Source: Mycobacterium sp. UM_CSW (GTDB lineage: Bacteria > Actinomycetota > Actinomycetes > Mycobacteriales > Mycobacteriaceae). From it: 64,000 bases of DNA. The notes under the pieces were generated by a model, which saw nothing but the letters and a program-made list of their open reading frames with translations, had not been told where the DNA came from and did no database searches. The stretch is taken from the NCBI RefSeq assembly GCF_000455205.1, contig NZ_AUWQ01000004.1, positions 36,604 through 100,603 on the forward strand. The letters are read 5' to 3'. Of this stretch, positions 1 to 64,000 are shown piece by piece; within the stretch, counting starts at the first letter, position 1, and every line of letters starts with the position of its first letter. The translations under genes were made by a program, and so were the position numbers.

Positions 1-1
1 A

Positions 2-127
2 CTAATAATCGTGCTCTGCGGCGTCGGGTTTTACGCCGGCTATATCCGCAGTTATGAAGAGATCCTCGCGATCAGCGACGTGCTGCGCCGGCTCCTGGAA
101 GGCGCGCTCTGGCGGCCGGAGGCCTGA
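2..127 (+). CDS. 3' end of a gene cut by the window edge
   Basis: An open frame enters from the left edge and ends at TGA 125-127, giving 41 residues ending LLEGALWRPEA. It starts with a hydrophobic stretch (LIIVLCGVGFYAGYI) followed by a charged helix-like tail. No domain can be named from so little. By synteny with M. tuberculosis the gene upstream of the methyltransferases is Rv0144, a TetR-type regulator, and a helical C-terminus would fit, but this is inference only. Confidence 0.45.
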   Translation, partial: LIIVLCGVGFYAGYIRSYEEILAISDVLRRLLEGALWRPEA

Positions 128-182
128 CCCGGTCGGGTGCAGTGAAGTTGCGCACAAAGCGCATAGGCTAACTAACTTGTTC

Positions 183-199
183 GGTAGCATGGTCGCGTC
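183..199 (+). promoter_or_regulatory. possible -10 element of the methyltransferase operon
   Basis: TAGCAT at 185-190 fits the mycobacterial TANNNT -10 pattern and lies 9 nt before the ATG at 200. No Shine-Dalgarno sequence is visible, so transcription may start at or next to the start codon. Just upstream, CTAAC and GGTAG form an imperfect inverted repeat. Confidence 0.3.
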
Positions 200-2102
<1,903 letters not shown>

Positions 2103-3029
2103 ATGCCGCGCACCGCGGACGACTCCTGGGACATCGCCACCAGCGTCGGGGCGACCGCGGTGATGGTCGCGCTGGCCCGCGCCGCCGAGACCGCAAGCGC
2201 CGAGCCGTTGATCTCCGACCCGTTCGCCGAGGTGTTGGTGTCTACTCCCGAACTCGAGGGGGTTCGGGAGCAGGTCGCCGCCTGGTGGACGCCGGATCCC
2301 GACGACGAGGCCGCGGATTTCGCGGTCGACTCCCGGCACATGATCAATTACCAGGCGGTGCGGACTCATTTCTTCGACGAGTACTTCGCCGAAGCGGTGA
2401 CCGCCGGGATCCGCCAAGTGGTGATCCTCGCGGCCGGTCTGGACTCGCGGGCCTACCGGCTCGACTGGCCGGACGGCACCGTCGTCTACGAGATCGACCT
2501 GCCCAAGGTGCTCGAGTACAAGGCCGAGACGCTCGCCGCGCACGGAGCCGCCCCGGTCGTCGACAGGCGACCCGTGTCCGTCGACCTGCGCCACGACTGG
2601 CCCCGGGCGCTGCGCGACGCCGGGTTCGATGCGACCCGTCCGACGGCATGGCTCGCCGAGGGGTTGCTGCCGTTTTTGCCGGCGGCCGCGCAAGAATCCA
2701 TGTTCGCCTCCATCGACGAGCTGAGCGGATCGGGCAGCCGGGTGGCGGTCGAAATCTTCGGCGTCGACGGGGACAAGCGGCGCGAGGCCGAGCAAAGGTG
2801 GCAGGAGCTGCGGGACAGGCGCGCGGCGCGTGGCCAGGACACCTCGTTCAACCCCTTCGACCTCTGGTTCGACGACGAGGGACGCCCCGAGCCCGCCGAC
2901 TGGTTCGCGGCACACGGCTGGACGACCCACGCGGTGAGCGCGCGCGACGAGGGGCTGCGGCTGGGCCGCGCGCCGCAGTCGGAGGAACGGCCGTTCACGA
3001 ACAGCTTCGTGACGGCAAGCAAACCTTGA
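2103..3029 (+). CDS. class I SAM-dependent methyltransferase, third tandem paralogue
   Basis: 308-aa paralogue of the two preceding genes, with [23 protein letters not shown] and YEIDLPKVLEYK. The ATG directly abuts the stop of the second copy, so translation is probably coupled. The first and third copies look more alike (for example both end the SAM-domain core with an AIEVFG/AVEIFG strand), which suggests a duplication after the Rv0145/Rv0146 pair arose. M. tuberculosis has no third copy at this place. Confidence 0.9.
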   Translation: MPRTADDSWDIATSVGATAVMVALARAAETASAEPLISDPFAEVLVSTPELEGVREQVAAWWTPDPDDEAADFAVDSRHMINYQAVRTHFFDEYFAEAVTAGIRQVVILAAGLDSRAYRLDWPDGTVVYEIDLPKVLEYKAETLAAHGAAPVVDRRPVSVDLRHDWPRALRDAGFDATRPTAWLAEGLLPFLPAAAQESMFASIDELSGSGSRVAVEIFGVDGDKRREAEQRWQELRDRRAARGQDTSFNPFDLWFDDEGRPEPADWFAAHGWTTHAVSARDEGLRLGRAPQSEERPFTNSFVTASKP

Positions 3030-3044
3030 GCTAGGGCGGATCCT

Positions 3045-3076
3045 TCCTAACTGCTCCCCCAACCGGATGGTTAGGA
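3045..3076 (+). promoter_or_regulatory. inverted repeat upstream of the aldehyde dehydrogenase
   Basis: TCCTAAC (3045-3051) and GTTAGGA (3070-3076) form a perfect 7-bp inverted repeat with an 18-nt spacer, between the methyltransferase stop and the aldehyde dehydrogenase. No T-run follows, so an operator is as likely as a terminator. Confidence 0.3.
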
Positions 3077-3139
3077 TCGCGGTTATCACCGATGAGCGGC
3101 CACCCGCACTGCAGCGGGCGACTCTGCTCGGGAAGGACA

Positions 3140-4579
3140 ATGATGACCACCGAATCGGTTGCACAGAAAGCGTCGGAATCGAGGGAATCCACGAACGGCG
3201 CGCCCGCTCAGACGGTCGACATCCCCGCCACGGTGGCCCGGCTTCGCAGGACATATGCCTCCGGGCGAACCCGCGACATCGAGTGGCGCAGGCAGCAGCT
3301 GCTGCAACTGCAAAAGCTGATGGAGGAGAACGAGGAGGCGATCGGCGCCGCCCTCGCCGCGGATCTGGACCGCAACAAATTCGAGTCGTACATCGCCGAC
3401 ATCGCGACGACCGCCGGTGAAGCGAAGTACGCGGCCAAGCACCTGCGGAAGTGGACGCGCCGCCGCTACCAACGGCTGGAGCTGCCGCAGCGGCCCGGGC
3501 GCGGCTGGATCGAGTACGAGCCCTACGGCACCGTGCTGATCATCGGCGCCTGGAACTACCCCTTCTACCTGACGCTGGGTCCGGCCGTCGGGGCGATCGC
3601 CGCCGGGAACGCCGTCATCCTGAAGCCGTCGGAAATCGCCGCCGCATCGTCGCGATTGATGGCCGAGCTGGTGCCGCGCTACCTGGACAACGACGCGATC
3701 ACGGTCGTGGAGGGCGACGGTGCGGTGAGTCAGGAACTCATCGCGCAGGGGCTCGACCGCGTGATGTTCACCGGCGGCACCGAGATCGGCCGCAAGGTGT
3801 ACGAGGGCGCGGCGCCCCACCTGACCCCGTGCACGCTCGAACTCGGCGGCAAGAGCCCGGTGATCGTGGCCGCCGACGCCGACGTGGACGTCGCGGCCAA
3901 GCGGATCGCGTGGATCAAGCTGCTCAACGGCGGGCAGACGTGCGTCGCGCCCGACTATGTGTTGGCCGACGCGAAGATCCGCGACGAACTCGTCGACAAG
4001 ATCGGCGCGGCCATCACGAAGATGCGCTCCAAGGAGCAGCAGGGAATTCGTATCGTCAACCAGCGCCAATTCGACCGGATCAGCGGTTACCTCTCGGAGG
4101 GGGACGGCAAGGTCACCGTCGGGGGCGCCTGCGACGCGTCGACGCTGCGGATCCAGCCGACGGTCGTCGTCGATCCCGACCCGGACGGCCCGCTGATGCA
4201 GAACGAGATCTTCGGGCCGATCCTGCCGGTGATCACGGTCCAATCCCTGGACGAGGCAATACGTTTCGTCAACTCGCGGCCAAAGCCGTTGTCCGCGTAC
4301 CTGTTCACCAAGGCGAAAGACGTCCGCGAGCGGGTGATCAAGGAGGTGCCCGCCGGCGGCATGCTGGTCAACCACCTGGCGTTCCAGGTGTCGACGGCCA
4401 AGCTGCCGTTCGGCGGCGTCGGCGCCTCGGGCATGGGCGCCTACCACGGCAGGTACGGCTTCGAGGAGTTCAGCCACCGCAAGTCGGTGCTGACCAAGCC
4501 GACCCGGCCCGACCTGTCCAGCTTCATCTACCCGCCGTACACCGAGCGGGCCTTCAAGATGGCCCGCAGGATGTTCTGA
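3140..4579 (+). CDS. NAD(P)-dependent aldehyde dehydrogenase, Rv0147-like
   Basis: 479-aa aldehyde dehydrogenase of the class-3 type, oxidising aldehydes to acids. Visible are the cofactor region WNYPFYLTLGPAVG, the general-base glutamate in LELGGKSPV (about residue 234), the catalytic cysteine in GGQTCVAPDY (about residue 268), and EIFGPILPV. The C-terminus YTERAFKMARRMF is typical of ALDH3 relatives. The frame is open from 3092, but ATG 3140 (with a second ATG at 3143) follows GGAAGGA at 3131-3137, so this start is chosen. It probably works with the next two oxidoreductases, as in the conserved Rv0147-Rv0149 order; the natural substrate is not known. Confidence 0.93.
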   Translation: MMTTESVAQKASESRESTNGAPAQTVDIPATVARLRRTYASGRTRDIEWRRQQLLQLQKLMEENEEAIGAALAADLDRNKFESYIADIATTAGEAKYAAKHLRKWTRRRYQRLELPQRPGRGWIEYEPYGTVLIIGAWNYPFYLTLGPAVGAIAAGNAVILKPSEIAAASSRLMAELVPRYLDNDAITVVEGDGAVSQELIAQGLDRVMFTGGTEIGRKVYEGAAPHLTPCTLELGGKSPVIVAADADVDVAAKRIAWIKLLNGGQTCVAPDYVLADAKIRDELVDKIGAAITKMRSKEQQGIRIVNQRQFDRISGYLSEGDGKVTVGGACDASTLRIQPTVVVDPDPDGPLMQNEIFGPILPVITVQSLDEAIRFVNSRPKPLSAYLFTKAKDVRERVIKEVPAGGMLVNHLAFQVSTAKLPFGGVGASGMGAYHGRYGFEEFSHRKSVLTKPTRPDLSSFIYPPYTERAFKMARRMF

Positions 4580-4637
4580 GGCGCCGCCACGCCAAATCGC
4601 TTGCTAGGTCCAGTGTTTCACACCAGAGAGGAACCTT

Positions 4638-5498
4638 ATGCCCGGAGTGCAGGATCGCGTCATCGTCGTCACCGGAGCCGGTGGCGGATTGGGGCGTGAA
4701 TACGCCCTGACCCTCGCCAAGGAGGGCGCCAGCGTCATCGTCAATGACCTCGGCGGGGCACGTGACGGCACCGGCGCCGGCCACAACATGGCCGACGAGG
4801 TGGTCAAGGAGATCAAGGACGCGGGGGGCCGGGCGGCGGCCAACTACGACAGCGTCGCCGAGCCCGAGGGCGCCGAGAACATCATCAAGACCGCGCTCGA
4901 CGAATTCGGCGCCATCCACGGTGTGGTGAGCAACGCCGGGATCCTGCGCGACGGCACGTTCCACAAGATGACATTCGAAAACTGGGACGCCGTGCTCAAG
5001 GTGCATCTGTACGGCGGCTACAACGTCATTCGCGCCGCCTGGCCGCACTTCCGCGAGCAGAGCTACGGCCGCGTCGTCGTCGCCACCTCCACCAGCGGGC
5101 TGTTCGGCAACTTCGGCCAGACCAACTATGGGGCGGCCAAGCTCGGCCTGGTCGGCATGATCAACACGCTGGCCCAGGAAGGGGCCAAGTACAACATTCA
5201 CGCCAACGCGCTCGCCCCGATCGCGGCCACCAGGATGACTCAGGACATCCTGCCGCCCGAGGTGTTCGAAAAGCTCACGCCGGATTTCGTTGCGCCGGTG
5301 ATGGCTTACCTGTGCACCGAGGAATGCGCCGACAACGGGTCGGTTTTCATCGTCGGTGGCGGCAAGGTGCAGCGCACCGCGCTGTTCCAGAACGAGGGCG
5401 TCACCTTCGACCAGCCGCCGTCGGTGCAGGACGTCGCCGCGCACTGGGCCGAGATCACGGACCTCTCCGCAGCGCAAAAGGCCGGATTCAAGCTCTAA
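4638..5498 (+). CDS. short-chain dehydrogenase, Rv0148-like (hydroxyacyl-CoA dehydrogenase type)
   Basis: 286-aa classical SDR, the same length as M. tuberculosis Rv0148. It has the nucleotide-binding TGAGGGLGREYA at 12-23, the NAG motif near 99-101, catalytic Ser around 151-153, and YxxxK as Tyr164/Lys168. The longer NDLGG(A)RDGTG insert after the second strand is characteristic of the hydroxyacyl-CoA dehydrogenase domain of peroxisomal multifunctional enzyme type 2 (17-beta-HSD4), so a (3R)-hydroxyacyl-CoA or hydroxysteroid substrate is plausible. A ribosome site (AGAGAGGAA) precedes the ATG. The next gene starts 4 bp after its stop. Confidence 0.93.
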   Translation: MPGVQDRVIVVTGAGGGLGREYALTLAKEGASVIVNDLGGARDGTGAGHNMADEVVKEIKDAGGRAAANYDSVAEPEGAENIIKTALDEFGAIHGVVSNAGILRDGTFHKMTFENWDAVLKVHLYGGYNVIRAAWPHFREQSYGRVVVATSTSGLFGNFGQTNYGAAKLGLVGMINTLAQEGAKYNIHANALAPIAATRMTQDILPPEVFEKLTPDFVAPVMAYLCTEECADNGSVFIVGGGKVQRTALFQNEGVTFDQPPSVQDVAAHWAEITDLSAAQKAGFKL

Positions 5499-5502
5499 GG
5501 CC

Positions 5503-6471
5503 ATGAAAGCCTGTGTGGTGCAAGAGCTGTCCGGTCCGGACGGCATGGTCTTCACCGATATCGATGACGTCAGCGCCGACGGGAACCACGTCGTCATTGA
5601 CGTTCGCGCCGCAGGGGTGTGCTTTCCGGACCTGCTGCTGACCAAGGGCGAGTACCAGCTGAAGTTGCCCCCGCCGTTCGTCCCCGGCATGGAAGCCGCC
5701 GGCGTGGTGCGTTCCGCGCCGGAAGGCTCCGGCTTCCGGGTGGGCGAGCGGGTCTCGGCCTTCGGGATCCTGGGTTCCTACGCGGAACAGGTGGCTGTCC
5801 CGGTGCCCAACGTGATGCGCAGCCCCGCGGAACTCGATGACGCCGAAGCGGTTTCGCTGCTGGTGAACTACAACACCATGTACTTCGCGCTGTCCCGCCG
5901 CGCCGCCATGCGGCCGGGCGACACCGTCCTGGTGTTGGGTGCCGCCGGCGGGGTGGGCACGGCGGCCATCCAGGTGGCGCGGGCAATGGGCGCGAAAAAG
6001 GTGCTGGCCGTGGTGCACCGGGAGGCCGCGATCGACTATGTCGGCGCGCTGGGCGCCGATCTGGTGGTGCCGCTGGCTGACGGCTGGGCCGACCGGGTGC
6101 GCGACTACACCCAGGGCCGCGGGGTGGACATCGTCGTCGACCCCATCGGCGGCCCGGCCTTCGACGACGCGATTCGGGTCCTGGCGATCGACGGCAAGCT
6201 GCTGGTGATCGGCTTTGCCGCGGGCGGCATTCCGACCGTGAAGGTCAACCGGTTGCTGCTGCGCAACGTCAGCGTGGTCGGCGTCGCGTGGGGCGAGTAC
6301 CTCAACCGGGTCCCCGGTTCGGCCGCCCTGTTTGCGTGGGGGCTGAGCCAGTTGGTCTTTCTCGGCCTGAAACCCCCTCCGCCGCAGCGTTTCCCGCTGT
6401 CGGAGGGGCAGGCGGCGCTACAGTGCCTGGCCGACGGGGGGGTGCTGGGCAAGGTGGTGCTCGAGCCCTAG
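5503..6471 (+). CDS. zinc-free MDR quinone oxidoreductase, Rv0149-like
   Basis: 322-aa medium-chain reductase of the NADPH:quinone oxidoreductase group, the same length as Rv0149. The Rossmann motif VLGAAGGVGTAAIQVA lies at about 145-160, and GVDIVVDPIGG is the family block near 208-218. The structural-zinc cysteine cluster of alcohol dehydrogenases is absent. The ORF is open upstream into the SDR, but MKACVVQE at 5503 is the natural family start and is only 4 bp after the SDR stop. The last gene of the plus-strand run; it converges on the PE gene. Confidence 0.93.
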   Translation: MKACVVQELSGPDGMVFTDIDDVSADGNHVVIDVRAAGVCFPDLLLTKGEYQLKLPPPFVPGMEAAGVVRSAPEGSGFRVGERVSAFGILGSYAEQVAVPVPNVMRSPAELDDAEAVSLLVNYNTMYFALSRRAAMRPGDTVLVLGAAGGVGTAAIQVARAMGAKKVLAVVHREAAIDYVGALGADLVVPLADGWADRVRDYTQGRGVDIVVDPIGGPAFDDAIRVLAIDGKLLVIGFAAGGIPTVKVNRLLLRNVSVVGVAWGEYLNRVPGSAALFAWGLSQLVFLGLKPPPPQRFPLSEGQAALQCLADGGVLGKVVLEP

Positions 6472-6493
6472 CGGTCAGCCGAGCGCCACTTCG

Positions 6494-8215
6494 TCACTGG
6501 GGACCCGGGTTCGGTACCCCGGTGAAGATCGTCTGGGCCGCGTTCACGAAGTTGATGAGTTCGAAACCGCCTGCCAGCGTGACCAATCCGACGTCGGCGG
6601 CGATCGGACGGCCGAACGCATCCATGAGTCCCTGAATTGGATTGACAGTGATGGCTTCGTTGATCCCGTCGAGGAACAGGTTGAGGTCGTACGACGGGAG
6701 GGTGACGACGACGGCGGTGGCGATGTCCGCGGTCGGGAGCAGCGTCGCGTAGGCGGTCGAGACATCGCCGGTCAGCGTGCCGACGATGTTGGTGTTCGCC
6801 GACTCGATGGCCTGGATGATGCCCGTTGGCGTGGTCGGCAGCGACGCCGACGGTGGCGTCGAAAGCTGGGCGAGGCCCGTTGATGCCGCGCCGGGAAGGG
6901 AGCTCGCCAGGTGCGACAGGTCGTTGCTGAAGGCGCTGACGCCCTGTGCGGTGGCGCCGGGGAAAAGCGACACCAATTCGGTCGTTGCGCTGAGCGGCGG
7001 GAGGAACCCGAACGGAGTCTGGACATCGGCCGGGCTGGTCGACCAGCCGAAGTTCGGGTCGCCGTAGCCCCAGTTGACGAGCAGCTTGAGGTCCGGCTGG
7101 ATCAGGTCCGCGAGCGGGTTGCCGATGACCGGGAGCAGACGTAGCGGGGTGAGCAGCGGCAGGTTCTCGGTCGGGATCATGTTGTAGGTGGTCATGGAGG
7201 GCGCCCCGGACTGCCCCAGCGTCACAGCCGTATTGAGCGTCGCCTGCGTCAGGTGCGGATAGCTTCCGTGGATGAACACGATGCCGGCGAGGGCGTTGAG
7301 GTCCGAGAAGATATCGATCGGATAGCGCGGGAAGTCGGCGAAGCCGTCGTACTCAAGCGACCAAATGGTGGTCTGGAAGTCGTTGCTCGGCGTGGAGGTG
7401 CCGAAGGTGACGCCCAGGCTCGGGAAGCTCAGGCCCGGGAAGCGGGCGATCAGGCCGCCGTTGGGATTGGCCGGGTCACCGAGCAGGGTGAAAAATACCT
7501 GGTTCAGCGCGTTGTTGTTTGACCCTACGAAGCCCTCGGCGAGGAGTTTCGGCATCTCCAGCGAGGAGATGATCGCACTCTGCGAGTAGCCCAGCACGGC
7601 AACGCTATTGGTCGGGCCGCCCAGGCCGGGCGTGATCTGCTGGTTGATGATGTTGTCCAGGGCGGTGACGCCGCGGGCCAAGGAGATGTCCAGCGTCAGG
7701 TCTTTGACACCGCTGAACGGGTACAAACCCTCGGCCGTGGTCACGGGAAGAGTAAGGGACGAAGGGAATCCGCCCAGGTAGAGGGCTTTCACGGCGTCGA
7801 CGTAGCTCTGCGGCGGGTTGGCGGTGCCGGTGCCGGTCATGACCAGGATGGCCTTGACGGTCGGGTCGGCCGCCTGCGTGACCGCCGTGAACGGCACGCC
7901 GCCCGCCGCGCCGGTCAGCCCGAGCGTGCCGGCGATCTGGGCTTCGGCTTGCGCGTAAGCGTTTCCGGCGCCGGCCAACGCCGCGACGAACTGTCCGTGG
8001 AACGCGGAAGCCTGCTGCAGCAGCGCCTGGTACTCCTGACCGAACGAGGCGAAGAACTGCGCGGTGATGGCCGATACTTCGTCCTGGGCCGCCGCGGCCA
8101 GGCTCGTCGTAGGGCCGGCGGCGGCCGCCTTGGCCTCATCGATCGCCGAACCAATCGCCGAAGCGTCCGCTGCGGCTGTCGCCAAGATCTGGGGCTGCGT
8201 GATCAAGCTCGTCAT
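6494..8215 (-). CDS. PE family protein with PE-PPE alpha/beta hydrolase domain, PE1/PE2-like
   Basis: 573-aa PE protein. The N-terminal PE domain (about 1-95) has the helical pattern ending in the WxG-like FGQEYQALLQQ and the YxxxD/E-type secretion region (YAQAEAQ). The rest is the PE-PPE (PF08237) serine alpha/beta hydrolase domain, with nucleophile motif GYSQS at about 209-213 (Ser211). Members of this family are type VII (ESX) secreted, often cell-envelope esterases. Start ATG 8215 has the ribosome site GGAAGGGAAGAG just upstream. By position it matches Rv0151c or Rv0152c (PE1, PE2). Confidence 0.9.
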   Translation of the reverse strand: MTSLITQPQILATAAADASAIGSAIDEAKAAAAGPTTSLAAAAQDEVSAITAQFFASFGQEYQALLQQASAFHGQFVAALAGAGNAYAQAEAQIAGTLGLTGAAGGVPFTAVTQAADPTVKAILVMTGTGTANPPQSYVDAVKALYLGGFPSSLTLPVTTAEGLYPFSGVKDLTLDISLARGVTALDNIINQQITPGLGGPTNSVAVLGYSQSAIISSLEMPKLLAEGFVGSNNNALNQVFFTLLGDPANPNGGLIARFPGLSFPSLGVTFGTSTPSNDFQTTIWSLEYDGFADFPRYPIDIFSDLNALAGIVFIHGSYPHLTQATLNTAVTLGQSGAPSMTTYNMIPTENLPLLTPLRLLPVIGNPLADLIQPDLKLLVNWGYGDPNFGWSTSPADVQTPFGFLPPLSATTELVSLFPGATAQGVSAFSNDLSHLASSLPGAASTGLAQLSTPPSASLPTTPTGIIQAIESANTNIVGTLTGDVSTAYATLLPTADIATAVVVTLPSYDLNLFLDGINEAITVNPIQGLMDAFGRPIAADVGLVTLAGGFELINFVNAAQTIFTGVPNPGPQ

Positions 8216-8324
8216 CGCCTCTTCCCTTCCGCACTGAGGGGCAAGCGTGTTGGTCCCGAGGACGCCGTCAACCTCGGCTCGGGAACCGGCACCCAGCTAG
8301 CTTAGGAGCGCCAGCGTCTTCTTG

Positions 8325-8356
8325 TTGGCGTTTTGCACCGGCGTTTTTGGTTCTAA
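8325..8356 (-). promoter_or_regulatory. sequence element shared upstream of two PE genes
   Basis: On the plus strand TTGGCGTTTTGC (8325-8336) is followed by GTTCTAA (8350-8356), about 110 bp upstream of the PE start at 8215. The identical 12-mer and the same 7-mer occur at 18164-18186, about 105 bp upstream of the PE gene that starts at 18060. Role unknown; a shared regulatory site is the simplest reading. Confidence 0.3.
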
Positions 8357-8396
8357 AGCATTCGTTCCCGAAGTGGGGCAGGACCCATTGTGCGCG

Positions 8397-10055
8397 TTAA
8401 GGAATGAGGCTCTGGATGTCCTTGACGTTGCTAGCGAGCGCCGAAACGATGGTCAGCAATTCGACCCCTCCCGCCACCGTCCCCAACCCGACGTCGGCCG
8501 CGATCGGATAACCGATCGCGTTGACGAGGTTGCCCTGCCCGAGCTGACTCAGGAAAAGCTCGGTGTCGTAGAAGGGCACCTCGGTGGCCAGCGAGTAGCC
8601 GATATCGGCCGTCGGAAGCGCGACGGCGTAGTCGGTCGTCACGATCTTGTTGACGGTGTCGAAGACCTGTTGCGGTGACGGGAAGTTCGCCGGCGTCGTC
8701 GTCGGGTTCGGCGGCGAAGTCGGCAGGGTGAACTGCGGCGCGACGGTGGGCGGCTGCGACGCGATCTGCTGCAGGTCGAGCGAGAAGTCGTGGATTCCCT
8801 GCTGGGTCCCCGTCGCCAGCGCGTTGAACACGGTGGCGGGGTTGGCATCCGGGAACAAGCCGAACGGCGTGGGCAGATCCGCGGGGCTCGTCGAGTACCC
8901 GAGGGTGGGATCGGGACCGTAGCCCAAATTAACCAACACCTTCATGTCGGGTTGGATCAAATCGACCAGCGGCTTGCCGATCACCGGTATGGCATCCAGC
9001 GGCTTCAGTAGTGGCAGATCCGCCGTGCGAATCATGTAGTAGGTGGTGTTTCCGGTGTAGCCCGGAGACGTCGGCAATTGAATCGCGTTATTGACTTGGG
9101 TCGGCGTGAGATCCAGATAAGTGGTGTGCACGAACACGATTCCCGCGACCGCGTTCAGGTCGGAAACGATATTGATCGGATACCGCGGGAAGTCCGCGAA
9201 CCCGTCGTATTCCAGCGTGTAGTTGGCCACCTGGTAGGGCGTGTTGGCGTTCATCGCGGGATAGAAGTCGAGACCCAGGGCGGGCAGGGAAAGATTCGGG
9301 AACCGCGACAGCAGGCCGCCGTTGGGGTTGACCTCGTTGCCGGTCAGCACGAAGTTGAGCATGTTGACGGGCGGAGGGTTGGCCCCGAACAAAGAGGTGC
9401 CGTTGGCGAGGTTCTGCATCTCCAGCGAGGAGATGATGGCGCTCTGCGAAATGCCGAAAACGGTTACCGATTGCCCCTGGTTATGGATGGTGTTGTACAG
9501 CGTGTTGTCGAGAATCTCCACGCCCTCGCCCACCGACTGATTGAGCGGCAGGCTCTTCACACCGGTCAGCGGGTACAGCTGCTCGGGCGTGAACAGCGCC
9601 TCCAAGGTGTTAAGCGAACGGACGTAGAGGTTGTTGGCCCGCGTGACGAACGACGGTGACGGAATGGGGGTTCCGGTGCCGCCGATGAATATCGACACCA
9701 GGTTCGCCGAGAACGGGGGAATCGTGGCGGCGGGCACCGGCGCGCCCGCGGCTCCAAGGCCGAGGGTCGCGGCAACGGAGGCCTCCGTCTCGGCATAGGC
9801 GAATCCAGCGGAGGCCAGCGTCTGCTGGAACTGGTTGTGAAACGCCTCGAACCGCGCGACGAGGGCCTGATAGTCCTGGCCGAATGTGCCGAACACATCG
9901 GCGATGGCCGCCGACACCTCGTCACCCGCCGCGGCCGCCACACCCGACGTCGGCGCCGCCGCGGCGGCGGTGGCGGCGCTGAAGGCCGACCCGATTCCCT
10001 CGATTTCCGCCGCGACCGACGCCATCATCTGCGGCTCGGCAATCACATACGTCAT
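8397..10055 (-). CDS. PE family protein with PE-PPE alpha/beta hydrolase domain, PE2/PE1-like
   Basis: 552-aa paralogue of the previous gene. The PE domain begins MTYVIAEPQMMASVAAEIE, and the hydrolase domain has nucleophile motif GISQS at about 201-205 (Ser203), slightly changed from the GYSQS of the other PE hydrolases here. The open frame continues 8 codons upstream, but ATG 10055 has an AAAGGA ribosome site 8 nt before it and gives the standard PE start. It is followed on the same strand by the other PE gene after a 181-bp gap, so the two may have separate promoters. Confidence 0.9.
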   Translation of the reverse strand: MTYVIAEPQMMASVAAEIEGIGSAFSAATAAAAAPTSGVAAAAGDEVSAAIADVFGTFGQDYQALVARFEAFHNQFQQTLASAGFAYAETEASVAATLGLGAAGAPVPAATIPPFSANLVSIFIGGTGTPIPSPSFVTRANNLYVRSLNTLEALFTPEQLYPLTGVKSLPLNQSVGEGVEILDNTLYNTIHNQGQSVTVFGISQSAIISSLEMQNLANGTSLFGANPPPVNMLNFVLTGNEVNPNGGLLSRFPNLSLPALGLDFYPAMNANTPYQVANYTLEYDGFADFPRYPINIVSDLNAVAGIVFVHTTYLDLTPTQVNNAIQLPTSPGYTGNTTYYMIRTADLPLLKPLDAIPVIGKPLVDLIQPDMKVLVNLGYGPDPTLGYSTSPADLPTPFGLFPDANPATVFNALATGTQQGIHDFSLDLQQIASQPPTVAPQFTLPTSPPNPTTTPANFPSPQQVFDTVNKIVTTDYAVALPTADIGYSLATEVPFYDTELFLSQLGQGNLVNAIGYPIAADVGLGTVAGGVELLTIVSALASNVKDIQSLIP

Positions 10056-10165
10056 CGGCCCGAATCCTTTCCGCGACAAAGGCGCGACTCGACCGCTGCA
10101 GCGGACCCCGTCAGCCTAGGGCGATCTCGCGATCCTGTCCGGGATTTGCGCCGCCGGCGCCGGGA

Positions 10166-10987
10166 TCAGGCGAGCAGCGCGCCGCGCAGTCGATCCAGAT
10201 CGGAATCGGTGATGCCCGCGTCGCTCAGATAGCCGCCGAGCGAACCGAATTCGGCGTCGATGGTTTGGCGGGCGGCGGCCAGGTATTCCGGACGCACCCC
10301 GAGGACGCCGTCGGACAGCCGGGCCTCGGTGAAGGTCACCACCTCCGGGGTCAGTTCGGTATCCCCGCGCTGCTGGATCATCTCGAAGATCCGCGACCGA
10401 AGTTCGGGCACGGCGTCGTTGCTACGCAGGAAGTCGGTGACGATGGCGTCGCGATCGACGCCGATTGCTTCGAGCACGGTCGCGATCACAAAGCCGGTCC
10501 GGTCCTTGCCCGCGAAGCAGTGGGTCAGCACCGGGCGACCGGCGGCCAGCAGCGTGACGACGCGGCGCAGCGCCCGCTGCGCCCCATTGCGTGTTGGGAA
10601 TTGCCGGTACTCGTCGGTCATGAATCGGACCGCGGTGTCGTTCACCGACTCTTCCGAGCCGTCGGCTTCGCCCCTCAACAGCCGCTGGAACGCCTCCTCG
10701 TGCGGCGCCGCCGCTTCGGCCTCCGAGTCGGCCAGGTCGGGGAACGGCAGCAGGTGGACCTCGACGGCGTCGGGAACCAGCCCCGGCCCGCGCCGGGCGA
10801 CCTCGCGCGCGGCGCGCAGGTCGGCGACGTCGGTGATGCCCAGCCGGCGCAGTGTCGCCCGGCCGTCGTCGTCGAGGCGGCTCAGCTCGCCGGACCGGAA
10901 CACCCGCCCGGGCCGTAGGCCGTCGACACCGTCAGCGACGTCACGAAAGTTCCACGCGCCGGACAGTTCTCGCACGGCTTCAGCCAT
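10166..10987 (-). CDS. ptbB: secreted protein tyrosine/phosphoinositide phosphatase PtbB (MptpB)
   Basis: 273-aa orthologue of Rv0153c. The P-loop HCFAGKDRTG lies at 156-165, with catalytic Cys157 and Arg163; the neighbouring GKDR is the hallmark of this atypical phosphatase family, which also acts on phosphoinositides. The N-terminus ELSGAWNFRDVADG and the block RNGAQRALRRVVTLLAAG match MptpB closely. MptpB is an effector released into host macrophages in M. tuberculosis. The ATG at 10987 lies inside the 3' end of fadE2 (8-bp overlap), so the two are translationally coupled. Longer upstream starts in the frame would run deep into fadE2 and are rejected. Confidence 0.95.
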   Translation of the reverse strand: MAEAVRELSGAWNFRDVADGVDGLRPGRVFRSGELSRLDDDGRATLRRLGITDVADLRAAREVARRGPGLVPDAVEVHLLPFPDLADSEAEAAAPHEEAFQRLLRGEADGSEESVNDTAVRFMTDEYRQFPTRNGAQRALRRVVTLLAAGRPVLTHCFAGKDRTGFVIATVLEAIGVDRDAIVTDFLRSNDAVPELRSRIFEMIQQRGDTELTPEVVTFTEARLSDGVLGVRPEYLAAARQTIDAEFGSLGGYLSDAGITDSDLDRLRGALLA

Positions 10988-12212
10988 GCCGGGTGACCGC
11001 CGCGGCGAGCGCGGATTGCTCCCCGCCGAGCTCCGTGCGCGCGATGGTCCGCATGTGCACCTCATCGGGTCCGTCGAAGATCCGCATCGCGCGATGCCAG
11101 GCGTACATCCGGGCCAGCACGGTGTCGTCGCTGACGCCGGCGGCCCCGTGCACCTGGATGGCGCGGTCGATCACGTTGCAGGCCACCTGCGGGGCCACCG
11201 CCTTGATCTGCGAGACCAGCAGGTGGGCGGCCTTGTTGCCGTGCTGATCGATGGTCCAGGCCGCCTTCTCGCACAGCAGTCGGGCCTGGTCGATCTCGTT
11301 GCGGGACTTGGCAATTGCCTCCCGCACCACGCCCTGCTCGGCCAGCGGGCGGCCGAACGCCACCCGGTTGCGCGCCCGGTCGGCCATCAGCGCCAGTGCG
11401 CGTTCGGCGCCGCCCAGCGCGCGCATGCAGTGGTGGATGCGGCCCGGCCCCAGCCGCGCCTGGGCTATCGCGAAGCCGGCCCCTTCCTCGCCGAGCAGGT
11501 TGGTCACCGGAACCCGGACGTTGTCGTAGCTGATCTCGCAGTGCCCGGGCTGGTCCTGGTAGCCGAAGACCGTCGTGGAGCGGACGACGGTCACGCCGGG
11601 CGTATCGATGGGCACCAGCACCATCGACTGCTGCTGGTGGCTGGCCGCGTCCGGGTTGGTCCGGCCCATCACGATGAGGATCTTGCAGCGCGGGTCGGCC
11701 GCCCCGGACGTCCACCACTTGCGGCCGTTGATGACGTAGTCGCCGCCGTCGCGCTCGATGGACGTTTCGATGTTGCGGGCGTCGCTGCTGGCGACCGCGG
11801 GCTCGGTCATCGAGAAGGCGCTGCGGATCTCGCCGGCCAGCAAGGGCTCCAGCCACTGCTTGCGCTGCTCCTCGGTGGCGAACAGGTGCAGGGTCTCCAT
11901 GTTGCCGGTGTCGGGCGCCGCGCAGTTGAGCGACTCGGGTGCGAGCTCGAGGCTCCAGCCGGTCAGCTCGGCCAGCGGAGCGTACTCCAGGTTGGTCAAC
12001 CCCGACTCGGCCGGCAGGAACAGGTTCCACAGGCCCTGTTGTTTGGCCTTGAGCTTCAGTTCCTCGATGACCGGCGGAACCGTGTGGTCATTCGGGCCGG
12101 CCTCGTGACGGTATTTGTCGTATTCGGCCTCGGCCGGGAAGACGTACTCGATCATGAAGTCGGACAGTCGCTTGTGGTAATCGCTGGCTTTGGCCGACAT
12201 CGCGAAGTCCAT
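10980..12212 (-). CDS. fadE2: acyl-CoA dehydrogenase FadE2
   Basis: About 410-aa flavoprotein acyl-CoA dehydrogenase, orthologue of Rv0154c, catalysing alpha,beta-dehydrogenation of an acyl-CoA. Conserved blocks are AFSMTEPAVASSDARNIET (substrate/FAD region), NGRKWWTSGAADPRCKI, AIQVHGAAGVSDDT and the C-terminal RIFDGPDEVHMRTIAR. The start is uncertain: a GTG at 12221 and ATGs at 12212 and 12200 are all in frame, and none has a strong ribosome site. The ATG at 12212 is used. It overlaps ptbB by 8 bp at its 3' end and diverges from the DUF1348 gene. Confidence 0.92.
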   Translation of the reverse strand: MDFAMSAKASDYHKRLSDFMIEYVFPAEAEYDKYRHEAGPNDHTVPPVIEELKLKAKQQGLWNLFLPAESGLTNLEYAPLAELTGWSLELAPESLNCAAPDTGNMETLHLFATEEQRKQWLEPLLAGEIRSAFSMTEPAVASSDARNIETSIERDGGDYVINGRKWWTSGAADPRCKILIVMGRTNPDAASHQQQSMVLVPIDTPGVTVVRSTTVFGYQDQPGHCEISYDNVRVPVTNLLGEEGAGFAIAQARLGPGRIHHCMRALGGAERALALMADRARNRVAFGRPLAEQGVVREAIAKSRNEIDQARLLCEKAAWTIDQHGNKAAHLLVSQIKAVAPQVACNVIDRAIQVHGAAGVSDDTVLARMYAWHRAMRIFDGPDEVHMRTIARTELGGEQSALAAAVTRHG

Positions 12213-12263
12213 GACCGTCACGATAGGACACGTGTCGGGGCACTAAATTTCAGGGCGTCACAC

Positions 12264-12326
12264 CGCCGAGCCTGTAATTCTGCACGGAAAGTATGAGTAG
12301 GCGTCTGCAGATTTACAGGCTCGGCG
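12264..12326 (+). repeat. long near-perfect inverted repeat between divergent genes
   Basis: Arms 12264-12284 and 12306-12326 are 21 bp each with one mismatch; the left arm reads CGCCGAGCCTGTAATTCTGC and so on, and the right arm is its reverse complement apart from one base. The 21-nt loop starts CGGAAAGTATG. It sits between the divergent fadE2 and DUF1348 genes, so it cannot be a terminator for either. It may be a mobile palindromic repeat, or a hairpin in one 5' leader. Confidence 0.8.
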
Positions 12327-12330
12327 CACG

Positions 12331-12801
12331 ATGGACGCCATGACCGAATCACGCCCCCCGTTCCCGCCATTCACCCTCGAGACGGCACTGCAGAAGGTTC
12401 AGGCGGCCGAGGACGCCTGGAACACCCGCGACCCTGAGAAGGTGAGCCTGGCGTACACGCCCGACTCGCAGTGGCGAAACCGCGACGAGCACGTCGTCGG
12501 CCGGGCCGAGATCGTGGCGTTTTTGACCCGCAAGTGGCAGCGCGAACTCGACTACTCGCTGCGCAAGAGCCTGTGGGACTTCCACGACAACCGCATCGCC
12601 GTGCGGTTCCAGTACGAGTGCCATGACCACACCGGCCAGTGGTACCGCAGCTACGGCAACGAGCTGTGGGAGTTCAGCCCGTCGGGACTGATGGCCCGTC
12701 GCGAGGCCAGCATCAACGACGTGCCGATCCAGGAATCCGAGCGCCGGTACTTCGGGCCCCGCCCGGCGTCGCAGCACGGGCAAGATATTCCGCTCTGGTG
12801 A
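12331..12801 (+). CDS. DUF1348 family protein (NTF2-like fold)
   Basis: 156 aa (152 from the alternative ATG at 12340). The sequence carries the DUF1348 pattern: [47 protein letters not shown] and [19 protein letters not shown], ending DIPLW. These proteins have an NTF2/SnoaL-like fold; no enzymatic role is established. It is divergent from fadE2 across the 21-bp inverted repeat and lies upstream of pntAa. No clear ribosome site is visible for either start. Confidence 0.85.
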
Positions 12802-12859
12802 CTGCGGATAGGGTGTGCTGCGGCAAGCCGAAGACATAAGGGAAGTAGATGTACGCGCC

Positions 12860-13957
12860 ATGACAGATGCGCAGACGACGGTGGGGGTGGTCGCCGAGTC
12901 GGGGACCGAGGAGCGGCGCGTCGCGCTGGTACCGAAGGCGGTCGCGTCGCTGGTCAGTAGCGGTTTGGCGGTGGTGGTCGAGTCCGGTGCGGGCGAACGC
13001 GCGCTGCTGCCCGACGCGCTCTACACCGAGGCGGGGGCCAGCATCGGGGACGCCTGGGCGGCCGACGTCGTCGTCAAGGTCGCACCGCCGACGGCCGAGG
13101 AGGTTGCCCGGCTGCACAGCGGCCAGACCCTGATCGGCTTCCTGGCGCCGCGCAACGCCGACAACGCGATCGGGGCGCTCAAGCAGGCCGGGGTGCAGGC
13201 GTTCGCGCTGGAGGCGATCCCGCGCATCTCGCGCGCCCAGGTGATGGACGCCTTGTCGTCGCAGGCCAACGTGGCCGGGTACAAGGCCGTCCTGTTGGCG
13301 GCCTCGGAATCGACCCGGTTCTTCCCGATGCTGACCACCGCGGCGGGAACCGTGAAGCCGGCCACCGTGCTGGTGCTCGGCGTCGGGGTGGCCGGCCTGC
13401 AGGCGCTGGCGACGGCCAAGCGGCTGGGCGCGCGGACGACCGGCTACGACGTGCGTCCGGAGGTGGCCGACCAGGTGCGTTCGGTGGGCGCGCAGTGGCT
13501 GGACGTCGGGATAGACGCGGCCGGTGAGGGCGGCTACGCCCGCGAGCTGACCGACGAGGAGCGCGCCCAGCAGCAGAAGGCGCTGGAAGATGCGATCGCC
13601 GGATTCGACGTGGTGATCACCACCGCGCTGGTGCCGGGGCGCCCGGCGCCGCGGCTGGTCACCGCGGCCGCGGTGGAGGCGATGAAACCCGGCAGCGTGA
13701 TCGTCGACCTCGCCGGTGAGACCGGCGGCAACTGCGAGCTGACCGAGCCGGGCCGCACCGTGGTCAAGCACGACGTCACCATCGCCTCGCCGCTGAACCT
13801 GCCCGCGACCATGCCGGAGCACGCGAGCGAGCTGTACAGCAAGAACATCACGGCGCTGCTGGACCTGCTGATCAAGGACGGCAAGCTGGCGCCGGACTTC
13901 GACGACGAGGTCATCGCGGACTCGTGTGTGACGCGCCAGCCCGGCGGGGAGGATTAG
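12860..13957 (+). CDS. pntAa: NAD(P) transhydrogenase subunit alpha part 1, PntAa
   Basis: 365-aa soluble NAD(H)-binding component (domain I) of the proton-translocating transhydrogenase, orthologue of Rv0155. It has the start VGVVAESGTEERRVALVP, the Rossmann motif VLGVGVAGLQALATAKRLGA at about 177-196, and the RQD-loop-like region near GYDVRPEVADQV. The complex transfers hydride between NADH and NADP+ at the cytoplasmic membrane. ATG 12860 is chosen over an upstream in-frame start at 12815. It is followed without gap by pntAb. Confidence 0.95.
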   Translation: MTDAQTTVGVVAESGTEERRVALVPKAVASLVSSGLAVVVESGAGERALLPDALYTEAGASIGDAWAADVVVKVAPPTAEEVARLHSGQTLIGFLAPRNADNAIGALKQAGVQAFALEAIPRISRAQVMDALSSQANVAGYKAVLLAASESTRFFPMLTTAAGTVKPATVLVLGVGVAGLQALATAKRLGARTTGYDVRPEVADQVRSVGAQWLDVGIDAAGEGGYARELTDEERAQQQKALEDAIAGFDVVITTALVPGRPAPRLVTAAAVEAMKPGSVIVDLAGETGGNCELTEPGRTVVKHDVTIASPLNLPATMPEHASELYSKNITALLDLLIKDGKLAPDFDDEVIADSCVTRQPGGED

Positions 13958-14293
13958 ATGTACGACGAGCTTTTGGCCAACCTGGCGATCCTGGTGCTGT
14001 CCGGATTCGTCGGGTTCGCGGTGATCTCCAAGGTGCCCAACACGCTGCACACGCCGCTGATGTCGGGCACCAACGCCATCCACGGCATCGTGGTGCTCGG
14101 CGCGCTGGTGGTGTTCGGGGAGGTGGAGCACCCGTCGCTCGCGGTGCAGATCATCCTGTTCGTCGCGGTGGTGTTCGGAACGCTCAACGTCATCGGCGGC
14201 TTCATCGTCACCGACCGGATGCTGGGCATGTTCAAGGGCAAGAAGAAGCCGTCGGCCCAGAAGGCCGACGACGGGGAAGTGGTCGCCAAATGA
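13958..14293 (+). CDS. pntAb: NAD(P) transhydrogenase subunit alpha part 2, PntAb
   Basis: 111-aa membrane subunit, orthologue of Rv0156, with three to four hydrophobic helices (LLANLAILVLSGFVGFAVI, AIHGIVVLGALVVF, VQIILFVAVVFGTLNVIGGF) and the conserved NTLHTPLMSGTNAIHG block. It forms part of the proton channel domain with PntB. Its ATG directly follows the pntAa stop and its own stop overlaps the pntB start (ATGA). Confidence 0.95.
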   Translation: MYDELLANLAILVLSGFVGFAVISKVPNTLHTPLMSGTNAIHGIVVLGALVVFGEVEHPSLAVQIILFVAVVFGTLNVIGGFIVTDRMLGMFKGKKKPSAQKADDGEVVAK

Positions 14294-15714
14294 ACTACCT
14301 GGTGACTGTCCTCTACATCATCTCGTTCTCGCTGTTCATCTACGGGCTGATGGGCCTGACCGGGCCCAAGACCGCGGTGCGCGGCAACCTGATCGCCGCG
14401 GTGGGCATGGCCCTGGCCGTGACGGCGACGCTCATCAAGATCCGGCATACCGACCAATGGGTGCTGATCATCCTCGGGCTGGTGGTGGGCGTCGCGCTCG
14501 GCGTCCCGCCGGCCCGCTACACCAAGATGACCGCCATGCCGCAGCTGGTGGCCTTCTTCAACGGCGTGGGTGGCGGCACCGTCGCGCTCATCGCGCTCGC
14601 GGAATTCATTGAGACCAAAGGCTTTTCGGCCTTCCAGCACGGCGAGTCGCCGACCGTGCACATCGTGGTCGCGTCGCTGTTCGCCGCGATCATCGGGTCG
14701 ATTTCGTTCTGGGGCTCGATCATCGCGTTCGGCAAGCTGCAGGAGATCATCTCCGGATCGCCGATCGGCTTCGGGAAGGCCCAGCAGCCGATCAACCTGC
14801 TGCTGCTGGCCGCCGCGGTCGCCGCGGCCGTGGTGATCGGCCTGCACGCCCATCCCGGCACCGGCGGCGCGCCGCTCTGGTGGATGATCGGCCTGCTCGC
14901 CGCGGCCGGGGTGCTGGGCCTGATGGTCGTGCTGCCCATCGGCGGCGCCGACATGCCGGTGGTCATCTCCCTGCTCAACGCGATGACCGGGCTGTCGGCC
15001 GCCGCGGCCGGTTTGGCGCTGAACAACACCGCGATGATCGTCGCCGGCATGATCGTCGGCGCATCCGGCTCGATCCTGACCAACCTGATGGCCAAGGCCA
15101 TGAACCGCTCCATTCCCGCCATCGTCGCGGGCGGTTTCGGCGGGGGCGGGGTGGCGCCCAGTGGCGACGGCGGCGGCGACAAGCACGTCAAGGCGACGTC
15201 GGCCGCCGATGCGGCGATCCAGATGGCCTACGCCAACCAGGTGATCGTGGTGCCTGGCTACGGCCTGGCCGTGGCGCAGGCCCAGCACGCCGTCAAGGAC
15301 ATGGCCTCGCTGCTGGAGGACAAGGGTGTCGCGGTGAAGTACGCGATCCACCCGGTCGCCGGCCGCATGCCCGGGCACATGAACGTGCTGCTGGCCGAGG
15401 CCGAGGTGGACTACGACGCCATGAAGGACATGGACGACATCAACGACGAGTTCGCGCGCACCGACGTCGCGATCGTCATCGGCGCCAACGACGTCACCAA
15501 CCCGGCGGCCCGCAACGAGGCGTCCAGCCCGATCTATGGCATGCCGATCCTCAACGTGGACAAGGCGAAGTCGGTGATCGTGTTGAAGCGGTCGATGAAC
15601 TCGGGATTCGCGGGCATCGACAACCCGCTGTTCTACGCCGACGGCACGACGATGTTGTTCGGGGACGCGAAGAAGTCGGTGACCGAGGTCGCCGAAGAAT
15701 TAAAGGCGCTCTAG
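14290..15714 (+). CDS. pntB: NAD(P) transhydrogenase subunit beta, PntB
   Basis: 474-aa orthologue of Rv0157. The N-terminal half is a run of transmembrane helices; the C-terminal domain III binds NADP(H), with VPGYGLAVAQAQHAV, HPVAGRMPGHMNVLLAEA, IGANDVTNPAA and the final LFGDAKKSVTEV. ATG 14290 overlaps the pntAb stop by 4 bp (ATGA), which fixes the start against the longer open frame. Its TAG shares the CTAG at 15711-15714 with the stop of the convergent small gene. Confidence 0.95.
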   Translation: MNYLVTVLYIISFSLFIYGLMGLTGPKTAVRGNLIAAVGMALAVTATLIKIRHTDQWVLIILGLVVGVALGVPPARYTKMTAMPQLVAFFNGVGGGTVALIALAEFIETKGFSAFQHGESPTVHIVVASLFAAIIGSISFWGSIIAFGKLQEIISGSPIGFGKAQQPINLLLLAAAVAAAVVIGLHAHPGTGGAPLWWMIGLLAAAGVLGLMVVLPIGGADMPVVISLLNAMTGLSAAAAGLALNNTAMIVAGMIVGASGSILTNLMAKAMNRSIPAIVAGGFGGGGVAPSGDGGGDKHVKATSAADAAIQMAYANQVIVVPGYGLAVAQAQHAVKDMASLLEDKGVAVKYAIHPVAGRMPGHMNVLLAEAEVDYDAMKDMDDINDEFARTDVAIVIGANDVTNPAARNEASSPIYGMPILNVDKAKSVIVLKRSMNSGFAGIDNPLFYADGTTMLFGDAKKSVTEVAEELKAL

Positions 15715-15836
15715 ACGGGCGGGTAGGCCGGCGGCGGGTATCCGTTGCCGTCGACGACGCCGCGCAGACCCCACGGCACGTACTTGAAGAAGAACTCGAT
15801 CTCGTCGCTCATGTCATAGTCCGGACTCGGATCCAT
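15711..15836 (-). CDS. 41-aa conserved small protein, Rv0157A-like
   Basis: The ATG at 15836 (MDPSPDYDMSDEIEFFFKY) has a strong ribosome site, GAGAGGTGGGGAC, directly upstream, and gives 41 residues rich in acids and aromatics with a Pro/Tyr tail (GYPPPAYPPV). A small gene called Rv0157A lies at the matching place in M. tuberculosis. The frame is open further upstream, but those codons cross the TetR promoter. Function unknown. Its stop overlaps the pntB stop by 4 bp. Confidence 0.75.
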   Translation of the reverse strand: MDPSPDYDMSDEIEFFFKYVPWGLRGVVDGNGYPPPAYPPV

Positions 15837-15918
15837 GTCCCCACCTCTCGACTCGCGACCAGTTCGACACACCATCGTAGTCGCAGAGCCGCCGGTGCGA
15901 CAGGCGGCGCTGCCCTTA

Positions 15919-15934
15919 AACTGTCCAACCAGTT
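15919..15934 (+). promoter_or_regulatory. candidate operator upstream of the TetR gene
   Basis: AACTG (15919-15923) and CAGTT (15930-15934) form an inverted repeat with a 6-bp spacer, about 40 bp before the TetR start. Such a dyad between a TetR gene and a divergent gene is a typical autoregulatory site. Confidence 0.35.
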
Positions 15935-15973
15935 GATTGATAGCAGTGAACGATAGAGAGCACTCAGAGACAG

Positions 15974-16597
15974 ATGCCATCCGAGAACGGGCTGACCCGC
16001 CGCGAAGAGTTGTTGGCCGTTGCCACCAAGCTGTTCGCCGCGCGCGGCTATCACGGCACCCGGATGGACGACGTCGCCGACGTGATCGGGCTGAACAAGG
16101 CGACCGTCTACCACTACTACGCCAGCAAGTCGCTGATTCTGTTCGACATTTACCGCCAGGCCGCCGAGGGCACGTTGGCCGCCGTGCACGACGACCCGTC
16201 CTGGACGGCCCGCGAGGCGCTCTACCAGTACACCGTGCGCCTGCTGACCGGGATCGCGGCCAATCCGGAGCGGGCCGCGGTGTACTTCCAGGAGCAGCCG
16301 TACATCACCGAGTGGTTCACCTCCGAGCAGGTCGCCGAGGTCCGCGAGAAGGAGGCCCAGGTCTACGAGCACGTGCACGGGCTCATCGACCGCGGGATCG
16401 CCAGCGGCGAGTTCTACGAATGCGACTCGCACGTGGTGGCGCTGGGCTACATCGGGATGACGCTGGGCAGCTACCGCTGGCTGCGGCCGAGTGGGCGGCG
16501 CACCGCCAAGGAGATCGCCGCGGAGTTCAGCACCGCGCTGCTGCGGGGTTTGATTCGCGACGAGTCGATCCGGCAGCATTCGCCGCTGGGCCCGTAG
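15974..16597 (+). CDS. TetR/AcrR family transcriptional regulator, Rv0158-like
   Basis: 207-aa regulator. The N-terminal helix-turn-helix domain reads AARGYHGTRMDDVADVIGLN followed by KATVYHYYASKSLILF (about 22-58), a strong TetR signature. The remaining helices form a ligand-binding domain whose ligand is unknown. By gene order it is the Rv0158 orthologue. It is divergent from the 41-aa gene, with a dyad at 15919-15934 that may be its own operator. Confidence 0.92.
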   Translation: MPSENGLTRREELLAVATKLFAARGYHGTRMDDVADVIGLNKATVYHYYASKSLILFDIYRQAAEGTLAAVHDDPSWTAREALYQYTVRLLTGIAANPERAAVYFQEQPYITEWFTSEQVAEVREKEAQVYEHVHGLIDRGIASGEFYECDSHVVALGYIGMTLGSYRWLRPSGRRTAKEIAAEFSTALLRGLIRDESIRQHSPLGP

Positions 16598-16605
16598 CCG
16601 GCAGG

Positions 16606-18060
16606 TCAGCCGAAGTTGGGCGGCGGAATCAGCTGCAGCACGCTGCCGGTCGCCCCGCTCAGCAGGGACAGCAGCGTCGTGCTGGACTGGCCGAACGAGA
16701 CGTTCAGGCCCGGATTGATGGACGGCACCCACGGGTAGGTGTCCGGGAAGTACGACGGCGACAGCAGCCCGGCCTCCACCCCGATCTCGACCGCGGCGCC
16801 ATAGGGACCCTGCACCGCGCCCAGGGCGAGGTCGGGGATGACCGTGAACGGGTTCGGTAGGTCGAACAGTCCGGCCGGGGTCGGAATGTTCGCGTAGTTG
16901 GCGCCGGGTCCGTAGTCGCCGTAGCCCAGGTCGACGAGCACCCGCAGATCGGGCTGGAAGATGTCGGCGATCGGGGGGCCGGCATAGGGGATGGCACGGA
17001 TCGGCTCCAGCAGCGGCAGGTTCTGGGTCATCAGCATGTAGTACTGGGTGCTGCCGGTGTAGTCGGGCGACGTGGGTAATGGCACGGCGGTGCCGACCTG
17101 GGTGGCCGTCAAGAGGGGATATTGGCCGTGGACGAAGAAGTAGCCCATGAGCGCATTGAGGTCGGACACGAGGTTGAGCGGGTATTGCGGGGCGTCGGCG
17201 ATGCCGTCGTATTGGTACGTGTAAATCGAGGTCGGGTACGGGGAATTCGGCGGCGTCGCACCGTTGAAAGCCACGTCCAGGAACGGGATGTAGAAGCCGG
17301 GGAAGCGCTCCAGGATGCCGCCGACGGGGTTGTTGGGGTCGCCGATCAGCACAAAGTTCAAGTGGCCCTGATAGGGGGAGCCCGCGGCCATCAGGTTCCT
17401 TATTTCGTTCGTGGCGATCGTGGCGCTTTGCGAGTAGCCGAAAACGACTGCGCTGTTGTTCGGGTTGCTGAGCGTCGAGTTGATCGCGTTGTTCAGCAAC
17501 GTGACGCCCTTGGCGACGGACTGGCCGAACGTCATGTTGCCGAGGTTCGGCGTCACCGGCCAGAACTGCTCGGGCGTGAACAGGCCCTGTGGGATGGCCG
17601 CGGAAAACAGGGGATTTGGCTTTATGTACGCGTTGAACACGCTTGTCACATATTTGGGGTCCGGTATTGGGTTGTTGGTGCCGCCCATGATCAACGCGAA
17701 CATCGGGTCGCCGGGGGAGGCCAGCTGCACCACTGACAGCGGGGTGCCGGTCGGCGAGCCCCCGGAGACGACGGCCGCGTTGGTCGCCTCGGCTTGCGCG
17801 TAGGCGGCGGCCGCGGCCGCCAATGCCTGGGTGAATTGGCTGTGGAAACCCGCCGCCTGCGCAAGGAGCGCCTGGTATTCCGCGCCGTACGCACTGAATA
17901 GGTTCGCGATCGCCGCCGATACCTCGTCCTCGGCCGCCGCCAGCAAACCGGTTGTCCGTGCGGCGGCATTGGTGCCGGCCGCGTTGATCGCCGAACCGAT
18001 GTTGTGTACATCGGCGGCCGTGGAAGCCAAGGTCTCAGGGACAGTAATTAAATCCGACAT
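16606..18060 (-). CDS. PE family protein with PE-PPE alpha/beta hydrolase domain, PE3/PE4-like
   Basis: 484-aa PE protein. PE domain about 1-95 (MSDLITVPETLASTAADV ... EYQALLAQAAGFHSQF), then the PE-PPE serine hydrolase domain with GYSQS at 208-212 (Ser210). The start has a GGAAAGGACGGGGAG ribosome site. In M. tuberculosis two such genes (PE3, PE4; Rv0159c, Rv0160c) lie here; only one is present in this window. Expected to be secreted by an ESX system and act on envelope or host lipid esters. Confidence 0.9.
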   Translation of the reverse strand: MSDLITVPETLASTAADVHNIGSAINAAGTNAAARTTGLLAAAEDEVSAAIANLFSAYGAEYQALLAQAAGFHSQFTQALAAAAAAYAQAEATNAAVVSGGSPTGTPLSVVQLASPGDPMFALIMGGTNNPIPDPKYVTSVFNAYIKPNPLFSAAIPQGLFTPEQFWPVTPNLGNMTFGQSVAKGVTLLNNAINSTLSNPNNSAVVFGYSQSATIATNEIRNLMAAGSPYQGHLNFVLIGDPNNPVGGILERFPGFYIPFLDVAFNGATPPNSPYPTSIYTYQYDGIADAPQYPLNLVSDLNALMGYFFVHGQYPLLTATQVGTAVPLPTSPDYTGSTQYYMLMTQNLPLLEPIRAIPYAGPPIADIFQPDLRVLVDLGYGDYGPGANYANIPTPAGLFDLPNPFTVIPDLALGAVQGPYGAAVEIGVEAGLLSPSYFPDTYPWVPSINPGLNVSFGQSSTTLLSLLSGATGSVLQLIPPPNFG

Positions 18061-18163
18061 CTCCCCGTCCTTTCCCCACGGACGCCATCCCGGCCCAAAG
18101 GGAGTTATCCGCGACCATGGGTATTAGGTATTGACCGAGGGTAGATCTGTCCCGCCGGTAAGT

Positions 18164-18186
18164 TTGGCGTTTTGCGCAAGTTCTAA
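18164..18186 (-). promoter_or_regulatory. second copy of the PE-upstream element
   Basis: TTGGCGTTTTGC (18164-18175) followed by GTTCTAA (18180-18186), the same two blocks seen at 8325-8356. Here the 7-mer overlaps the stop codon of the alpha/beta hydrolase. It lies about 105 bp upstream of the PE gene starting at 18060. Confidence 0.3.
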
Positions 18187-19079
18187 GCGTTCACACGTTT
18201 GAGGTGCCTGTCGAGAAAGGCGAGCTGATCCGCGACGACGCGCTCGAAGGCGTCGCCGACATAGATCTCGAAATGCCCCTCGGGATACATCCGGACCTCC
18301 CCGCGCGGTGCCTTCGCCGCGTAGCGCAGCGTCGGCACCGGGGGAGCCACCGAGTCGGCCTCGCAGACGCAGAACAGGATGGGGCACGCGACCTTCGCGG
18401 CCAGCCGGCCGGGTCGGTAGGCGGCGACCTTCAACGCGAACCGGGCGGCGACCTCGTTGGGCACGGTCTGGCCCTCGGGGACCAGCCTCATGTAGCCGGG
18501 GTAGACGTCGGGCGCGTTCATCAGGGCGACTTCGCCCGGCCTGCCGGCCGCGGGAACCATCACCGGCGACCTGCCGAGCCCGGCCGCGATGAGGTCCCGT
18601 GTGGCCAGTAGGCCGACGCGGCCGAAAATCACCGGGCTCAGCGTGCGCGCGGATGCGATGCCGTCAGTAAACGGGCACTGGGCCACGGCGGCCTTGATGC
18701 CCGGCACCCTGGCCGCCGTCGCGATCACGTGTCCGCCGCCAAAAGAGGTGCCCCACACGCCGATTCGATCGTGATCGACGCCGTCAAGGGTGTGGGCGTG
18801 GCCGACCGCGGCCGCCCAGTCCGCGAGCTGCATCCCGATGTCGAGCAGTTGTCGCGGCCGGCCTTCGCTGTCGCCGAAGTTGCGGTAGTCGAACACCAGG
18901 CAGGCGTAGCCGGCTGCGCTGAAGCGTTCGGCATAGGCGTCCAGCCGCATGGTCCGCACCGCACCCAGGCCGTGCGCCATCACCAGCAGCGGCGCGGCGC
19001 CACCGCCGTCCGGCCGGTAGAGCCACGCGCTGATCCGGTCGGCACCGGACCGGAATTGGACGTCCTCGCGTTGCGCCAT
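18183..19079 (-). CDS. alpha/beta hydrolase
   Basis: 298-aa hydrolase with the oxyanion region VMAHGLGAVRTMRLDAYAE, the nucleophile elbow GTSFGGGHVI, and a C-terminal EGHFEIYVGDAFE with the likely catalytic His. The nearest general group is the DLH/X-Pro dipeptidyl-peptidase-like hydrolases; the substrate is unknown. ATG 19079 (MAQREDVQFRSG) is chosen; an ATG at 19091 is also possible, while the much longer open frame to 19391 would run across the divergent gene. Not in M. tuberculosis synteny, so it marks the start of the inserted block. Confidence 0.85.
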   Translation of the reverse strand: MAQREDVQFRSGADRISAWLYRPDGGGAAPLLVMAHGLGAVRTMRLDAYAERFSAAGYACLVFDYRNFGDSEGRPRQLLDIGMQLADWAAAVGHAHTLDGVDHDRIGVWGTSFGGGHVIATAARVPGIKAAVAQCPFTDGIASARTLSPVIFGRVGLLATRDLIAAGLGRSPVMVPAAGRPGEVALMNAPDVYPGYMRLVPEGQTVPNEVAARFALKVAAYRPGRLAAKVACPILFCVCEADSVAPPVPTLRYAAKAPRGEVRMYPEGHFEIYVGDAFERVVADQLAFLDRHLKRVNA

Positions 19080-19136
19080 GAGCGTTTCCATTCTGCCCCG
19101 GCGCCGTAGGCGTCGCAGAAGTTGTGGACTACTGTC

Positions 19137-19150
19137 TAGAAACGTTTCGA
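19137..19150 (+). promoter_or_regulatory. palindrome in the divergent promoter region
   Basis: GAAACGTTTC (19139-19148) is a perfect 10-bp palindrome inside T-N2-AAACGTTT-N2-A, between the hydrolase and the reductase genes. The layout is close to, but not the same as, the KstR cholesterol-regulon site (TNNAACNNGTTNNA). A TetR-type operator is likely; its regulator is not identifiable here. Confidence 0.4.
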
Positions 19151-19173
19151 GCGTTCGAGGGACGGAGACTCTC

Positions 19174-20274
19174 ATGGCCATCCGCGTCGCACACGTCGGT
19201 ACCGGAAACGTCGGAGGGTTGGCCCTGGCCGAGCTGATCACCAATCCCGCGTTCGAGCTGACGGGCGTGTGCGTGTCCACGCCGGAGAAGGTGGGCAAGG
19301 ACGCCGGGCAACTGTGCGGCGTAGGGCTGGACGTCGAGACCGTGACGGGCGTCGCCGCCGTTTCGGACCTCGACGCCATCCTGGCCGCCAAGCCCGAGTG
19401 CGTCGTCTACTGCGCCATGGGCGATACCCGGCTGCCCGACGCGATGGCGGACGTCATGCGCATCCTGGCCGCCGGCATCAACGTCGTCGGATCGTCCCCG
19501 GGCTTGCTGCAGTACCCGTGGGGGGTCATGCCCGACAAATACATCGCCCGGGTGGAAGATGCTGCCCAACAAGGGAATTCGAGCATCTTCATCAGCGGCG
19601 TGGATCCGGGATTCGCCAACGACCTGATCCCGTTCGCGCTCGCCGGTACCTGTCAGCGCATCGAACAGGTGCGCTGCATGGAGATTCACGATTATGCGTC
19701 GTACAACGGCGTCGAGGTGATGAGCTACATGGGCTTCGCCCAGCCCCTGGACGACATCCCGATGCTGTTGCAGCCGGGTGTTCTGAGCATCGCGTGGGGG
19801 ACCGCGATCCGACAGTTGGCGGCCGGCCTCGGCATCGAGATCGACGAGATCACCGAGTCCTACCAACGTGAGCCGGCACCCGAGGACTTCGACATCGCTG
19901 TGGGACACGTTGCCAAGGGCACGCTGGCGGTGCTGCAGTTCGAGATCCGCGGCATGGTCAAGGGTCACCCCGCGATAGTCATCGAGCACGTCACCCGGCT
20001 GCGGCCCGACCTGCGCCCCGACCTGCCCCAGCCTGCCTCCGGCGACGGCTCGTATCGCGTCGAGATCACCGGCGAACCTTCCTACGCCGTGGACATCATT
20101 CCCAGTAGCCGCAAGGGCGACCACAATCACGCCGCGATCGCCGGGGCCGCCGGCCGCATCGTCAACGCGATCCCCGCGGTGATCGCCGCGCCGCCGGGGA
20201 TCCGGACGACGCTGGATCTGCCGCTGGTGACTGGTAAGGGCCTTTATGCGCCAAAAGACTTGGTAGTTCAGTAA
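19174..20274 (+). CDS. dihydrodipicolinate-reductase-like NAD(P)-dependent oxidoreductase
   Basis: 366-aa protein with the N-terminal Rossmann motif VAHVGTGNVGGLALAELITN (about 5-24) and the middle block INVVGSSPGLLQYPWG. It is related to a group annotated as dihydrodipicolinate reductase or 2,4-diaminopentanoate dehydrogenase-like enzymes, common in mycobacteria near lipid and steroid genes; a lysine-biosynthesis role is unlikely. The ATG has GGACGGAG upstream, which fixes the start. An SDR follows 18 bp later, so the pair are probably co-transcribed. Confidence 0.8.
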   Translation: MAIRVAHVGTGNVGGLALAELITNPAFELTGVCVSTPEKVGKDAGQLCGVGLDVETVTGVAAVSDLDAILAAKPECVVYCAMGDTRLPDAMADVMRILAAGINVVGSSPGLLQYPWGVMPDKYIARVEDAAQQGNSSIFISGVDPGFANDLIPFALAGTCQRIEQVRCMEIHDYASYNGVEVMSYMGFAQPLDDIPMLLQPGVLSIAWGTAIRQLAAGLGIEIDEITESYQREPAPEDFDIAVGHVAKGTLAVLQFEIRGMVKGHPAIVIEHVTRLRPDLRPDLPQPASGDGSYRVEITGEPSYAVDIIPSSRKGDHNHAAIAGAAGRIVNAIPAVIAAPPGIRTTLDLPLVTGKGLYAPKDLVVQ

Positions 20275-20292
20275 ATTCGAAAGGACTGTTAA

Positions 20293-21033
20293 ATGGGACG
20301 GGTTGACGGCAAGGTAGCGCTGATCAGTGGCGCTGCCGGCGGCATGGGCGCCGAAGATGCGCGGCTGCTGGTCGAGGAAGGCGCCAAGGTGGTTATCGGC
20401 GACATCCTGGACGACCAGGGCAAGGCGCTGGCTGACGAGCTCGGCGACTCCGCGCGCTACGTCCACCTCGACGTCACCCAGCCCGACCAGTGGGACGCCG
20501 CGGTCGCGACCGCCGTCGGTGAATTCGGCAAGCTGAACGTGCTGGTCAACAACGCGGGCACGGTCGCGCTGGGTCCGTTGAAGGACTTCAAGCTGGACAA
20601 GTGGCAGAAGGTGATCGACGTCAACCTGACCGGCACCTTTCTGGGCATGCGGGCGGCGGTCGAGCCGATGACCGCGGCCGGGGGCGGCTCCATCATCAAC
20701 GTGTCGTCGATTGAGGGGCTGCGCGGCGCGCCGATGGTGCACCCGTACGTCGCGTCCAAGTGGGGCGTGCGCGGGCTGGCCAAGTCGGCGGCTTTGGAGT
20801 TGGCGCCGTTGAACATCCGGGTGAATTCGATCCACCCCGGTTTCATCCGCACCCCGATGACCGCGCACCTGCCCGAAGACATGGTCACCATCCCGCTCGG
20901 CCGTCCGGGTGAAGTCCGCGAGGTCGCAACGTTCGTGCTGTTCCTGGCCAGCGACGAGTCCTCTTACTCGACGGGGAGCGAATTCGTCATGGACGGTGGG
21001 CTGATAACCGACGTGAACCACAAAGAGTTCTGA
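20293..21033 (+). CDS. short-chain dehydrogenase, FabG3-like hydroxysteroid dehydrogenase
   Basis: 246-aa classical SDR with SGAAGGMGAEDARLL (nucleotide binding, about 13-27), NNAG near 89, catalytic Ser in NVSSIEGLRG and YVASK. The sequence resembles M. tuberculosis FabG3 (Rv2002, 20-beta-hydroxysteroid dehydrogenase): GDILDDQGKALA, ARYVHLDVTQP and LASDESSYSTGSEFV are nearly shared. A hydroxysteroid or similar ketone substrate is the best guess. GAAAGGAC precedes the start. It ends the plus-strand pair and converges on a lipoprotein gene. Confidence 0.88.
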   Translation: MGRVDGKVALISGAAGGMGAEDARLLVEEGAKVVIGDILDDQGKALADELGDSARYVHLDVTQPDQWDAAVATAVGEFGKLNVLVNNAGTVALGPLKDFKLDKWQKVIDVNLTGTFLGMRAAVEPMTAAGGGSIINVSSIEGLRGAPMVHPYVASKWGVRGLAKSAALELAPLNIRVNSIHPGFIRTPMTAHLPEDMVTIPLGRPGEVREVATFVLFLASDESSYSTGSEFVMDGGLITDVNHKEF

Positions 21034-21080
21034 CGCGCCACCCCCCGGCCGTCGAAAGATAAGCGAGCGGTGACGCACGG

Positions 21081-21794
21081 TTACTTGCCGGGCTGCCCCG
21101 ACCCGAGCGCGGCTTTGGCGGCGAGTTGCTTGGCCAAGGATACGGCGAAGGGGTTCGCGTCGCTGTAGGCACACCCCATGACATCGATCGCTACGTTGTT
21201 GGCGATCGTGAGAGCGCGTTGGCAGCGCCAGCCGATGTTTCTCTCGCTCTGTCTGGTCGCTGTCAACATTCCGCCGGAGTCATTGACCGGCCCGACGTCC
21301 CACGTGCCGCTCTTCCCCGGGTCCGGGGGGTGCGCCGTATAACTCCGATTCGAGCAGCCCCGCCAGAGCCCGGCCGCCCGCCGGTAGAAGGCCGTTGCCT
21401 GATCCGCGGTGGGAAACGCCACGACGTCCTGGTCAACGTAGTGGGCAGGTTGGTCTCCTGGCTCGAACAGGACTTGGCCCTGATAGGCGGTCCACCCGCT
21501 GCCCGCATAGGCGGGCCCGGTCGCCGGTATGGCCAACGCCACGCATTCGGGCGGTGTGCCCTCGCCTGTTGACATCTGCGTGTAGTTCCGCCCGTCCTCG
21601 ACGGTCATGCCGCTTGCGTCCATCGTGGTGTTGACCTGCTCTGTGTCGAGCAACAATCCCGGCAACGCGGAAGCCGAGATCGGCGGCGGCGGCGAAAGCG
21701 GCGCGGATGAAGCCTCCTTCGGGGCCGGACCCCCAGTGCACCCGGCCACCAGGGTGCAGGTGGCCAGAGCGGTGGCCCACCTCGACTTGTTCAT
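21081..21794 (-). CDS. lipoprotein with PknH-like extracellular sensor domain
   Basis: 237 aa. The signal peptide MNKSRWATALATCTLVAGC ends in a lipobox (LVAG-C, Cys19), so it should be lipid-anchored outside the membrane. After a Pro/Ala/Ser linker the mature part matches the PknH-like sensor pattern: LLLDTEQVNTTM, YVDQDVVAFPTADQATAF, WRGCSNRSY, and conserved cysteines that in PknH form disulfides. The ligand is unknown. A paralogue lies directly upstream on the same strand. Confidence 0.82.
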   Translation of the reverse strand: MNKSRWATALATCTLVAGCTGGPAPKEASSAPLSPPPPISASALPGLLLDTEQVNTTMDASGMTVEDGRNYTQMSTGEGTPPECVALAIPATGPAYAGSGWTAYQGQVLFEPGDQPAHYVDQDVVAFPTADQATAFYRRAAGLWRGCSNRSYTAHPPDPGKSGTWDVGPVNDSGGMLTATRQSERNIGWRCQRALTIANNVAIDVMGCAYSDANPFAVSLAKQLAAKAALGSGQPGK

Positions 21795-21855
21795 CGCAGT
21801 CCGCTGACTTTCTTTTACGTCGGGCAGCCGGGTGGCGGGACGTTAGCGCACCCCG

Positions 21856-22578
21856 TCAGTGCGCTTGCCGGGTGACGGTGGCGGCCATCTTGTCTGCGAT
21901 TTGGCCGGCTTGGTCACCGAGCTGATATGCGCAGGCATTGACGTCGAGGACCACGTTCAAGACGGCGCGCAGCACGTGTCGGCAGCTGTAACCGTTGCCG
22001 CCCTCCAGCGTGTGTGGCTGTGTGATCGCCGGGGCATCCCCGCCCAGGTTTCCGACGGACCACAGGTAGTCCCGCCCCAAATGATGGGCGGTCACGGTCT
22101 GCCCGGCGCAGGCGCGCCACTTGCCCGCCGAAGCCCTCACGAAGGCCACTGCCAATTCGGCAGACGGGAAGCTGACCGCCGCCTGACCGACACGGTGGTG
22201 CGGGTCGTCTCCCACTTCGTGCAGACCCTGGGCGCTGACCGCGGTGTATCCGCTGCCCTGATACACGGCTGCTTCGGCGACGAAGAATGCGGCGCGGCAG
22301 TCCGGGTTGGACAGCGTTCTGTCGACCGTCCATGTCGCGTGCTCGATCGGCGAGGTGGGCTGCATGTCCGAGGCGCCCATCGCGGCATTGACGTCCGCGA
22401 CGGTGAGCAGAATGGAGTCCAGTCGCTCGGATGCCGTCACCGGCGCCGGTGAGGTCGTTTGCGCGGTGGGCGTGGCACGCCCGCAGCCGGTCATCATGAC
22501 TGCCGCGACCATCAACGCGGCCGCCGCGGAGGCGCCGACGCGCCGGGGTGTGCGGGATCGGCGGGGGCACACCGGCAT
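21856..22578 (-). CDS. second lipoprotein with PknH-like extracellular sensor domain
   Basis: 240 aa, paralogue of the neighbour. The N-terminus is Arg-rich (MPVCPRRSRTPRRVG), then a hydrophobic segment ending MMTGC (lipobox, Cys about 32). The domain has LLTVADVNAAMGASDM, VGQAAVSFPSAELAVAFV, WRACAGQTV and YSCRHVLRAVLNVVLDVNACAY, with paired cysteines. TAGCAT 6 nt before the ATG and no ribosome site suggest leaderless expression. Tandem duplication of such sensor lipoproteins is common in mycobacteria; role unknown. Confidence 0.82.
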   Translation of the reverse strand: MPVCPRRSRTPRRVGASAAAALMVAAVMMTGCGRATPTAQTTSPAPVTASERLDSILLTVADVNAAMGASDMQPTSPIEHATWTVDRTLSNPDCRAAFFVAEAAVYQGSGYTAVSAQGLHEVGDDPHHRVGQAAVSFPSAELAVAFVRASAGKWRACAGQTVTAHHLGRDYLWSVGNLGGDAPAITQPHTLEGGNGYSCRHVLRAVLNVVLDVNACAYQLGDQAGQIADKMAATVTRQAH

Positions 22579-22590
22579 GCGCAGATGCTA
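22579..22590 (-). promoter_or_regulatory. -10 element for leaderless lipoprotein mRNA
   Basis: On the minus strand TAGCAT (plus positions 22585-22590) is 6 nt before the ATG at 22578, the usual spacing for a transcript that starts at the first base of the start codon. Confidence 0.4.
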
Positions 22591-22733
22591 CCAACGCGGC
22601 ACTCATTCCGAGCGAGGCCGGGCGCGGTCGTCGCGGTCGTCGTAGAAACTTGAAGCGGCGGTTGGCTGCTCGATTCCCGCCATGTGATAGATGTCGGGCG
22701 TTCGGCCAAGAAGTCCGAGAGAAGGGGACCTTC

Positions 22734-22799
22734 ATGGAGAAGGGTAGCCGGAACAACTCGGTAAGCATCATCAGAGCCGTGGTTAGGGCGAAATGGTGA
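22734..22799 (+). CDS. 21-aa ORF coupled to tldD, possible peptide substrate or leader
   Basis: ATG 22734 is preceded by a strong ribosome site (AAGGGGA at 22722-22728, within GAGAGAAGGGGACC). It encodes 21 residues beginning MEKGSRNNSVS and ending IIRAVVRAKW: cationic, with an amphipathic second half and a C-terminal Trp. Its TGA at 22797-22799 overlaps the tldD start region by 7 bp (ATG 22793) or by 4 bp if tldD begins at GTG 22796. TldD/TldE proteases mature ribosomal peptides in other bacteria, and exporter genes follow, so this could be a small peptide product; a translational-coupling leader is the plain alternative. Confidence 0.5.
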   Translation: MEKGSRNNSVSIIRAVVRAKW

Positions 22800-24313
22800 C
22801 ATCGAATCGGGAGATCGACGCCGAATTTCTGAGCCTTCCTCGCCGCCAGCTAGCCGACGCCGCGATGTCGGCGGCCACCGCCGCCGGGGCCACCCACGCC
22901 GACTTGCGGGTGCACCGCATCACTACCGAAGCGATCCAGCTGCGCAACGGGAGGCTGGAGACGGCGGCGTTGAACCGCGAGCTCGGCTTGGCGGTCCGGG
23001 TGATTGTCGACGGCACTTGGGGATTCGCCTCACACGCCGAGCTGGCCCCGGATGTCGCGGCGGATACCGCGCGACGGGCCGTGCGGGCGGCCACCACGCT
23101 GGCGGCGCTGAACACCGAGCCCGTTGAGCTGGCGCCCGAACTCGTGTACGCCGATGCCACCTGGGTGTCGAGCTACCAGATCGACCCGTTCACCGTTCCC
23201 ACCGCCGACAAGATCGCCGTACTGCAGGAGTATTCGGGTCGGTTGCTGGCCGGCGACGGGGTGGACCACGTCTCGGCGAACGTGACCGTCGTCAAAGAGC
23301 AAACCTTCTATGCCGACATGTTCGGTTCGTCGATCACCCAGCAGCGGGTGCGCTTGACACCGGCCTTCGAGGCCGTGGCCGTTGACGCCGCGGCGGGGTG
23401 CTTCGACACGATGCGCACGCTCGCACCCCCGATGGGACGCGGTTGGGAGGCGTTGGCCGGCGACGAAATCTGGAACTGGACCGACGAACTCGCGCAAATC
23501 CCGTCGCTGCTGGCCGAGAAGGCCAAGGCCCCCGGCGTTACCGCGGGGCCGACGGATTTGGTGATCGATCCGTCCAACCTGTGGCTGACCATTCACGAAT
23601 CAATAGGCCACGCAACCGAATACGACCGCGCCATCGGACACGAGACGGCCTACGCCGGCACGTCATTCGCCACCCCGGACATGCTGGGGACCCTGCGCTA
23701 CGGTTCGCCGGTGATGAACGTGACCGCCGATCGCACCGTCGAATTCGGCCTCGCCAGCGTCGGTTACGACGACGAGGGGGTGGCCGCCCAGAACTGGGAT
23801 CTGGTCCGCGAGGGGATATTGGTTGGCTATCAGCTCGACCGGATGTCCGCGTCACGGCTCGGGCGGCCACGCTCGAACGGCTGTTCATACGCCGACTCGC
23901 CCTATCACGTCCCGATCCAGCGGATGGCCAACGTCTCGCTACAGCCCAGCCCCGGCGACACCGGCACCGCCGACCTGATAGCGCGAGTCGACGACGGCAT
24001 CTACGTCGTGGGCGATAAGTCGTGCTCAATCGATATGCAGCGCTACAACTTTCAGTCCACCGGGCAGCGGTTCTTCCGCATTCGCGACGGTCGCCTCTGC
24101 GGTCAGCTGCGCGACGTCGCCTATCAGGCGACCACCATCGACTTCTGGAATTCGATGGAGGCCCTGGGGGGTGAGTCGACCTGGCGGCTCGGCGGCGCCT
24201 TCACGTGCGGCAAGGCCCAGCCTGGACAGTTGGCCGCCGTCAGCCACGGCTGCCCGTCAGCGCTGTTCCGCGACATCAACGTGCTCAACACCCGCGCCGG
24301 GGCCAGTCGATGA
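22793..24313 (+). CDS. tldD: TldD metalloprotease subunit
   Basis: 506-aa member of the TldD/PmbA family (peptidase U62), similar in length to M. tuberculosis Rv2315c. The zinc site HESIGH (His268, Glu269, His273) is intact, and a late Cys in VSHGCPSALF is in the place of the third ligand. In E. coli TldD and TldE form a heterodimer that cleaves the leader of microcin B17 and degrades CcdA; TldD carries the metal. The start may also be GTG 22796. Its stop overlaps the tldE start by 4 bp, and a 21-aa ORF overlaps its start. Confidence 0.92.
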   Translation: MVTSNREIDAEFLSLPRRQLADAAMSAATAAGATHADLRVHRITTEAIQLRNGRLETAALNRELGLAVRVIVDGTWGFASHAELAPDVAADTARRAVRAATTLAALNTEPVELAPELVYADATWVSSYQIDPFTVPTADKIAVLQEYSGRLLAGDGVDHVSANVTVVKEQTFYADMFGSSITQQRVRLTPAFEAVAVDAAAGCFDTMRTLAPPMGRGWEALAGDEIWNWTDELAQIPSLLAEKAKAPGVTAGPTDLVIDPSNLWLTIHESIGHATEYDRAIGHETAYAGTSFATPDMLGTLRYGSPVMNVTADRTVEFGLASVGYDDEGVAAQNWDLVREGILVGYQLDRMSASRLGRPRSNGCSYADSPYHVPIQRMANVSLQPSPGDTGTADLIARVDDGIYVVGDKSCSIDMQRYNFQSTGQRFFRIRDGRLCGQLRDVAYQATTIDFWNSMEALGGESTWRLGGAFTCGKAQPGQLAAVSHGCPSALFRDINVLNTRAGASR

Positions 24314-25683
24314 TCCCCGCACAGCAGGTCGTCGAGCTCGTTTTGGATGAGGCGGCACGGTCGGGTCGGGCCAATGAGACCCTGGTCCTGGTCACCGACC
24401 GCACCGAGGCCTCGCTGCGCTGGGCGAACAACTCGATGACCACCAACGGAATCTCGGTCAGTCGCGGCACCACCGTGATTTCCGTTGTGCGCCTCGGTGA
24501 CAGCGCGCACGTCGGCTCGCTGCGCTCCGCCGAGGTCGACCCGGCGGCGATTCCCGGGCTGGTGGCGGCGTCCCAGGAGGCGGCGCGTTCGGCTCCGGCG
24601 GCGCGCGATGCCGCACCCCTGCTCGCCGGCGGCGGCCCACCGGACGATTGGGACACGCCGGCTCGCGGCACCGGCGTCGAGGCGTTCGCCGATGTCGTTG
24701 GTCCGTTGAGCCGGGGGTTTCGTGGCGGTGACCAGTTGTACGGCTTCGCGCGCCATGTGGTGGAGACGACGTTTTTGGCCTCGTCGACCGGACTGCGGCG
24801 GCGCTACACCCAACCCACCGGTTCGGTGGAGATCACTGCCAAACGCGCTGCGGCCAGTGCGTGGGCCGGTGTCGGAACGCCGGATTTCCCGGCTGTGCCA
24901 ACAGATCTGCTGCTCGAGCGGCTGTCGACTCGCCTCGGTTGGGCGCGGCGCACCGTCGAGCTGCGGCCGGGCCGATACGAGACAATCATGCCGCCGTCGA
25001 CGGTGGCGGACATGATGATCTGCTTGCGGCTGAGGATGTCCGGCCGAGCCGCGCAGGAGGGCCGGACCGCGTTTGCGTCGGCCGGCGGCGGGACCCGGTT
25101 GGGTGATCGTCTCACCGATATGCCGCTGTCCCTGTACTCGGACCCGTCGGCCCCCGGCTTGGCGTGCTCGCCATTCATCGCGACACCGCGCTCATCGGAG
25201 ATGGTGTCGGTCTTCGACAACGGGATGGATTTCGGGCGAGTGGACTGGATCCGCGACGGGGTGATCAACGCGCTGGCCTATCCACGGGCCGCGGCCGCCG
25301 AGTTCCGGGCGCCCGTCGCGGTGGCCGCCGATAACCTGCTGATGACCGGTGGCAGCGCGGACCTCGCCGAGATGCTCGCCGGCACCGAGCGCGGGCTGCT
25401 GCTGACCACCCTGTGGTATATCCGTGAGGTCGACCCGACGACGCTCCTGCTGACCGGTGTGACCCGCGACGGTGTCTATCTGGTCGAGGACGGCGAAGTG
25501 ACGGGGGCGGTCAACAACTTTCGGTTCAGCGAGAGCCCGTTGGATCTGTTGCGGCGGGCGACCCAGGCCGGCGTCAGCGAGGCGACCCTGCCGCGTCAAT
25601 GGGGCGATTGGGCCCCTCGGGCGGCAATGCCATCGCTGCGGATCCCCGACTTTCACATGTCGTCGATAAGCCAGGCGCAGTAA
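24310..25683 (+). CDS. tldE: TldE/PmbA metalloprotease partner subunit
   Basis: 457 aa, the same length as M. tuberculosis Rv2314c. It shows the TldD/PmbA fold pattern ([52 protein letters not shown]) but no HExxxH motif, as expected for the non-catalytic TldE subunit. The ATG at 24310 overlaps the tldD stop (ATGA), which fixes the start within a longer open frame. It pairs with TldD to form the active protease. The ABC exporter genes begin 88 bp downstream. Confidence 0.92.
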
Positions 25684-25771
25684 GTGATTCCCGTCGGGGC
25701 GTGCCGTTTCCAGGTCCGGGATGCCGCGCGACTCCATCGCGACGCGCCTGGCAATATGCGACAGTACGGAA

Positions 25772-27517
25772 ATGCTCCTTGCGCTGGTGCGACGGTACGT
25801 CCGGCCGTATCGTCGGCTGGTTGCGGCGGTCGCGCTTTTGCAGTTGATAAGTGCGCTGGCCTTGCTCTACCTGCCTACGGTCAACGCGGCCATCATCGAC
25901 GACGGCGTGGCTAAAGGCGACACCGAGACCATCGTCAAGCTGGGCGCGTTGATGCTCGCGGTCACCGGTGTGCAGGTGCTGTGCAGCGCCGGGGCCGTCT
26001 ACTTGGGGTCCCGGACCGGTATGGGGTTCGGTCGCGACCTGCGTCGAGCGATCTTTCACCACGTCACCTACTTCTCTGCGCACGAGACGGCCCGGTTCGG
26101 CGCACCGTCGCTGCTGACCCGGACCACGAACGACGTCCAGCAGCTGCAGATGCTGGTGCAATTGAGCTGCACCGGGCTGATCACCGCCCCGATCATGTGC
26201 GTCGGCGGCATCGCGGTGGCCGTGCATCAAGACGCTGAGCTGTCCTGGCTGTTGGTGATCAGCATTTCGGTGCTGGCTGCATGCGACTACTGGATCGTGT
26301 CGCGCATGCTGCCGCTGTTCCGCCGCATGCAGGAGCTGGTCGACGACATCAACCGGGTTATGCGGGAACAGCTCTCCGGTATCCGGGTCATTCGGGCGTT
26401 CGCCCGGGAACCTTTTGAACGGGAGCGCTTCGGGCGGGCCAACCTCGCGCTGACAGAACGGGCGCTGCGGGCCGGCAAGTGGCAGGGGTTGATGCTGCCG
26501 CTGACCAACCTGACCATCAACGTGTCCTGCGTCGCGGTCATCTGGTTCGGCGGTCTGCGCATCGACGCCGGCCGAATGCAGGTTGGTTCGCTGATCGCGT
26601 TCCTGGTCTATTTCATGCAGATCCTGATGTCGGTGCTGGTGGCGACCTGGATCCTGATGGAGGTGCCTCGGTCATGGGTGTGCGCGAAGCGGATCGGCGA
26701 GGTGCTCTGCACCCGGCCCGCGATCACGAGCCCAGCGAACCCGAAACGTCCGCAGGCTGTGCGCGGCGTCGTGCGGATGGACCGGGTGTCGTTCTGCTAC
26801 CCGGGTGCCGATCGCCCCGTTGTACACGATTTCTCGCTGACCGCGCTGCCGGGAACCACCACCGCCATCGTCGGTTCGACCGGTTCGGGCAAGTCGACGC
26901 TGATTTCGCTGGCCTGCCGGCTCTACGACGTCACCTCGGGCTCGGTATGCCTGGACGAGGTCGATGTCCGTGACTACGACACCGAGGTGCTGTGGTCGAC
27001 GTTGGGGCTCGTGCCCCAGCGCAGCTACCTGTTCTCCGGAACCGTGGCCGACAACCTGCGATACGGCAAGGCGGACGCCACCGAGAAAGAGATGTGGCAC
27101 GCATTGAGGGTGGCCTGCGCGGAGGATTTCGTCCGCGCACACCCGGAGGGGCTGCAGATGCCGGTGACCCAGGGCGGCAACAATTTCTCCGGCGGCCAGC
27201 GACAGCGCCTCGCGATCGCCCGCGCGGTGATCCGCCGGCCGGCGGTGTACCTGTTCGACGATGCCTTCTCCGCACTGGACGTCCACACCGACGCCCGCGT
27301 CCGTGCCCGTCTTCGTGATGTCGCCGGCAATGCCACCGTAATCATTGTCGCGCAGCGGATTTCGACCGTCATCGAAGCCGACAGGGTGATCGTCATCGAC
27401 GGCGGGAAGGTCGTCGGTGACGGCACCCACGAGTCGCTCCTCACGGATTGCGCCGCCTATGCCGAGTTCGCCGACTCGCAGGCTATGACCGCCGGAACCG
27501 GGGGGTTGGCACAGTGA
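25772..27517 (+). CDS. ABC exporter half-transporter with degenerate ATP site (subunit 1)
   Basis: 581 aa: six transmembrane helices (about 1-315) and an ATPase domain. Walker [10 protein letters not shown] lies at about 368-376 and the signature FSGGQRQR at 472-479. Walker B is [10 protein letters not shown], with Asp (about 497) where the catalytic Glu should be, and the H-loop is VAQRIST, with Gln for His. These two changes are typical of the inactive site in heterodimeric exporters. The start [15 protein letters not shown] at 25772 is chosen over a longer open frame from 25721. The next gene overlaps by 4 bp. Substrate unknown; drug, lipid or peptide are all possible. Confidence 0.9.
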
Positions 27518-29436
27518 GGGCCGCGGTCCGCACTCCCGTCCGCAGCGTGGTGGAGGGACCCACGGAACGATCCCGCGATTTTCGCGGCTCGGCGATCCGG
27601 CTGGTGAGACTGCTCACCCCGCAACGCGGACTCGCGGCCGTGGTCATCTCGTTGGCGCTCGGCGGCATCGCGATCGGGGTGACCGGACCGCGGATACTGG
27701 GCCACGCCACCGACTTGCTGTTCAACGGCTTCGTCGGCCGACGGCTACCCGCCGGCATCACCAAGGAACAGGCCATCGCGGCCGCCCGCGCACGGGGCGA
27801 GAACACCTTCGCCGACCTGTTGTCCGGGATGGACATCACACCCGGCGTCGGCGTGGACTTCGGCGCCGTCGGACGTACCCTCGGGCTGGCGTTGGGGTTG
27901 TACCTGCTTGCGCCGCTACTGGTTTGGCTGCAGGTGCGGATTCTCAACGTGATCGTGCAGCGCGCCGTGCGGGCGTTGCGCGCCGAGGTCGAGGACAAGG
28001 TGCACCGGCTGCCGCTGTCCTTTTTCGACGGACGCCCACGCGGGGAGCTGCTCAGCCGGCTCACCAACGACATCGACAACCTGCAGACGTCGCTGTCGTT
28101 GACGATCAGCCAGTTATTGATAGCGGTGCTGACCGTCTTGGCGGTGTTGGCGATGATGTTGACGATCTCGCCGCTGTTGGCCGGCATCGCGTTGCTGACC
28201 ATGCCGTTGTCACTGCTGGCGACGCGGCTGATCACCAAGCGTTCGCAGCGAATGTTCGTGGCACAGTGGGCCAACACTGGGCGGCTCAACGCCCACGTCG
28301 AGGAGACCTACAGCGGTTTCACGTTGGTCAAGACCTTCGGTCACCGGGCCCGCGCGCTGGAGCGGTTCGACGAATTCAACGAAGACGTCTACCGCCCCAG
28401 CTTTCGTGCTCAGTTTCTGTCGGGCCTGCTGTCGCCGGCCACCATGTTCCTCGGTGACCTCACTTACGTCGCGGTCGCGGTAGTCGGCGGTCTGCAGGTG
28501 GCGACCGGCCAGATCACACTCGGCGGCATCCAGGCTTTCATCCAGTACGTCCGCCAGTTCAACGGCCCCTTGACCCAGGTGAGCAGCATGTACCAAACCT
28601 TGCAGTCCGGGGTGGCCAGTGCCGAGCGGGTGTTCGACCTGCTCGATGCCGCAGAGCAGACGCCCGACAGCGCTGAAGCCGTCCGGGTGCCGTACCCGAG
28701 CCCGGCGGGCGATCTCGCAACCGGCCGGGTGGAGTTCGAGCATGTCACATTCGGTTACCAGCCCGGCGTCCCCGTCATCCGGGACTTGTCGCTGGTGGCC
28801 GAACCCGGCAGCACGGTGGCGATCGTCGGACCGACCGGAGCGGGCAAGACCACGCTGGTGAACCTGCTGATGCGCTTCTACGACGTCGACTCCGGCCGGA
28901 TCCTGATCGACGGGGTCGACGTCGCGACGCTCAACCGGCGCTCGCTGCGCTCCCGGATCGGGATGGTGCTGCAAGACACCTGGCTGTTCGGCGGGACGAT
29001 CGCCGAGAACATCGGCTATGGGCGGCCCGACGCCGGGCGGGACGAGATCATCGAGGCGGCCAAGGCCGCATACGTGGACCGGATCGTGCGGACGCTGCCC
29101 AACGGTTACGACACCTGGGTCAGCGACGACGCCGCCAACATCAGTACCGGTGAAAAGCAACTGATCACCATTGCCCGGGCTTTTCTGGCGCGCCCCCAGT
29201 TGCTCATCCTGGACGAGGCGACCAGCTCCGTCGACACCCGCACCGAGCTGCTCATCGCGCACGCCACTCGCGAGCTGCGCCGCGAACGCACGAGTTTCAT
29301 TATTGCCCATCGCCTTTCGACGATCCGCGATGCCGACTTGATTCTGGTGCTCGAGGCCGGGCGGATCGTCGAGCGGGGCACGCATGCCGAGTTGATGGCC
29401 CGCCGCGGCGCGTACTACGCGATGACCCGCGTTTAG
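27514..29436 (+). CDS. ABC exporter half-transporter with active ATP site (subunit 2)
   Basis: 640 aa, beginning with GTG at 27514 (GTGA overlap with subunit 1). Walker [10 protein letters not shown] is at about 439, Walker [13 protein letters not shown] with the catalytic Glu at 568, and the H-loop His at 599. The signature is ISTGEKQ (543) in place of LSGGQ. This matches subunit 1: the canonical site is built from this subunit's Walker/H motifs and subunit 1's FSGGQ. A roughly 60-residue insert after the first helix ([19 protein letters not shown]) is seen in related actinobacterial exporters. It ends 28 bp from the stop of the convergent cupin gene. Confidence 0.92.
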
Positions 29437-29464
29437 CGCGACGTGCCCCGCCCTACCGAAAATG

Positions 29465-30505
29465 TCATGCGCCGGTATCAGCGGTGAAAAGCGCGCTCTC
29501 TTCCAAGACCTCGGCGATCGCCCAGCGCTCCTCCTCGGTCAGGTGTCCCGGTAGCTCCTGCACCTCGAATCGGGATGTGTTGACGCAGAAGGCGATCGCC
29601 TCGCGCGCGAGGCGGGAAACGGCCAGTTCTTCAACCCAACCGCGGGGGGTCTCGACGCCGAGAGCGACCAAGTCGCCGGTTTCTCGATAGTCGAGCGTCA
29701 GATTCTCGTGGGAACGAGTAAGGGTCCGCGTTCTCGGCCGACCGGCACTGCTCACGTCGGTTCTGCCCAGGCCGTGGATAAATCGTCGGGTGGACAAGGA
29801 ACTTTGCCGGACGCAACGCTCGAGTAGGTCCCCGACCGGAACGGCCTCGACTTGGGCGAGGAACTCGGCGATCGCCCGGATCTTGAGCTGGCGACGTCGA
29901 GTCGCAATGACCTCGTCGTAGGGATCGTCATGACCAGTCCGCCGGCGGGCGGCGAAGTTATCCAGGAGTGGCAGACATTGCTCTTGGTCCGTCAATTGCT
30001 CGCCATCGCGCGGACTGCTGACATGAAGCGACAGCGACCAGCGGTCCGTCGGGTTGCGTGGATCGTGGATGCACGGCTCGTAGATGAAGCCGACTTGTCC
30101 AGCGGGAGCGTCGAAGCGATTCTTCGGCACGAGGGTCTGACGGCGGTAAGACTCCTCGCGGTCGTAGGTCTCGACTATCAGCTCGTTGTGGCAGACGCCG
30201 GTGATCGTCCAGGCCGTGTGCTCGTGCGCCCCAGCATTGCGACCGGGCGGCCAGTAGCCGAACGCAAAGCGAATTCCAAAGCCGGGCACGGTGAAGAACG
30301 GAACCAGTCCCGGACGAAGGCCCCGCCGTTGTTCGAGCCGGGTCAGCTCGTATGCCAGGCAATCGACGAGGAACTCTTCGTCACGAACGGCGGTGGTTAC
30401 CGCCGCCCGGGCGGCAAGGACCGCATCCTTTTCCGGATGCTCCCGCGCATTCGCGTCGGGGAATGCGCGCCGGTCAAACAGCTCACACAGGTCGTCGAGC
30501 TTCAC
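29465..30505 (-). CDS. cupin, cysteine-dioxygenase-like enzyme with C-terminal module
   Basis: 346 aa. The first half is a cysteine-dioxygenase-type cupin: FGYWPPGRNAGAHEHTAWT with His94 and His96, and SLSLHVSSP with His161, giving a 3-His iron site like thiol dioxygenases. Residues about 265-340 form a separate module (LDYRETGDLVALG, AREAIAFC, FEVQELPGHLTEEE) that is also found at the C-terminus of the next gene upstream. Start is GTG 30505 with the ribosome site AGGAGG 7 nt before it. It is third in a minus-strand operon after the Cys-rich peptide and the GRDP-like gene. A role in oxidising a thiol, perhaps of the peptide, is inference. Confidence 0.72.
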   Translation of the reverse strand: MKLDDLCELFDRRAFPDANAREHPEKDAVLAARAAVTTAVRDEEFLVDCLAYELTRLEQRRGLRPGLVPFFTVPGFGIRFAFGYWPPGRNAGAHEHTAWTITGVCHNELIVETYDREESYRRQTLVPKNRFDAPAGQVGFIYEPCIHDPRNPTDRWSLSLHVSSPRDGEQLTDQEQCLPLLDNFAARRRTGHDDPYDEVIATRRRQLKIRAIAEFLAQVEAVPVGDLLERCVRQSSLSTRRFIHGLGRTDVSSAGRPRTRTLTRSHENLTLDYRETGDLVALGVETPRGWVEELAVSRLAREAIAFCVNTSRFEVQELPGHLTEEERWAIAEVLEESALFTADTGA

Positions 30506-30562
30506 GGAGCACCTCCTGGACTTTATCCGTCGTTCACGCGGCGCGAAGCGGCGCGGCGGCTG

Positions 30563-31276
30563 TCAACCCACACGGAGAACCTTGGTGTCAACCAGCGCCG
30601 CGACCAGCGCGATCTTCTCCTCATCGGTCAGATCGCCCGGCAGTTCACGGACATAGAAGGCACCCGTGCCGGCGATGAATCGCACCGCTTCCCGGGCGAT
30701 GTCGTTCACACTCAGAAAAACTCGACCGCTGCGGTCGATGAGGTTGGCCATCCCGTCGACCGAGTCCAACGCCAGTTGCCCGCAGTGGCGGTTGACGATG
30801 CGCCGGTGCGGCGTTACCCAGCTGGAGTCGTCCCAGACCCGCGGCAGCTCCACACCGAAGATGTCCAGGTACCGGTCGCAGAACTCTTCGATCGTCGCCT
30901 CGGGAGCGGCGCCGAGGGAGCCGCCCGGCGCATTGCTCGGGAAATGGTGGCGGTAACTACCGAAATACTTGGTGCAGAAGCAGCTGTATTCCACGGTAAA
31001 AAGTACAAACTGGTGCCATACCTCATCCACGTACGTGGAATGCATTTTCCAGGTTTTCGTCCGATCGACATGGGTTAGCACCAAATACCGCTTCACCTCT
31101 GTGAAAAGCGCGCAAGCCTCCTCATCGGTTTCGACAAAGCGATCTTTGACCAGCTTCTCGATAAGGAATGGCGCCTGGTACTCGATTGCCCCGAGTGCAT
31201 CGGGCGGGACATCCGCCACTAAGCCGGCCCCGGTCACTCGAGGACTACCGGGGTCGCCGCTAACCAGGGTAGGCAC
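30563..31276 (-). CDS. GRDP-like protein with the same C-terminal module as the cupin
   Basis: 237 aa. Residues about 25-145 resemble the glycine-rich-domain-protein-like family (PF07173 type), with the block HSTYVDEVWHQFVLFTVEY (79-97) and conserved Cys99/Cys101. Residues about 166-236 (LALDSVDGMANL, AREAVRFI, FYVRELPGDLTDEE) match the tail of the cupin. The start is GTG 31276, 18 bp after the stop of the 61-aa peptide gene; no strong ribosome site is seen, so translation may be coupled. The biochemical role of GRDP-like proteins is not known; the shared tail suggests that both proteins bind the same partner. Confidence 0.68.
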   Translation of the reverse strand: MPTLVSGDPGSPRVTGAGLVADVPPDALGAIEYQAPFLIEKLVKDRFVETDEEACALFTEVKRYLVLTHVDRTKTWKMHSTYVDEVWHQFVLFTVEYSCFCTKYFGSYRHHFPSNAPGGSLGAAPEATIEEFCDRYLDIFGVELPRVWDDSSWVTPHRRIVNRHCGQLALDSVDGMANLIDRSGRVFLSVNDIAREAVRFIAGTGAFYVRELPGDLTDEEKIALVAALVDTKVLRVG

Positions 31277-31294
31277 TACCCGAGGCGTGTTTAG

Positions 31295-31480
31295 CTACGT
31301 TTGCGCCGTGGCCCAACCCGACTGAGCGGGTTGCTCTACGACTCGTTCGTCTTCGCAGCGGCAACTACACGTTCCGGTGCAAAGTGCGCCGGAACCCGGG
31401 CCCGGATGCAGCACGATCCGGAGACGGCCGGCATGGGTTTCCTTGATCTGAGTACTGTCGGTGCTTGAAATCACGCTCAT
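31295..31480 (-). CDS. 61-aa Cys-rich small peptide, candidate RiPP precursor
   Basis: The ATG at 31480 begins MSVISSTDSTQIKETHAGRL, an uncharged-to-mixed leader-like part, followed by a Gly/Pro hinge (HPGPGSG) and the cluster CTGTCSCRC (Cys34, 38, 40, 42), then an acidic and Gln/Ser-rich tail ending ATAQT. No transmembrane or Sec signal is visible. TACATT 8 nt upstream of the ATG, without a ribosome site, suggests leaderless expression. ATGs at 31498 and 31531 are possible but add hydrophobic residues before the promoter-like sequence. Position as first gene of an operon with a thiol-dioxygenase-like cupin supports a precursor role; a small metal- or thiol-binding protein is the alternative. 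Confidence 0.55.
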   Translation of the reverse strand: MSVISSTDSTQIKETHAGRLRIVLHPGPGSGALCTGTCSCRCEDERVVEQPAQSGWATAQT

Positions 31481-31494
31481 AAGTGCTAAATGTA
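31481..31494 (-). promoter_or_regulatory. -10 element of the Cys-rich peptide operon
   Basis: TACATT on the minus strand (plus 31489-31494) lies 8 nt before the ATG at 31480. A weak -35 (GGACAT) sits 17 nt further upstream. Confidence 0.35.
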
Positions 31495-31947
31495 TCATGC
31501 ACGCTGGTAAAATGTCCTGTTTCCGATGCACTCAGATGCCGCCGAACATGCTGCCGTCGGATACGGATCCCGACGTGTGCGAGCGACTGCCACACGGGGC
31601 TGGTTGCTTGCGTCCGCGGGTCACGGACGAGACCTCGTTCGTCCTTTTTTGCCTGCTCTTGTCTGATTCTTGCGAGGAGCGCGAAGCGGAATAGCCCGAC
31701 CGGAAGGATTCTCGGGGCGTGATTTGCGGGTTTGCCGGGAGGCTTCGGGTCGTTACGCCGTTGCCGTGGCATAGAGCTTCCGGGCGCCGGTTAAACCAAC
31801 CTGACAAAGGCGTGGGTAAATGCAATTCGGCGGCACCGCCGGCGCTTCCGCTGATGCTGCAGGTGTCGTAGGATCTGGTCCAAATCCGGCGCGCAATTCC
31901 ACCGTTGGCGCCGGCCGAATGGACGGGCCTCACAAAGGACCACCGCG
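31495..31947. other. gene-free stretch between the peptide operon and the TauD gene
   Basis: About 450 bp with lower GC than its surroundings and no frame that looks coding; overlapping minus-strand frames here are rich in Arg/Ser and match no family. It must hold the divergent promoters. A TAGGAT hexamer near 31870 may be a -10 for the TauD gene. Confidence 0.5.
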
Positions 31948-32877
31948 ATGGCCATGCCAGCGACAACCCCGATTGCTGTCACGAAATTGGGCACGCACAT
32001 CGGTGCCCGCATCGATGGCGTGCTGCTGGACGGCGACCTCGACGCGACCGCGGTCGATCAGATCCACCAGGCGCTATTGCGTCACAAGGTGATCTTTTTC
32101 AGGGGTCAGCACCACCTCGACGACGAGCGGCAGTACGCCTTTTCCAAGTTGCTCGGCGCGCCGCTCGACCAGCTGGCTTTCGACTCTGGCTACCGCAAGG
32201 CAACCATCTGGCACACCGACCAGACGTTCGCCGTGAATTACCCCAAGGCGGCAATACTTCGCGCCATCGCCCTGCCGAGCTACGGCGGATCAACCCTCTG
32301 GGCCTCGACTGCGGCGGCCTACGCGGCCCTGCCCGAGCCGCTCAGGCACCTGACCGAAAACCTGTGGGCGCTGCACAGCAACCGCTACGACCAGGTCGGA
32401 CACTTTCAAGGCCTGGGCCACGTGCTCATCCCGGGTGGCCCCCCTGTCCGCCATCCCACCGCGGGCAAGATTGACGTTCCGGGCGACCAGCAACCGCTGC
32501 GGCCGGCCCCGGCGACGCCGGACTTTCGCACCGAGCATCCGGTCGTGCGAGTGCATCCCGAAACCGGCGAACGAGCATTGCTTCTCGGGCAATGGGTGCG
32601 GGGATTGCTGGATCTCGAGAACCACGAATCGCAGGTACTTCTGGAACTGCTGCATAGGCGTATCACGTTGCCGGAGAATACGATCCAATGGCACTGGGAA
32701 CCTGGCGACGTCGCGATTTGGGATAACTACGCAACTCAACACCGTGCGGTTGACGACTACGACAACGAGCGCCGTCTGATGCATCGGGTCACCTTGATCG
32801 GCGAGGTGCCCGTAGATATTCACGGGAGAGAGAGTAGGTCCGTCAGCGGCGGGAAGCTCGAACCGGTTGCAGGCTGA
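31948..32877 (+). CDS. TauD/TfdA family Fe(II)/2-oxoglutarate dioxygenase, Rv3406-like
   Basis: 309 aa. The iron-binding HxD is in IWHTDQTF and the distal His in [10 protein letters not shown]; the 2-oxoglutarate-binding Arg is likely in the MHRVTL block. Segments such as [42 protein letters not shown] and PGDVAIWDN are close to M. tuberculosis Rv3406, an alkyl-sulfatase of this family. A sulfur-scavenging or related oxidative cleavage role is therefore likely. AAAGGA 8 nt upstream fixes the start. Divergent from the Cys-rich peptide operon; there is no direct sign that it belongs to it. Confidence 0.9.
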
Positions 32878-32969
32878 TGCGCCAGTGGTAGCAGCCGGCG
32901 GGTTGCCTTGTCAGCCGGCGTTGCGAGCCGGTGCAATCGACACGTGATTGCGGTGCTATAACCGCGAGC

Positions 32970-34319
32970 ATGCCAGGCAGCCTCGCTGATCTGAAAAGGA
33001 TTGTCGGACCCAAGCATGTCGTCACCGACGCCGACGTGCTGGCCGGCCGCAGCGTCGATCACACCGGGCGCTACCGCGGGCGGGCCAGCGCGCTGGTGCG
33101 GCCGGGTACGGCTGAGGAGGTCGCCGAGGCGCTGCGGGTGTGCCGCGACGCGGGGGCGCACGTGACGGTGCAGGGCGGACGGACCTCGCTGGTGGCCGGG
33201 ACCGTCCCCGAGCACGACGACGTGTTGCTGTCGACCGAACGGCTGCGCGCGCTCGGCGACGTGGACACCGTCGAGCGCCGACTCTCGGCCGGCGCCGGAG
33301 CCACCCTGGCCGTCGTCCAAAACGCCGCTGCCGCAGCGGGTTTGGTGTTCGGCGTGGATCTGGCCGCCCGCGACACCGCAACCGTCGGCGGCATGGCATC
33401 GACGAACGCCGGCGGCCTGCGCACCGTCCGCTACGGCAACATGGGCGAGCAGGTACTTGGCCTGCAGGTGGCGCTGCCCGACGGCTCGCTGATGCGCCGC
33501 CACAGTGAGGTGCGCAGCGACAACACGGGGTACGACCTGCCGGCGCTGTTCGTCGGCGCCGAGGGCACCCTCGGCGTGATCACCGCGCTGGAGCTGCGGT
33601 TGCACCCGACGCCGTCGCATCGGGTGACGGCGGTCTGCGGGTTCGCCGAACTGGAGGCGCTGGTCGACGCCGGCCGCACGTTTCGCGACGTGGACGGGAT
33701 CGCGGCTTTGGAGCTGATCGACGGCCGGGCCGCCGCGCTGACCGCCGAGCACCTCGGGGTCGGCGCGCCGGTGCAGGGCGACTGGCTGCTGCTGGTGGAG
33801 CTGGCCGCTGACCACGACCAGACGGATCGGCTCGCCGACCTGCTCGAGGGGGTGCGCCTGGCCGGTGAGCCGGCCGTCGGCGTGGATGTCGCTGCGCAGC
33901 AACGGTTGTGGCGGGTGCGGGAATCGCTCGCCGAGGTGCTGGGCGTGTATGGGCCGCCGCTGAAGTTCGACGTGTCCTTACCGCTGTCGACCGTTGCTGA
34001 ATTCGCCAGGGCGGCGGTCGATTTGGTCGGGGTACATGCGCCCGACGCGCTGCCCGTGTTGTTCGGCCACATCGGAGAGGGCAACCTGCACCTCAACGTG
34101 TTGCGTTGCCCGCCGGAACGTGAGCAGGCGTTGTATGCGCCGATGATGGATCTCATCGCGCGATGCGGCGGTAACGTCAGCTCCGAGCATGGCGTAGGCA
34201 GTCGGAAGCGTCCCTACCTCGGGATGTCGCGGGAGCCCGCCGACATCGCCGCGATGCGCGCGGTCAAGGCCGCCCTCGACCCGACCGGTTACCTCAACGC
34301 AGCCGTGCTGTTCGAGTAA
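32970..34319 (+). CDS. FAD-linked oxidase (GlcD/D-lactate dehydrogenase type), Rv0161 orthologue
   Basis: 449 aa, the same length as Rv0161. The FAD-binding PCMH domain spans about 30-210 (ALVRPGTAEEVAEALRVC, VQGGRTSLVAG, ATVGGMASTNAGGLRTVRYG, EGTLGVITALELRLHP). The C-terminal domain has VLFGHIGEGNLHLNVL and SSEHGVGSRKRPYL, as in D-2-hydroxyacid dehydrogenases. ATG 32970 follows TATAAC by 7 nt without a ribosome site, suggesting a leaderless mRNA. It is the only Rv0161-Rv0162c region gene kept between the two inserted blocks. The substrate, a D-2-hydroxy acid or alcohol, is unknown. Confidence 0.9.
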   Translation: MPGSLADLKRIVGPKHVVTDADVLAGRSVDHTGRYRGRASALVRPGTAEEVAEALRVCRDAGAHVTVQGGRTSLVAGTVPEHDDVLLSTERLRALGDVDTVERRLSAGAGATLAVVQNAAAAAGLVFGVDLAARDTATVGGMASTNAGGLRTVRYGNMGEQVLGLQVALPDGSLMRRHSEVRSDNTGYDLPALFVGAEGTLGVITALELRLHPTPSHRVTAVCGFAELEALVDAGRTFRDVDGIAALELIDGRAAALTAEHLGVGAPVQGDWLLLVELAADHDQTDRLADLLEGVRLAGEPAVGVDVAAQQRLWRVRESLAEVLGVYGPPLKFDVSLPLSTVAEFARAAVDLVGVHAPDALPVLFGHIGEGNLHLNVLRCPPEREQALYAPMMDLIARCGGNVSSEHGVGSRKRPYLGMSREPADIAAMRAVKAALDPTGYLNAAVLFE

Positions 34320-34338
34320 TCCATATCACGTCGTCTGA

Positions 34339-34353
34339 CATACGCTGGCATCC
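34339..34353 (+). promoter_or_regulatory. -10 element for a leaderless nitroreductase-family mRNA
   Basis: TACGCT lies 7 nt before the ATG at 34354, matching the TANNNT leaderless pattern. No ribosome site is present. Confidence 0.4.
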
Positions 34354-34704
34354 ATGGCATCCGGAATCTTCGACACGCCCATCTCCGGAATCATCAACAA
34401 CGTATTTGATGGCTTGATCGACGCCCCCGTTGTGGGGCCACTGGTACGGCGCGGGTTGATCAAGATTCGCTATGTCGGCAGGCGTTCGGGTAAGACGATC
34501 CAGACCCCGGTCGGGTACCGCCGCTCCAGCGACGGCATCGTCATCAATGTCATGTCGCCCGATAGCAAGACATGGTGGCGAAACTTCCTCGGCGAGGGCG
34601 GCCCGATCACACTGCTCAACTTCGACGGCGCCGACCGCGCCGGACACGCGCTCGCCAGCCGCGATGAGAAGGGCCGCGTCAAGGTCGTGGTACGACTCGA
34701 CTGA
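34354..34704 (+). CDS. deazaflavin-dependent nitroreductase family protein (F420H2-binding, Ddn-like)
   Basis: 116 aa. The pattern VGPLVRRGLIKIRYVGRRSG, TPVGYRRSSDGIVINVMSPD and KTWWRNFLGEGG is that of the split-barrel F420-dependent family that includes Ddn, although this copy is at the short end. The reaction is unknown; relatives reduce quinones or nitro compounds using F420H2. It converges on the TetR gene across a nested hairpin. Confidence 0.78.
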   Translation: MASGIFDTPISGIINNVFDGLIDAPVVGPLVRRGLIKIRYVGRRSGKTIQTPVGYRRSSDGIVINVMSPDSKTWWRNFLGEGGPITLLNFDGADRAGHALASRDEKGRVKVVVRLD

Positions 34705-34713
34705 TCCTGTTGG

Positions 34714-34777
34714 CCGCGAGGGTCCGCAAAATGACAGTCGTCACGGCGTGTCGCCGTACAGACACGCGCCCTCGCGG
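34714..34777. terminator. nested hairpins between convergent genes, likely bidirectional terminator
   Basis: Outer arms CCGCGAGGG (34714-34722) and CCCTCGCGG (34769-34777) are perfect complements. Inside them GCGTGTC (34746-34752) and GACACGC (34761-34767) form a second stem with an 8-nt loop. There is no U-run, as is usual in mycobacteria. Confidence 0.5.
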
Positions 34778-34786
34778 GGAATGTGA

Positions 34787-35326
34787 CTAGGTCGTTCCCT
34801 TGATTCCGACGGCGTGGCGCAGTTGCTCGAGGAACTGGTCGGCGTCATCGCTTCGCACGATGTAGTGCGAGATCGCGATCCGGATAACGGTCGCGGCGCG
34901 CACCGCGGCGTTGGGCCCGGAGAGGTGCCGTTGCAGGCCGTCGCGCATCTGCGGGATGACGCGGCCGAACTGGGCGATGGTGTGCTCGGGTTCGACGTCG
35001 ACCATGCGCACGCCGGAGTACGAATGCTGATACTCGACGATGAAGCGCAGCACGGCGTCGAGCTTGTCGGCTCCCTTCAGCCCCGCGGTGGCCTGGACCA
35101 GGCCGCTCTCGAAGCTCTGCCGCTCGTATTGCGAAAACGCCGACAGCAGTTCCTCTTTGGAGGCGAACCAGCGGTACAGCGTGGGGCGCGAGACGCCCGC
35201 CTGGGCGGCCACCTCGGACAGGCTGAGCTTCGTCTTGCCATTGCGGCCGAGGACCTCGGCGGTGGCGTCGAGGATGCGCTGACGTGTCGAGGTGTCGATG
35301 TCCGCGGCTGGGGCCGGGTGGCTCAT
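34787..35326 (-). CDS. TetR/AcrR regulator, likely controller of the catabolic island
   Basis: 179 aa from ATG 35326 (MSHPAPAADIDTSTRQRILD). The HTH reads KLSLSEVAAQAGVSRPTLYRWFASKEELLS (about 32-61, described here in two parts: KLSLSEVAAQAGVSRPT and LYRWFASKEELLS). An in-frame upstream start at 35440 would cover the operator and is rejected. TAAAGT is 7 nt before the ATG, so the mRNA is probably leaderless. A copy of CTTTAC-N14-GTGTCAC overlaps its promoter, and three more copies lie at nearby catabolic genes, so it is the prime candidate to bind them. Ligand unknown. Confidence 0.88.
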   Translation of the reverse strand: MSHPAPAADIDTSTRQRILDATAEVLGRNGKTKLSLSEVAAQAGVSRPTLYRWFASKEELLSAFSQYERQSFESGLVQATAGLKGADKLDAVLRFIVEYQHSYSGVRMVDVEPEHTIAQFGRVIPQMRDGLQRHLSGPNAAVRAATVIRIAISHYIVRSDDADQFLEQLRHAVGIKGTT

Positions 35327-35334
35327 AGGAGAAA

Positions 35335-35361
35335 CTTTACGAAGTATCGCGAGCGTGTCAC
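35335..35361 (-). promoter_or_regulatory. operator copy A (CTTTAC-N14-GTGTCAC) at the TetR promoter
   Basis: CTTTAC 35335-35340 and GTGTCAC 35355-35361. In the gene's direction it reads GTGACA, 16 nt, TAAAGT, i.e. it coincides with a -35/-10 pair, so a bound regulator would block transcription. It ends 8 nt from the TetR ATG. The half-sites TTAC(A/G) and TGTCA form a weak dyad. Confidence 0.65.
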
Positions 35362-36191
35362 TGTTTTTTCGCTTCCCGGCCAGGGCGCCCTCGCACCAGC
35401 ACGCATTGTTGAATGGCGCCGACCGCGCCCCCCTCGTCAAAAAGTGTGCCGATCGTGGTCCCGATGCCGTCCGGCCCGTAGCTTGTCTCCGCGCGAATGC
35501 CGATCCACTCGCCGTCGGGGATCCGGAACACGTGCACCGCGAGGTCGGTGTTGAGGAACGTCCACTTGGTGATGTCCAGCTTGCTGCCGATGCCGTTGGC
35601 GCAGTCGGCCACCGCGAACAGTCGCTCCAGCGGGGTCATGGCCTCGCCCTTGACGAGGTCGACGGTCGGCTTGATCCAGGATTCGCCCGGACCCTCGCTC
35701 AGCGGCTCGGTCAGCCACAGCCAGTCCAGGCTGTGCACGTAGTTGCGATCCCAGTCCCGCGCCTTGAGGTTGCGGTCGCGGGCCTCGGCCCGCGGTCGGG
35801 GCAGGGGAGTCGCGGCGTGAGCCAGCGTCTGGGTGTCCAGGTGCTGCAACCGCCACCCGCTGGCGCGCGCCACCGCCCGGGGTTCGCCATCGGGCCCCGG
35901 CGCCAGCATCTCGGCGGTAACGAGTTCGATTTGTTTCCCGCCCCGCTGCACTCGCGAGCTGACCCACAGGTCGCCCTCCGCCGGCACCCCGCCCAGCAGG
36001 TCGATGACGACCCGGCCGAGGCGGGTGTCGTCGCGCTGGTCGCAGCGTTCCAGCGCCCGGACCAACAGCGCCGACACCGGCCCGCCGTGCTGAATGGCGG
36101 CCGACCAGGTGCCGCGCGCCAGATCGGTCGCCGCGAACTTTTCGCCCCGCGGGTCGGCGTCGTCGATCAGCTCGTAATAGGAGTCGGTCAT
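35358..36191 (-). CDS. acyl-CoA thioesterase, TesB-like double hotdog
   Basis: 277 aa. The N-terminus has FAATDLARGTWSAAIQHGGPVSALLVRALE (about 18-47; blocks TWSAAIQHGG and ALLVRALE), with RVVIDLLGGVPAEGDLWV and the C-terminal hotdog WLWLTEPLSEG ... ALERLFAVADCANG region (actual block PLERLFAVADCANGIG), as in the 4HBT_3 thioesterase superfamily. It would release a free acid from a CoA ester. ATG 36191 has GGAAGG upstream and follows the SMP-30 gene by 17 bp, so the two share a transcript. Confidence 0.8.
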   Translation of the reverse strand: MTDSYYELIDDADPRGEKFAATDLARGTWSAAIQHGGPVSALLVRALERCDQRDDTRLGRVVIDLLGGVPAEGDLWVSSRVQRGGKQIELVTAEMLAPGPDGEPRAVARASGWRLQHLDTQTLAHAATPLPRPRAEARDRNLKARDWDRNYVHSLDWLWLTEPLSEGPGESWIKPTVDLVKGEAMTPLERLFAVADCANGIGSKLDITKWTFLNTDLAVHVFRIPDGEWIGIRAETSYGPDGIGTTIGTLFDEGGAVGAIQQCVLVRGRPGREAKKQ

Positions 36192-36208
36192 CGTCTGCCT
36201 TCCGGGTG

Positions 36209-37027
36209 TCAGGGTAGGCCCGCGCCGGGGGTGTCGACCGTCACCGCGTCCACCTGAGAGAGCCGGGTGCCGATCAATCGCTGGGGATAAGCGTCGGTGC
36301 TCGACAGCAGAAACAGCGTGCGGCGCGCGGGGCCGCCGAACGCGCACGCGATCGCCACCCGTTCGTCCATGTCGATGCGGTCGGTCACGGCGCCGCCCTC
36401 GGTGATCCGCTCGAACTGGTGCGCCAGCGTCATGGCGGCCCACACTCCGCCCTCGGCGTCCAGCGCGATGCCGTCGGGCGGCCCGTCCAGGCCGTCGGCG
36501 AAAACCCGGCGGCCGCTCAGCCCGCCGTCGTCGCCGATGGTGAACGCGCTCAGCCGCCGGCCCGTCGACTCGGCGACGATCAGCGTCTTTCGGTCCGGCG
36601 TGATCACCATGCCGTTGGGGAAGTCGAGGTCTTCCGCCGCAACGGTGGCTGTGTCGTCGGGGTCGAGGCGGATGATCGCGCCGCCGGAGAACGCCTGGCA
36701 GCCGATGTAGGCGCGCCCGGCATCGTCGACGACCATGTCGCCCAGGTTGACCGGCGTCAGGGCGGCGAGGTCGGCGACGGCCTCGACGGTTTCGCCGTCG
36801 TAGCGCAGCACCTGCCGGTCCTCGGTCGAGGCGATCAGCAGGGACCCGTCGGGGCGAAATCCGAGGCCCGACGGGGACCGCCCGGGCAGCGCCACCGTGG
36901 TCACCGAGCCCCGCATGTCCACGGTGTGCACGGCTTCACCGAGCATGTCGGAGAACCACAGCAGTCCTTCGAACCAGCGCGGGCCCTCGCCGAAGCAGAA
37001 CCCCTTGGCCAACGGCTCTGGGATCAT
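36209..37027 (-). CDS. SMP-30/gluconolactonase family lactonase
   Basis: 272-aa six-bladed beta-propeller. Metal-ligand positions are visible as Glu14 in CFGEGPRW, Asn in FPNGMVITPD and Asp in GPPDGIALDAEGG, so a calcium- or zinc-dependent lactonase is likely. In this context it could open a lactone made by a Baeyer-Villiger enzyme. Operator copy B lies 10 bp upstream of the start, and the thioesterase gene follows 17 bp downstream. Confidence 0.85.
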   Translation of the reverse strand: MIPEPLAKGFCFGEGPRWFEGLLWFSDMLGEAVHTVDMRGSVTTVALPGRSPSGLGFRPDGSLLIASTEDRQVLRYDGETVEAVADLAALTPVNLGDMVVDDAGRAYIGCQAFSGGAIIRLDPDDTATVAAEDLDFPNGMVITPDRKTLIVAESTGRRLSAFTIGDDGGLSGRRVFADGLDGPPDGIALDAEGGVWAAMTLAHQFERITEGGAVTDRIDMDERVAIACAFGGPARRTLFLLSSTDAYPQRLIGTRLSQVDAVTVDTPGAGLP

Positions 37028-37037
37028 CCGCTCACGC

Positions 37038-37064
37038 CTTTACAAAACACCGGAAAAGTGTCAC
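37038..37064 (-). promoter_or_regulatory. operator copy B (CTTTAC-N14-GTGTCAC) upstream of the lactonase
   Basis: CTTTAC 37038-37043, then AAA, and GTGTCAC 37058-37064; spacing identical to copy A. It overlaps the stop codon of the upstream SRPBCC gene, showing that the lactonase has its own promoter. Confidence 0.65.
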
Positions 37065-37552
37065 GTACCACGTGCGTCGGTGTCAATCTCGCCCAGCTCG
37101 CGCGCGACGGCCGCGTGGTAGGCGTCGATCCGCGCCGGGTTGGCCTGCTGGAAGAGCGCGTCGGGTAGCGGCGCGTGCTTGTACGCCTCGATCGTCATGG
37201 TTCGGGAGAACAGCGTGACGTCCTGGCCGGGTCTGGTGAATCGGTACGTGACCGTGATCCGGCCTTCCATCCCGCCCTCGCCCCGGCGGTCGTGACCCAG
37301 GCGACCCACCGAATTGAACACGAACAGCGTGGGCCGGTCGGCGATGGCCAGCTGCCAGCTGAAGATGCGCTCGCCGTCGGGGCCGGTCTCCTCCCAGGTG
37401 TCGCCGACCTTCAGCGGAAGTTCCGACAATTTGCCGATGTGCGCGCTGCCGGGATAGGTCTTCGTCCAGTTGGCCGGGTTGGTGACGAAGTCGTACACCG
37501 CCTCGGCGGAATGGGTGAAGGCGGTCTCCGAATTGCTCGTCACGATGCCCAA
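37061..37552 (-). CDS. SRPBCC (START/polyketide-cyclase-like) protein
   Basis: 163 aa with the SRPBCC pattern: ETAFTHSAEAVYDFVTNPANWTKTYPG at the N-terminus (key blocks SAEAVYDFVTNP and NWTKTYPG), VGDTWEETG, and a long C-terminal helix (DALFQQANPARIDAYHAAV). Such proteins bind hydrophobic ligands; some are cyclases or lyases. The start is TTG 37552 with a GGGAGG site 7 nt before it; GTG 37543 is a weaker choice. It diverges from the TesB gene over operator copy C. Confidence 0.78.
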   Translation of the reverse strand: MGIVTSNSETAFTHSAEAVYDFVTNPANWTKTYPGSAHIGKLSELPLKVGDTWEETGPDGERIFSWQLAIADRPTLFVFNSVGRLGHDRRGEGGMEGRITVTYRFTRPGQDVTLFSRTMTIEAYKHAPLPDALFQQANPARIDAYHAAVARELGEIDTDARGT

Positions 37553-37582
37553 TTGCGTGCCTCCCTGCGTCTGTTAGCCAAG

Positions 37583-37609
37583 CTTTACAAATCCTACTCA
37601 AAGTGTCAC
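37583..37609. promoter_or_regulatory. operator copy C (CTTTAC-N14-GTGTCAC) between divergent genes
   Basis: CTTTAC 37583-37588, AAA, then AAGTGTCAC ending at 37609. It lies 30 bp from the SRPBCC start and 38 bp from the TesB start, so one site could control both directions. Confidence 0.65.
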
Positions 37610-37647
37610 GCTGAGCCCTGAGCTGCGAGCGCGGAGGTGGAGCGGAT

Positions 37648-38538
37648 TTGACGAAGGCTTCTGAGGAATCCGAGCAGATCGAGTGGACGGTGCAGGGTCT
37701 GCTGGACCTGTTCGACGTGCGCCCCGACGGCCAGGATCGCTTCACCGGTGACACCGGGATCGCCGTCGGCGACGAACGGCAGGTCGTGGAGGGCACCCAG
37801 GTGTTGGCGCAGGCGATCGTCGCGGTGGCCAAACGATTCCCGGACAAGTCCGTGCGTTCGGCGCACGCGGTGTTCTCCCGCGCCGTGACGGTCGGTCCGC
37901 CGATCGAACTCGTCCTCGACATCGTGGCCGAGGGCCGGTCGACAGCGACCGCCGTGGTCGCCGTGCATCAGAACGGACGGCGCTGCCTGAGCATCACCGT
38001 GCTGGCCGACGTCCCGACCGGCGACGTCATCCGTCACCACCTGCCGCGTCCCGACGTGGCGGCCCCGGCCGACGCCAACCATTCGCCGATGCCGATGATC
38101 GGGCGCGAGCTGCGTCTCGTCGACGTCGTCGACGTCAACAGCCCCGACGAGGTCGGACCGCCGGAGCTGTACGCGTGGTTGCACTACGATCCGATTCCGA
38201 CCCGCGACGACCTCGCCAAGGCGCTGCTCGCCTACTTCACCGGGCACCTGGGGATCTCCACGACCATGCGGGCGCACCCGGGCATCGGCACCAGCCAGGC
38301 GCACCTGACCGTGTCCACGGCACCGATGAGCATCTCGGTCGCGTTCCACGAGCCCGTGCGCTGGGCGGGGTGGCTGCTCTACACCCACGAGAGCACCCAG
38401 GTCGGCGCCGGCATGTCGTACGTGCGCGGCACGGTGCACAGCGAGGAGGGTGAGCTGCTGGCCTCCTTCGCCCAGGAGGCGCTGATCCGTCCGCTGCGCA
38501 CCAGCGACACGGCGATCGATTCGCGCGCGCGGTTCTGA
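37648..38538 (+). CDS. acyl-CoA thioesterase II (TesB family)
   Basis: 296 aa, double hotdog. N-terminal half: LLDLFDVRPDGQDRFTGDTG, QVLAQAIVAVAKRFPDKSVRS and FSRAVTVGPPIELVLDIV; C-terminal half: LYAWLHYDPIPTRDDLAKALLAYFTGH (in part) and HEPVRWAGWLLYTHESTQVG, the usual TesB block. The start is TTG 37648 with GGAGG 10 nt upstream. It heads an operon with the LLM monooxygenase and acyl-CoA dehydrogenase (gaps of 5 and 0 bp) and is second to the lactonase operon in carrying the operator. Confidence 0.85.
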   Translation: MTKASEESEQIEWTVQGLLDLFDVRPDGQDRFTGDTGIAVGDERQVVEGTQVLAQAIVAVAKRFPDKSVRSAHAVFSRAVTVGPPIELVLDIVAEGRSTATAVVAVHQNGRRCLSITVLADVPTGDVIRHHLPRPDVAAPADANHSPMPMIGRELRLVDVVDVNSPDEVGPPELYAWLHYDPIPTRDDLAKALLAYFTGHLGISTTMRAHPGIGTSQAHLTVSTAPMSISVAFHEPVRWAGWLLYTHESTQVGAGMSYVRGTVHSEEGELLASFAQEALIRPLRTSDTAIDSRARF

Positions 38539-38543
38539 CCGCC

Positions 38544-39458
38544 ATGCGCTTCACCATCACCCACCCGATGCACAGCCATCCGTACAACCCGGAGCTGGTC
38601 AGCGGTGAAGGCATCGGCAAGGTGGCCGCGGCCACCGAAGCGGCGGGCATCCATGGTTTCGGCTTCACCGACCACCCGGCGCCGTCGCAGCGCTGGCTGG
38701 AGGCCGGCGGGCACGATGCGTTAGATCCTTTTGTCGCTTTGGGTTTCGCGGCGGCGAGAACCACGACGCTGCGCCTGATTCCCAACATCGTGGTGCTGCC
38801 GTATCGAAACCCGTTCGTGGTGGCCAAGTCCGGCGCCACGCTGGACCTGCTCTCGGGCGGCCGCTTCACGCTCGCGGTCGGGGTGGGCTACCTGAAACGC
38901 GAATTCGCGGCGCTGGGCGTGACGTATGACGAGCGCGCCGAGCTGTTCGAGGAAGCGCTGCAGGTGATCCGGGCCATCTGGACCGAAGACGATATTTCGT
39001 TCGAAGGCAGGCATTTCAGCGCCAAGGGCATCACTGCGCACCCCAGGCCGGTGAGCCCCCCGCCGATCTGGATAGGCGGCAACACCACGACCGCCCGCCA
39101 GCGCGTCGCCCAGTACGGCGATGGCTGGTGCCCGTTTCCGGCTCCGCCGCAGCTGGCCCAGACCGCGGGCACCGCGGTGATCGACTCCGTCGAGAGCCTC
39201 ACCGAGGGCATCGACGACCTGCGGCGCCGCTGTGACGCAGTGGGCAGGGACTGGTCGGCCATCGACATCACCTTCAGCAACTTCGAGGGCGGCAGCCCCG
39301 CGACCGACGACTTCAACGCCGACGCCTACCTCGGCGGCCTGGAAAAGCTTGCGGCCGTGGGAGTCACGTGGGTCGGCGTCCACCTGCCGGGCGACAGCGT
39401 CGCGCACGCGCTCGAGACCCTCGACCGGTTCCGCACGCTCGTGATCGACGCGATGTAG
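38544..39458 (+). CDS. LLM-class flavin/F420-dependent oxidoreductase
   Basis: 304-aa bacterial-luciferase-like TIM-barrel enzyme. Blocks are GFGFTDHPAPSQRW, LIPNIVVLPYRNPFVVAKS, LDLLSGGRFTLAVGVGYLKR and PPPIWIGGNTTTARQRVAQYG with WCPFPAP. In mycobacteria most of these use F420, though an FMN monooxygenase cannot be excluded. Position between a thioesterase and an acyl-CoA dehydrogenase suggests that it oxidises an acyl or cyclic intermediate in the same pathway. Confidence 0.88.
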   Translation: MRFTITHPMHSHPYNPELVSGEGIGKVAAATEAAGIHGFGFTDHPAPSQRWLEAGGHDALDPFVALGFAAARTTTLRLIPNIVVLPYRNPFVVAKSGATLDLLSGGRFTLAVGVGYLKREFAALGVTYDERAELFEEALQVIRAIWTEDDISFEGRHFSAKGITAHPRPVSPPPIWIGGNTTTARQRVAQYGDGWCPFPAPPQLAQTAGTAVIDSVESLTEGIDDLRRRCDAVGRDWSAIDITFSNFEGGSPATDDFNADAYLGGLEKLAAVGVTWVGVHLPGDSVAHALETLDRFRTLVIDAM

Positions 39459-40613
39459 ATGGACTTCTCAGCCGTCGAGCTCAGTGCCGAGGACCAGGAA
39501 TTCCTTGAGGAAACCCGGGCCTTCATCGCGAAGCACGTCACCGACGAAGTGCTGCGCCGCCAGCGCGAGTTCGGGGAAAACTTCGACGAGCAGGTGCATC
39601 TGGCGCTGGGCGAAGCCGGCTACCTGGCATCGGATTGGCGGCCGGAATCCGAGGGCGGATTCAGCGCCGTCCGCCGGCGCATCTTTCACCTCGAGATCGC
39701 CCGCGCCCACACGCCCTGGTACCACTGGGGAACCACGTCCGTGGTCGCGCGGCTGGTGCAGCAGTTCGGTGCTCCCGAGCTCGCCGACAGGGTCCTGCCG
39801 GGCGTGCTGTCCGGCGAGATCCGGCTGTGCCTGGGATACACCGAGCCCGAGGGCGGATCCGACGTCGCCACCTGCAAGACCCGCGCGGTGCGGGACGGGT
39901 CTGCGTGGATCATCAACGGCTCCAAGATGTTCACCTCCAACGCGCAGAACGCCCGGTACGTCTTCCTGCTCACCAACACCGACCCGCAGGGCCCGAAACA
40001 CAAGAACCTGACCATGTTTCTGGTGCCGCTGGATTCACCGGGCATCGAGATTCAACCCATCCGCACCCTGGACGGCGACCGCACCAACATCGTGTTCTAC
40101 AGCGATGTGCGCGTCGACGACCTTTACCGAATCGGCGAGGTCAACGGCGGCTGGACGGTGATGCGGGCGGCCCTGGACTCCGAGCACGGCATGGTCGACC
40201 CGGAAGACCATGGCCTGCAATACGTTGCGGCGATGTCGGCGCACGGCGACATCATGGCCGAGGTGGTCGACACGGTCGCGGCACTCGTCGCGCAGGTGGA
40301 CGACGCGTCGGTGAAATACCGGCTCGGCCGGGCCGCCGCGCGGATGGAAGCGGCGCTGTCCACGCCCGGGATGTTCGGGCGCGTCGCGATCGCGCAGACC
40401 ATGCGCGAAATCTCCCCGGATTTGATGGACATCCTGGGGCCGGCCGCCGCGCTGCCCGCCGAGACCCAGGGCCCCGCGAGTGACGGTGCGGCAGAACACC
40501 TTTACCGGCTGGCGCTGCCGCTCGGCATCTACGGCGGCACCCTCGAGGTGTTCCGCAACATGATCGCCCAGCACACGTTGAAGCTGGGGCGTCCTAGCTA
40601 CGGCGGCGGCTGA
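39459..40613 (+). CDS. acyl-CoA dehydrogenase
   Basis: 384-aa FAD enzyme. It has CLGYTEPEGGSDVATCKTRA, GSKMFTSNAQNARYVFLLTN and the C-terminal GIYGGTLEVFRNMIAQHTLK, the block that packs on FAD in the tetramer. The ATG follows the LLM stop without a gap. The 3' end overlaps the convergent DUF427 gene by 20 bp. It probably introduces a double bond in a CoA-activated intermediate of the island's pathway. Confidence 0.92.
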   Translation: MDFSAVELSAEDQEFLEETRAFIAKHVTDEVLRRQREFGENFDEQVHLALGEAGYLASDWRPESEGGFSAVRRRIFHLEIARAHTPWYHWGTTSVVARLVQQFGAPELADRVLPGVLSGEIRLCLGYTEPEGGSDVATCKTRAVRDGSAWIINGSKMFTSNAQNARYVFLLTNTDPQGPKHKNLTMFLVPLDSPGIEIQPIRTLDGDRTNIVFYSDVRVDDLYRIGEVNGGWTVMRAALDSEHGMVDPEDHGLQYVAAMSAHGDIMAEVVDTVAALVAQVDDASVKYRLGRAAARMEAALSTPGMFGRVAIAQTMREISPDLMDILGPAAALPAETQGPASDGAAEHLYRLALPLGIYGGTLEVFRNMIAQHTLKLGRPSYGGG

Positions 40614-41271
40614 GCGGCAGCTCGGCCTCAATCTGGACGCGGGCGTCGTCGAAACTGAAAAAGCCCTTGATGGGCAGGCTTTCGGGTAGCGGGTCCTCAT
40701 AACTCCACGCGACGTCATCGACGTCAGCCGTGGACCAGTACGTCGCGTAACCCTTGTAGTTGCAGTAGCTCGACGTCTCCGATCGCCGCAGCAACTCGGT
40801 CCGCACGTGGGCTGGGGCGACATAGAGGCGGGGCTCGAGCGCGGTCTCGAACAGGATCACCGTGTCGTCCGTGTCCACCAGCGTGGTCCCGCCCACCGAG
40901 ACGCGCAGGCGGCGTCTCGTCGGGCGGCAGTCGACGCGGTGGTAGGGGTTCGGCGGATAGTGGACGAGCCTGCGGCCCTCCTCCAGCCAGGTGTCGACCG
41001 CGTCCCACGGCACCTGGACGAAACCCGGCGCCTCGGGTTCCGGCTCGGCCGGTAGGTCGCCGACCTCGTCGGCCGGAAACGCGTAGCTGAGCGGGCCACC
41101 CGGCCGGTGCACCATCAGGGCCTTTTCGGTATCGATCACCGGGCGGCCGTTGACGAAGGCCTGCACGCGCCGGGGGTGTGGCTCGACGTAGACGACGCCG
41201 GGCGGTATCGGCGGCGAGAACCGCCCGGCCGGATCGCGACTGAGCGGACCGCGTCCGGCAACCAGACTCAT
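40594..41271 (-). CDS. protein with two DUF427 domains
   Basis: 225 aa with a repeated DUF427 pattern: first copy about 25-110 (RRVQAFVNGRPVIDTEKALMV then VPWDAVDTWLEEGRRLVHYP), second about 112-215 (RRLRVSVGGTTLVDTDDTVIL, RRSETSSYCNYKGYATYWS, DVAWSYEDPLPES). The second copy has the Cys/Tyr-rich CNYKG motif usual for the family. No function is established. Its ATG overlaps the stop of the HxlR gene by 4 bp, so the two form an operon, regulated by HxlR. Confidence 0.85.
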   Translation of the reverse strand: MSLVAGRGPLSRDPAGRFSPPIPPGVVYVEPHPRRVQAFVNGRPVIDTEKALMVHRPGGPLSYAFPADEVGDLPAEPEPEAPGFVQVPWDAVDTWLEEGRRLVHYPPNPYHRVDCRPTRRRLRVSVGGTTLVDTDDTVILFETALEPRLYVAPAHVRTELLRRSETSSYCNYKGYATYWSTADVDDVAWSYEDPLPESLPIKGFFSFDDARVQIEAELPLSRRRS

Positions 41272-41762
41272 GGTGCGAGGCTAGACCGTGCCGCGGCGTT
41301 GCGTCGTATCCGAATGTCCGCCGACCGCTTCCCGGGGGGCCCGGCATCGGTGGTGACGCGCACCCGGACGGCTCGGCCGGTGTCGGCGTCGACGAACGAC
41401 AGAGGCGCCGGGCCGTCCTGCAGATAGGCGTCGCCCCACTGCACGAGAGACATGAAAACGGGCAGCAAGTCCTCGCCGGCTTCGGTCAACCGGTACTCGT
41501 CGCGGGCGCGACTTCCCGGCTCCCGATAGGGGACGCGAGACACGATCCCCGCCGCCTCGAGCTGTTTGAGCGCCCGCGACACCGCCGGTGCCGACGTTCC
41601 GATCCGCTCCCCGAAATCCTCGAAGCGCGTTGTGCCGAAGAACAATTCGCGAACGACCTGGAACGCTGTCTTGGTGCTGAGCAACTCAAGAACCTTCGAC
41701 ATCGAACAGGCTTCGCCGATCGACCACCGCTGCCGGTCTTGCAGTCGCTTCTCGAACTCCAT
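41268..41762 (-). CDS. HxlR family transcriptional regulator
   Basis: 164 aa. The winged-helix block is SIGEACSMSKVLELLSTKTA, FFGTTRFEDFGERIGTSAPAVSRALKQLEAAGIV and EYRLTEAGEDLLPVFMSLVQWGD, as in HxlR/MarR-like regulators that often sense aldehydes, quinones or redox stress. It is divergent from an NmrA-like gene, and two identical palindromic half-site pairs lie in the promoter region between them. Confidence 0.9.
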   Translation of the reverse strand: MEFEKRLQDRQRWSIGEACSMSKVLELLSTKTAFQVVRELFFGTTRFEDFGERIGTSAPAVSRALKQLEAAGIVSRVPYREPGSRARDEYRLTEAGEDLLPVFMSLVQWGDAYLQDGPAPLSFVDADTGRAVRVRVTTDAGPPGKRSADIRIRRNAAARSSLAP

Positions 41763-41777
41763 CGGAAACCCCTTGAC

Positions 41778-41791
41778 TAACGCTTGCGTTA
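41778..41791. promoter_or_regulatory. HxlR operator 1 (TAACG-N4-CGTTA)
   Basis: TAACGCTTGCGTTA, arms TAACG/CGTTA, within TTGACT-containing promoter sequence. The second copy begins 40 bp downstream, i.e. on the same DNA face. Confidence 0.65.
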
Positions 41792-41817
41792 TTCAGCTAC
41801 GCATGCTTACATCTTAC

Positions 41818-41831
41818 TAACGCTATCGTTA
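41818..41831. promoter_or_regulatory. HxlR operator 2 (TAACG-N4-CGTTA)
   Basis: TAACGCTATCGTTA, same arms as operator 1, flanked in both cases by ACT on the left and TCAG on the right. It is 20 bp before the NmrA-like start. Confidence 0.65.
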
Positions 41832-41850
41832 CTCAGCAAGGAGGCAGAAG

Positions 41851-42771
41851 ATGCCATCGGATCCGCTGTTCCTCGTCACCGCCGCCACCGGCAACACCGG
41901 GGCGCCCACCGTGAAAATCCTGCTCGACGCGGGCCATCGGGTCCGCGCCTTCGTGCACCGCGTTGACCACCGCTCCGACGCGCTGGCCGCACTCGGCGCC
42001 GAGATCGTCGCGGGCGACCTGCTGGATTTCCGCTCCGTCAGCTCGGCCATGGCCGGTGTCGACGCCGCGTACTTCTGCTACCCGATCGCCCCGGGCACCC
42101 TGCTTCCGGCCACCGCGATCTTTGCCCAGGCCGCGAGCGAGGCCGGCGTCGACGCCGTCGTCAACATGTCGCAGATATCCGCCCGCAGGGACGCCAAAAG
42201 CAATGCGGCCCAGCAGCACTGGCTGGCCGAGCGGCTGCTCGATCGCGCCGCCTTCAAAACCACTCACCTGCGACCGACCTTCTTTGCCGAATGGCTGAAA
42301 TGGCTATGGCAGCGCAACGACGACGGGGGTGTCCTGCGGCTGCCGTTCGGCACCGGACGACACGCCCCCATCTCCGGTTTCGACCAAGCCCGGGTGATCG
42401 CGGCGATCTTGCAAAATCCCGCGCCGCACGACCGCCAGGTCTACCCGCTCGTCGGCGACCACGAACTCGACCACTACGGCATCGCCGATGAAATCGCCGA
42501 CACGCTCGGCATCCCGGTGCGCTACGAGCCGGTCGAGATCCCGGCCTTTGCGGCCGGCCTGACCGCCCAGGGCGCGACGGACTTCTTCGTCCAACACATC
42601 AGCAGCGTCGCCCAGGACTATCAGGACGGGATTTTCGCCGGCGAGAACAACCTCGTCGAGGTCATCAGCGGCCACAAGCCGATGACCGTCGCCGATTACG
42701 TCAACGCGAACCGCGCCGAGTTTGACCCCGATGGCCCGTTCGCGGCGCGCGACCAACGGCTGGCGAGCTGA
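41851..42771 (+). CDS. NmrA-like NAD(P)-binding protein (atypical SDR)
   Basis: 306 aa. The N-terminus FLVTAATGNTGAPTVKILL carries the atypical-SDR dinucleotide motif (TGNTGAP). NMSQISARRDAKSNAAQQHW and the segment around THLRPTFFAEWL match the NmrA/quinone-oxidoreductase-2 group. It may act as a redox-sensitive enzyme paired with HxlR, as in QorR/QorA systems; this is inference. The ribosome site AAGGAGG precedes ATG by 7 nt. Confidence 0.87.
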   Translation: MPSDPLFLVTAATGNTGAPTVKILLDAGHRVRAFVHRVDHRSDALAALGAEIVAGDLLDFRSVSSAMAGVDAAYFCYPIAPGTLLPATAIFAQAASEAGVDAVVNMSQISARRDAKSNAAQQHWLAERLLDRAAFKTTHLRPTFFAEWLKWLWQRNDDGGVLRLPFGTGRHAPISGFDQARVIAAILQNPAPHDRQVYPLVGDHELDHYGIADEIADTLGIPVRYEPVEIPAFAAGLTAQGATDFFVQHISSVAQDYQDGIFAGENNLVEVISGHKPMTVADYVNANRAEFDPDGPFAARDQRLAS

Positions 42772-42872
42772 CTCGAACAGCATCGCAAGGTGATGATCGG
42801 GCGAATTTTGGCAGCGCGGACACCGGGTGGTAGGACCGGCGACCGGATCGGGCCCACTCCGCGGCGCGGATG

Positions 42873-42887
42873 ATTAGGGTGCAAGCC
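42873..42887 (+). promoter_or_regulatory. -10 element for the leaderless CoA-transferase mRNA
   Basis: TAGGGT lies 7 nt before the ATG at 42888. The absence of a ribosome site supports leaderless expression and the choice of that ATG rather than 42870. Confidence 0.4.
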
Positions 42888-44066
42888 ATGGCCGGACCGG
42901 TGGAAGGCATCAGAGTCGTCGAGCTCGGGGTCTGGGTCGCGGGACCCGCGGCCGCCGGCATCCTGGCCGACTGGGGCGCCGACGTGGTCAAGATCGAGCC
43001 GCCCGCCGGTGACCCGGGGCGCATGTTCGGCCGGATGCTGGGCTGCGATCTCGGGGTCAACCCGCCGTTCGAAATGGACAACCGGTCCAAGCGCAGCATC
43101 GTCCTAGACCTCACCACCGACGCGGGGCGCGACACCGCGCTCGAATTGCTTTCCGACGCAGACGTTTTCATCACCAACGTCCGTCCGGGGGCGTTGCAGC
43201 GCCTGGGCCTGGACTACGCGACGCTGTCCGCCCGCAACCCCCGCCTGGTCTACGGCCTGATCACCGGGTACGGCGAGACCGGGCCGGATGCCGACCGCGC
43301 CGCCTACGACATCGCGGCGTTCTGGGCCCGCGCCGGCCTGGCCCACCTGCTCACCCGGCCCGGCGACACCCCGCCGTTCCAGCGGGGCGGCATGGGCGAC
43401 CACGCGGCCGGCATGACTCTGGCCGCCGCCGTGTGCGCGGCGCTGGTCGCCCGCGATCGCACCGGCGCGGGCCAACTGGTGACCACCTCGCTGTACCGCC
43501 AGGGCGCCTACACCGTCAGCTTCGACCTGAACACCTACTTGCTGACCGGCCAACCGATCGCCGTTGGACAACGCGAGCAGATGGGCAACCCGGCCATGAA
43601 CAACTACGCGGCGGGCGACGGCCGGCGGTTCTGGATCGTCGGGCTCGACGTCGACCGGCACTGGCCGCCGCTGTGTCGCGCCGTCGGCCGCCCCGAGTGG
43701 CTGGGCGATCCCCGATTCGCCGACGCCCGGGCCCGCGCCGCCAACGCCGCAGTGCTCGTCGCCGAGCTGGACCGGATCTTCGCGACCAAGTCGCTCGATG
43801 AGTGGGCGGAGGTCTTCGCGGGCGAACCCGACTTCTTCTGGTCGCCCGTCAACGCGCTCGAGGACGTGGTCGCCGACGAGCAGTTTCACGCCGCGGGCGG
43901 CTTGGTCGACGTGCCGGACGGCGCCCAACCAGGAGCCGCCGTCACCATGGTGGCCACGCCGGCGGACTTCCACGGCACGCCGTGGGCGCCGCGCTCCGTG
44001 GCGCCGGAACTTGGTCAGCACACCGACGAGGTGCTTGCCGAGCTCAAGGCGCGACGGGAGTCCTGA
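42888..44066 (+). CDS. class III CoA-transferase (CaiB/BaiF family)
   Basis: 392 aa. It opens with VEGIRVVELGVWVAGPAAAG and ADWGADVVKIEPPAGDPGR, and the catalytic Asp is in RGGMGDHAAGMTLAAA; GNPAMNNYAAGDGRRFWIV follows. These enzymes move CoA between carboxylic acids, so this gene could activate an acid intermediate of the neighbouring pathway. It has its own promoter and ends 14 bp before operator copy D. Confidence 0.92.
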   Translation: MAGPVEGIRVVELGVWVAGPAAAGILADWGADVVKIEPPAGDPGRMFGRMLGCDLGVNPPFEMDNRSKRSIVLDLTTDAGRDTALELLSDADVFITNVRPGALQRLGLDYATLSARNPRLVYGLITGYGETGPDADRAAYDIAAFWARAGLAHLLTRPGDTPPFQRGGMGDHAAGMTLAAAVCAALVARDRTGAGQLVTTSLYRQGAYTVSFDLNTYLLTGQPIAVGQREQMGNPAMNNYAAGDGRRFWIVGLDVDRHWPPLCRAVGRPEWLGDPRFADARARAANAAVLVAELDRIFATKSLDEWAEVFAGEPDFFWSPVNALEDVVADEQFHAAGGLVDVPDGAQPGAAVTMVATPADFHGTPWAPRSVAPELGQHTDEVLAELKARRES

Positions 44067-44080
44067 ACCCGGCCGGGCGC

Positions 44081-44107
44081 CTTTACAAATTTCGCTCGAA
44101 GTGTCAC
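44081..44107 (+). promoter_or_regulatory. operator copy D (CTTTAC-N14-GTGTCAC) upstream of the P450 operon
   Basis: CTTTAC 44081-44086, AAA, and GTGTCAC 44101-44107, with the same 20-nt register as the other copies. Here the motif is in the opposite orientation to the downstream gene, which argues that it is a regulator-binding site and not simply a promoter sequence. It is 49 bp from the first start codon. Confidence 0.65.
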
Positions 44108-44156
44108 GCTGTCCGGTGACAACAGCCCACCACGAGCGCCGCAGGAAACGCCAACG

Positions 44157-44714
44157 ATGGTCACTCCAACGTTCGACATCAGCCACCACCGCCGGGTCGG
44201 TGCCGCACGAACGATCCGCGCGGACGGCGAACCCCTGCGGTATCGGCTGGACGTCGTCGCGGCCAGCGCCGCCGACGTCGTGCAATCGGCCGGGGGGTGG
44301 CTCTACGACCGGGTGATGGCCGGTTGGGAGGTGACCGCGCTGCTGCCGAACGGCGGCGATACCCGCTCGTTGCGGATCCTCGGCGTTCAGGCATTCGACG
44401 GCGAGGCGCGCCCGGACCTGGCCGCGTCGACAAGCCAGAGCCTGGCGGTCAGCGCCGAGGCGTTCGCCGCCGACGCGCGGGTGCGGGAAAAGGTGCTCAA
44501 GTCGCTGGGCGACTGGTGGACCGAGGTCGCGCTGTGGGGTGACGGCTGGCCCCTGGGCGTCGACCGCGCGATGACCCGGACGCAGCACGTGCTCAGCGCG
44601 GCGGCCCGCCGATTCAAGGGCTGTGCCCTTGCAGCGGCCGGATTGGCTTGCGATTCAGTCGATCCCACCGAGCCGCTGCTGTGCGACATGGCGGCGCTCT
44701 CGCGGCTCTCTTAG
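44157..44714 (+). CDS. uncharacterised protein, first gene of the P450 operon
   Basis: 185 aa, no family recognised. It has ISHHRRVGAARTIRADGEPL, a VVQSAGGWLYDRVMAGWEV block, and DWWTEVALWGDGWPLGVDR in the second half; no signal peptide or membrane helix. Similar short proteins sit beside P450 and NIPSNAP-like genes in mycobacteria, so a role specific to this pathway is likely but undefined. It is preceded by operator copy D and an AGGAAA ribosome site, and the next gene starts 3 bp after it. Confidence 0.75.
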   Translation: MVTPTFDISHHRRVGAARTIRADGEPLRYRLDVVAASAADVVQSAGGWLYDRVMAGWEVTALLPNGGDTRSLRILGVQAFDGEARPDLAASTSQSLAVSAEAFAADARVREKVLKSLGDWWTEVALWGDGWPLGVDRAMTRTQHVLSAAARRFKGCALAAAGLACDSVDPTEPLLCDMAALSRLS

Positions 44715-44717
44715 CCC

Positions 44718-45422
44718 ATGAAGAAGTACTACGGCCACACCCTGCTCTACCTGCACGAGACCATCTCACTCGGATCAGGTCGAAGCGACGCCTTCACCGA
44801 AACCTTCAGCGGCACCTACCAGCCGATGATGGACGAGCTGGGCGCCCGGCTGTTCGCCATCTGGGAGACCACCCCGTACAACGGCCACTGGCCGCAGGTG
44901 ACGATCATCTGGGAGATCGACGGATTCGCCGACTACGCCCGGATCGGCGCCGCCCAGGCGCGCGGTGGCAGCCACGAGGTCGCGGCCGGCAAGTGGTCGG
45001 AGTTCCTGGCCGGCATCGGCGCCTCGGGTGAGGGGCGAATCATGTACCCGGGTCCCAGCAACAAAACGCTGGCCCAGCTGCGCGAGGCGAATTTCGCTGC
45101 GCCGCTGGTGATTCAGGAGATCATGCAGACCAAGCCGGGCCGTCAGGACGATTACATCCGCGAGCTGGAGCGGCTCTACGTGCCATGGTCGGAGCGCACC
45201 GGCAAGCAGTGGCTGGGTTCGTTCACCACGACCTTCCGCTACAACGAGGTCATCCACTACTGGGCGCTGGACGGCGGCTGGGAGTGCTTCGCCAACCACT
45301 ACCCGTCGTTCAAGGAGAACCCACCCGCCGAGCTCGTCACCTGGATGAGCGTGGCTCCGGCCCTGCGCGACGGCTGGGAGGACTCGATCCTGGCGGCCCT
45401 ACCCCCGTCGCCACTGCAGTGA
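44718..45422 (+). CDS. NIPSNAP-like dimeric alpha/beta-barrel protein
   Basis: 234 aa with two related halves: HTLLYLHETISLGSGRSDAF ... IIWEIDGFADYARIG and VIQEIMQTKPGRQDDYIREL ... VIHYWALDGGWECFANHYP. This two-copy ferredoxin-like layout resembles the NIPSNAP family, but the match is only by eye. It may be an isomerase, monooxygenase or ligand-binding protein of the pathway. It overlaps the P450 start by 4 bp (GTGA). Confidence 0.65.
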   Translation: MKKYYGHTLLYLHETISLGSGRSDAFTETFSGTYQPMMDELGARLFAIWETTPYNGHWPQVTIIWEIDGFADYARIGAAQARGGSHEVAAGKWSEFLAGIGASGEGRIMYPGPSNKTLAQLREANFAAPLVIQEIMQTKPGRQDDYIRELERLYVPWSERTGKQWLGSFTTTFRYNEVIHYWALDGGWECFANHYPSFKENPPAELVTWMSVAPALRDGWEDSILAALPPSPLQ

Positions 45423-46630
45423 GCTTTTCGTACGACCCGTTCGACGCGGAAGTAATGGCAAATCCGTTGCCGTACTACCGGATTCTGCGCGACGAGCACC
45501 CGGTCTACTACATGCCGCAGTGGGACACTTACGCGCTGTCCCGCTTCGAGGACATCTGGCAGGTGCTCGAGGTCAACGACGGAACGTTCGTCGCGACGGA
45601 AGGCACGTTGCCGCCGGCGTCGGTGCTCGCTCTGCACAACGACGGGCCGCTCGACGATCCGCCGCTGCATCCGCTGCCGTTTCACGCCGTCTTCGACACC
45701 GACCTGTACGCCGAGATCCGGCGCGCGCACTCGGCGCCGTTGCGCCCGAGGTCGGTCGCCGGGCTGGAGGCCCGGATCCGCACGCTGGCCAACCAGCGCC
45801 TCGACGAGCTGCTGCCGCGCGGCTCCTTCGACCTGACCCAGGAGTACGGCGGCATCGTCGCGGCATCGATGGTATGCGGATTGCTGGGCCTGCCAGACGA
45901 TCTCGCACCCCAAGTGCTGGCCGCGGTCAACGCCGGCAGTTTGGCCGAGCCCGGCGAGGGCGTCGACACCGCGCAAGCCCGGCCCAACTACCTCGAATAC
46001 CTCACCCCGGTGGTCGAGGGCCGCCGCGCCGACTCCTCCGGCGATGCGCTACCGGTGGTCGACGGTCTGCTGGGCTATCGGTTGCCCGACGGCAGCGCCC
46101 TGTCCGACGTCGAAGTCGCCACCCAGATGCTCTGCATCTTCATCGGTGGGACCGAGACGGTGCCCAAGATCGTCGCCCACGGGCTGTGGGAGCTCAGCCG
46201 GCGGCCCGAGCAGATGGCCGCGGTGTGCGCCGACCCCGCCACCAACGTGCCGATCGCCCGCGAAGAGATGATCCGTTACTGTGCGCCGGCGCAATGGTTC
46301 GCCCGAACGGCGCGCAAGCCGTACACAATTCACGGCCAGACGATCGAGCCCGGCCAGCGCGTCATCACGCTGCTCGCGTCGGCCAGCCGCGACGAGCGCG
46401 AGTACGAGAACCCCGACGAATTCGTCTGGAACCGGCCCATCCGGCGCTCGCTGGCGTTTGGCCGCGGCCAGCACTTCTGCATCGGCTACCATCTGGCCCG
46501 GCTGGAAATCGATGTGCTGCTGACCGAGTGGCTACGCCGGGTGCCCGACTTCGCGATCCGGGGCGACGCCGCCACCCGGCTGCCGTCCAGCTTCCAGTGG
46601 GGATGGAACAAGATCCCGGTGGAGGTCTGA
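45419..46630 (+). CDS. cytochrome P450
   Basis: 403 aa. I-helix CIFIGGTETVPKIVAHG, ExxR as EMIR in REEMIRYCAP, and the heme loop LAFGRGQHFCIGYHLAR with ligand Cys354. It would hydroxylate an unactivated carbon, most likely as the first step of the operon's pathway. No ferredoxin or reductase gene lies beside it, so electron donors must be encoded elsewhere. GTG 45419 overlaps the previous stop (GTGA) and fixes the start. Confidence 0.93.
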   Translation: MSFSYDPFDAEVMANPLPYYRILRDEHPVYYMPQWDTYALSRFEDIWQVLEVNDGTFVATEGTLPPASVLALHNDGPLDDPPLHPLPFHAVFDTDLYAEIRRAHSAPLRPRSVAGLEARIRTLANQRLDELLPRGSFDLTQEYGGIVAASMVCGLLGLPDDLAPQVLAAVNAGSLAEPGEGVDTAQARPNYLEYLTPVVEGRRADSSGDALPVVDGLLGYRLPDGSALSDVEVATQMLCIFIGGTETVPKIVAHGLWELSRRPEQMAAVCADPATNVPIAREEMIRYCAPAQWFARTARKPYTIHGQTIEPGQRVITLLASASRDEREYENPDEFVWNRPIRRSLAFGRGQHFCIGYHLARLEIDVLLTEWLRRVPDFAIRGDAATRLPSSFQWGWNKIPVEV

Positions 46631-46631
46631 C

Positions 46632-47609
46632 GTGTGGTCCTACCGGATCGTTGCTCCCTACCAGTTCGAGCGGACGACGATTCCCGACAAGACGCCGGAG
46701 CAGCTGGCCGACGGCCAAGTGCTGCTGCGGTTTTCGGCCGCCGGCGTCTGCGGCAGCGACCTGCCGGCCTTCCGCGGCAACAGGGGCCGGCTTCCGGGTG
46801 ACGACGGGCGCAGCGCCGCCGAAAAGGACGGGTTCCCGATCCACGAGGTCGCCGGCGAGGTGATCGCCAGCCGTCACCCGGATCACCGTCCGGGCGACCG
46901 GGTGGTGGGCTGGGCATCCGGGTTCGACGGCCTGATGGAACGCGTGATCAGCGACGGCAACATGCTGGCGCCGTACGACCCGGCGCTCAGCCCGGCGGAG
47001 GCGATCGGCCTGCAACCGCTGGCCTGCGTCCTGTATGCGTGTGAACAGCTGCCGGACCTGGCCGGCCGGCACGTGGCGATCATCGGCCAGGGCTCGATCG
47101 GCCTGCTGTTCTCCTACGTCGTCAAGGCGGCGGGCGCCCGCCGGGTCACCGGGGTCGACCCCGTCGATCGCACCGGCCACGCAACGGCATTCGGCGTCGA
47201 CGACGCGGTGCGCGCCACCAGCGACCGCTGGGTGAGCCAGCTTGCCCCCGCCGACCGAGCCGACGTCGTCATCGAAGCCGTCGGGCACCAGGTGGCCACC
47301 CTGGGGCACGCCATCGAAGCCGCCGCTCCCGGCGGCACCGTCTTCTATTTCGGCGTGGCCGACGACGAGGCCTACCCGATCAACATGCGCCTGATGCTGC
47401 GCAACAACCTGACGCTGAAATCCGGTGTGACCCTCGACCGGCGGCGGGTCTTGGACATCGCCGCCAAGTTCGCCGACGAGCATCCCGAGCTGCTCGGCAC
47501 CTACCTCACCCACACCTTCGGCGTCCAAGACGTCCACGACGTGCAGGGCGCCTTCGACCTGGCCTGCCGGCCCGCGCCCGAGCGCATCAAGATCGCGATC
47601 GCCCAATGA
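46632..47609 (+). CDS. zinc-dependent medium-chain alcohol dehydrogenase
   Basis: 325 aa. GVCGSDLPAFRG gives the catalytic-zinc Cys, IHEVAGEV the His-Glu pair, and IIGQGSIGLLFSYVVKAAGA the Rossmann fold. The structural-zinc cysteine cluster is missing, as in polyol/threonine dehydrogenase-like members. It could oxidise the alcohol made by the P450. GTG 46632 starts 1 bp after the P450 stop and its stop overlaps the next ATG. Confidence 0.88.
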   Translation: MWSYRIVAPYQFERTTIPDKTPEQLADGQVLLRFSAAGVCGSDLPAFRGNRGRLPGDDGRSAAEKDGFPIHEVAGEVIASRHPDHRPGDRVVGWASGFDGLMERVISDGNMLAPYDPALSPAEAIGLQPLACVLYACEQLPDLAGRHVAIIGQGSIGLLFSYVVKAAGARRVTGVDPVDRTGHATAFGVDDAVRATSDRWVSQLAPADRADVVIEAVGHQVATLGHAIEAAAPGGTVFYFGVADDEAYPINMRLMLRNNLTLKSGVTLDRRRVLDIAAKFADEHPELLGTYLTHTFGVQDVHDVQGAFDLACRPAPERIKIAIAQ

Positions 47610-48343
47610 GCGTCTTCGACGGCGACCGATCCCCCATCTGGGGTGGCTGGATCACCGGACCCACGCTGCTCGGCCCGGAGGAATTCGCCAGGGCCGGTTA
47701 CGATTACGTCTGTTTCGACGCCCAGCACGGCTACATCGACGACGCGGACATCGCTAGCATGCTGCGGCGCCTCGAGCATGTGCCGATCGGCACGGCGGTG
47801 CGGCTGCCCAACGCCGACGCGGCGCCGATCGGGCGGGTGGCCGACGCGGGCGCCGACGCCGTCGTCATCGCGATGATCGAATCGGCGGACGAGGCCGCCG
47901 CCGCGGTGGCCGCCACCCGCTACCCGCCGGCGGGCGTCCGCAGCTTCGGCCCGCTGCGCGCCAGCCTGGGCCACGACCCGGCCACGCTGGAGTCCCGGGT
48001 CAGCGTGTTCGCGATGATCGAGACCGCGGCGGCGCTATCGGGCCTCGACGAGATCTGCGCCGTCAAAGGGCTGGCCGGGCTGTACATCGGGCCCGCCGAC
48101 CTGGCCCTGTCGATGGGCGTGGACGTCGTTGGCGCGACCAAACATCCGGCGCTGCTCGACGCGATCGGCCGGATCCATCGCGCCGCCACCGAGGCGGGCC
48201 TGATCACCGGCACCCACGCGGGCGACGGCAAGACGGGCCGCGCCATGGCAGCGCTGGGCATCCGGATGATCACGCTGGCCGCCGAGTCGCAGGCCCTGCG
48301 GCGTGGCGCGGCCGAACACCTGCGCGAGGCCCGCGAACAGTGA
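47606..48343 (+). CDS. HpcH/HpaI-type aldolase
   Basis: 245 aa class II aldolase of the pyruvate-dependent HpcH/HpaI/citrate-lyase-beta superfamily. It has DYVCFDAQHGYIDDADI (in place of the family DxEH), RLPNADAAPIGRVADAGADAV, FAMIETAAALSGLDEI with the metal-binding Glu, and GLYIGPADLALSMG with the Asp. It would split a 4-hydroxy-2-oxo acid or hydroxyacyl compound late in the pathway. Starts by ATGA overlap and ends by GTGA overlap. Confidence 0.88.
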   Translation: MSVFDGDRSPIWGGWITGPTLLGPEEFARAGYDYVCFDAQHGYIDDADIASMLRRLEHVPIGTAVRLPNADAAPIGRVADAGADAVVIAMIESADEAAAAVAATRYPPAGVRSFGPLRASLGHDPATLESRVSVFAMIETAAALSGLDEICAVKGLAGLYIGPADLALSMGVDVVGATKHPALLDAIGRIHRAATEAGLITGTHAGDGKTGRAMAALGIRMITLAAESQALRRGAAEHLREAREQ

Positions 48344-48732
48344 CCGAGACCGCAATACGCGAACTCATTGCCGCCTACGCGCTGGCGCTGGACGCCGGCA
48401 ATGGCGATGAATGCGTGCAACTCTTCACCGCGAACGCCCAATTCCTGGTCTACGGAAAGTCTTTCGAAGGGCATGACGCGATCCGCAAAATGTTTCAGGA
48501 CGCGCCACGCGGGCTGCACCTGACCGGGGTCTCGCGAATCGACGTGAATGGCGACACTGCCACTGCCCGATCGCAGGTGCTGTTCGTCCGCGCGGGTGAC
48601 CTGCACCTGCGGCCCGCCCTCTACGACGACGAGCTGGTCCGGGTGGACGGCCGCTGGCGCTTTTCGCGCCGGCGCTGCCAATTCGTCACCAGCCGCGGCC
48701 TGTCCGACAGTCCCGAGGTGCCGTCATCGTGA
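48340..48732 (+). CDS. SnoaL/NTF2-like protein
   Basis: 130 aa with the NTF2-like pattern IRELIAAYALALDAGNGDECVQLF, GHDAIRKMF, HLTGVSRIDVNGDTATARS and VRVDGRWRFSRRRCQF. Such small proteins serve as isomerases, dehydratases or limonene-epoxide-hydrolase-like enzymes. GTG 48340 overlaps the aldolase stop and its own stop overlaps the SDR start, so it is tightly coupled. Confidence 0.82.
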   Translation: MTETAIRELIAAYALALDAGNGDECVQLFTANAQFLVYGKSFEGHDAIRKMFQDAPRGLHLTGVSRIDVNGDTATARSQVLFVRAGDLHLRPALYDDELVRVDGRWRFSRRRCQFVTSRGLSDSPEVPSS

Positions 48733-49457
48733 GTCAACGCGTCGCACTGGTGACCGGCGCCGCCGGCGGGCAGGGCTGGGCCATGGCCAAGCGGCTGCGT
48801 TCGGCCGGCCATTCGGTGGCCGCCTGCGATCGTCGCGCCGACGAACTGGCCGCCGCGGTGGACGAATTGGGCGACGACGAGGTGATCGGGATCCCGCTCG
48901 ACGTCACCTCCCCGGCGCAGTGGGAGGCGGCCGTCCGCACGGTCGTCGAGCGCTTCGGGTCGCTGAGCGCGCTGGTCAACAACGCTGGCGTGCTGCACCG
49001 GGCCTCGTTGGCCGACGAGACGCCCGAGGGATTCGAAAACGCATGGCGCGTCAACTGTTTCGGCGCCTTTCTCGGCATCCAGGCGACGCTGCCGCAGCTG
49101 CGTGCGGCCACGAACGCCGCCATCGTCAACATCTGCAGCACCGGGGCGATCCGCACCTTCCCGCGGCACAGCGCCTACGGCTCGTCCAAGTGGGCGCTGC
49201 GCGGCCTGACCCAAAACGCCGCGGCCGAGCTGGCCCCGTTCGGCATCCGGGTCAACGCGGTGTTCCCCGGCCCCATCGCGACCCCGATGCTCGACGACGC
49301 CACCCAGCTGCGGCTGGCCGCGTCGTCGGCGTTCGGACGCATCGGCCAACCGGCCGAGATCGCCGACGCGGTGGCGTTTCTGGTGTCCGAGGAGGCGTCG
49401 TTCATCACCGGCGCCGAACTGGTCGTCGACGGTGGGCAATGCCTGCAGATCCGGTGA
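48729..49457 (+). CDS. short-chain dehydrogenase/reductase
   Basis: 242-aa classical SDR. TGAAGGQGWAMAKRLRSAGH (nucleotide binding), NNAGVL near 83, ICSTGAIRTFPRHSAYGSSK with catalytic Ser, Tyr and Lys, and the final GAELVVDGGQCLQI. It is likely to form the ketone that the downstream Baeyer-Villiger enzyme uses. GTG start overlapping the previous stop by 4 bp. Confidence 0.92.
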   Translation: MSQRVALVTGAAGGQGWAMAKRLRSAGHSVAACDRRADELAAAVDELGDDEVIGIPLDVTSPAQWEAAVRTVVERFGSLSALVNNAGVLHRASLADETPEGFENAWRVNCFGAFLGIQATLPQLRAATNAAIVNICSTGAIRTFPRHSAYGSSKWALRGLTQNAAAELAPFGIRVNAVFPGPIATPMLDDATQLRLAASSAFGRIGQPAEIADAVAFLVSEEASFITGAELVVDGGQCLQIR

Positions 49458-50920
49458 GCGGCAACCTGTCGGTCGGCATCATCGGTGCCGGGCCCGGCGG
49501 CATGGCCCTGGGAATCCTGTTGGCCCAAGCCGGCTTCGGTGACTTCACCATCTTCGACCGCGAGGACGACGTCGGGGGCACCTGGCTGATCAACACGTAT
49601 CCGGGGCTGGCGTGCGACGTCAAGTCGCACCTGTACTCCTACTCGTTCGATTTGAACTCGGACTGGTCGCGGCTGTGGCCCGCGCAGCCCGAGATCCTGG
49701 AGTATTTCCAGCGGTGCGCCGACAAGTACGGCCTGCGCCCGCACCTGAGGCTGCGCACCGAAATCGTCTCGGCGCGTTGGGAGGAAGACCACCAGCGGTG
49801 GTGCCTGACCACGGCGACCGGCGAACGGCACCACTTCAACGTCGTGGTGTCCGCCGTGGGGCTGTTCACCCGCCCCCTGTTCCCGGAGCTGGCCGAGGAG
49901 GAGCCGTTCACCGGCACGTTGATGCACTCCTCCCGATGGGATCATTCGGTCTCGCTCGAGGGCGCGCGGGTCGCCGTGCTGGGCACCGGATCGACGGCCT
50001 CGCAATTGCTGCCGGAATTGGCGAAGGTGGCCGACCGGGTTTACTCGGTGCAGCGGTCCCCGACCTGGATCCTGCCCAAGCCGGACCGGCCTTACACCGA
50101 ACGCGAGCGCTGGCTTTTCGCCCACATACCGTTCGCCAAGAAGCTGTACCGCACCCGGCTGTGGCTGCGCAGCGAATCCAACATATCGGTGATAGAGCAC
50201 GGCAGCGAAAAGACCGAGGAGTTCAAGGCGATCGCGCTGGGCATGCTCGAAAAGACCGTCGCCGACGAGGAATTGCGCCGCAAGCTGACCCCCGACCATC
50301 CGATGGGCTGCAAGCGGCTGGTGTTCTCCTCGGACTACCTGCCCACGCTGACCCGCCCCAACGTCGAGGTGCTGAGCAGCCCCGCGCGCTGCCTGCGCGC
50401 GCGCAGCCTGGTCACCGAGGACGGCACCGAACGCGACGTCGACGTCGTGGTGTGCGCGACCGGCTACGCCGCGGCCGATTACCTGGGCGAGCTGGACGTG
50501 TCCGGCGAGGGCGGGACGACGCTGCGCGAGGTGTGGCGCGACGGGGCCCACGCGTACTTCGGCATGGCCGTTCCCGGGTTCCCGAACTTCTTCATGCTGT
50601 ACGGGCCGAATACCAATGTCGGTTCGAACAGCGTGATCTTCATGCTCGAAGCCCAGGCGCGCTACATCGTTCGGGCGCTGAAACACATGCGGCGCCGGGG
50701 CAAGACGTACGTCGCGGTGCGCCCCGCCGCGCTGGCGGCGTTCGTCGCCAAGGTCGACCGGTGGATGGTCGGCACGGTGTGGACCACCCAGTGCAGCAAC
50801 TACTTCCGCGCCCCCAACGGCCGTGTGGTGACGCAGTGGCCGCGCAGTGCGCGTAGCTTCTGGGGAATGACGCGCAGATTCAGGCCCGCCGACTTCACTT
50901 TCCAGGCCCCGGCCGAATGA
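49454..50920 (+). CDS. Baeyer-Villiger flavin monooxygenase
   Basis: 488 aa. FAD motif IIGAGPGG at 9-16, NADP motif VLGTGSTASQ at about 175-184, and the type I Baeyer-Villiger fingerprint FxGxxxHxxxW as FTGTLMHSSRW (152-162). It should insert oxygen next to a ketone, making an ester or lactone. The start is GTG 49454, which overlaps the SDR stop (GTGA) like the other genes here; ATG 49439 is possible. The esterase gene follows by ATGA overlap, giving the classic ketone to ester to acid plus alcohol pair. Confidence 0.92.
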   Translation: MSGNLSVGIIGAGPGGMALGILLAQAGFGDFTIFDREDDVGGTWLINTYPGLACDVKSHLYSYSFDLNSDWSRLWPAQPEILEYFQRCADKYGLRPHLRLRTEIVSARWEEDHQRWCLTTATGERHHFNVVVSAVGLFTRPLFPELAEEEPFTGTLMHSSRWDHSVSLEGARVAVLGTGSTASQLLPELAKVADRVYSVQRSPTWILPKPDRPYTERERWLFAHIPFAKKLYRTRLWLRSESNISVIEHGSEKTEEFKAIALGMLEKTVADEELRRKLTPDHPMGCKRLVFSSDYLPTLTRPNVEVLSSPARCLRARSLVTEDGTERDVDVVVCATGYAAADYLGELDVSGEGGTTLREVWRDGAHAYFGMAVPGFPNFFMLYGPNTNVGSNSVIFMLEAQARYIVRALKHMRRRGKTYVAVRPAALAAFVAKVDRWMVGTVWTTQCSNYFRAPNGRVVTQWPRSARSFWGMTRRFRPADFTFQAPAE

Positions 50921-51867
50921 CCGAACCCTACGGTCTGGACGGCTTCGAACGGCTGGATCGGGCCTTGCAGGCCGTCGCGACGACGCGAACCGACTTCTCT
51001 GCGGAGTCGATCGGGCTCCTTCGCGGGCCGTTCGACCAGCGCCGTCGGGAGGTCGCCGAACGCACCGACGCCCAGGGCGTCCGGATCACCGACGACGTCG
51101 TGGCGACCGAATCCGGCGGCGTGCCGGTGCGCATCTACCGTGGCGGCGAGGCGAACCCGGCGCCGGTTCCGGCACTCGTCTACTGCCACGCCGGCGGCTT
51201 CGCGCTGGGCAACCTGGACACCGATCACCGGCAGTGCGTCGAGCTGGCACGGCGCGGAGGTTGCACGGTGGTGTCCGTCGACTACCGGCTGGCGCCGGAG
51301 CACCCCTACCCGGCCGCGCTCGACGACGCGGTCGCGGTGCTGCGCTGGGTCGCGGCCACCGCGACGGAACTCGGCGTGGACCCGGCGCGCCTGGCGGTCG
51401 GGGGCAGCAGCGCCGGGGCCGCCCTGGCGGCGTGCCTGGCGCACGGCGCCGCCGACGGGTCGCTGCCCGCGGTCGTGTTCCAGCTGCTGCACCAGCCGGT
51501 GCTGGACGATCGCGAAACCGCGTCCAAGGCCGAGTTCTGCACCAGCCCCGCCTTCGACAGCGAGGCCGCGGAGCTGATGTGGCGTCACTACCTCGGTCCG
51601 GCGGCCGGACCGTCGGCCGCGGTGCCCGCCCGCCGAGGCCAATTCCGCGGTCTGCCACCGGCTTTGATCACCTGCGCGGAGATCGATCCCTTCCGCGACG
51701 AAGCCGTCGACTACGCGCTGCAGCTGTTGCGTGCCGGGGTCTCCGCCGAGCTGCACGTGTTTCCGCGGACCTGCCACGGCTTTGATTCGCTGTTGCCGGA
51801 CTGGTCGGACTCCGAGCGGTTGTTCGCCCTGCAGGGCCAGGCGCTGCGGCGCGGGTGGCCCAGCTGA
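50917..51867 (+). CDS. alpha/beta hydrolase, HSL-family esterase
   Basis: 316 aa of the hormone-sensitive-lipase family. Oxyanion motif [11 protein letters not shown] (HAGG, a variant of HGGG), Rossmann-like [20 protein letters not shown], nucleophile [10 protein letters not shown] (Ser165), acid in [11 protein letters not shown] and His in RTCHGFDSL. It is likely to hydrolyse the ester or lactone made by the preceding enzyme. Last gene of the overlapping operon. Confidence 0.92.
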
Positions 51868-51873
51868 TCGGCC

Positions 51874-51886
51874 TAGGATGGCACGG
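51874..51886 (+). promoter_or_regulatory. -10 element for the leaderless Fe-alcohol dehydrogenase mRNA
   Basis: TAGGAT 51874-51879 lies 7 nt before ATG 51887, only 7 bp after the esterase stop. It gives this gene a promoter separate from the P450 operon. Confidence 0.45.
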
Positions 51887-53194
51887 ATGCCGTACTGCGA
51901 TTACCCGATTGCTGCCGAGGACTGCGACGGCGCCTTCACCGTCGACGCGTCACGGGTGACCTTCGGACGCGGATGCCTCGCGGAGGTGGGCGATAGGGCG
52001 CGCGCCCTCGGGCTGCGGCGCGTGGCGTTGTTCACCGACGCCGGCGTCGCCGGGCTGCCCGTCTTCGCCACGACGCACGACTCGCTCGTCGCGGCCGGGC
52101 TGGACGTCGTCACCTATGCCGACGTCCACGTCGAACCGACCGACGCGTCCTTTTCCGACGCGGCCCGCTTCGCGCGGGAGTGCAACCCCGACGGCTACGT
52201 GTCGCTGGGCGGCGGCTCGGTGATCGACACCTGCAAGGCCGCCAACCTTTACGCAACCCATCCCGCCGACTTCCTCACCTATGTCAATGCGCCGATCGGC
52301 GAGAGCAAGCCCATACCCGGCCCGCTCAAGCCGCACCTCGCCTGCCCCACCACGGCCGGCACCGGCAGCGAGGTGACCGGCATCGCGATCTTCGACCTGG
52401 TGTCGCTGAAGGCCAAGACCGGAATCGCCTCGCACGCGCTGCGCCCCACCGAGGCCCTCGTCGATCCCGACTGCACCGCGAGCCTGCCCCCCGAGGTCGT
52501 CGCGTCGGCCGGGCTCGACGTGCTGTCGCACGCCCTGGAGTCCTACACCGCGCGGCCCTACGTGTTGCGGCGCGCCCCCGACCGGCCCAGCCTGCGGCCG
52601 ATGAGCCAGGGCGCCAACCCGTGGAGCGACCTGGGTTGCCGCGAGGCGCTGCGCCTGCTGGGACGGTATCTGGAGCGCGCGACGCACGACGCCTCCGACA
52701 GCGAGGCCCGTGAGCAAATGATGTGGGCCGCAACGCTTGCCGGCATCGCGTTCGGCAATGCCGGCGTCCACGCGCCGCACGGCATGGCCTACGCGGTGGC
52801 GGGGCTGGTGCGTGACTTCCGCCCCACGGGTTACCCGCCCGACGAGCCGCTGGTGCCGCACGGCATGGCCGTCATCCTCAACGCGCCGTCGTCGTTCCGC
52901 TTCACCGCGCAGGCGAACCCGGGGCGGCACCTGGAGGGGGCGTGGCTGCTCGGCGCCGAGACGCGGGGCGCCGGCGCCGAGGACGCCGGCGAGGTGCTCG
53001 CCGACGAACTCATCCGGATCATGCGCGCGGTCGGAATGCCGAACGGGCTGAGCGGCGTCGGCTATACCGAAGACGACGCGACCGCCTTGACCGAGGGTGC
53101 CTACCCCCAGCAGCGCCTGCTGCAGAACGCCCCGCGGGAGATGACGAAACCGGTTCTGGGAGAGCTGTTTCGACAGGCCATGCGGTACTGGTAG
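51887..53194 (+). CDS. iron-containing alcohol dehydrogenase, hydroxyacid-oxoacid transhydrogenase-like
   Basis: 435 aa. [19 protein letters not shown] (NAD-binding), [37 protein letters not shown] and [14 protein letters not shown] carry the metal-binding Asp and His residues. The long middle insert and [14 protein letters not shown] are typical of the ADHFE1/HOT subgroup, which couples oxidation of a 4-hydroxy acid to 2-oxoglutarate reduction. That fits removal of gamma-hydroxy acids from lactone opening. ATG 51878 is in frame but would lie within the -10 element. Confidence 0.88.
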
Positions 53195-53197
53195 ACC

Positions 53198-53653
53198 ATG
53201 GCCTCGACTCCGTCGGAGAACCTCACCAGCGCCGACTTCCCCGTGCTGTGGCCGGTGGGAACCCGGTGGGCCGACAACGACATGTTCGGCCACCTCAACA
53301 ACGCGGTGTACTACCAACTGTTCGACACCGCGATCAACGCGTGGATCAACACCAGCGTCGGGATCGACCCGCTCGCCGCGCCCGCGCTGGGCATCGTCGC
53401 CGAGTCGGGCTGCCGCTACTTCTCCGAGCTGCATTTCCCGGAGGGCCTCACGGTGGGCCTCGCGGTGACGCGCCTCGGCCGCAGCAGCGTCACCTACCGG
53501 CTCGGCGTGTTCCGCGGCGACGACGGCGAACCGCAACCGATCACCGCGCTGGGGCACTGGGTGCACGTCTACGTCGATCGGACCAGCCGAAAGCCGGTGC
53601 CGATCCCCGACGCCATCCGCTCGCTGCTGGCGACAGCCAGCGTGGATCAATAG
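53198..53653 (+). CDS. acyl-CoA thioesterase (4HBT hotdog), Rv0163 orthologue
   Basis: 151 aa, the same length as Rv0163. The hotdog motif is RWADNDMFGHLNNAVYYQLFD, with the catalytic-type Asp and NN, followed by AESGCRYFSELHFPEGLTV. Predicted YbgC/FcbC-like thioesterase. Starts 3 bp after the iron-ADH stop, so it may be read from that promoter. It marks the return to the M. tuberculosis gene order. Confidence 0.9.
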   Translation: MASTPSENLTSADFPVLWPVGTRWADNDMFGHLNNAVYYQLFDTAINAWINTSVGIDPLAAPALGIVAESGCRYFSELHFPEGLTVGLAVTRLGRSSVTYRLGVFRGDDGEPQPITALGHWVHVYVDRTSRKPVPIPDAIRSLLATASVDQ

Positions 53654-53670
53654 CGCGTCCGGTCGCCCGA

Positions 53671-53682
53671 TAGGCTTGCGCG
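53671..53682 (+). promoter_or_regulatory. -10 element for leaderless Rv0164-like mRNA
   Basis: TAGGCT lies 6 nt before the ATG at 53683, with no ribosome site; a leaderless start is likely. Confidence 0.4.
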
Positions 53683-54117
53683 ATGCCAGTTTTGAGCAAG
53701 ACCGTCGAGGTCAGTGCCAACGCCGCGGCGATCATGGGCATCGTCGCCGATTTCGAGCGCTACCCGGAGTGGAACGAGGAGATCAAGGGCCTGTGGGTGC
53801 TCGCCCGCTACGACGACGGGCGGCCCAGCCAGGTGCGGCTCGACGCCGATTACCAAGGCATGCAGGCCACGTTCATCCAGGCGATCTATTACCCGGGGGA
53901 AAACCAGATCCAGACCGTCCTGCAGCAGGGCGACCTGTTCTCCAAGCAGGAGCAGCTGTTCAGCGTCGTGGAAACCGGGGCGGCGAGCCTGCTGACGGTG
54001 GACATGGACGTGGAGACGACGCTGCCGGTCCCCGCGCCGATGGTGAAATCGCTGGCCGGCAACGTGCTCGACCATCTCGCCGAGAACCTCAAGCAGCGCG
54101 CCGAGCAGCTGGGCTGA
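53683..54117 (+). CDS. SRPBCC protein, Rv0164 (TB18.5) orthologue
   Basis: 144 aa. MPVLSKTVEVSANAAAIMGI, DFERYPEWNEEIKG, YYPGENQIQTVLQQGDLF and SLLTVDMDVETTLPVP are nearly identical to TB18.5, a culture-filtrate antigen of M. tuberculosis annotated as 161 aa. The shorter start here is supported by the -10 element. START/cyclase-like fold that binds a hydrophobic ligand; function unknown. Convergent with mce1R, 2 bp from its stop. Confidence 0.92.
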   Translation: MPVLSKTVEVSANAAAIMGIVADFERYPEWNEEIKGLWVLARYDDGRPSQVRLDADYQGMQATFIQAIYYPGENQIQTVLQQGDLFSKQEQLFSVVETGAASLLTVDMDVETTLPVPAPMVKSLAGNVLDHLAENLKQRAEQLG

Positions 54118-54119
54118 GC

Positions 54120-54800
54120 TCAGTCGAAGCTTCCGGCCCGGTTCAGCATCACGGTCAGCCGGGCCGCCGCGTCGGTGAACTGCCAGACGGTGTGCTCGAT
54201 GACGGCGTCCGCGTCGCGTCGGCGCAGCGCCGCGATCAACTCCCGGTGGTGGGCGACCGTGGCCGCGCCCCATTCCGGGTCCGCCGCGTACACCTCCGCC
54301 GGCATGTAGCGCGCGGCGTTGAGCAGGAACCAGGACAGCTTGATCCGGCCGCTGGCCTGGTTGAAGACGCGATGGAATGCGAACTCGATGCCCGCGATGG
54401 TGGTGGGCTCGCTGGAGCCGACGGCCGCTTCCAGTGCTTTGTTGATGCGGTCCAGCTCGTCGATCTCGGCGTCGGTGATGTGGTCGGTGGCCGCGGCGGC
54501 CAACTGCTGGGCGATCGTCGATTGCAGCCAGAAGATGTCCTCGATGTCCTGCCGGCTCAGCGGCAGCACGACGTGGCCGCGGTGCGGTTCCAACTGCACC
54601 ATGCCCTCGCCGCGCAACTTCAGCAGGGCCTCGCGCACCGGCGTGACGCTGACCCCGAGCTCGGCCGCGGTCTCGTCGAGGCGGATGAAGGTGCCGGGGC
54701 GCAACGTCCCGGACATGATCGCCGCGCGCAGGTGGGCCGCAACCTCGTCGGAAAGCTGCGCCCGGCGCAGTGGCCGCCGGGTCCTCGGCTTGGTCGACAT
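54120..54800 (-). CDS. mce1R: GntR/FadR-family repressor Mce1R
   Basis: 226 aa from ATG 54800. The winged helix is SDEVAAHLRAAIMSGTLRPG, TAAELGVSVTPVREALLKLR and GMVQLEPHRGHVVL; the C-terminal FCD domain has DIFWLQSTIAQQLAAAATDH and EFAFHRVFNQASG. Orthologue of Rv0165c, which represses the mce1 operon. The frame is open to TTG 54914, but that would put the phased GGTCTTG repeats and the operator region into coding sequence; GTG 54812 is another possibility. Confidence 0.88.
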   Translation of the reverse strand: MSTKPRTRRPLRRAQLSDEVAAHLRAAIMSGTLRPGTFIRLDETAAELGVSVTPVREALLKLRGEGMVQLEPHRGHVVLPLSRQDIEDIFWLQSTIAQQLAAAATDHITDAEIDELDRINKALEAAVGSSEPTTIAGIEFAFHRVFNQASGRIKLSWFLLNAARYMPAEVYAADPEWGAATVAHHRELIAALRRRDADAVIEHTVWQFTDAAARLTVMLNRAGSFD

Positions 54801-54843
54801 CGGTGCGTTCACGCGGGCTGCCAGGGCTTTCGCGGGATGGGCG

Positions 54844-54871
54844 GGTCTTGGGCTGGTCTTGTCTGGTCTTG
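54844..54871. repeat. three helically phased GGTCTTG direct repeats
   Basis: GGTCTTG at 54844-54850, 54855-54861 and 54865-54871, spaced 11 and 10 bp, all on one face of the DNA. The last two are part of a 10-bp TGGTCTTGTC tandem repeat. They lie between mce1R and fadD5 in the control region of the mce1 operon. Confidence 0.6.
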
Positions 54872-54895
54872 TCAGAGCGGCACTAAAGCCATAAT

Positions 54896-54909
54896 GTGAC
54901 CCACGTAAC
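54896..54909. promoter_or_regulatory. candidate Mce1R operator
   Basis: GTGAC-CCAC-GTAAC is an imperfect inverted repeat next to GTAACAC (reverse GTGTTAC), which has the GT-N3-AC core bound by FadR-type GntR regulators. It lies in the AT-rich stretch before fadD5. Confidence 0.4.
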
Positions 54910-54971
54910 ACCAAGTTTTATCAAATATCAAGCTGGCGCAAGCGGTGCCTGAGGTAAAGGGGAGACAGCAG

Positions 54972-56609
54972 TTGACCGCGCAATTGGCCAATCTGGCCCA
55001 GGCCACCGAGCAGCCATACCTGGCCCGGCGGCAGAACTGGGTCAACCAATTGGAGCGGCACGCGCTGATGCAACCGACCGCGACGGCGCTGCGGTTCCTC
55101 GGCAACACGATCACCTGGCAGGGCCTGCACCACCGGGTCACGGCGCTGGCCGATGCGCTGAGTCGCCGGGGCGTCGGCTTCGGCGACCGGGTCATGATCC
55201 TCATGCTCAACCGCCCCGAATTCGTCGAGTCGGTCCTGGCCATCAACTCGCTGGGCGCCATCGCGGTCCCGCTCAACTTCCGGCTCACCTCGGCCGAGAT
55301 CGTCTTCCTGGTCGAGGACTGCGAGGCCCGGGTGCTGATCACCGAATCGGTGCTCGCCCCGGTGGCCACCGGGGTGCGCGACATCCAGCCGATGCTCGAC
55401 ACCATCGTGGTCGCCGGCGCGGCAACCGACAACGGCGTCTTCGGCTACGAAGACCTCATCGACGAGCCCGGCGAGACGCACGGGCCGGTCGACATCCCGA
55501 CCGATTCGCCCGCGCTGATCATGTACACCTCGGGCACCACCGGCCGGCCCAAGGGCGCGGTGCTGACCCACGCCAACCTGACCGGCCAGACGATGACCGG
55601 CCTGTACACCATGGGCGCCGATATAAATAGCGACGTCGGTTTCGTCGGTGTCCCGTTCTTCCACATCGCGGGCGTCGGCAACATGCTGACGTCGATGTTG
55701 CTCGGTGTGCCGACCGTGATCTACCCGCTGGGGGCGTTCGACCCGGGCCAGCTGCTCGACGTGCTGGCGGCGGAGAAGGTCACCGGACTGTTCCTGGTTC
55801 CGGCGCAGTGGCAGGCGGTGTGCGCGGAGCAGCGGGCGCGGCCCCGCGATCTGAGGTTGCGGGTCATGTCGTGGGGGGCCGCCCCGGCGACGGACGCGCT
55901 GCTGCGGGAGATGTCGGCGACGTTCCCCGGGACCCAGATACTGGCCGCCTTCGGCCAGACCGAGATGTCGCCCGTCACCTGCATGCTGCTCGGCGAAGAC
56001 GCGATCCGGAAGCGCGGCTCGGTGGGCAAGGTGATCCCCACGGTCAGCGCGCGGGTGGTCGACGAGAACATGAACGACGTCCCCGTCGGCGAGGTCGGCG
56101 AAATCGTCTACCGCGCACCGACGTTGATGAGCGGCTACTGGAACAACCCCCAGGCCACCGCGGAGGCCTTCGCCGGTGGTTGGTTCCATTCGGGGGATCT
56201 GGTCCGGATGGACGAGGACGGCTACGTCTGGGTGGTGGACCGCAAGAAGGACATGATCATCTCCGGCGGCGAGAACATCTACTGCGCCGAGGTCGAGAAC
56301 GTTCTCGCCGGCCATCCCCAGATCGTCGAAGTCGCCGTCATCGGCCGGGCCCACGAGAAGTGGGGCGAGGTGCCGATCGCGGTTGCTGCGGTCACCGGCG
56401 AGCAGCTGCGGCTGGAGGACTTGGGTGAGTTCCTGGCCGAGCGGCTCGCGCGGTACAAGCATCCGAAGGCGCTCGAGATCGTCGATGCACTGCCGCGCAA
56501 TCCGGCCGGAAAGGTGCTCAAGACTGAGCTACGGGTTCGCTACGGGGCCGTCAATATTAGCGAAAGCGGTTCCGCGGCAAGGGATTTGACCATGCGAGGG
56601 GAAGGCTGA
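54972..56609 (+). CDS. fadD5: long-chain acyl-CoA ligase/synthetase FadD5
   Basis: 545 aa AMP-forming ligase, orthologue of Rv0166. P-loop YTSGTTGRPKGAVLTH, A5 motif FGQTEMSPVT, A8 GENIYCAEVENVL, and the acylating Lys in NPAGKVLK. It activates fatty acids, thought to include those imported or recycled by Mce1. The frame opens at GTG 54945, but TTG 54972 (protein MTAQLANLAQ) has AAAGGGGAG 7 nt upstream and gives the N-terminus found in FadD5. First gene of the mce1 operon. Confidence 0.93.
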   Translation: MTAQLANLAQATEQPYLARRQNWVNQLERHALMQPTATALRFLGNTITWQGLHHRVTALADALSRRGVGFGDRVMILMLNRPEFVESVLAINSLGAIAVPLNFRLTSAEIVFLVEDCEARVLITESVLAPVATGVRDIQPMLDTIVVAGAATDNGVFGYEDLIDEPGETHGPVDIPTDSPALIMYTSGTTGRPKGAVLTHANLTGQTMTGLYTMGADINSDVGFVGVPFFHIAGVGNMLTSMLLGVPTVIYPLGAFDPGQLLDVLAAEKVTGLFLVPAQWQAVCAEQRARPRDLRLRVMSWGAAPATDALLREMSATFPGTQILAAFGQTEMSPVTCMLLGEDAIRKRGSVGKVIPTVSARVVDENMNDVPVGEVGEIVYRAPTLMSGYWNNPQATAEAFAGGWFHSGDLVRMDEDGYVWVVDRKKDMIISGGENIYCAEVENVLAGHPQIVEVAVIGRAHEKWGEVPIAVAAVTGEQLRLEDLGEFLAERLARYKHPKALEIVDALPRNPAGKVLKTELRVRYGAVNISESGSAARDLTMRGEG

Positions 56610-56857
56610 TGGACACTGTAACGTTTGCCCGCTGTTGACGAAGGGTTAATTGTGCGGATGCAGTTCACACGCTCAAGGCCATCGGGTACATTCCTGTGGT
56701 CTCCGTTACTACTTGCGGGTAGGGAGCCGATGGTCACAGACACATGGTCGGGGCGAGCTGGGGGTGCCCCCGACCGCGGGACGGAGAGGGGGCGGCGCGT
56801 GCGACTCGTTTCGCTGCGAACCCCCGGGGCACACGAGGTCGAGGTGAGGGGGAGCCG
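56610..56857 (+). promoter_or_regulatory. 248-bp fadD5-yrbE1A intergenic region, possible internal promoter
   Basis: No gene. A TTGACG at about 56634 and AT-rich GTTAATTG follow the fadD5 stop, and a GGGGGAG ribosome site precedes yrbE1A. An internal promoter between these genes has been described in M. tuberculosis; the exact elements cannot be assigned here. Confidence 0.4.
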
Positions 56858-57664
56858 GTGACTTCGACGACGGATCGTCCGCACCTGGTCGGCTACCTGC
56901 GCGACCAGCTGGAGACGCCGCTGACGCTCATCGGTGGATTCTTCCGGATGTGCGTTCTCACCGGTAAGGCGCTGTTCCGCTGGCCCTTCCAATGGCGCGA
57001 ATTCGTCCTGCAGTGCTGGTTCATCATGCGGGTGGCTTTCCTGCCGACCATCTTCGTCTCGATCCCGCTGACCGTGTTGCTGATCTTCACCCTCAACGTG
57101 TTGCTGGCCCAATTCGGCGCCGCGGACCTGTCCGGTGCCGGCGCCGCCATCGGCGCGGTGACCCAGCTCGGGCCGCTGACCACGGTGCTGGTGGTCGCCG
57201 GCGCCGGATCCACCGCGATTTGCGCGGACCTGGGTGCCCGCACCATCCGCGAGGAGATCGACGCGATGGAGGTGCTCGGCATCGACCCCATCCACCGCCT
57301 GGTGGTGCCCCGGGTGATCGCCGCGACCCTGGTCGCCACGCTGCTCAACGGCCTGGTGATCACCGTCGGGCTGGTGGGCGGCTACCTGTTCGGGGTGTAC
57401 CTGCAGAACGTGTCGGGCGGGGCCTACCTCGCGACCCTGACCACCATCACGGGCCTGCCGGAGGTGGTCATCGCGACGGTCAAGGCCGCCATGTTCGGGC
57501 TCATCGCCGGCCTGGTCGGCTGTTTCCGCGGCCTGACCGTGCGTGGCGGCTCCAAGGGCCTGGGCACCGCCGTCAACGAAACCGTGGTGCTGTGCGTGGT
57601 CGCGCTGTACGCGGTCAACGTGGTGCTGACCACCATCGGCGTGCGATTCGGAACGGGGCGCTGA
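56858..57664 (+). CDS. yrbE1A: Mce1 ABC-like permease YrbE1A
   Basis: 268-aa MlaE-family integral membrane protein, orthologue of Rv0167. LLGGFFRMCVLT-type start (here LTLIGGFFRMCVLTGKALF), core GSTAICADLGARTIREEIDAM with the EExDAM/EEIDAL motif, and VRGGSKGLGTAVNETVVLC at the end. With YrbE1B it forms the permease of the fatty-acid-importing Mce1 complex. The start is GTG 56858 with GAGGGGGAG before it. Confidence 0.95.
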   Translation: MTSTTDRPHLVGYLRDQLETPLTLIGGFFRMCVLTGKALFRWPFQWREFVLQCWFIMRVAFLPTIFVSIPLTVLLIFTLNVLLAQFGAADLSGAGAAIGAVTQLGPLTTVLVVAGAGSTAICADLGARTIREEIDAMEVLGIDPIHRLVVPRVIAATLVATLLNGLVITVGLVGGYLFGVYLQNVSGGAYLATLTTITGLPEVVIATVKAAMFGLIAGLVGCFRGLTVRGGSKGLGTAVNETVVLCVVALYAVNVVLTTIGVRFGTGR

Positions 57665-57665
57665 C

Positions 57666-58535
57666 ATGTCGATCGGCACCGTGACGCGGGGCGTCCATCC
57701 CCGCTTAGTCGAGAATCTCAGCCGCTACGGGGGTGCCTTCGGCCGGGGGCTGGACGACATCGGGCAGATGGCCTGGTTCGGCGTGGTGGCCCTCGGGCAC
57801 ATCCCGCACGCGCTGCGCAACTACCGCAAGGAGACCCTGCGGCTCATCGCCCAGATCGGCATGGGCACCGGCGCGATGGCCGTCGTCGGCGGCACCGTCG
57901 CGATCGTCGGCTTCGTGACCCTGTCCGGCAGCTCCCTGGTCGCCATCCAGGGGTTCGCCTCGCTGGGCAACATCGGCGTCGAGGCGTTCACCGGCTTCTT
58001 CGCCGCGCTGATCAACGTGCGCATCGCCGCGCCCGTCGTCACCGGCATCTCGATGGCCGCCACGGTCGGCGCCGGCGCCACCGCGGAGTTGGGGGCCATG
58101 CGGATCAGCGAGGAGATCGACGCGCTGGAAGTGATGGGCATCAAGTCGATTTCGTTCCTGGCGACCACCCGCATCATGGCCGGGCTGGTGGTGATCATTC
58201 CGCTCTACTCGCTCGCGATGATCATGTCGTTCCTGTCCCCGCAGATCACCACGACGGTGCTCTACGGCCAGTCCCACGGCACCTACGAGCACTACTTCCG
58301 GACGTTCCTGCGCCCCGACGACGTGTTCTGGTCGTTCGTGGAGGCCATCCTCATCACGGCCGTCGTGATGATCACCCACTGCTTCTACGGCTACAACGCC
58401 GGCGGCGGGCCCGTCGGCGTGGGCGAGGCCGTCGGCCGGTCGATGCGCTTCTCGCTGGTGTCGGTGCAGGTTGTCGTTTTGGCCGCCGCGTTGGCGCTCT
58501 ACGGCGTCAACCCCAACTTCGCATTGACGGTGTAG
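57666..58535 (+). CDS. yrbE1B: Mce1 ABC-like permease YrbE1B
   Basis: 289 aa, the same length as Rv0168. MlaE family with the conserved GAGATAELGAMRISEEIDAL and the C-terminal GGGPVGVGEAVGRSMRFSLV, plus five to six hydrophobic helices. Partner of YrbE1A, 1 bp downstream of its stop. It sits in the cytoplasmic membrane and is powered by an MceG-type ATPase encoded elsewhere. Confidence 0.95.
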   Translation: MSIGTVTRGVHPRLVENLSRYGGAFGRGLDDIGQMAWFGVVALGHIPHALRNYRKETLRLIAQIGMGTGAMAVVGGTVAIVGFVTLSGSSLVAIQGFASLGNIGVEAFTGFFAALINVRIAAPVVTGISMAATVGAGATAELGAMRISEEIDALEVMGIKSISFLATTRIMAGLVVIIPLYSLAMIMSFLSPQITTTVLYGQSHGTYEHYFRTFLRPDDVFWSFVEAILITAVVMITHCFYGYNAGGGPVGVGEAVGRSMRFSLVSVQVVVLAAALALYGVNPNFALTV

Positions 58536-58537
58536 CC

Positions 58538-59884
58538 ATGACCAACCCAGGCGCCCCCGGCAAGGTCAACCCACCCCGCAACCCGCCGTACAAGTTGGCC
58601 GGGGTCGCACTGATCGTCGCCGCCGCCGTCGCACTCGTCCTGGTGTACGGGCAGTTCCGGGGCGACTTCACCAAGAAAGAACACCTGACGATGGTGGCCG
58701 CCCGGGCCGGCCTGGTGATGGACCCCGGCTCGAAGGTCACCTACAACGGGGTGGAGATCGGCCGGGTGGCCAAGATCTCGGAGATCTTCAAGGACGGCAA
58801 GCCGGCGGCCAAGTTCAACCTGGACGTCTACCCGCGCTACCTCAAGCTGATCCCGGCCAACGTGAACGCCGACATCAAGGCCACCACGGTGTTCGGCGGC
58901 AAGTACGTGTCGCTGACGACGCCGAAAAACCCGTCGCCGCAACGGATCACGCCGCAGACCGTGATCGACGCCCGCTCGGTGACGACCGAGATCAACACGC
59001 TGTTCCAGACCATCACCGAGATCGCGCAGCAGGTGGATCCGGTGAAGCTGAACCTGACGCTGAGCGCCGCCGCGCAATCGCTGGCCGGGCTGGGCGACCG
59101 GGTCGGGCAGTCGATCGTGAACGCCAACGCGATCCTCGACGACGTCAACCCGCAGCAGCCCCAGGTCCGTCATGACATCCAGGCGCTGGCGGCTCTGGGC
59201 GACACCTACGCCAACGCGGCGCCGGACCTGATCGACTTCCTGGACAAGTCGGTGGTCACCGCGCGCTCGATCAACGCGCAGCAGAAGGACCTGGATCAGG
59301 CGCTGTTGTCGGCCGCCGGGTTCGGTAACACCGGGGCGGACATCTTCGAGCGCGGCGGGCCGTACCTGGCGCGCGGGGCCAAGGACCTGGTGCCGACCGC
59401 CGAGCTGCTGGACACCTACAGCCCCGAGCTGTTCTGCACGGTCCGCAACTACCACGACATCGAACCCATCGCCCGGTCGTTCCTCGGCGGCAACGGCTAT
59501 TCCCTCAACGCCGACACGAAGCTGCTCTCCGGGCTGGGCCTGCTGCTCAACCCGGTGTCGGCGATCACCCTCGTCGGCCTGATCGGGATCTTCGCGCTGC
59601 CCACCCAGGGACTGGCGGGCCTGGGCAACATCGCCACGCTGATCGGCGGTGCGCCCAACCCGTACATCTGGCCGGAGAACCTGCCCCGGGTGAATGCGCG
59701 CGGCGGACCGGGGGGCGCGCCGGGTTGCTGGCAGCACATCACCCATGACCTCTGGCCCGCACCCGAGTTGGTGATGGACTCCGGCAACAGCATCGCGCCG
59801 TACAACCACCTCGACACCGGTTCGCCGTATGCGATCGAGTACGTCTGGGGCCGCCAGGTAGGGGATAACACGATCAACCCATGA
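58538..59884 (+). CDS. mce1A: Mce family protein Mce1A
   Basis: 448 aa. A single N-terminal helix (AGVALIVAAAVALVLVYGQF), then the MCE/MlaD domain (LTMVAARAGLVMDPGSKVTY, VEIGRVAKIS; about 45-125), a helical region, and a C-terminal extension with conserved cysteines. Subunit of the periplasm-spanning lipid-transfer assembly; in M. tuberculosis Mce1A is also linked to cell entry. Starts 2 bp after yrbE1B and its stop overlaps mce1B (ATGA). Confidence 0.95.
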   Translation: MTNPGAPGKVNPPRNPPYKLAGVALIVAAAVALVLVYGQFRGDFTKKEHLTMVAARAGLVMDPGSKVTYNGVEIGRVAKISEIFKDGKPAAKFNLDVYPRYLKLIPANVNADIKATTVFGGKYVSLTTPKNPSPQRITPQTVIDARSVTTEINTLFQTITEIAQQVDPVKLNLTLSAAAQSLAGLGDRVGQSIVNANAILDDVNPQQPQVRHDIQALAALGDTYANAAPDLIDFLDKSVVTARSINAQQKDLDQALLSAAGFGNTGADIFERGGPYLARGAKDLVPTAELLDTYSPELFCTVRNYHDIEPIARSFLGGNGYSLNADTKLLSGLGLLLNPVSAITLVGLIGIFALPTQGLAGLGNIATLIGGAPNPYIWPENLPRVNARGGPGGAPGCWQHITHDLWPAPELVMDSGNSIAPYNHLDTGSPYAIEYVWGRQVGDNTINP

Positions 59885-60921
59885 AAATCACCGGTACCAT
59901 CGTCCGACTCAGCATCTTCTCGCTGGTGCTGCTGGTCTTCACTGTGATGATCGTCGTGGTCTTCGGCCAGATGCGGTTCGACCGCACCAACAAGTACTCG
60001 GCCGAGTTCACCAACGTCAGCGGGCTGCGGCAGGGCCAGTTCGTCCGCGCGTCCGGGGTGGAGATCGGCAAGGTCGACTCGGTGAAGCTGGTGGACGGCG
60101 GCAGGCGGGCGCGGGTGGACTTCAACGTCGACCGCTCAATCCCGCTCTATCAGTCGACGACGGCGCAGATCCGCTACCTCGACCTGATCGGAAACCGGTA
60201 TCTGGAGCTCAAACGCGGCGAGGGCGAGGGCTCCGAGAAGGTGCTACCGCCGGGCGGATTCATCCCCGCGTCGCGGACGTCGCCGGCGCTTGACCTCGAC
60301 GCGCTGATCGGTGGGTTCAAGCCGCTGTTTCGGGCGCTGGACCCGCAGAAGGTCAACACCATCGCGACGGCGCTCGTCACGGTGTTCCAGGGTCAGGGCG
60401 GGACCATCAACGACATCCTCGACCAGACCGCGCAGCTGACCAACCAGCTCGGCGAGCGCGACCAGGCGATCGGCGAGGTGGTCAAAAACCTGAACATCGT
60501 GCTGGACACCACGGTTCGGCATCGCCAGCAATTCGATCAGACCGTCAACAACCTGGAGGTCCTGATCACCGGGCTGAAGGGCCACAGCGAGCAATTGGCG
60601 GGCGGGACCGCGCACATCAGCAACGCCGCGGGCACGGTGGCCGACCTGCTGGCCGAGGACCGGGGGTTGCTGCACAGCACGCTGAACTACCTGGACGCCG
60701 TTCAGCAGCCGCTCATCGATCAGCGCGAGCAGCTGAACGATTTCATCCACAGGGTGCCGACGGCGCTGAACATGATCGGGCGCACCATCGGCTCCTACGG
60801 TGACTTCGTCAACTTCTACGCCTGCGACATCACGCTCAAGATCAACGGGTTGCAGGCGGGTGGCCCGATTCGGACGGTCAAGCTCTTCAACCAGCCGACG
60901 GGCAGGTGCACGCCGCAATGA
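59881..60921 (+). CDS. mce1B: Mce family protein Mce1B
   Basis: 346 aa, the same length as Rv0170. N-terminal helix (LSIFSLVLLVFTVMIVVVFG), MCE domain with YSAEFTNVSGLRQGQFVRASG and VEIGKVDSVKLV, then a coiled helical region (NQLGERDQAIGEVVKNLN). Lacks the Pro-rich tail of Mce1C. Coupled to both neighbours by 4-bp overlaps. Confidence 0.95.
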   Translation: MKITGTIVRLSIFSLVLLVFTVMIVVVFGQMRFDRTNKYSAEFTNVSGLRQGQFVRASGVEIGKVDSVKLVDGGRRARVDFNVDRSIPLYQSTTAQIRYLDLIGNRYLELKRGEGEGSEKVLPPGGFIPASRTSPALDLDALIGGFKPLFRALDPQKVNTIATALVTVFQGQGGTINDILDQTAQLTNQLGERDQAIGEVVKNLNIVLDTTVRHRQQFDQTVNNLEVLITGLKGHSEQLAGGTAHISNAAGTVADLLAEDRGLLHSTLNYLDAVQQPLIDQREQLNDFIHRVPTALNMIGRTIGSYGDFVNFYACDITLKINGLQAGGPIRTVKLFNQPTGRCTPQ

Positions 60922-62507
60922 GAACGCTGGAACCCCCCAACCGGATGCGCATCGGCGTGATGGGCATCCTCGTGACGCTGCTGGTCGTCGGTGTCGGCCA
61001 GAGCTTCACGAGCGTGCCCATGCTGATGGCCAAGCCGCACTACTACGGGCAGTTCACCGACTCCGGCGGCCTGACCAAGGGCGACAAGGTGCGCATCGCC
61101 GGCTTCGACGTCGGCAAGGTGGAGAGCCTCGACATCGACGGCGACCACGTCCTGATCAAGTTCAATATCGGCACCGAAAGCATCGGCACCGAAAGCCGGC
61201 TGGCGATCAAGACGGACACCATCCTGGGCAAGAAGGTCCTCGAGATCGAGAACCGGGGCACCAAGCAGCTGCGACCCGGCGACTCGCTGCCGATCGGTCA
61301 GAGCACCACGCCCTATCAGATCTACGACGCGTTCTTCGACGTGACGAAGGCCGCCAGCGGGTGGGACATCGACACGGTCAAGCAGTCGTTGCACGTGCTT
61401 TCGGAGACCATCGACCAGACCTATCCGCACCTGAGCGCCGCGCTCGACGGGGTGGCCAAGTTCTCCGACACGATCGGCAAGCGCGACGAGCAGATCAAGC
61501 ACCTGCTCGCCCAGTCCAACCAGGTGGCCAGCATCCTGGGTGACCGCGCCGACCAGGTCGACCGGTTACTGGTGAACACGAAGATCTTGCTGGCCGCTTT
61601 CAACGAGCGCGGCCAGGCCATCAACGCGCTGCTGAGCAACATCGCCGCCTTCTCCGAACAGATCAAAGGGTTCATCAACGACAACCCCAACCTGAACCAC
61701 GTGCTGGAACAGCTGCGCACGGTCAGCGACATCCTGGTCCAGCGCAAGGACGACCTCGCCGAAGGTTTCACCGAGGTCGGCAAGTTCCTCCCGTCGCTCA
61801 ATGAGGCCATCGCGTCGGGGCCGTTCTTCAAGGTGGTGCTGCACAACCTGTTCCCCGGTCAGATCGTGCAGCCGTTCGTCGACGCGGCGTTCAAGAAGCG
61901 CGGCATCGATCCGGAGAACTTCTGGCGCAGCGCGGGTCTGCCGGAATTCCGGTGGCCCGACCCGAACGGCACCCGCCAGCCCAACGGCGCGCCACCGCCG
62001 GCGCCGCCGGTGCTGGAGGGCACGCCGGATCACCCGGGTCCGGCCGTCCCGCCCGGGTCGCCGTGCTCGTACACGCCGGCCAACCCCGGCGGCAACGTCA
62101 CCGTCGGCGACGAGGGTCTGCCGCGGCCGTGGAACCCGTTGCCGTGCGCGGGCGCGGGCATCGGACCGTTCGGTGGGGTCGGCTTCCCGGCGCCGGTCGA
62201 CGTCCAGACGTCGCCGCCCAATCCCGACGGCCTGCCGCCCACCCCGGGCATCAACATCGCGGGGCGCCCGGGTGACCCGCCGCCCAACGTTCCGGGCACT
62301 CCGGTGCCGCTGCCGGCGCAGGCGCCGCCGGGCGCACGCACCGAGAACCTGGGACCGGCCGGCCCGACGCCGCCGCCGTCGACGTTCGCGCCGGCCCTGC
62401 CGCCCGGACCGCCGGCACCGCCCGGGCCGGGGATCCAGCTGCCGGCGCCGTTCATCAACCCCGGCGGCACGGGAGGTAGCGGCATCACGGGAGGTAGCCA
62501 GAATTGA
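60918..62507 (+). CDS. mce1C: Mce family protein Mce1C
   Basis: 529 aa. Helix MGILVTLLVVGVGQSF, MCE domain (YYGQFTDSGGLTKGDKVRIAG, FDVGKVESLDIDGDHV), helical section (KRDEQIKHLLAQSNQVASIL), and from about 360 a Pro/Gly-rich low-complexity tail of over 150 residues, typical of Mce C subunits and slightly longer than M. tuberculosis Mce1C (515 aa). Start ATG 60918 by ATGA overlap. The last codons include a duplicated GGGAGGTAGC that also supplies the ribosome site of mce1D. Confidence 0.95.
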   Translation: MRTLEPPNRMRIGVMGILVTLLVVGVGQSFTSVPMLMAKPHYYGQFTDSGGLTKGDKVRIAGFDVGKVESLDIDGDHVLIKFNIGTESIGTESRLAIKTDTILGKKVLEIENRGTKQLRPGDSLPIGQSTTPYQIYDAFFDVTKAASGWDIDTVKQSLHVLSETIDQTYPHLSAALDGVAKFSDTIGKRDEQIKHLLAQSNQVASILGDRADQVDRLLVNTKILLAAFNERGQAINALLSNIAAFSEQIKGFINDNPNLNHVLEQLRTVSDILVQRKDDLAEGFTEVGKFLPSLNEAIASGPFFKVVLHNLFPGQIVQPFVDAAFKKRGIDPENFWRSAGLPEFRWPDPNGTRQPNGAPPPAPPVLEGTPDHPGPAVPPGSPCSYTPANPGGNVTVGDEGLPRPWNPLPCAGAGIGPFGGVGFPAPVDVQTSPPNPDGLPPTPGINIAGRPGDPPPNVPGTPVPLPAQAPPGARTENLGPAGPTPPPSTFAPALPPGPPAPPGPGIQLPAPFINPGGTGGSGITGGSQN

Positions 62508-64000
62508 GCACCATCTTTGATGTTCGCAACATCCGGCTGCCGAGGCTGACGAGGACGTCGGTGATCATCGGCTCGCTGGCGATCGTGTTGGCCCTGGTTC
62601 TCGGCTACGCCGGCTGGCGGCTGTATCAGAAGCTGACGAATAACACCGTGGTGGCCTACTTCCCGGCCGCCAACGCGCTGTACGCCGGCGACAAGGTGCA
62701 GATCATGGGGCTGCGGGTGGGCGCGATCGACAAGATCGAGCCGGCCGGCGACAAGATGAAGGTCACCTTCCACTACCAGAACAAGTACAAGGTGCCGGCC
62801 AGCGCGTTGGCGGTGATCCTCAACCCCACCCTGGTCGCCTCGCGCGCGATCCAGCTGGAGCCGGTCTACAAGGGCGGCCCGGTGCTTGCCGACAACGCGG
62901 TGATCCCCGAAGACCGCACCCAGGTGCCGGTGGAGTGGGACGAACTGCGCAACAGCGTCACCAACATCATCTCCAAGCTGGGCCCCACACCCGAGCAGCC
63001 CAAGGGTCCGTTCGGTGAGGTCATCGAGTCGTACGCGAACGGGCTGGCCGGCAAGGGCAAGCAGTTCAACACGACGCTGAACAGCCTGTCGCAGGCGCTG
63101 ACGGCGCTCAATGAAGGTCGCGGCGACTTCTTCGCGGTGGTGCGCAGCCTGGCCCTGTTCGTCAACGCGCTGCACCAGGATGACCGGCAGTTCGTCGCGC
63201 TGAACGAGAACCTGGCGGATTTCACCGGGCGGCTCGCGAGCTCGGACGGCGCCCTGGCCGACGCGATCCAACAGTTCGACGGCCTGCTCAAGACGGTGCG
63301 TCCTTGGCTGGACCAGAACCGCGAGGTGCTGACCCACGACATCAACAACCTGGCGACGGCGACGAACGCGCTGCTGCAACCGGATCCGCTGAACGGGCTG
63401 GAGACCGCGCTGCACGTGCTGCCGACGGCCGCGGCGAACATCAACCAGATCTATCACCCGACGCACGGTTCAGTGGTGGCCGTTCCGGCGATCACCAACT
63501 TCGCCAACCCGATGCAGTTCATCTGCAGCTCGATCCAGGCCGGCAGCCGGCTCGGTTACCAGGAGTCCGCCGAGCTGTGCGCGCAATATCTGGCGCCGAT
63601 CCTCGACGCGATCAAGTTCAACTACCTGCCGTTCGGCCTGAACGTTGCCAGCACGGCCGAGACGCTGCCCAAGGACGTCGCCTACTCCGAGCCGCGCCTG
63701 CATCCGCCGGACGGATATAAGGACACGACGGTCCCCGGCATCTGGTCGCCGGACACGCCGACGTCGCACCGCAACACCCAACACGGGTGGATCGTGGCCC
63801 CCGGCATGCAGGGACAGCAGGTCGGACCGATCACCGCGGGCCTGATGACGCCCGAGTCGCTGGCCGAACTCATGGGTGGGCCCAACATTCCGCCCGTGCA
63901 GTCGACGCTGCAGACTCCGCCCGGGCCGCCGAACGCCTACGACGAGGGCCCCTCGCCGGTGATCGGTCAGAACCCGCCGCAGGTGCCGATCCCGCCGCCG
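62504..64000 (+). CDS. mce1D: Mce family protein Mce1D, 3' end beyond the window
   Basis: 499 codons without a stop before the window edge. TTG 62504 overlaps the mce1C stop (TTGA) and has GGGAGG 9 nt upstream, giving MSTIFDVRNIRLPRL as in M. tuberculosis Mce1D (Rv0172, 530 aa). N-terminal helix (SLAIVLALVLGYAGW), MCE domain (VVAYFPAANALYAGDKVQIMG, LRVGAIDKIEPAGDKM), then ICSSIQAGSRLGYQESAELC and a Pro-rich end. Nearly complete; perhaps 30 residues are missing. Confidence 0.93.
   Translation, partial: MSTIFDVRNIRLPRLTRTSVIIGSLAIVLALVLGYAGWRLYQKLTNNTVVAYFPAANALYAGDKVQIMGLRVGAIDKIEPAGDKMKVTFHYQNKYKVPASALAVILNPTLVASRAIQLEPVYKGGPVLADNAVIPEDRTQVPVEWDELRNSVTNIISKLGPTPEQPKGPFGEVIESYANGLAGKGKQFNTTLNSLSQALTALNEGRGDFFAVVRSLALFVNALHQDDRQFVALNENLADFTGRLASSDGALADAIQQFDGLLKTVRPWLDQNREVLTHDINNLATATNALLQPDPLNGLETALHVLPTAAANINQIYHPTHGSVVAVPAITNFANPMQFICSSIQAGSRLGYQESAELCAQYLAPILDAIKFNYLPFGLNVASTAETLPKDVAYSEPRLHPPDGYKDTTVPGIWSPDTPTSHRNTQHGWIVAPGMQGQQVGPITAGLMTPESLAELMGGPNIPPVQSTLQTPPGPPNAYDEGPSPVIGQNPPQVPIPPP

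Follow-up and report, generated by a model that had tools for sequence, protein, structure and literature searches.

The minus-strand operon of the window (the 64,000-nucleotide stretch of the Mycobacterium sp. UM_CSW contig analysed here) is, on balance, probably one member of a RiPP-like cassette family without an established name. The explanation that we favour as a whole, by a modest degree of belief, is a cassette of a short peptide and a GRDP-like protein with an optional cysteine dioxygenase (CDO)-like cupin, to which a TldDE protease and an ABC exporter have been recruited at this site. The peptide family, its motif, the two-way co-occurrence with GRDP, the domain shared by GRDP and cupin, the relationship of the cupin to CDO and the second-copy status of protease and exporter are established by the analysis. 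The block contains the following features.

31295..31480, minus strand: 61-aa Cys-rich peptide (ATG start), proposed RiPP precursor
31415..31429, minus strand: GRLRI at peptide residues 18-22, a motif proposed to serve in leader recognition
31355..31381, minus strand: Cys core CTGTCSCRC (peptide residues 34-42)
30563..31276, minus strand: GRDP-like protein of 237 aa that constantly accompanies the peptide
30566..30814, minus strand: GRDP-like C-terminal domain, common to the cupin (hhalign)
29465..30505, minus strand: CDO-like cupin (346 aa; homologue alignment and hhalign)
30002..30277, minus strand: cupin residues 77-168, the CDO-like core (hhalign)
29468..29719, minus strand: cupin C-terminal domain, common to the GRDP-like protein (hhalign)
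22734..22799, plus strand: 21-aa ORF, judged not to be a gene
22793..24313, plus strand: TldD metalloprotease, second copy (Pfam PmbA_TldD)
24310..25683, plus strand: TldE, second copy (Pfam PmbA_TldD)
25721..27517, plus strand: ABC1, second-copy subunit of the ABC exporter, ATP site degenerate (Pfam ABC_membrane and ABC_tran)
27514..29436, plus strand: ABC2, second-copy subunit of the ABC exporter, Walker B canonical (GTG start; Pfam)
31948..32877, plus strand: TauD-family dioxygenase, possible extra member (Pfam TauD)

The two operons converge as described in the original prediction, with 28 bp separating the end of ABC2 from the cupin stop. The overlaps that had been claimed for most plus-strand junctions are present between TldD and TldE and between ABC1 and ABC2 (4 bp each), while TldE and ABC1 are separated by a 37 bp gap. 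The 21-aa ORF, which had been placed at the head of the plus operon, is missing from the syntenic M. palustre locus and was rejected as a peptide gene for this lack of conservation. Homologues of the TauD-family dioxygenase lie near the cassette in M. palustre (84%) and in G608 (59%), and this enzyme is possibly an additional cassette member.

The association of the peptide with the GRDP-like protein holds in both directions. GRDP-like matches above 200 bits were found in 28 of 297 genus genomes, and 34 full-length loci, from these 28 genomes and three other sources, were aligned. Under a loose rule, an ORF bearing the motif ([G/D]RLx[I/V/M], then Cys) lies upstream of the full-length GRDP-like gene at 33 of 34 loci, the single exception being a contig end, against a background of 81/1025 random anchors and 44/521 other ORFs. 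A strict rule placing the motif ORF close upstream of GRDP retained 28/34 loci, compared to 0/1062 random anchors and 0/521 other ORFs with a length of at least 200 aa, and an earlier rule gave 29/34 loci versus 8/405 stretches. In the reverse direction, a search of the 297 genomes with one motif peptide returned 11 matches in 10 genomes, all of which adjoin a GRDP gene (broken in 2 cases). By neighbour clustering GRDP accompanies 11 of 12 peptide types, the twelfth reflecting a miss by the ORF picker. The family is patchy in mycobacteria and is also present in some other bacteria; the matches include a partial one in Salinicoccus (L035, 29%) and a second Streptomyces plasmid record (H2).

Among 19 hand-picked representative peptides the motif is constant (R and L in 19/19, G in 18/19) while flanks and cores vary. 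The first Cys of the window peptide lies 16 residues past the motif start, the commonest distance in this set (7/19). Compared with its M. palustre counterpart the window peptide has an identical Cys core and a dN/dS of 0.21, and by this measure it is under purifying selection. The family thus presents a ribosomal precursor with a constant leader motif and a variable core, and the RiPP-like reading originally given to the minus operon is strengthened by the peptide family, its constant motif and the reciprocal co-occurrence with GRDP. A toxin-antitoxin or defence pair would also combine a small gene with a larger one downstream and show a patchy distribution that extends to a plasmid; however, PADLOC had no match for the five proteins scanned, and such a pair would leave the variable Cys cores and the CDO-like enzyme unexplained, making this alternative very improbable.

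The GRDP label itself did not survive in the strict sense, as the window protein fits no Pfam family. Its one match in Pfam and NCBIfam is a Pfam match at chance level (E=0.25), and neither it, its relatives nor the E. coli homologue matches the plant-type glycine-rich domain (PF07173); one RefSeq record has a 'glycine-rich domain-containing protein' at the place of the E. coli match. PDB sequence searches with the GRDP-like protein and the cupin each gave a best E of 2.9, and structure models (mean pLDDT of 40.4 and 35.2, respectively) were too low in confidence to read a fold, including a winged helix in the tail. The GRDP reading frame is interrupted in M. palustre, as well as in G039, at the second locus of G687 and at the third locus of G667.

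The cupin was originally described as thiol-dioxygenase-like, and profile comparison bears this out. Its core aligns with CDO at an hhalign probability of 96.0% (E=4.8e-9, 28 ORFs), or 95.5% (E=1.4e-8, 27 ORFs) when the ORF first found with the cupin is left out, while control comparisons gave 0.1-2.0%. The His ligands align to those of CDO, and HEHTAW, CIH and H161 are invariant in 8 aligned homologues. The HxH, downstream IH and SLH..SP motifs also align with the CDO/thiol dioxygenase cupins of PF05995. The window protein differs from these in being too divergent for a Pfam match and in carrying the extra C-terminal domain common to GRDP; it has no Tyr at the position of the CDO catalytic Tyr. 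Neither Pfam nor NCBIfam gave a match to the cupin at E up to 1 (nor to the peptide), which makes the cupin a distant relative of PF05995 rather than a member. Unlike CDO, the cupin adjoins a GRDP gene at all 8 loci covered, most of which were found via GRDP. The tail that it had been predicted to share with the GRDP-like protein is confirmed (hhalign 98.5%, E=1.8e-15). RRE-bearing RiPP enzymes of the PqqD type would offer a parallel to two cluster enzymes sharing a potentially leader-binding domain; however, profile comparison of the tail with PqqD-type domains gave only 2.5% and 0.2%, values that do not support a PqqD-type RRE.

The cupin is present at 7 of the 34 GRDP loci and tracks the Cys content of the peptide. 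At the cupin loci (6 readable) 4-6 Cys follow the motif, whereas 25 of 27 other cores have 1-3 (one-sided Mann-Whitney p=0.0002, a value that ignores kinship); two loci, L036 and L105, have 6-Cys cores and no cupin. Peptide, cupin and GRDP recur together in L128, a genome from the same class, and in L134, a Streptomyces plasmid, and the cupin-GRDP pair in a Bacteroidota MAG (L034). In favour of the cassette reading, 16 of 37 distinct other GRDP-domain ORFs have two or more Cys in their last 40 residues, compared to 0 or 1 in the 34 cassette GRDPs, although three of the 16 tails (L024, L029 and L031) are not core-like. Two other families found by neighbour clustering occur in 4 peptide types, equal to the cupin.

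These Cys counts also bear on a reading in which the peptide is an unmodified, metallothionein-like metal binder, with GRDP serving as metal chaperone or scaffold and the cupin sensing thiols or metals. The CxxxCxCxC spacing of the window core would suit such a role, as would the D, W and H residues conserved across the 34 aligned GRDP sequences and the fusion elsewhere of tails such as CGCSGKGCGAGCSC to GRDP domains. However, a content of only 1-3 Cys in most cupin-free cores fits metal binding poorly, and conservation of a motif that lies outside the Cys region, together with a domain common to two enzymes, resembles leader recognition, so that we regard the metal-binder reading as unlikely.

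The plus operon encodes the protease and exporter named in the original prediction. TldD keeps the HExxxH motif (HESIGH) and is accompanied by a TldE partner. The two ABC proteins are fused TMD-NBD subunits forming the predicted asymmetric pair with one degenerate and one canonical ATP site: by eye, ABC1 combines SGGQ with D-D at Walker B and a Q in its H-loop, while ABC2 combines STGEK with D-E and H. Both pairs are second copies of pairs present in most genus genomes. The other copies in the window genome are at G000:C2 for TldD (81% identical) and TldE (75%) and at G000:C63:1777-3537 and G000:C63:3570-5414 for ABC1 (70%) and ABC2 (73%), and the cluster TldD branches apart from the other TldD of the genome. 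No ABC-pair homologue lies near TldDE at 20 other sampled loci or at the C2 copy. Thus the TldDE-ABC half is not the housekeeping locus that, by the original prediction, would have been fatal to the joint cluster. Duplication of the ABC pair is not special to the cluster, since the genus genomes G006 and G057 also hold second pairs.

As a general rule, the joint cluster nevertheless fails. The peptide and GRDP, with or without the cupin, usually do not have tldDE and the ABC pair as neighbours, which is the other finding that the original prediction had named as fatal: 27 of 34 loci have no cupin, and in the fetched stretches, some of which are cut by contig ends, the TldDE-ABC combination is missing from every locus of the set except the window. 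Only the peptide and GRDP are therefore general. The combination stands beside the cassette only in the window genome and in M. palustre; the joint TldDE-ABC-peptide cluster was accordingly rejected as a rule and is instead a local assembly, or recruitment, in these two genomes.

Whether the two operons act together even here depends on how this recruitment is read. If they were unrelated neighbours, TldDE-ABC would have been acquired separately and only the minus operon would be a peptide cassette. The restriction to two genomes and the second ABC pairs elsewhere agree with this, as do the synonymous divergences from M. palustre: dS is 0.27-0.29 for the plus operon, about half of the 0.47-0.58 for the minus operon and two flanking genes, and their histories may therefore differ. 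TldD/E proteases are moreover believed to have other cellular functions, according to excerpts of PMC10885120. Against this, two pairs that are apart elsewhere are joined exactly here, both operons are under purifying selection between two diverged species, and TldDE adjoins the cassette in a second clade (G559, G625 and G666 at 1.5-2 kb, G547 at 12 kb). We consider an unrelated origin doubtful. That TldDE is missing at other loci is no refutation of a role in processing, because the TldD/E of known RiPPs (microcin B17, klebsazolicin and McC-Yps) are encoded outside their clusters, while a homologue lies inside the ammosamide cluster (PMC10885120, excerpts).

These TldD/E-processed RiPPs resemble the window, as far as those excerpts describe them, in the TldD/E heterodimer with HExxxH and in a short precursor. 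They differ in that the window TldDE adjoins the peptide and in that no YcaO or other named maturase is present among the ten scanned block proteins. The E. coli 7.9-kb plasmid locus (pHUSEC41-3 type) likewise combines a GRDP-domain protein, an ABC transporter and a cupin; there GRDP itself carries the Cys tail as a fusion, the cupin belongs to the JmjC type and TldDE is absent from the (incomplete) annotation. No signature enzyme of an established RiPP class was found among the ten block proteins by Pfam and NCBIfam, no relatives were found in viral contigs, and PHROGs had no match for 4 proteins. Titles and abstract starts of the open-licence literature connect GRDP with no RiPP, bacteriocin or gene cluster, and cysteine or thiol dioxygenases with no RiPP system.

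Since no named RiPP maturase is present among the ten proteins, RiPP membership could be only as a new class. We tentatively propose such an undescribed class, a possibility somewhat short of even, defined by an xGRLxI leader, GRDP as universal maturation partner and a peptide-directed thiol dioxygenase oxidising cysteines. It might take two forms, one in which the Cys peptide is free and accompanies GRDP (mycobacteria, Streptomyces plasmid) and one in which GRDP bears it as a fused Cys tail (E. coli plasmids, Sutcliffiella and actinobacterial genomes), and in the window it might have captured its own protease and exporter.

In the favoured mechanism, the constant xGRLxI motif of the peptide would dock in a strand-like manner on partner enzymes, with the variable Cys core most often following about 16 residues later. 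The GRDP-like protein, as constant partner, would probably act in core maturation or as a carrier. In the Cys-rich subtype the cupin would be brought to the same peptide by the C-terminal domain shared with GRDP, which may bind the leader, and would oxidise Cys thiols or form a bond from them. The second-copy TldDE, convergent beside the cassette, would most likely trim the leader, and the second-copy heterodimeric exporter would most likely export the product.

The cassette, patchy but recurrent, offers a testable way into mycobacterial natural products of ribosomal peptide origin and a handle on the GRDP domain, which bears no family name. Its cupin is a candidate RiPP biosynthetic enzyme of a peptide-cysteine dioxygenase kind, and the arrangement in the window suggests a way in which a cluster may recruit a protease and an exporter with housekeeping roles.

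The block consists of two convergent operons, and rereading of the sequence bore out the gene positions in the original prediction.

Genes of the block (window positions)
22793-24313, plus strand, tldD (Pfam/NCBIfam: TldD/E)
24310-25683, plus strand, tldE (Pfam/NCBIfam: TldD/E)
25721-27517, plus strand, ABC1 exporter subunit (Pfam/NCBIfam)
27514-29436, plus strand, ABC2 exporter subunit (Pfam/NCBIfam)
29465-30505, minus strand, cupin, convergent with ABC2 and 28 bp from it
30563-31276, minus strand, GRDP-like protein
31295-31480, minus strand, Cys-rich peptide of 61 aa

Neither Pfam nor NCBIfam gave an informative name for the three minus-strand proteins. The entire block is found in the same gene order in M. 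palustre (locus L033; protein identity 77-92%) with an interrupted GRDP frame, while the 21-aa ORF once placed before tldD has no counterpart there and did not hold up. The M. palustre frame breaks near 10215 (L033 10001-10710), through a sequencing error or a real change. Two tandem PknH_C-domain proteins (21081-22578), lipoprotein-like by eye and also found in M. palustre, flank the plus operon. A TauD-family dioxygenase (31948-32877; 13110-13985 in L107, the G608 locus) is encoded close to the cassette in the window, in M. palustre and in G608 and may be a further member.

Searching with a six-row GRDP alignment, we found full-length matches (>200 bits) at 31 loci in 28 of 297 genus genomes; matches of any kind, mostly to a short domain, occurred in 82. 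Across 396 genomes of the phylum, >200-bit matches were confined to the window genome and G272, of the same class, with any match in 15. One further locus each from a Streptomyces plasmid (the examined one of two similar records) and a Bacteroidota MAG contig brings the total to 34. Not counted are L033, where the GRDP gene is in pieces, and the broken genes of G039, the third G667 locus and the second G687 locus.

At 33 of these 34 loci an ORF bearing [G/D]RLx[I/V/M] followed by Cys lies upstream of the GRDP gene, either adjoining it, a few hundred bases away, or separated from it by the cupin (L037, L103, L128, L134). The single locus without one is the Bacteroidota MAG, whose sequence begins 117 bases before the cupin. 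The background for this loose rule was 81/1025 for random anchors and 44/521 for other long ORFs. Our first motif rule recovered 29/34 loci versus 8/405 stretches, and a strict close-upstream rule, [VAIN]GRL[TRAISNM][IV], 28/34 versus 0/1062 random anchors and 0/521 other long ORFs; the pattern was noticed in the same loci, so that these controls cover chance and not the choice of pattern. A reverse search of the same 297 genomes with the 45-aa peptide of locus L106 is independent of that choice: all 11 matches, in 10 genomes, lie beside a GRDP gene (nine intact; broken in G039 and at the second G687 locus), within a range of nearer relatives that stops short of, for example, the window's peptide. 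All 19 hand-picked representatives have the R and L of the motif and 18 have the G; their first Cys falls 12-29 residues past the motif start (most commonly 16), with variable flanks and cores.

Precursors at some loci are longer, about 167-178 aa, and the longest ORF at L103 reaches 203. Neighbour clustering groups an N-terminal precursor domain common to L037, L128 and L134, seen by eye also at L103, L036 and L105; at L128 the N-terminal and Cys parts are in different frames. Loci L040, L041 and L120-L124 encode long Ser/Thr/Asn-rich precursors (221-306 aa) with the GRL motif and just one or two Cys; this subtype may be a surface protein instead of a peptide.

The cupin resembles the PF05995 type. 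Profile comparison with 28 such ORFs gave 96.0% (E=4.8e-9), and 95.5% (E=1.4e-8) with 27 when repeated without L047, an ORF that this cupin had itself retrieved; controls gave 0.1-2.0%. HEHTAW, CIH and a downstream His are kept in all eight aligned homologues (window, M. palustre, G087, G658, G608, G272, Streptomyces plasmid and Bacteroidota MAG). As a Cys-directed enzyme would predict, Cys after the motif number 4-6 at the six cupin loci where the peptide is readable, versus 1-3 at 25 of the 27 others and 6 at two of one type (L036, L105) (one-sided p=0.0002, uncorrected and among related loci). By neighbour clustering, GRDP accompanies 11 of the 12 peptide types and was missed by the ORF picker in the remaining one. 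The cupin accompanies four, a number equalled by an ABC ATPase family and by one other family; recurrence is thus not enough to set it apart, but its adjacency and the shared domain are.

The shared tail of GRDP and cupin claimed in the original prediction was recovered as a profile match of 98.5% (E=1.8e-15). AlphaFold models of the two proteins, from few sequences, had mean pLDDT of 40 and 35. A PqqD-type recognition domain, considered for the tail, was unsupported (2.5% and 0.2%). Outside the cassette, 16 of 37 distinct GRDP-domain ORFs (38 rows, one gene appearing twice; a sample of whatever the searches returned) have at least two Cys in the last 40 residues, compared with 0 or 1 in the 34 cassette GRDPs; in three of the 16 (L024, L029, L031), which represent a short mycobacterial form, the Cys do not resemble a tail. 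One example of such a tail comes from the 7.9-kb mobilizable E. coli plasmid pHUSEC41-3 (L133, NC_018997.1, 391-3592), where the GRDP-domain protein carries a fused Cys/Gly tail and has an ABC transporter and a JmjC cupin as neighbours, possibly a related peptide system; 28 of 5426 E. coli genomes cover at least 80% of the region of this protein. Together this gives the impression that a single GRDP domain may serve a Cys peptide, which is either part of the same protein or the product of a neighbouring gene.

For the plus operon, TldD matches occur in 133 of 148 relatives, and among these matches a second intact TldD within the genus only in the window genome, several other-family genomes showing two more distant copies; a second TldE was present in two of 10 genomes checked, the window genome and that of M. 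palustre. The window genome's other TldD/TldE copies (contig C2) are 81/75% identical. The TldD tree joins the cluster copies of the window and M. palustre in one group (1.0), with that of G083 next (0.88), and places them apart from the C2 copy of the window genome; the cluster TldD did not therefore arise by recent tandem duplication. Homologues at E<1e-150 exist for ABC1 in 95 and for ABC2 in 96 of the 98 genus genomes. In the window genome the other pair consists of adjacent genes on C63 (70 and 73% identity); G006 and G057 also have second pairs. In stretches of 15-20 kb around 20 TldDE loci of other genomes and around the C2 copy, we found no comparable ABC pair, only weak matches (at most 46% over short stretches), and thus the two pairs, separate elsewhere, were brought together beside this cassette. 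In G559, G625 and G666 the sole TldDE found is likewise close to the cassette, and the TldD of these three form one group in the tree; in G547 the sole TldDE found is 12 kb off, and phage-like genes (by eye; L115 4837-9067), absent in the three relatives with close TldDE, intervene. Synonymous divergence from M. palustre is 0.27-0.29 for the plus operon (22793-29436) and 0.47-0.58 for the minus operon and two flanking genes; this roughly halved value suggests a different history or codon constraint.

In the most likely scheme the peptide would dock through its xGRLxI motif, probably onto the shared domain, with GRDP as a maturation or carrier protein and, in the Cys-rich subtype, the cupin oxidising core Cys. 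Alternatively, the peptide may bind metal unmodified. Under the maturation scheme TldDE would trim the leader as far as the modified core, modelled on microcin B17, for which such trimming is reviewed in PMC10885120 (excerpts), and the ABC pair would export the product. The peptide and GRDP genes, with the cupin optional, constitute a real RiPP-like cassette, undescribed in the literature searched. As for the proposed joint cluster, both operons adjoin in the window and M. palustre, but this is not a general rule: the ABC pair accompanies no other cassette locus, some of which end at contig ends, where absence of TldDE or ABC counts for less. The joint TldDE-ABC-peptide cluster is a local assembly.
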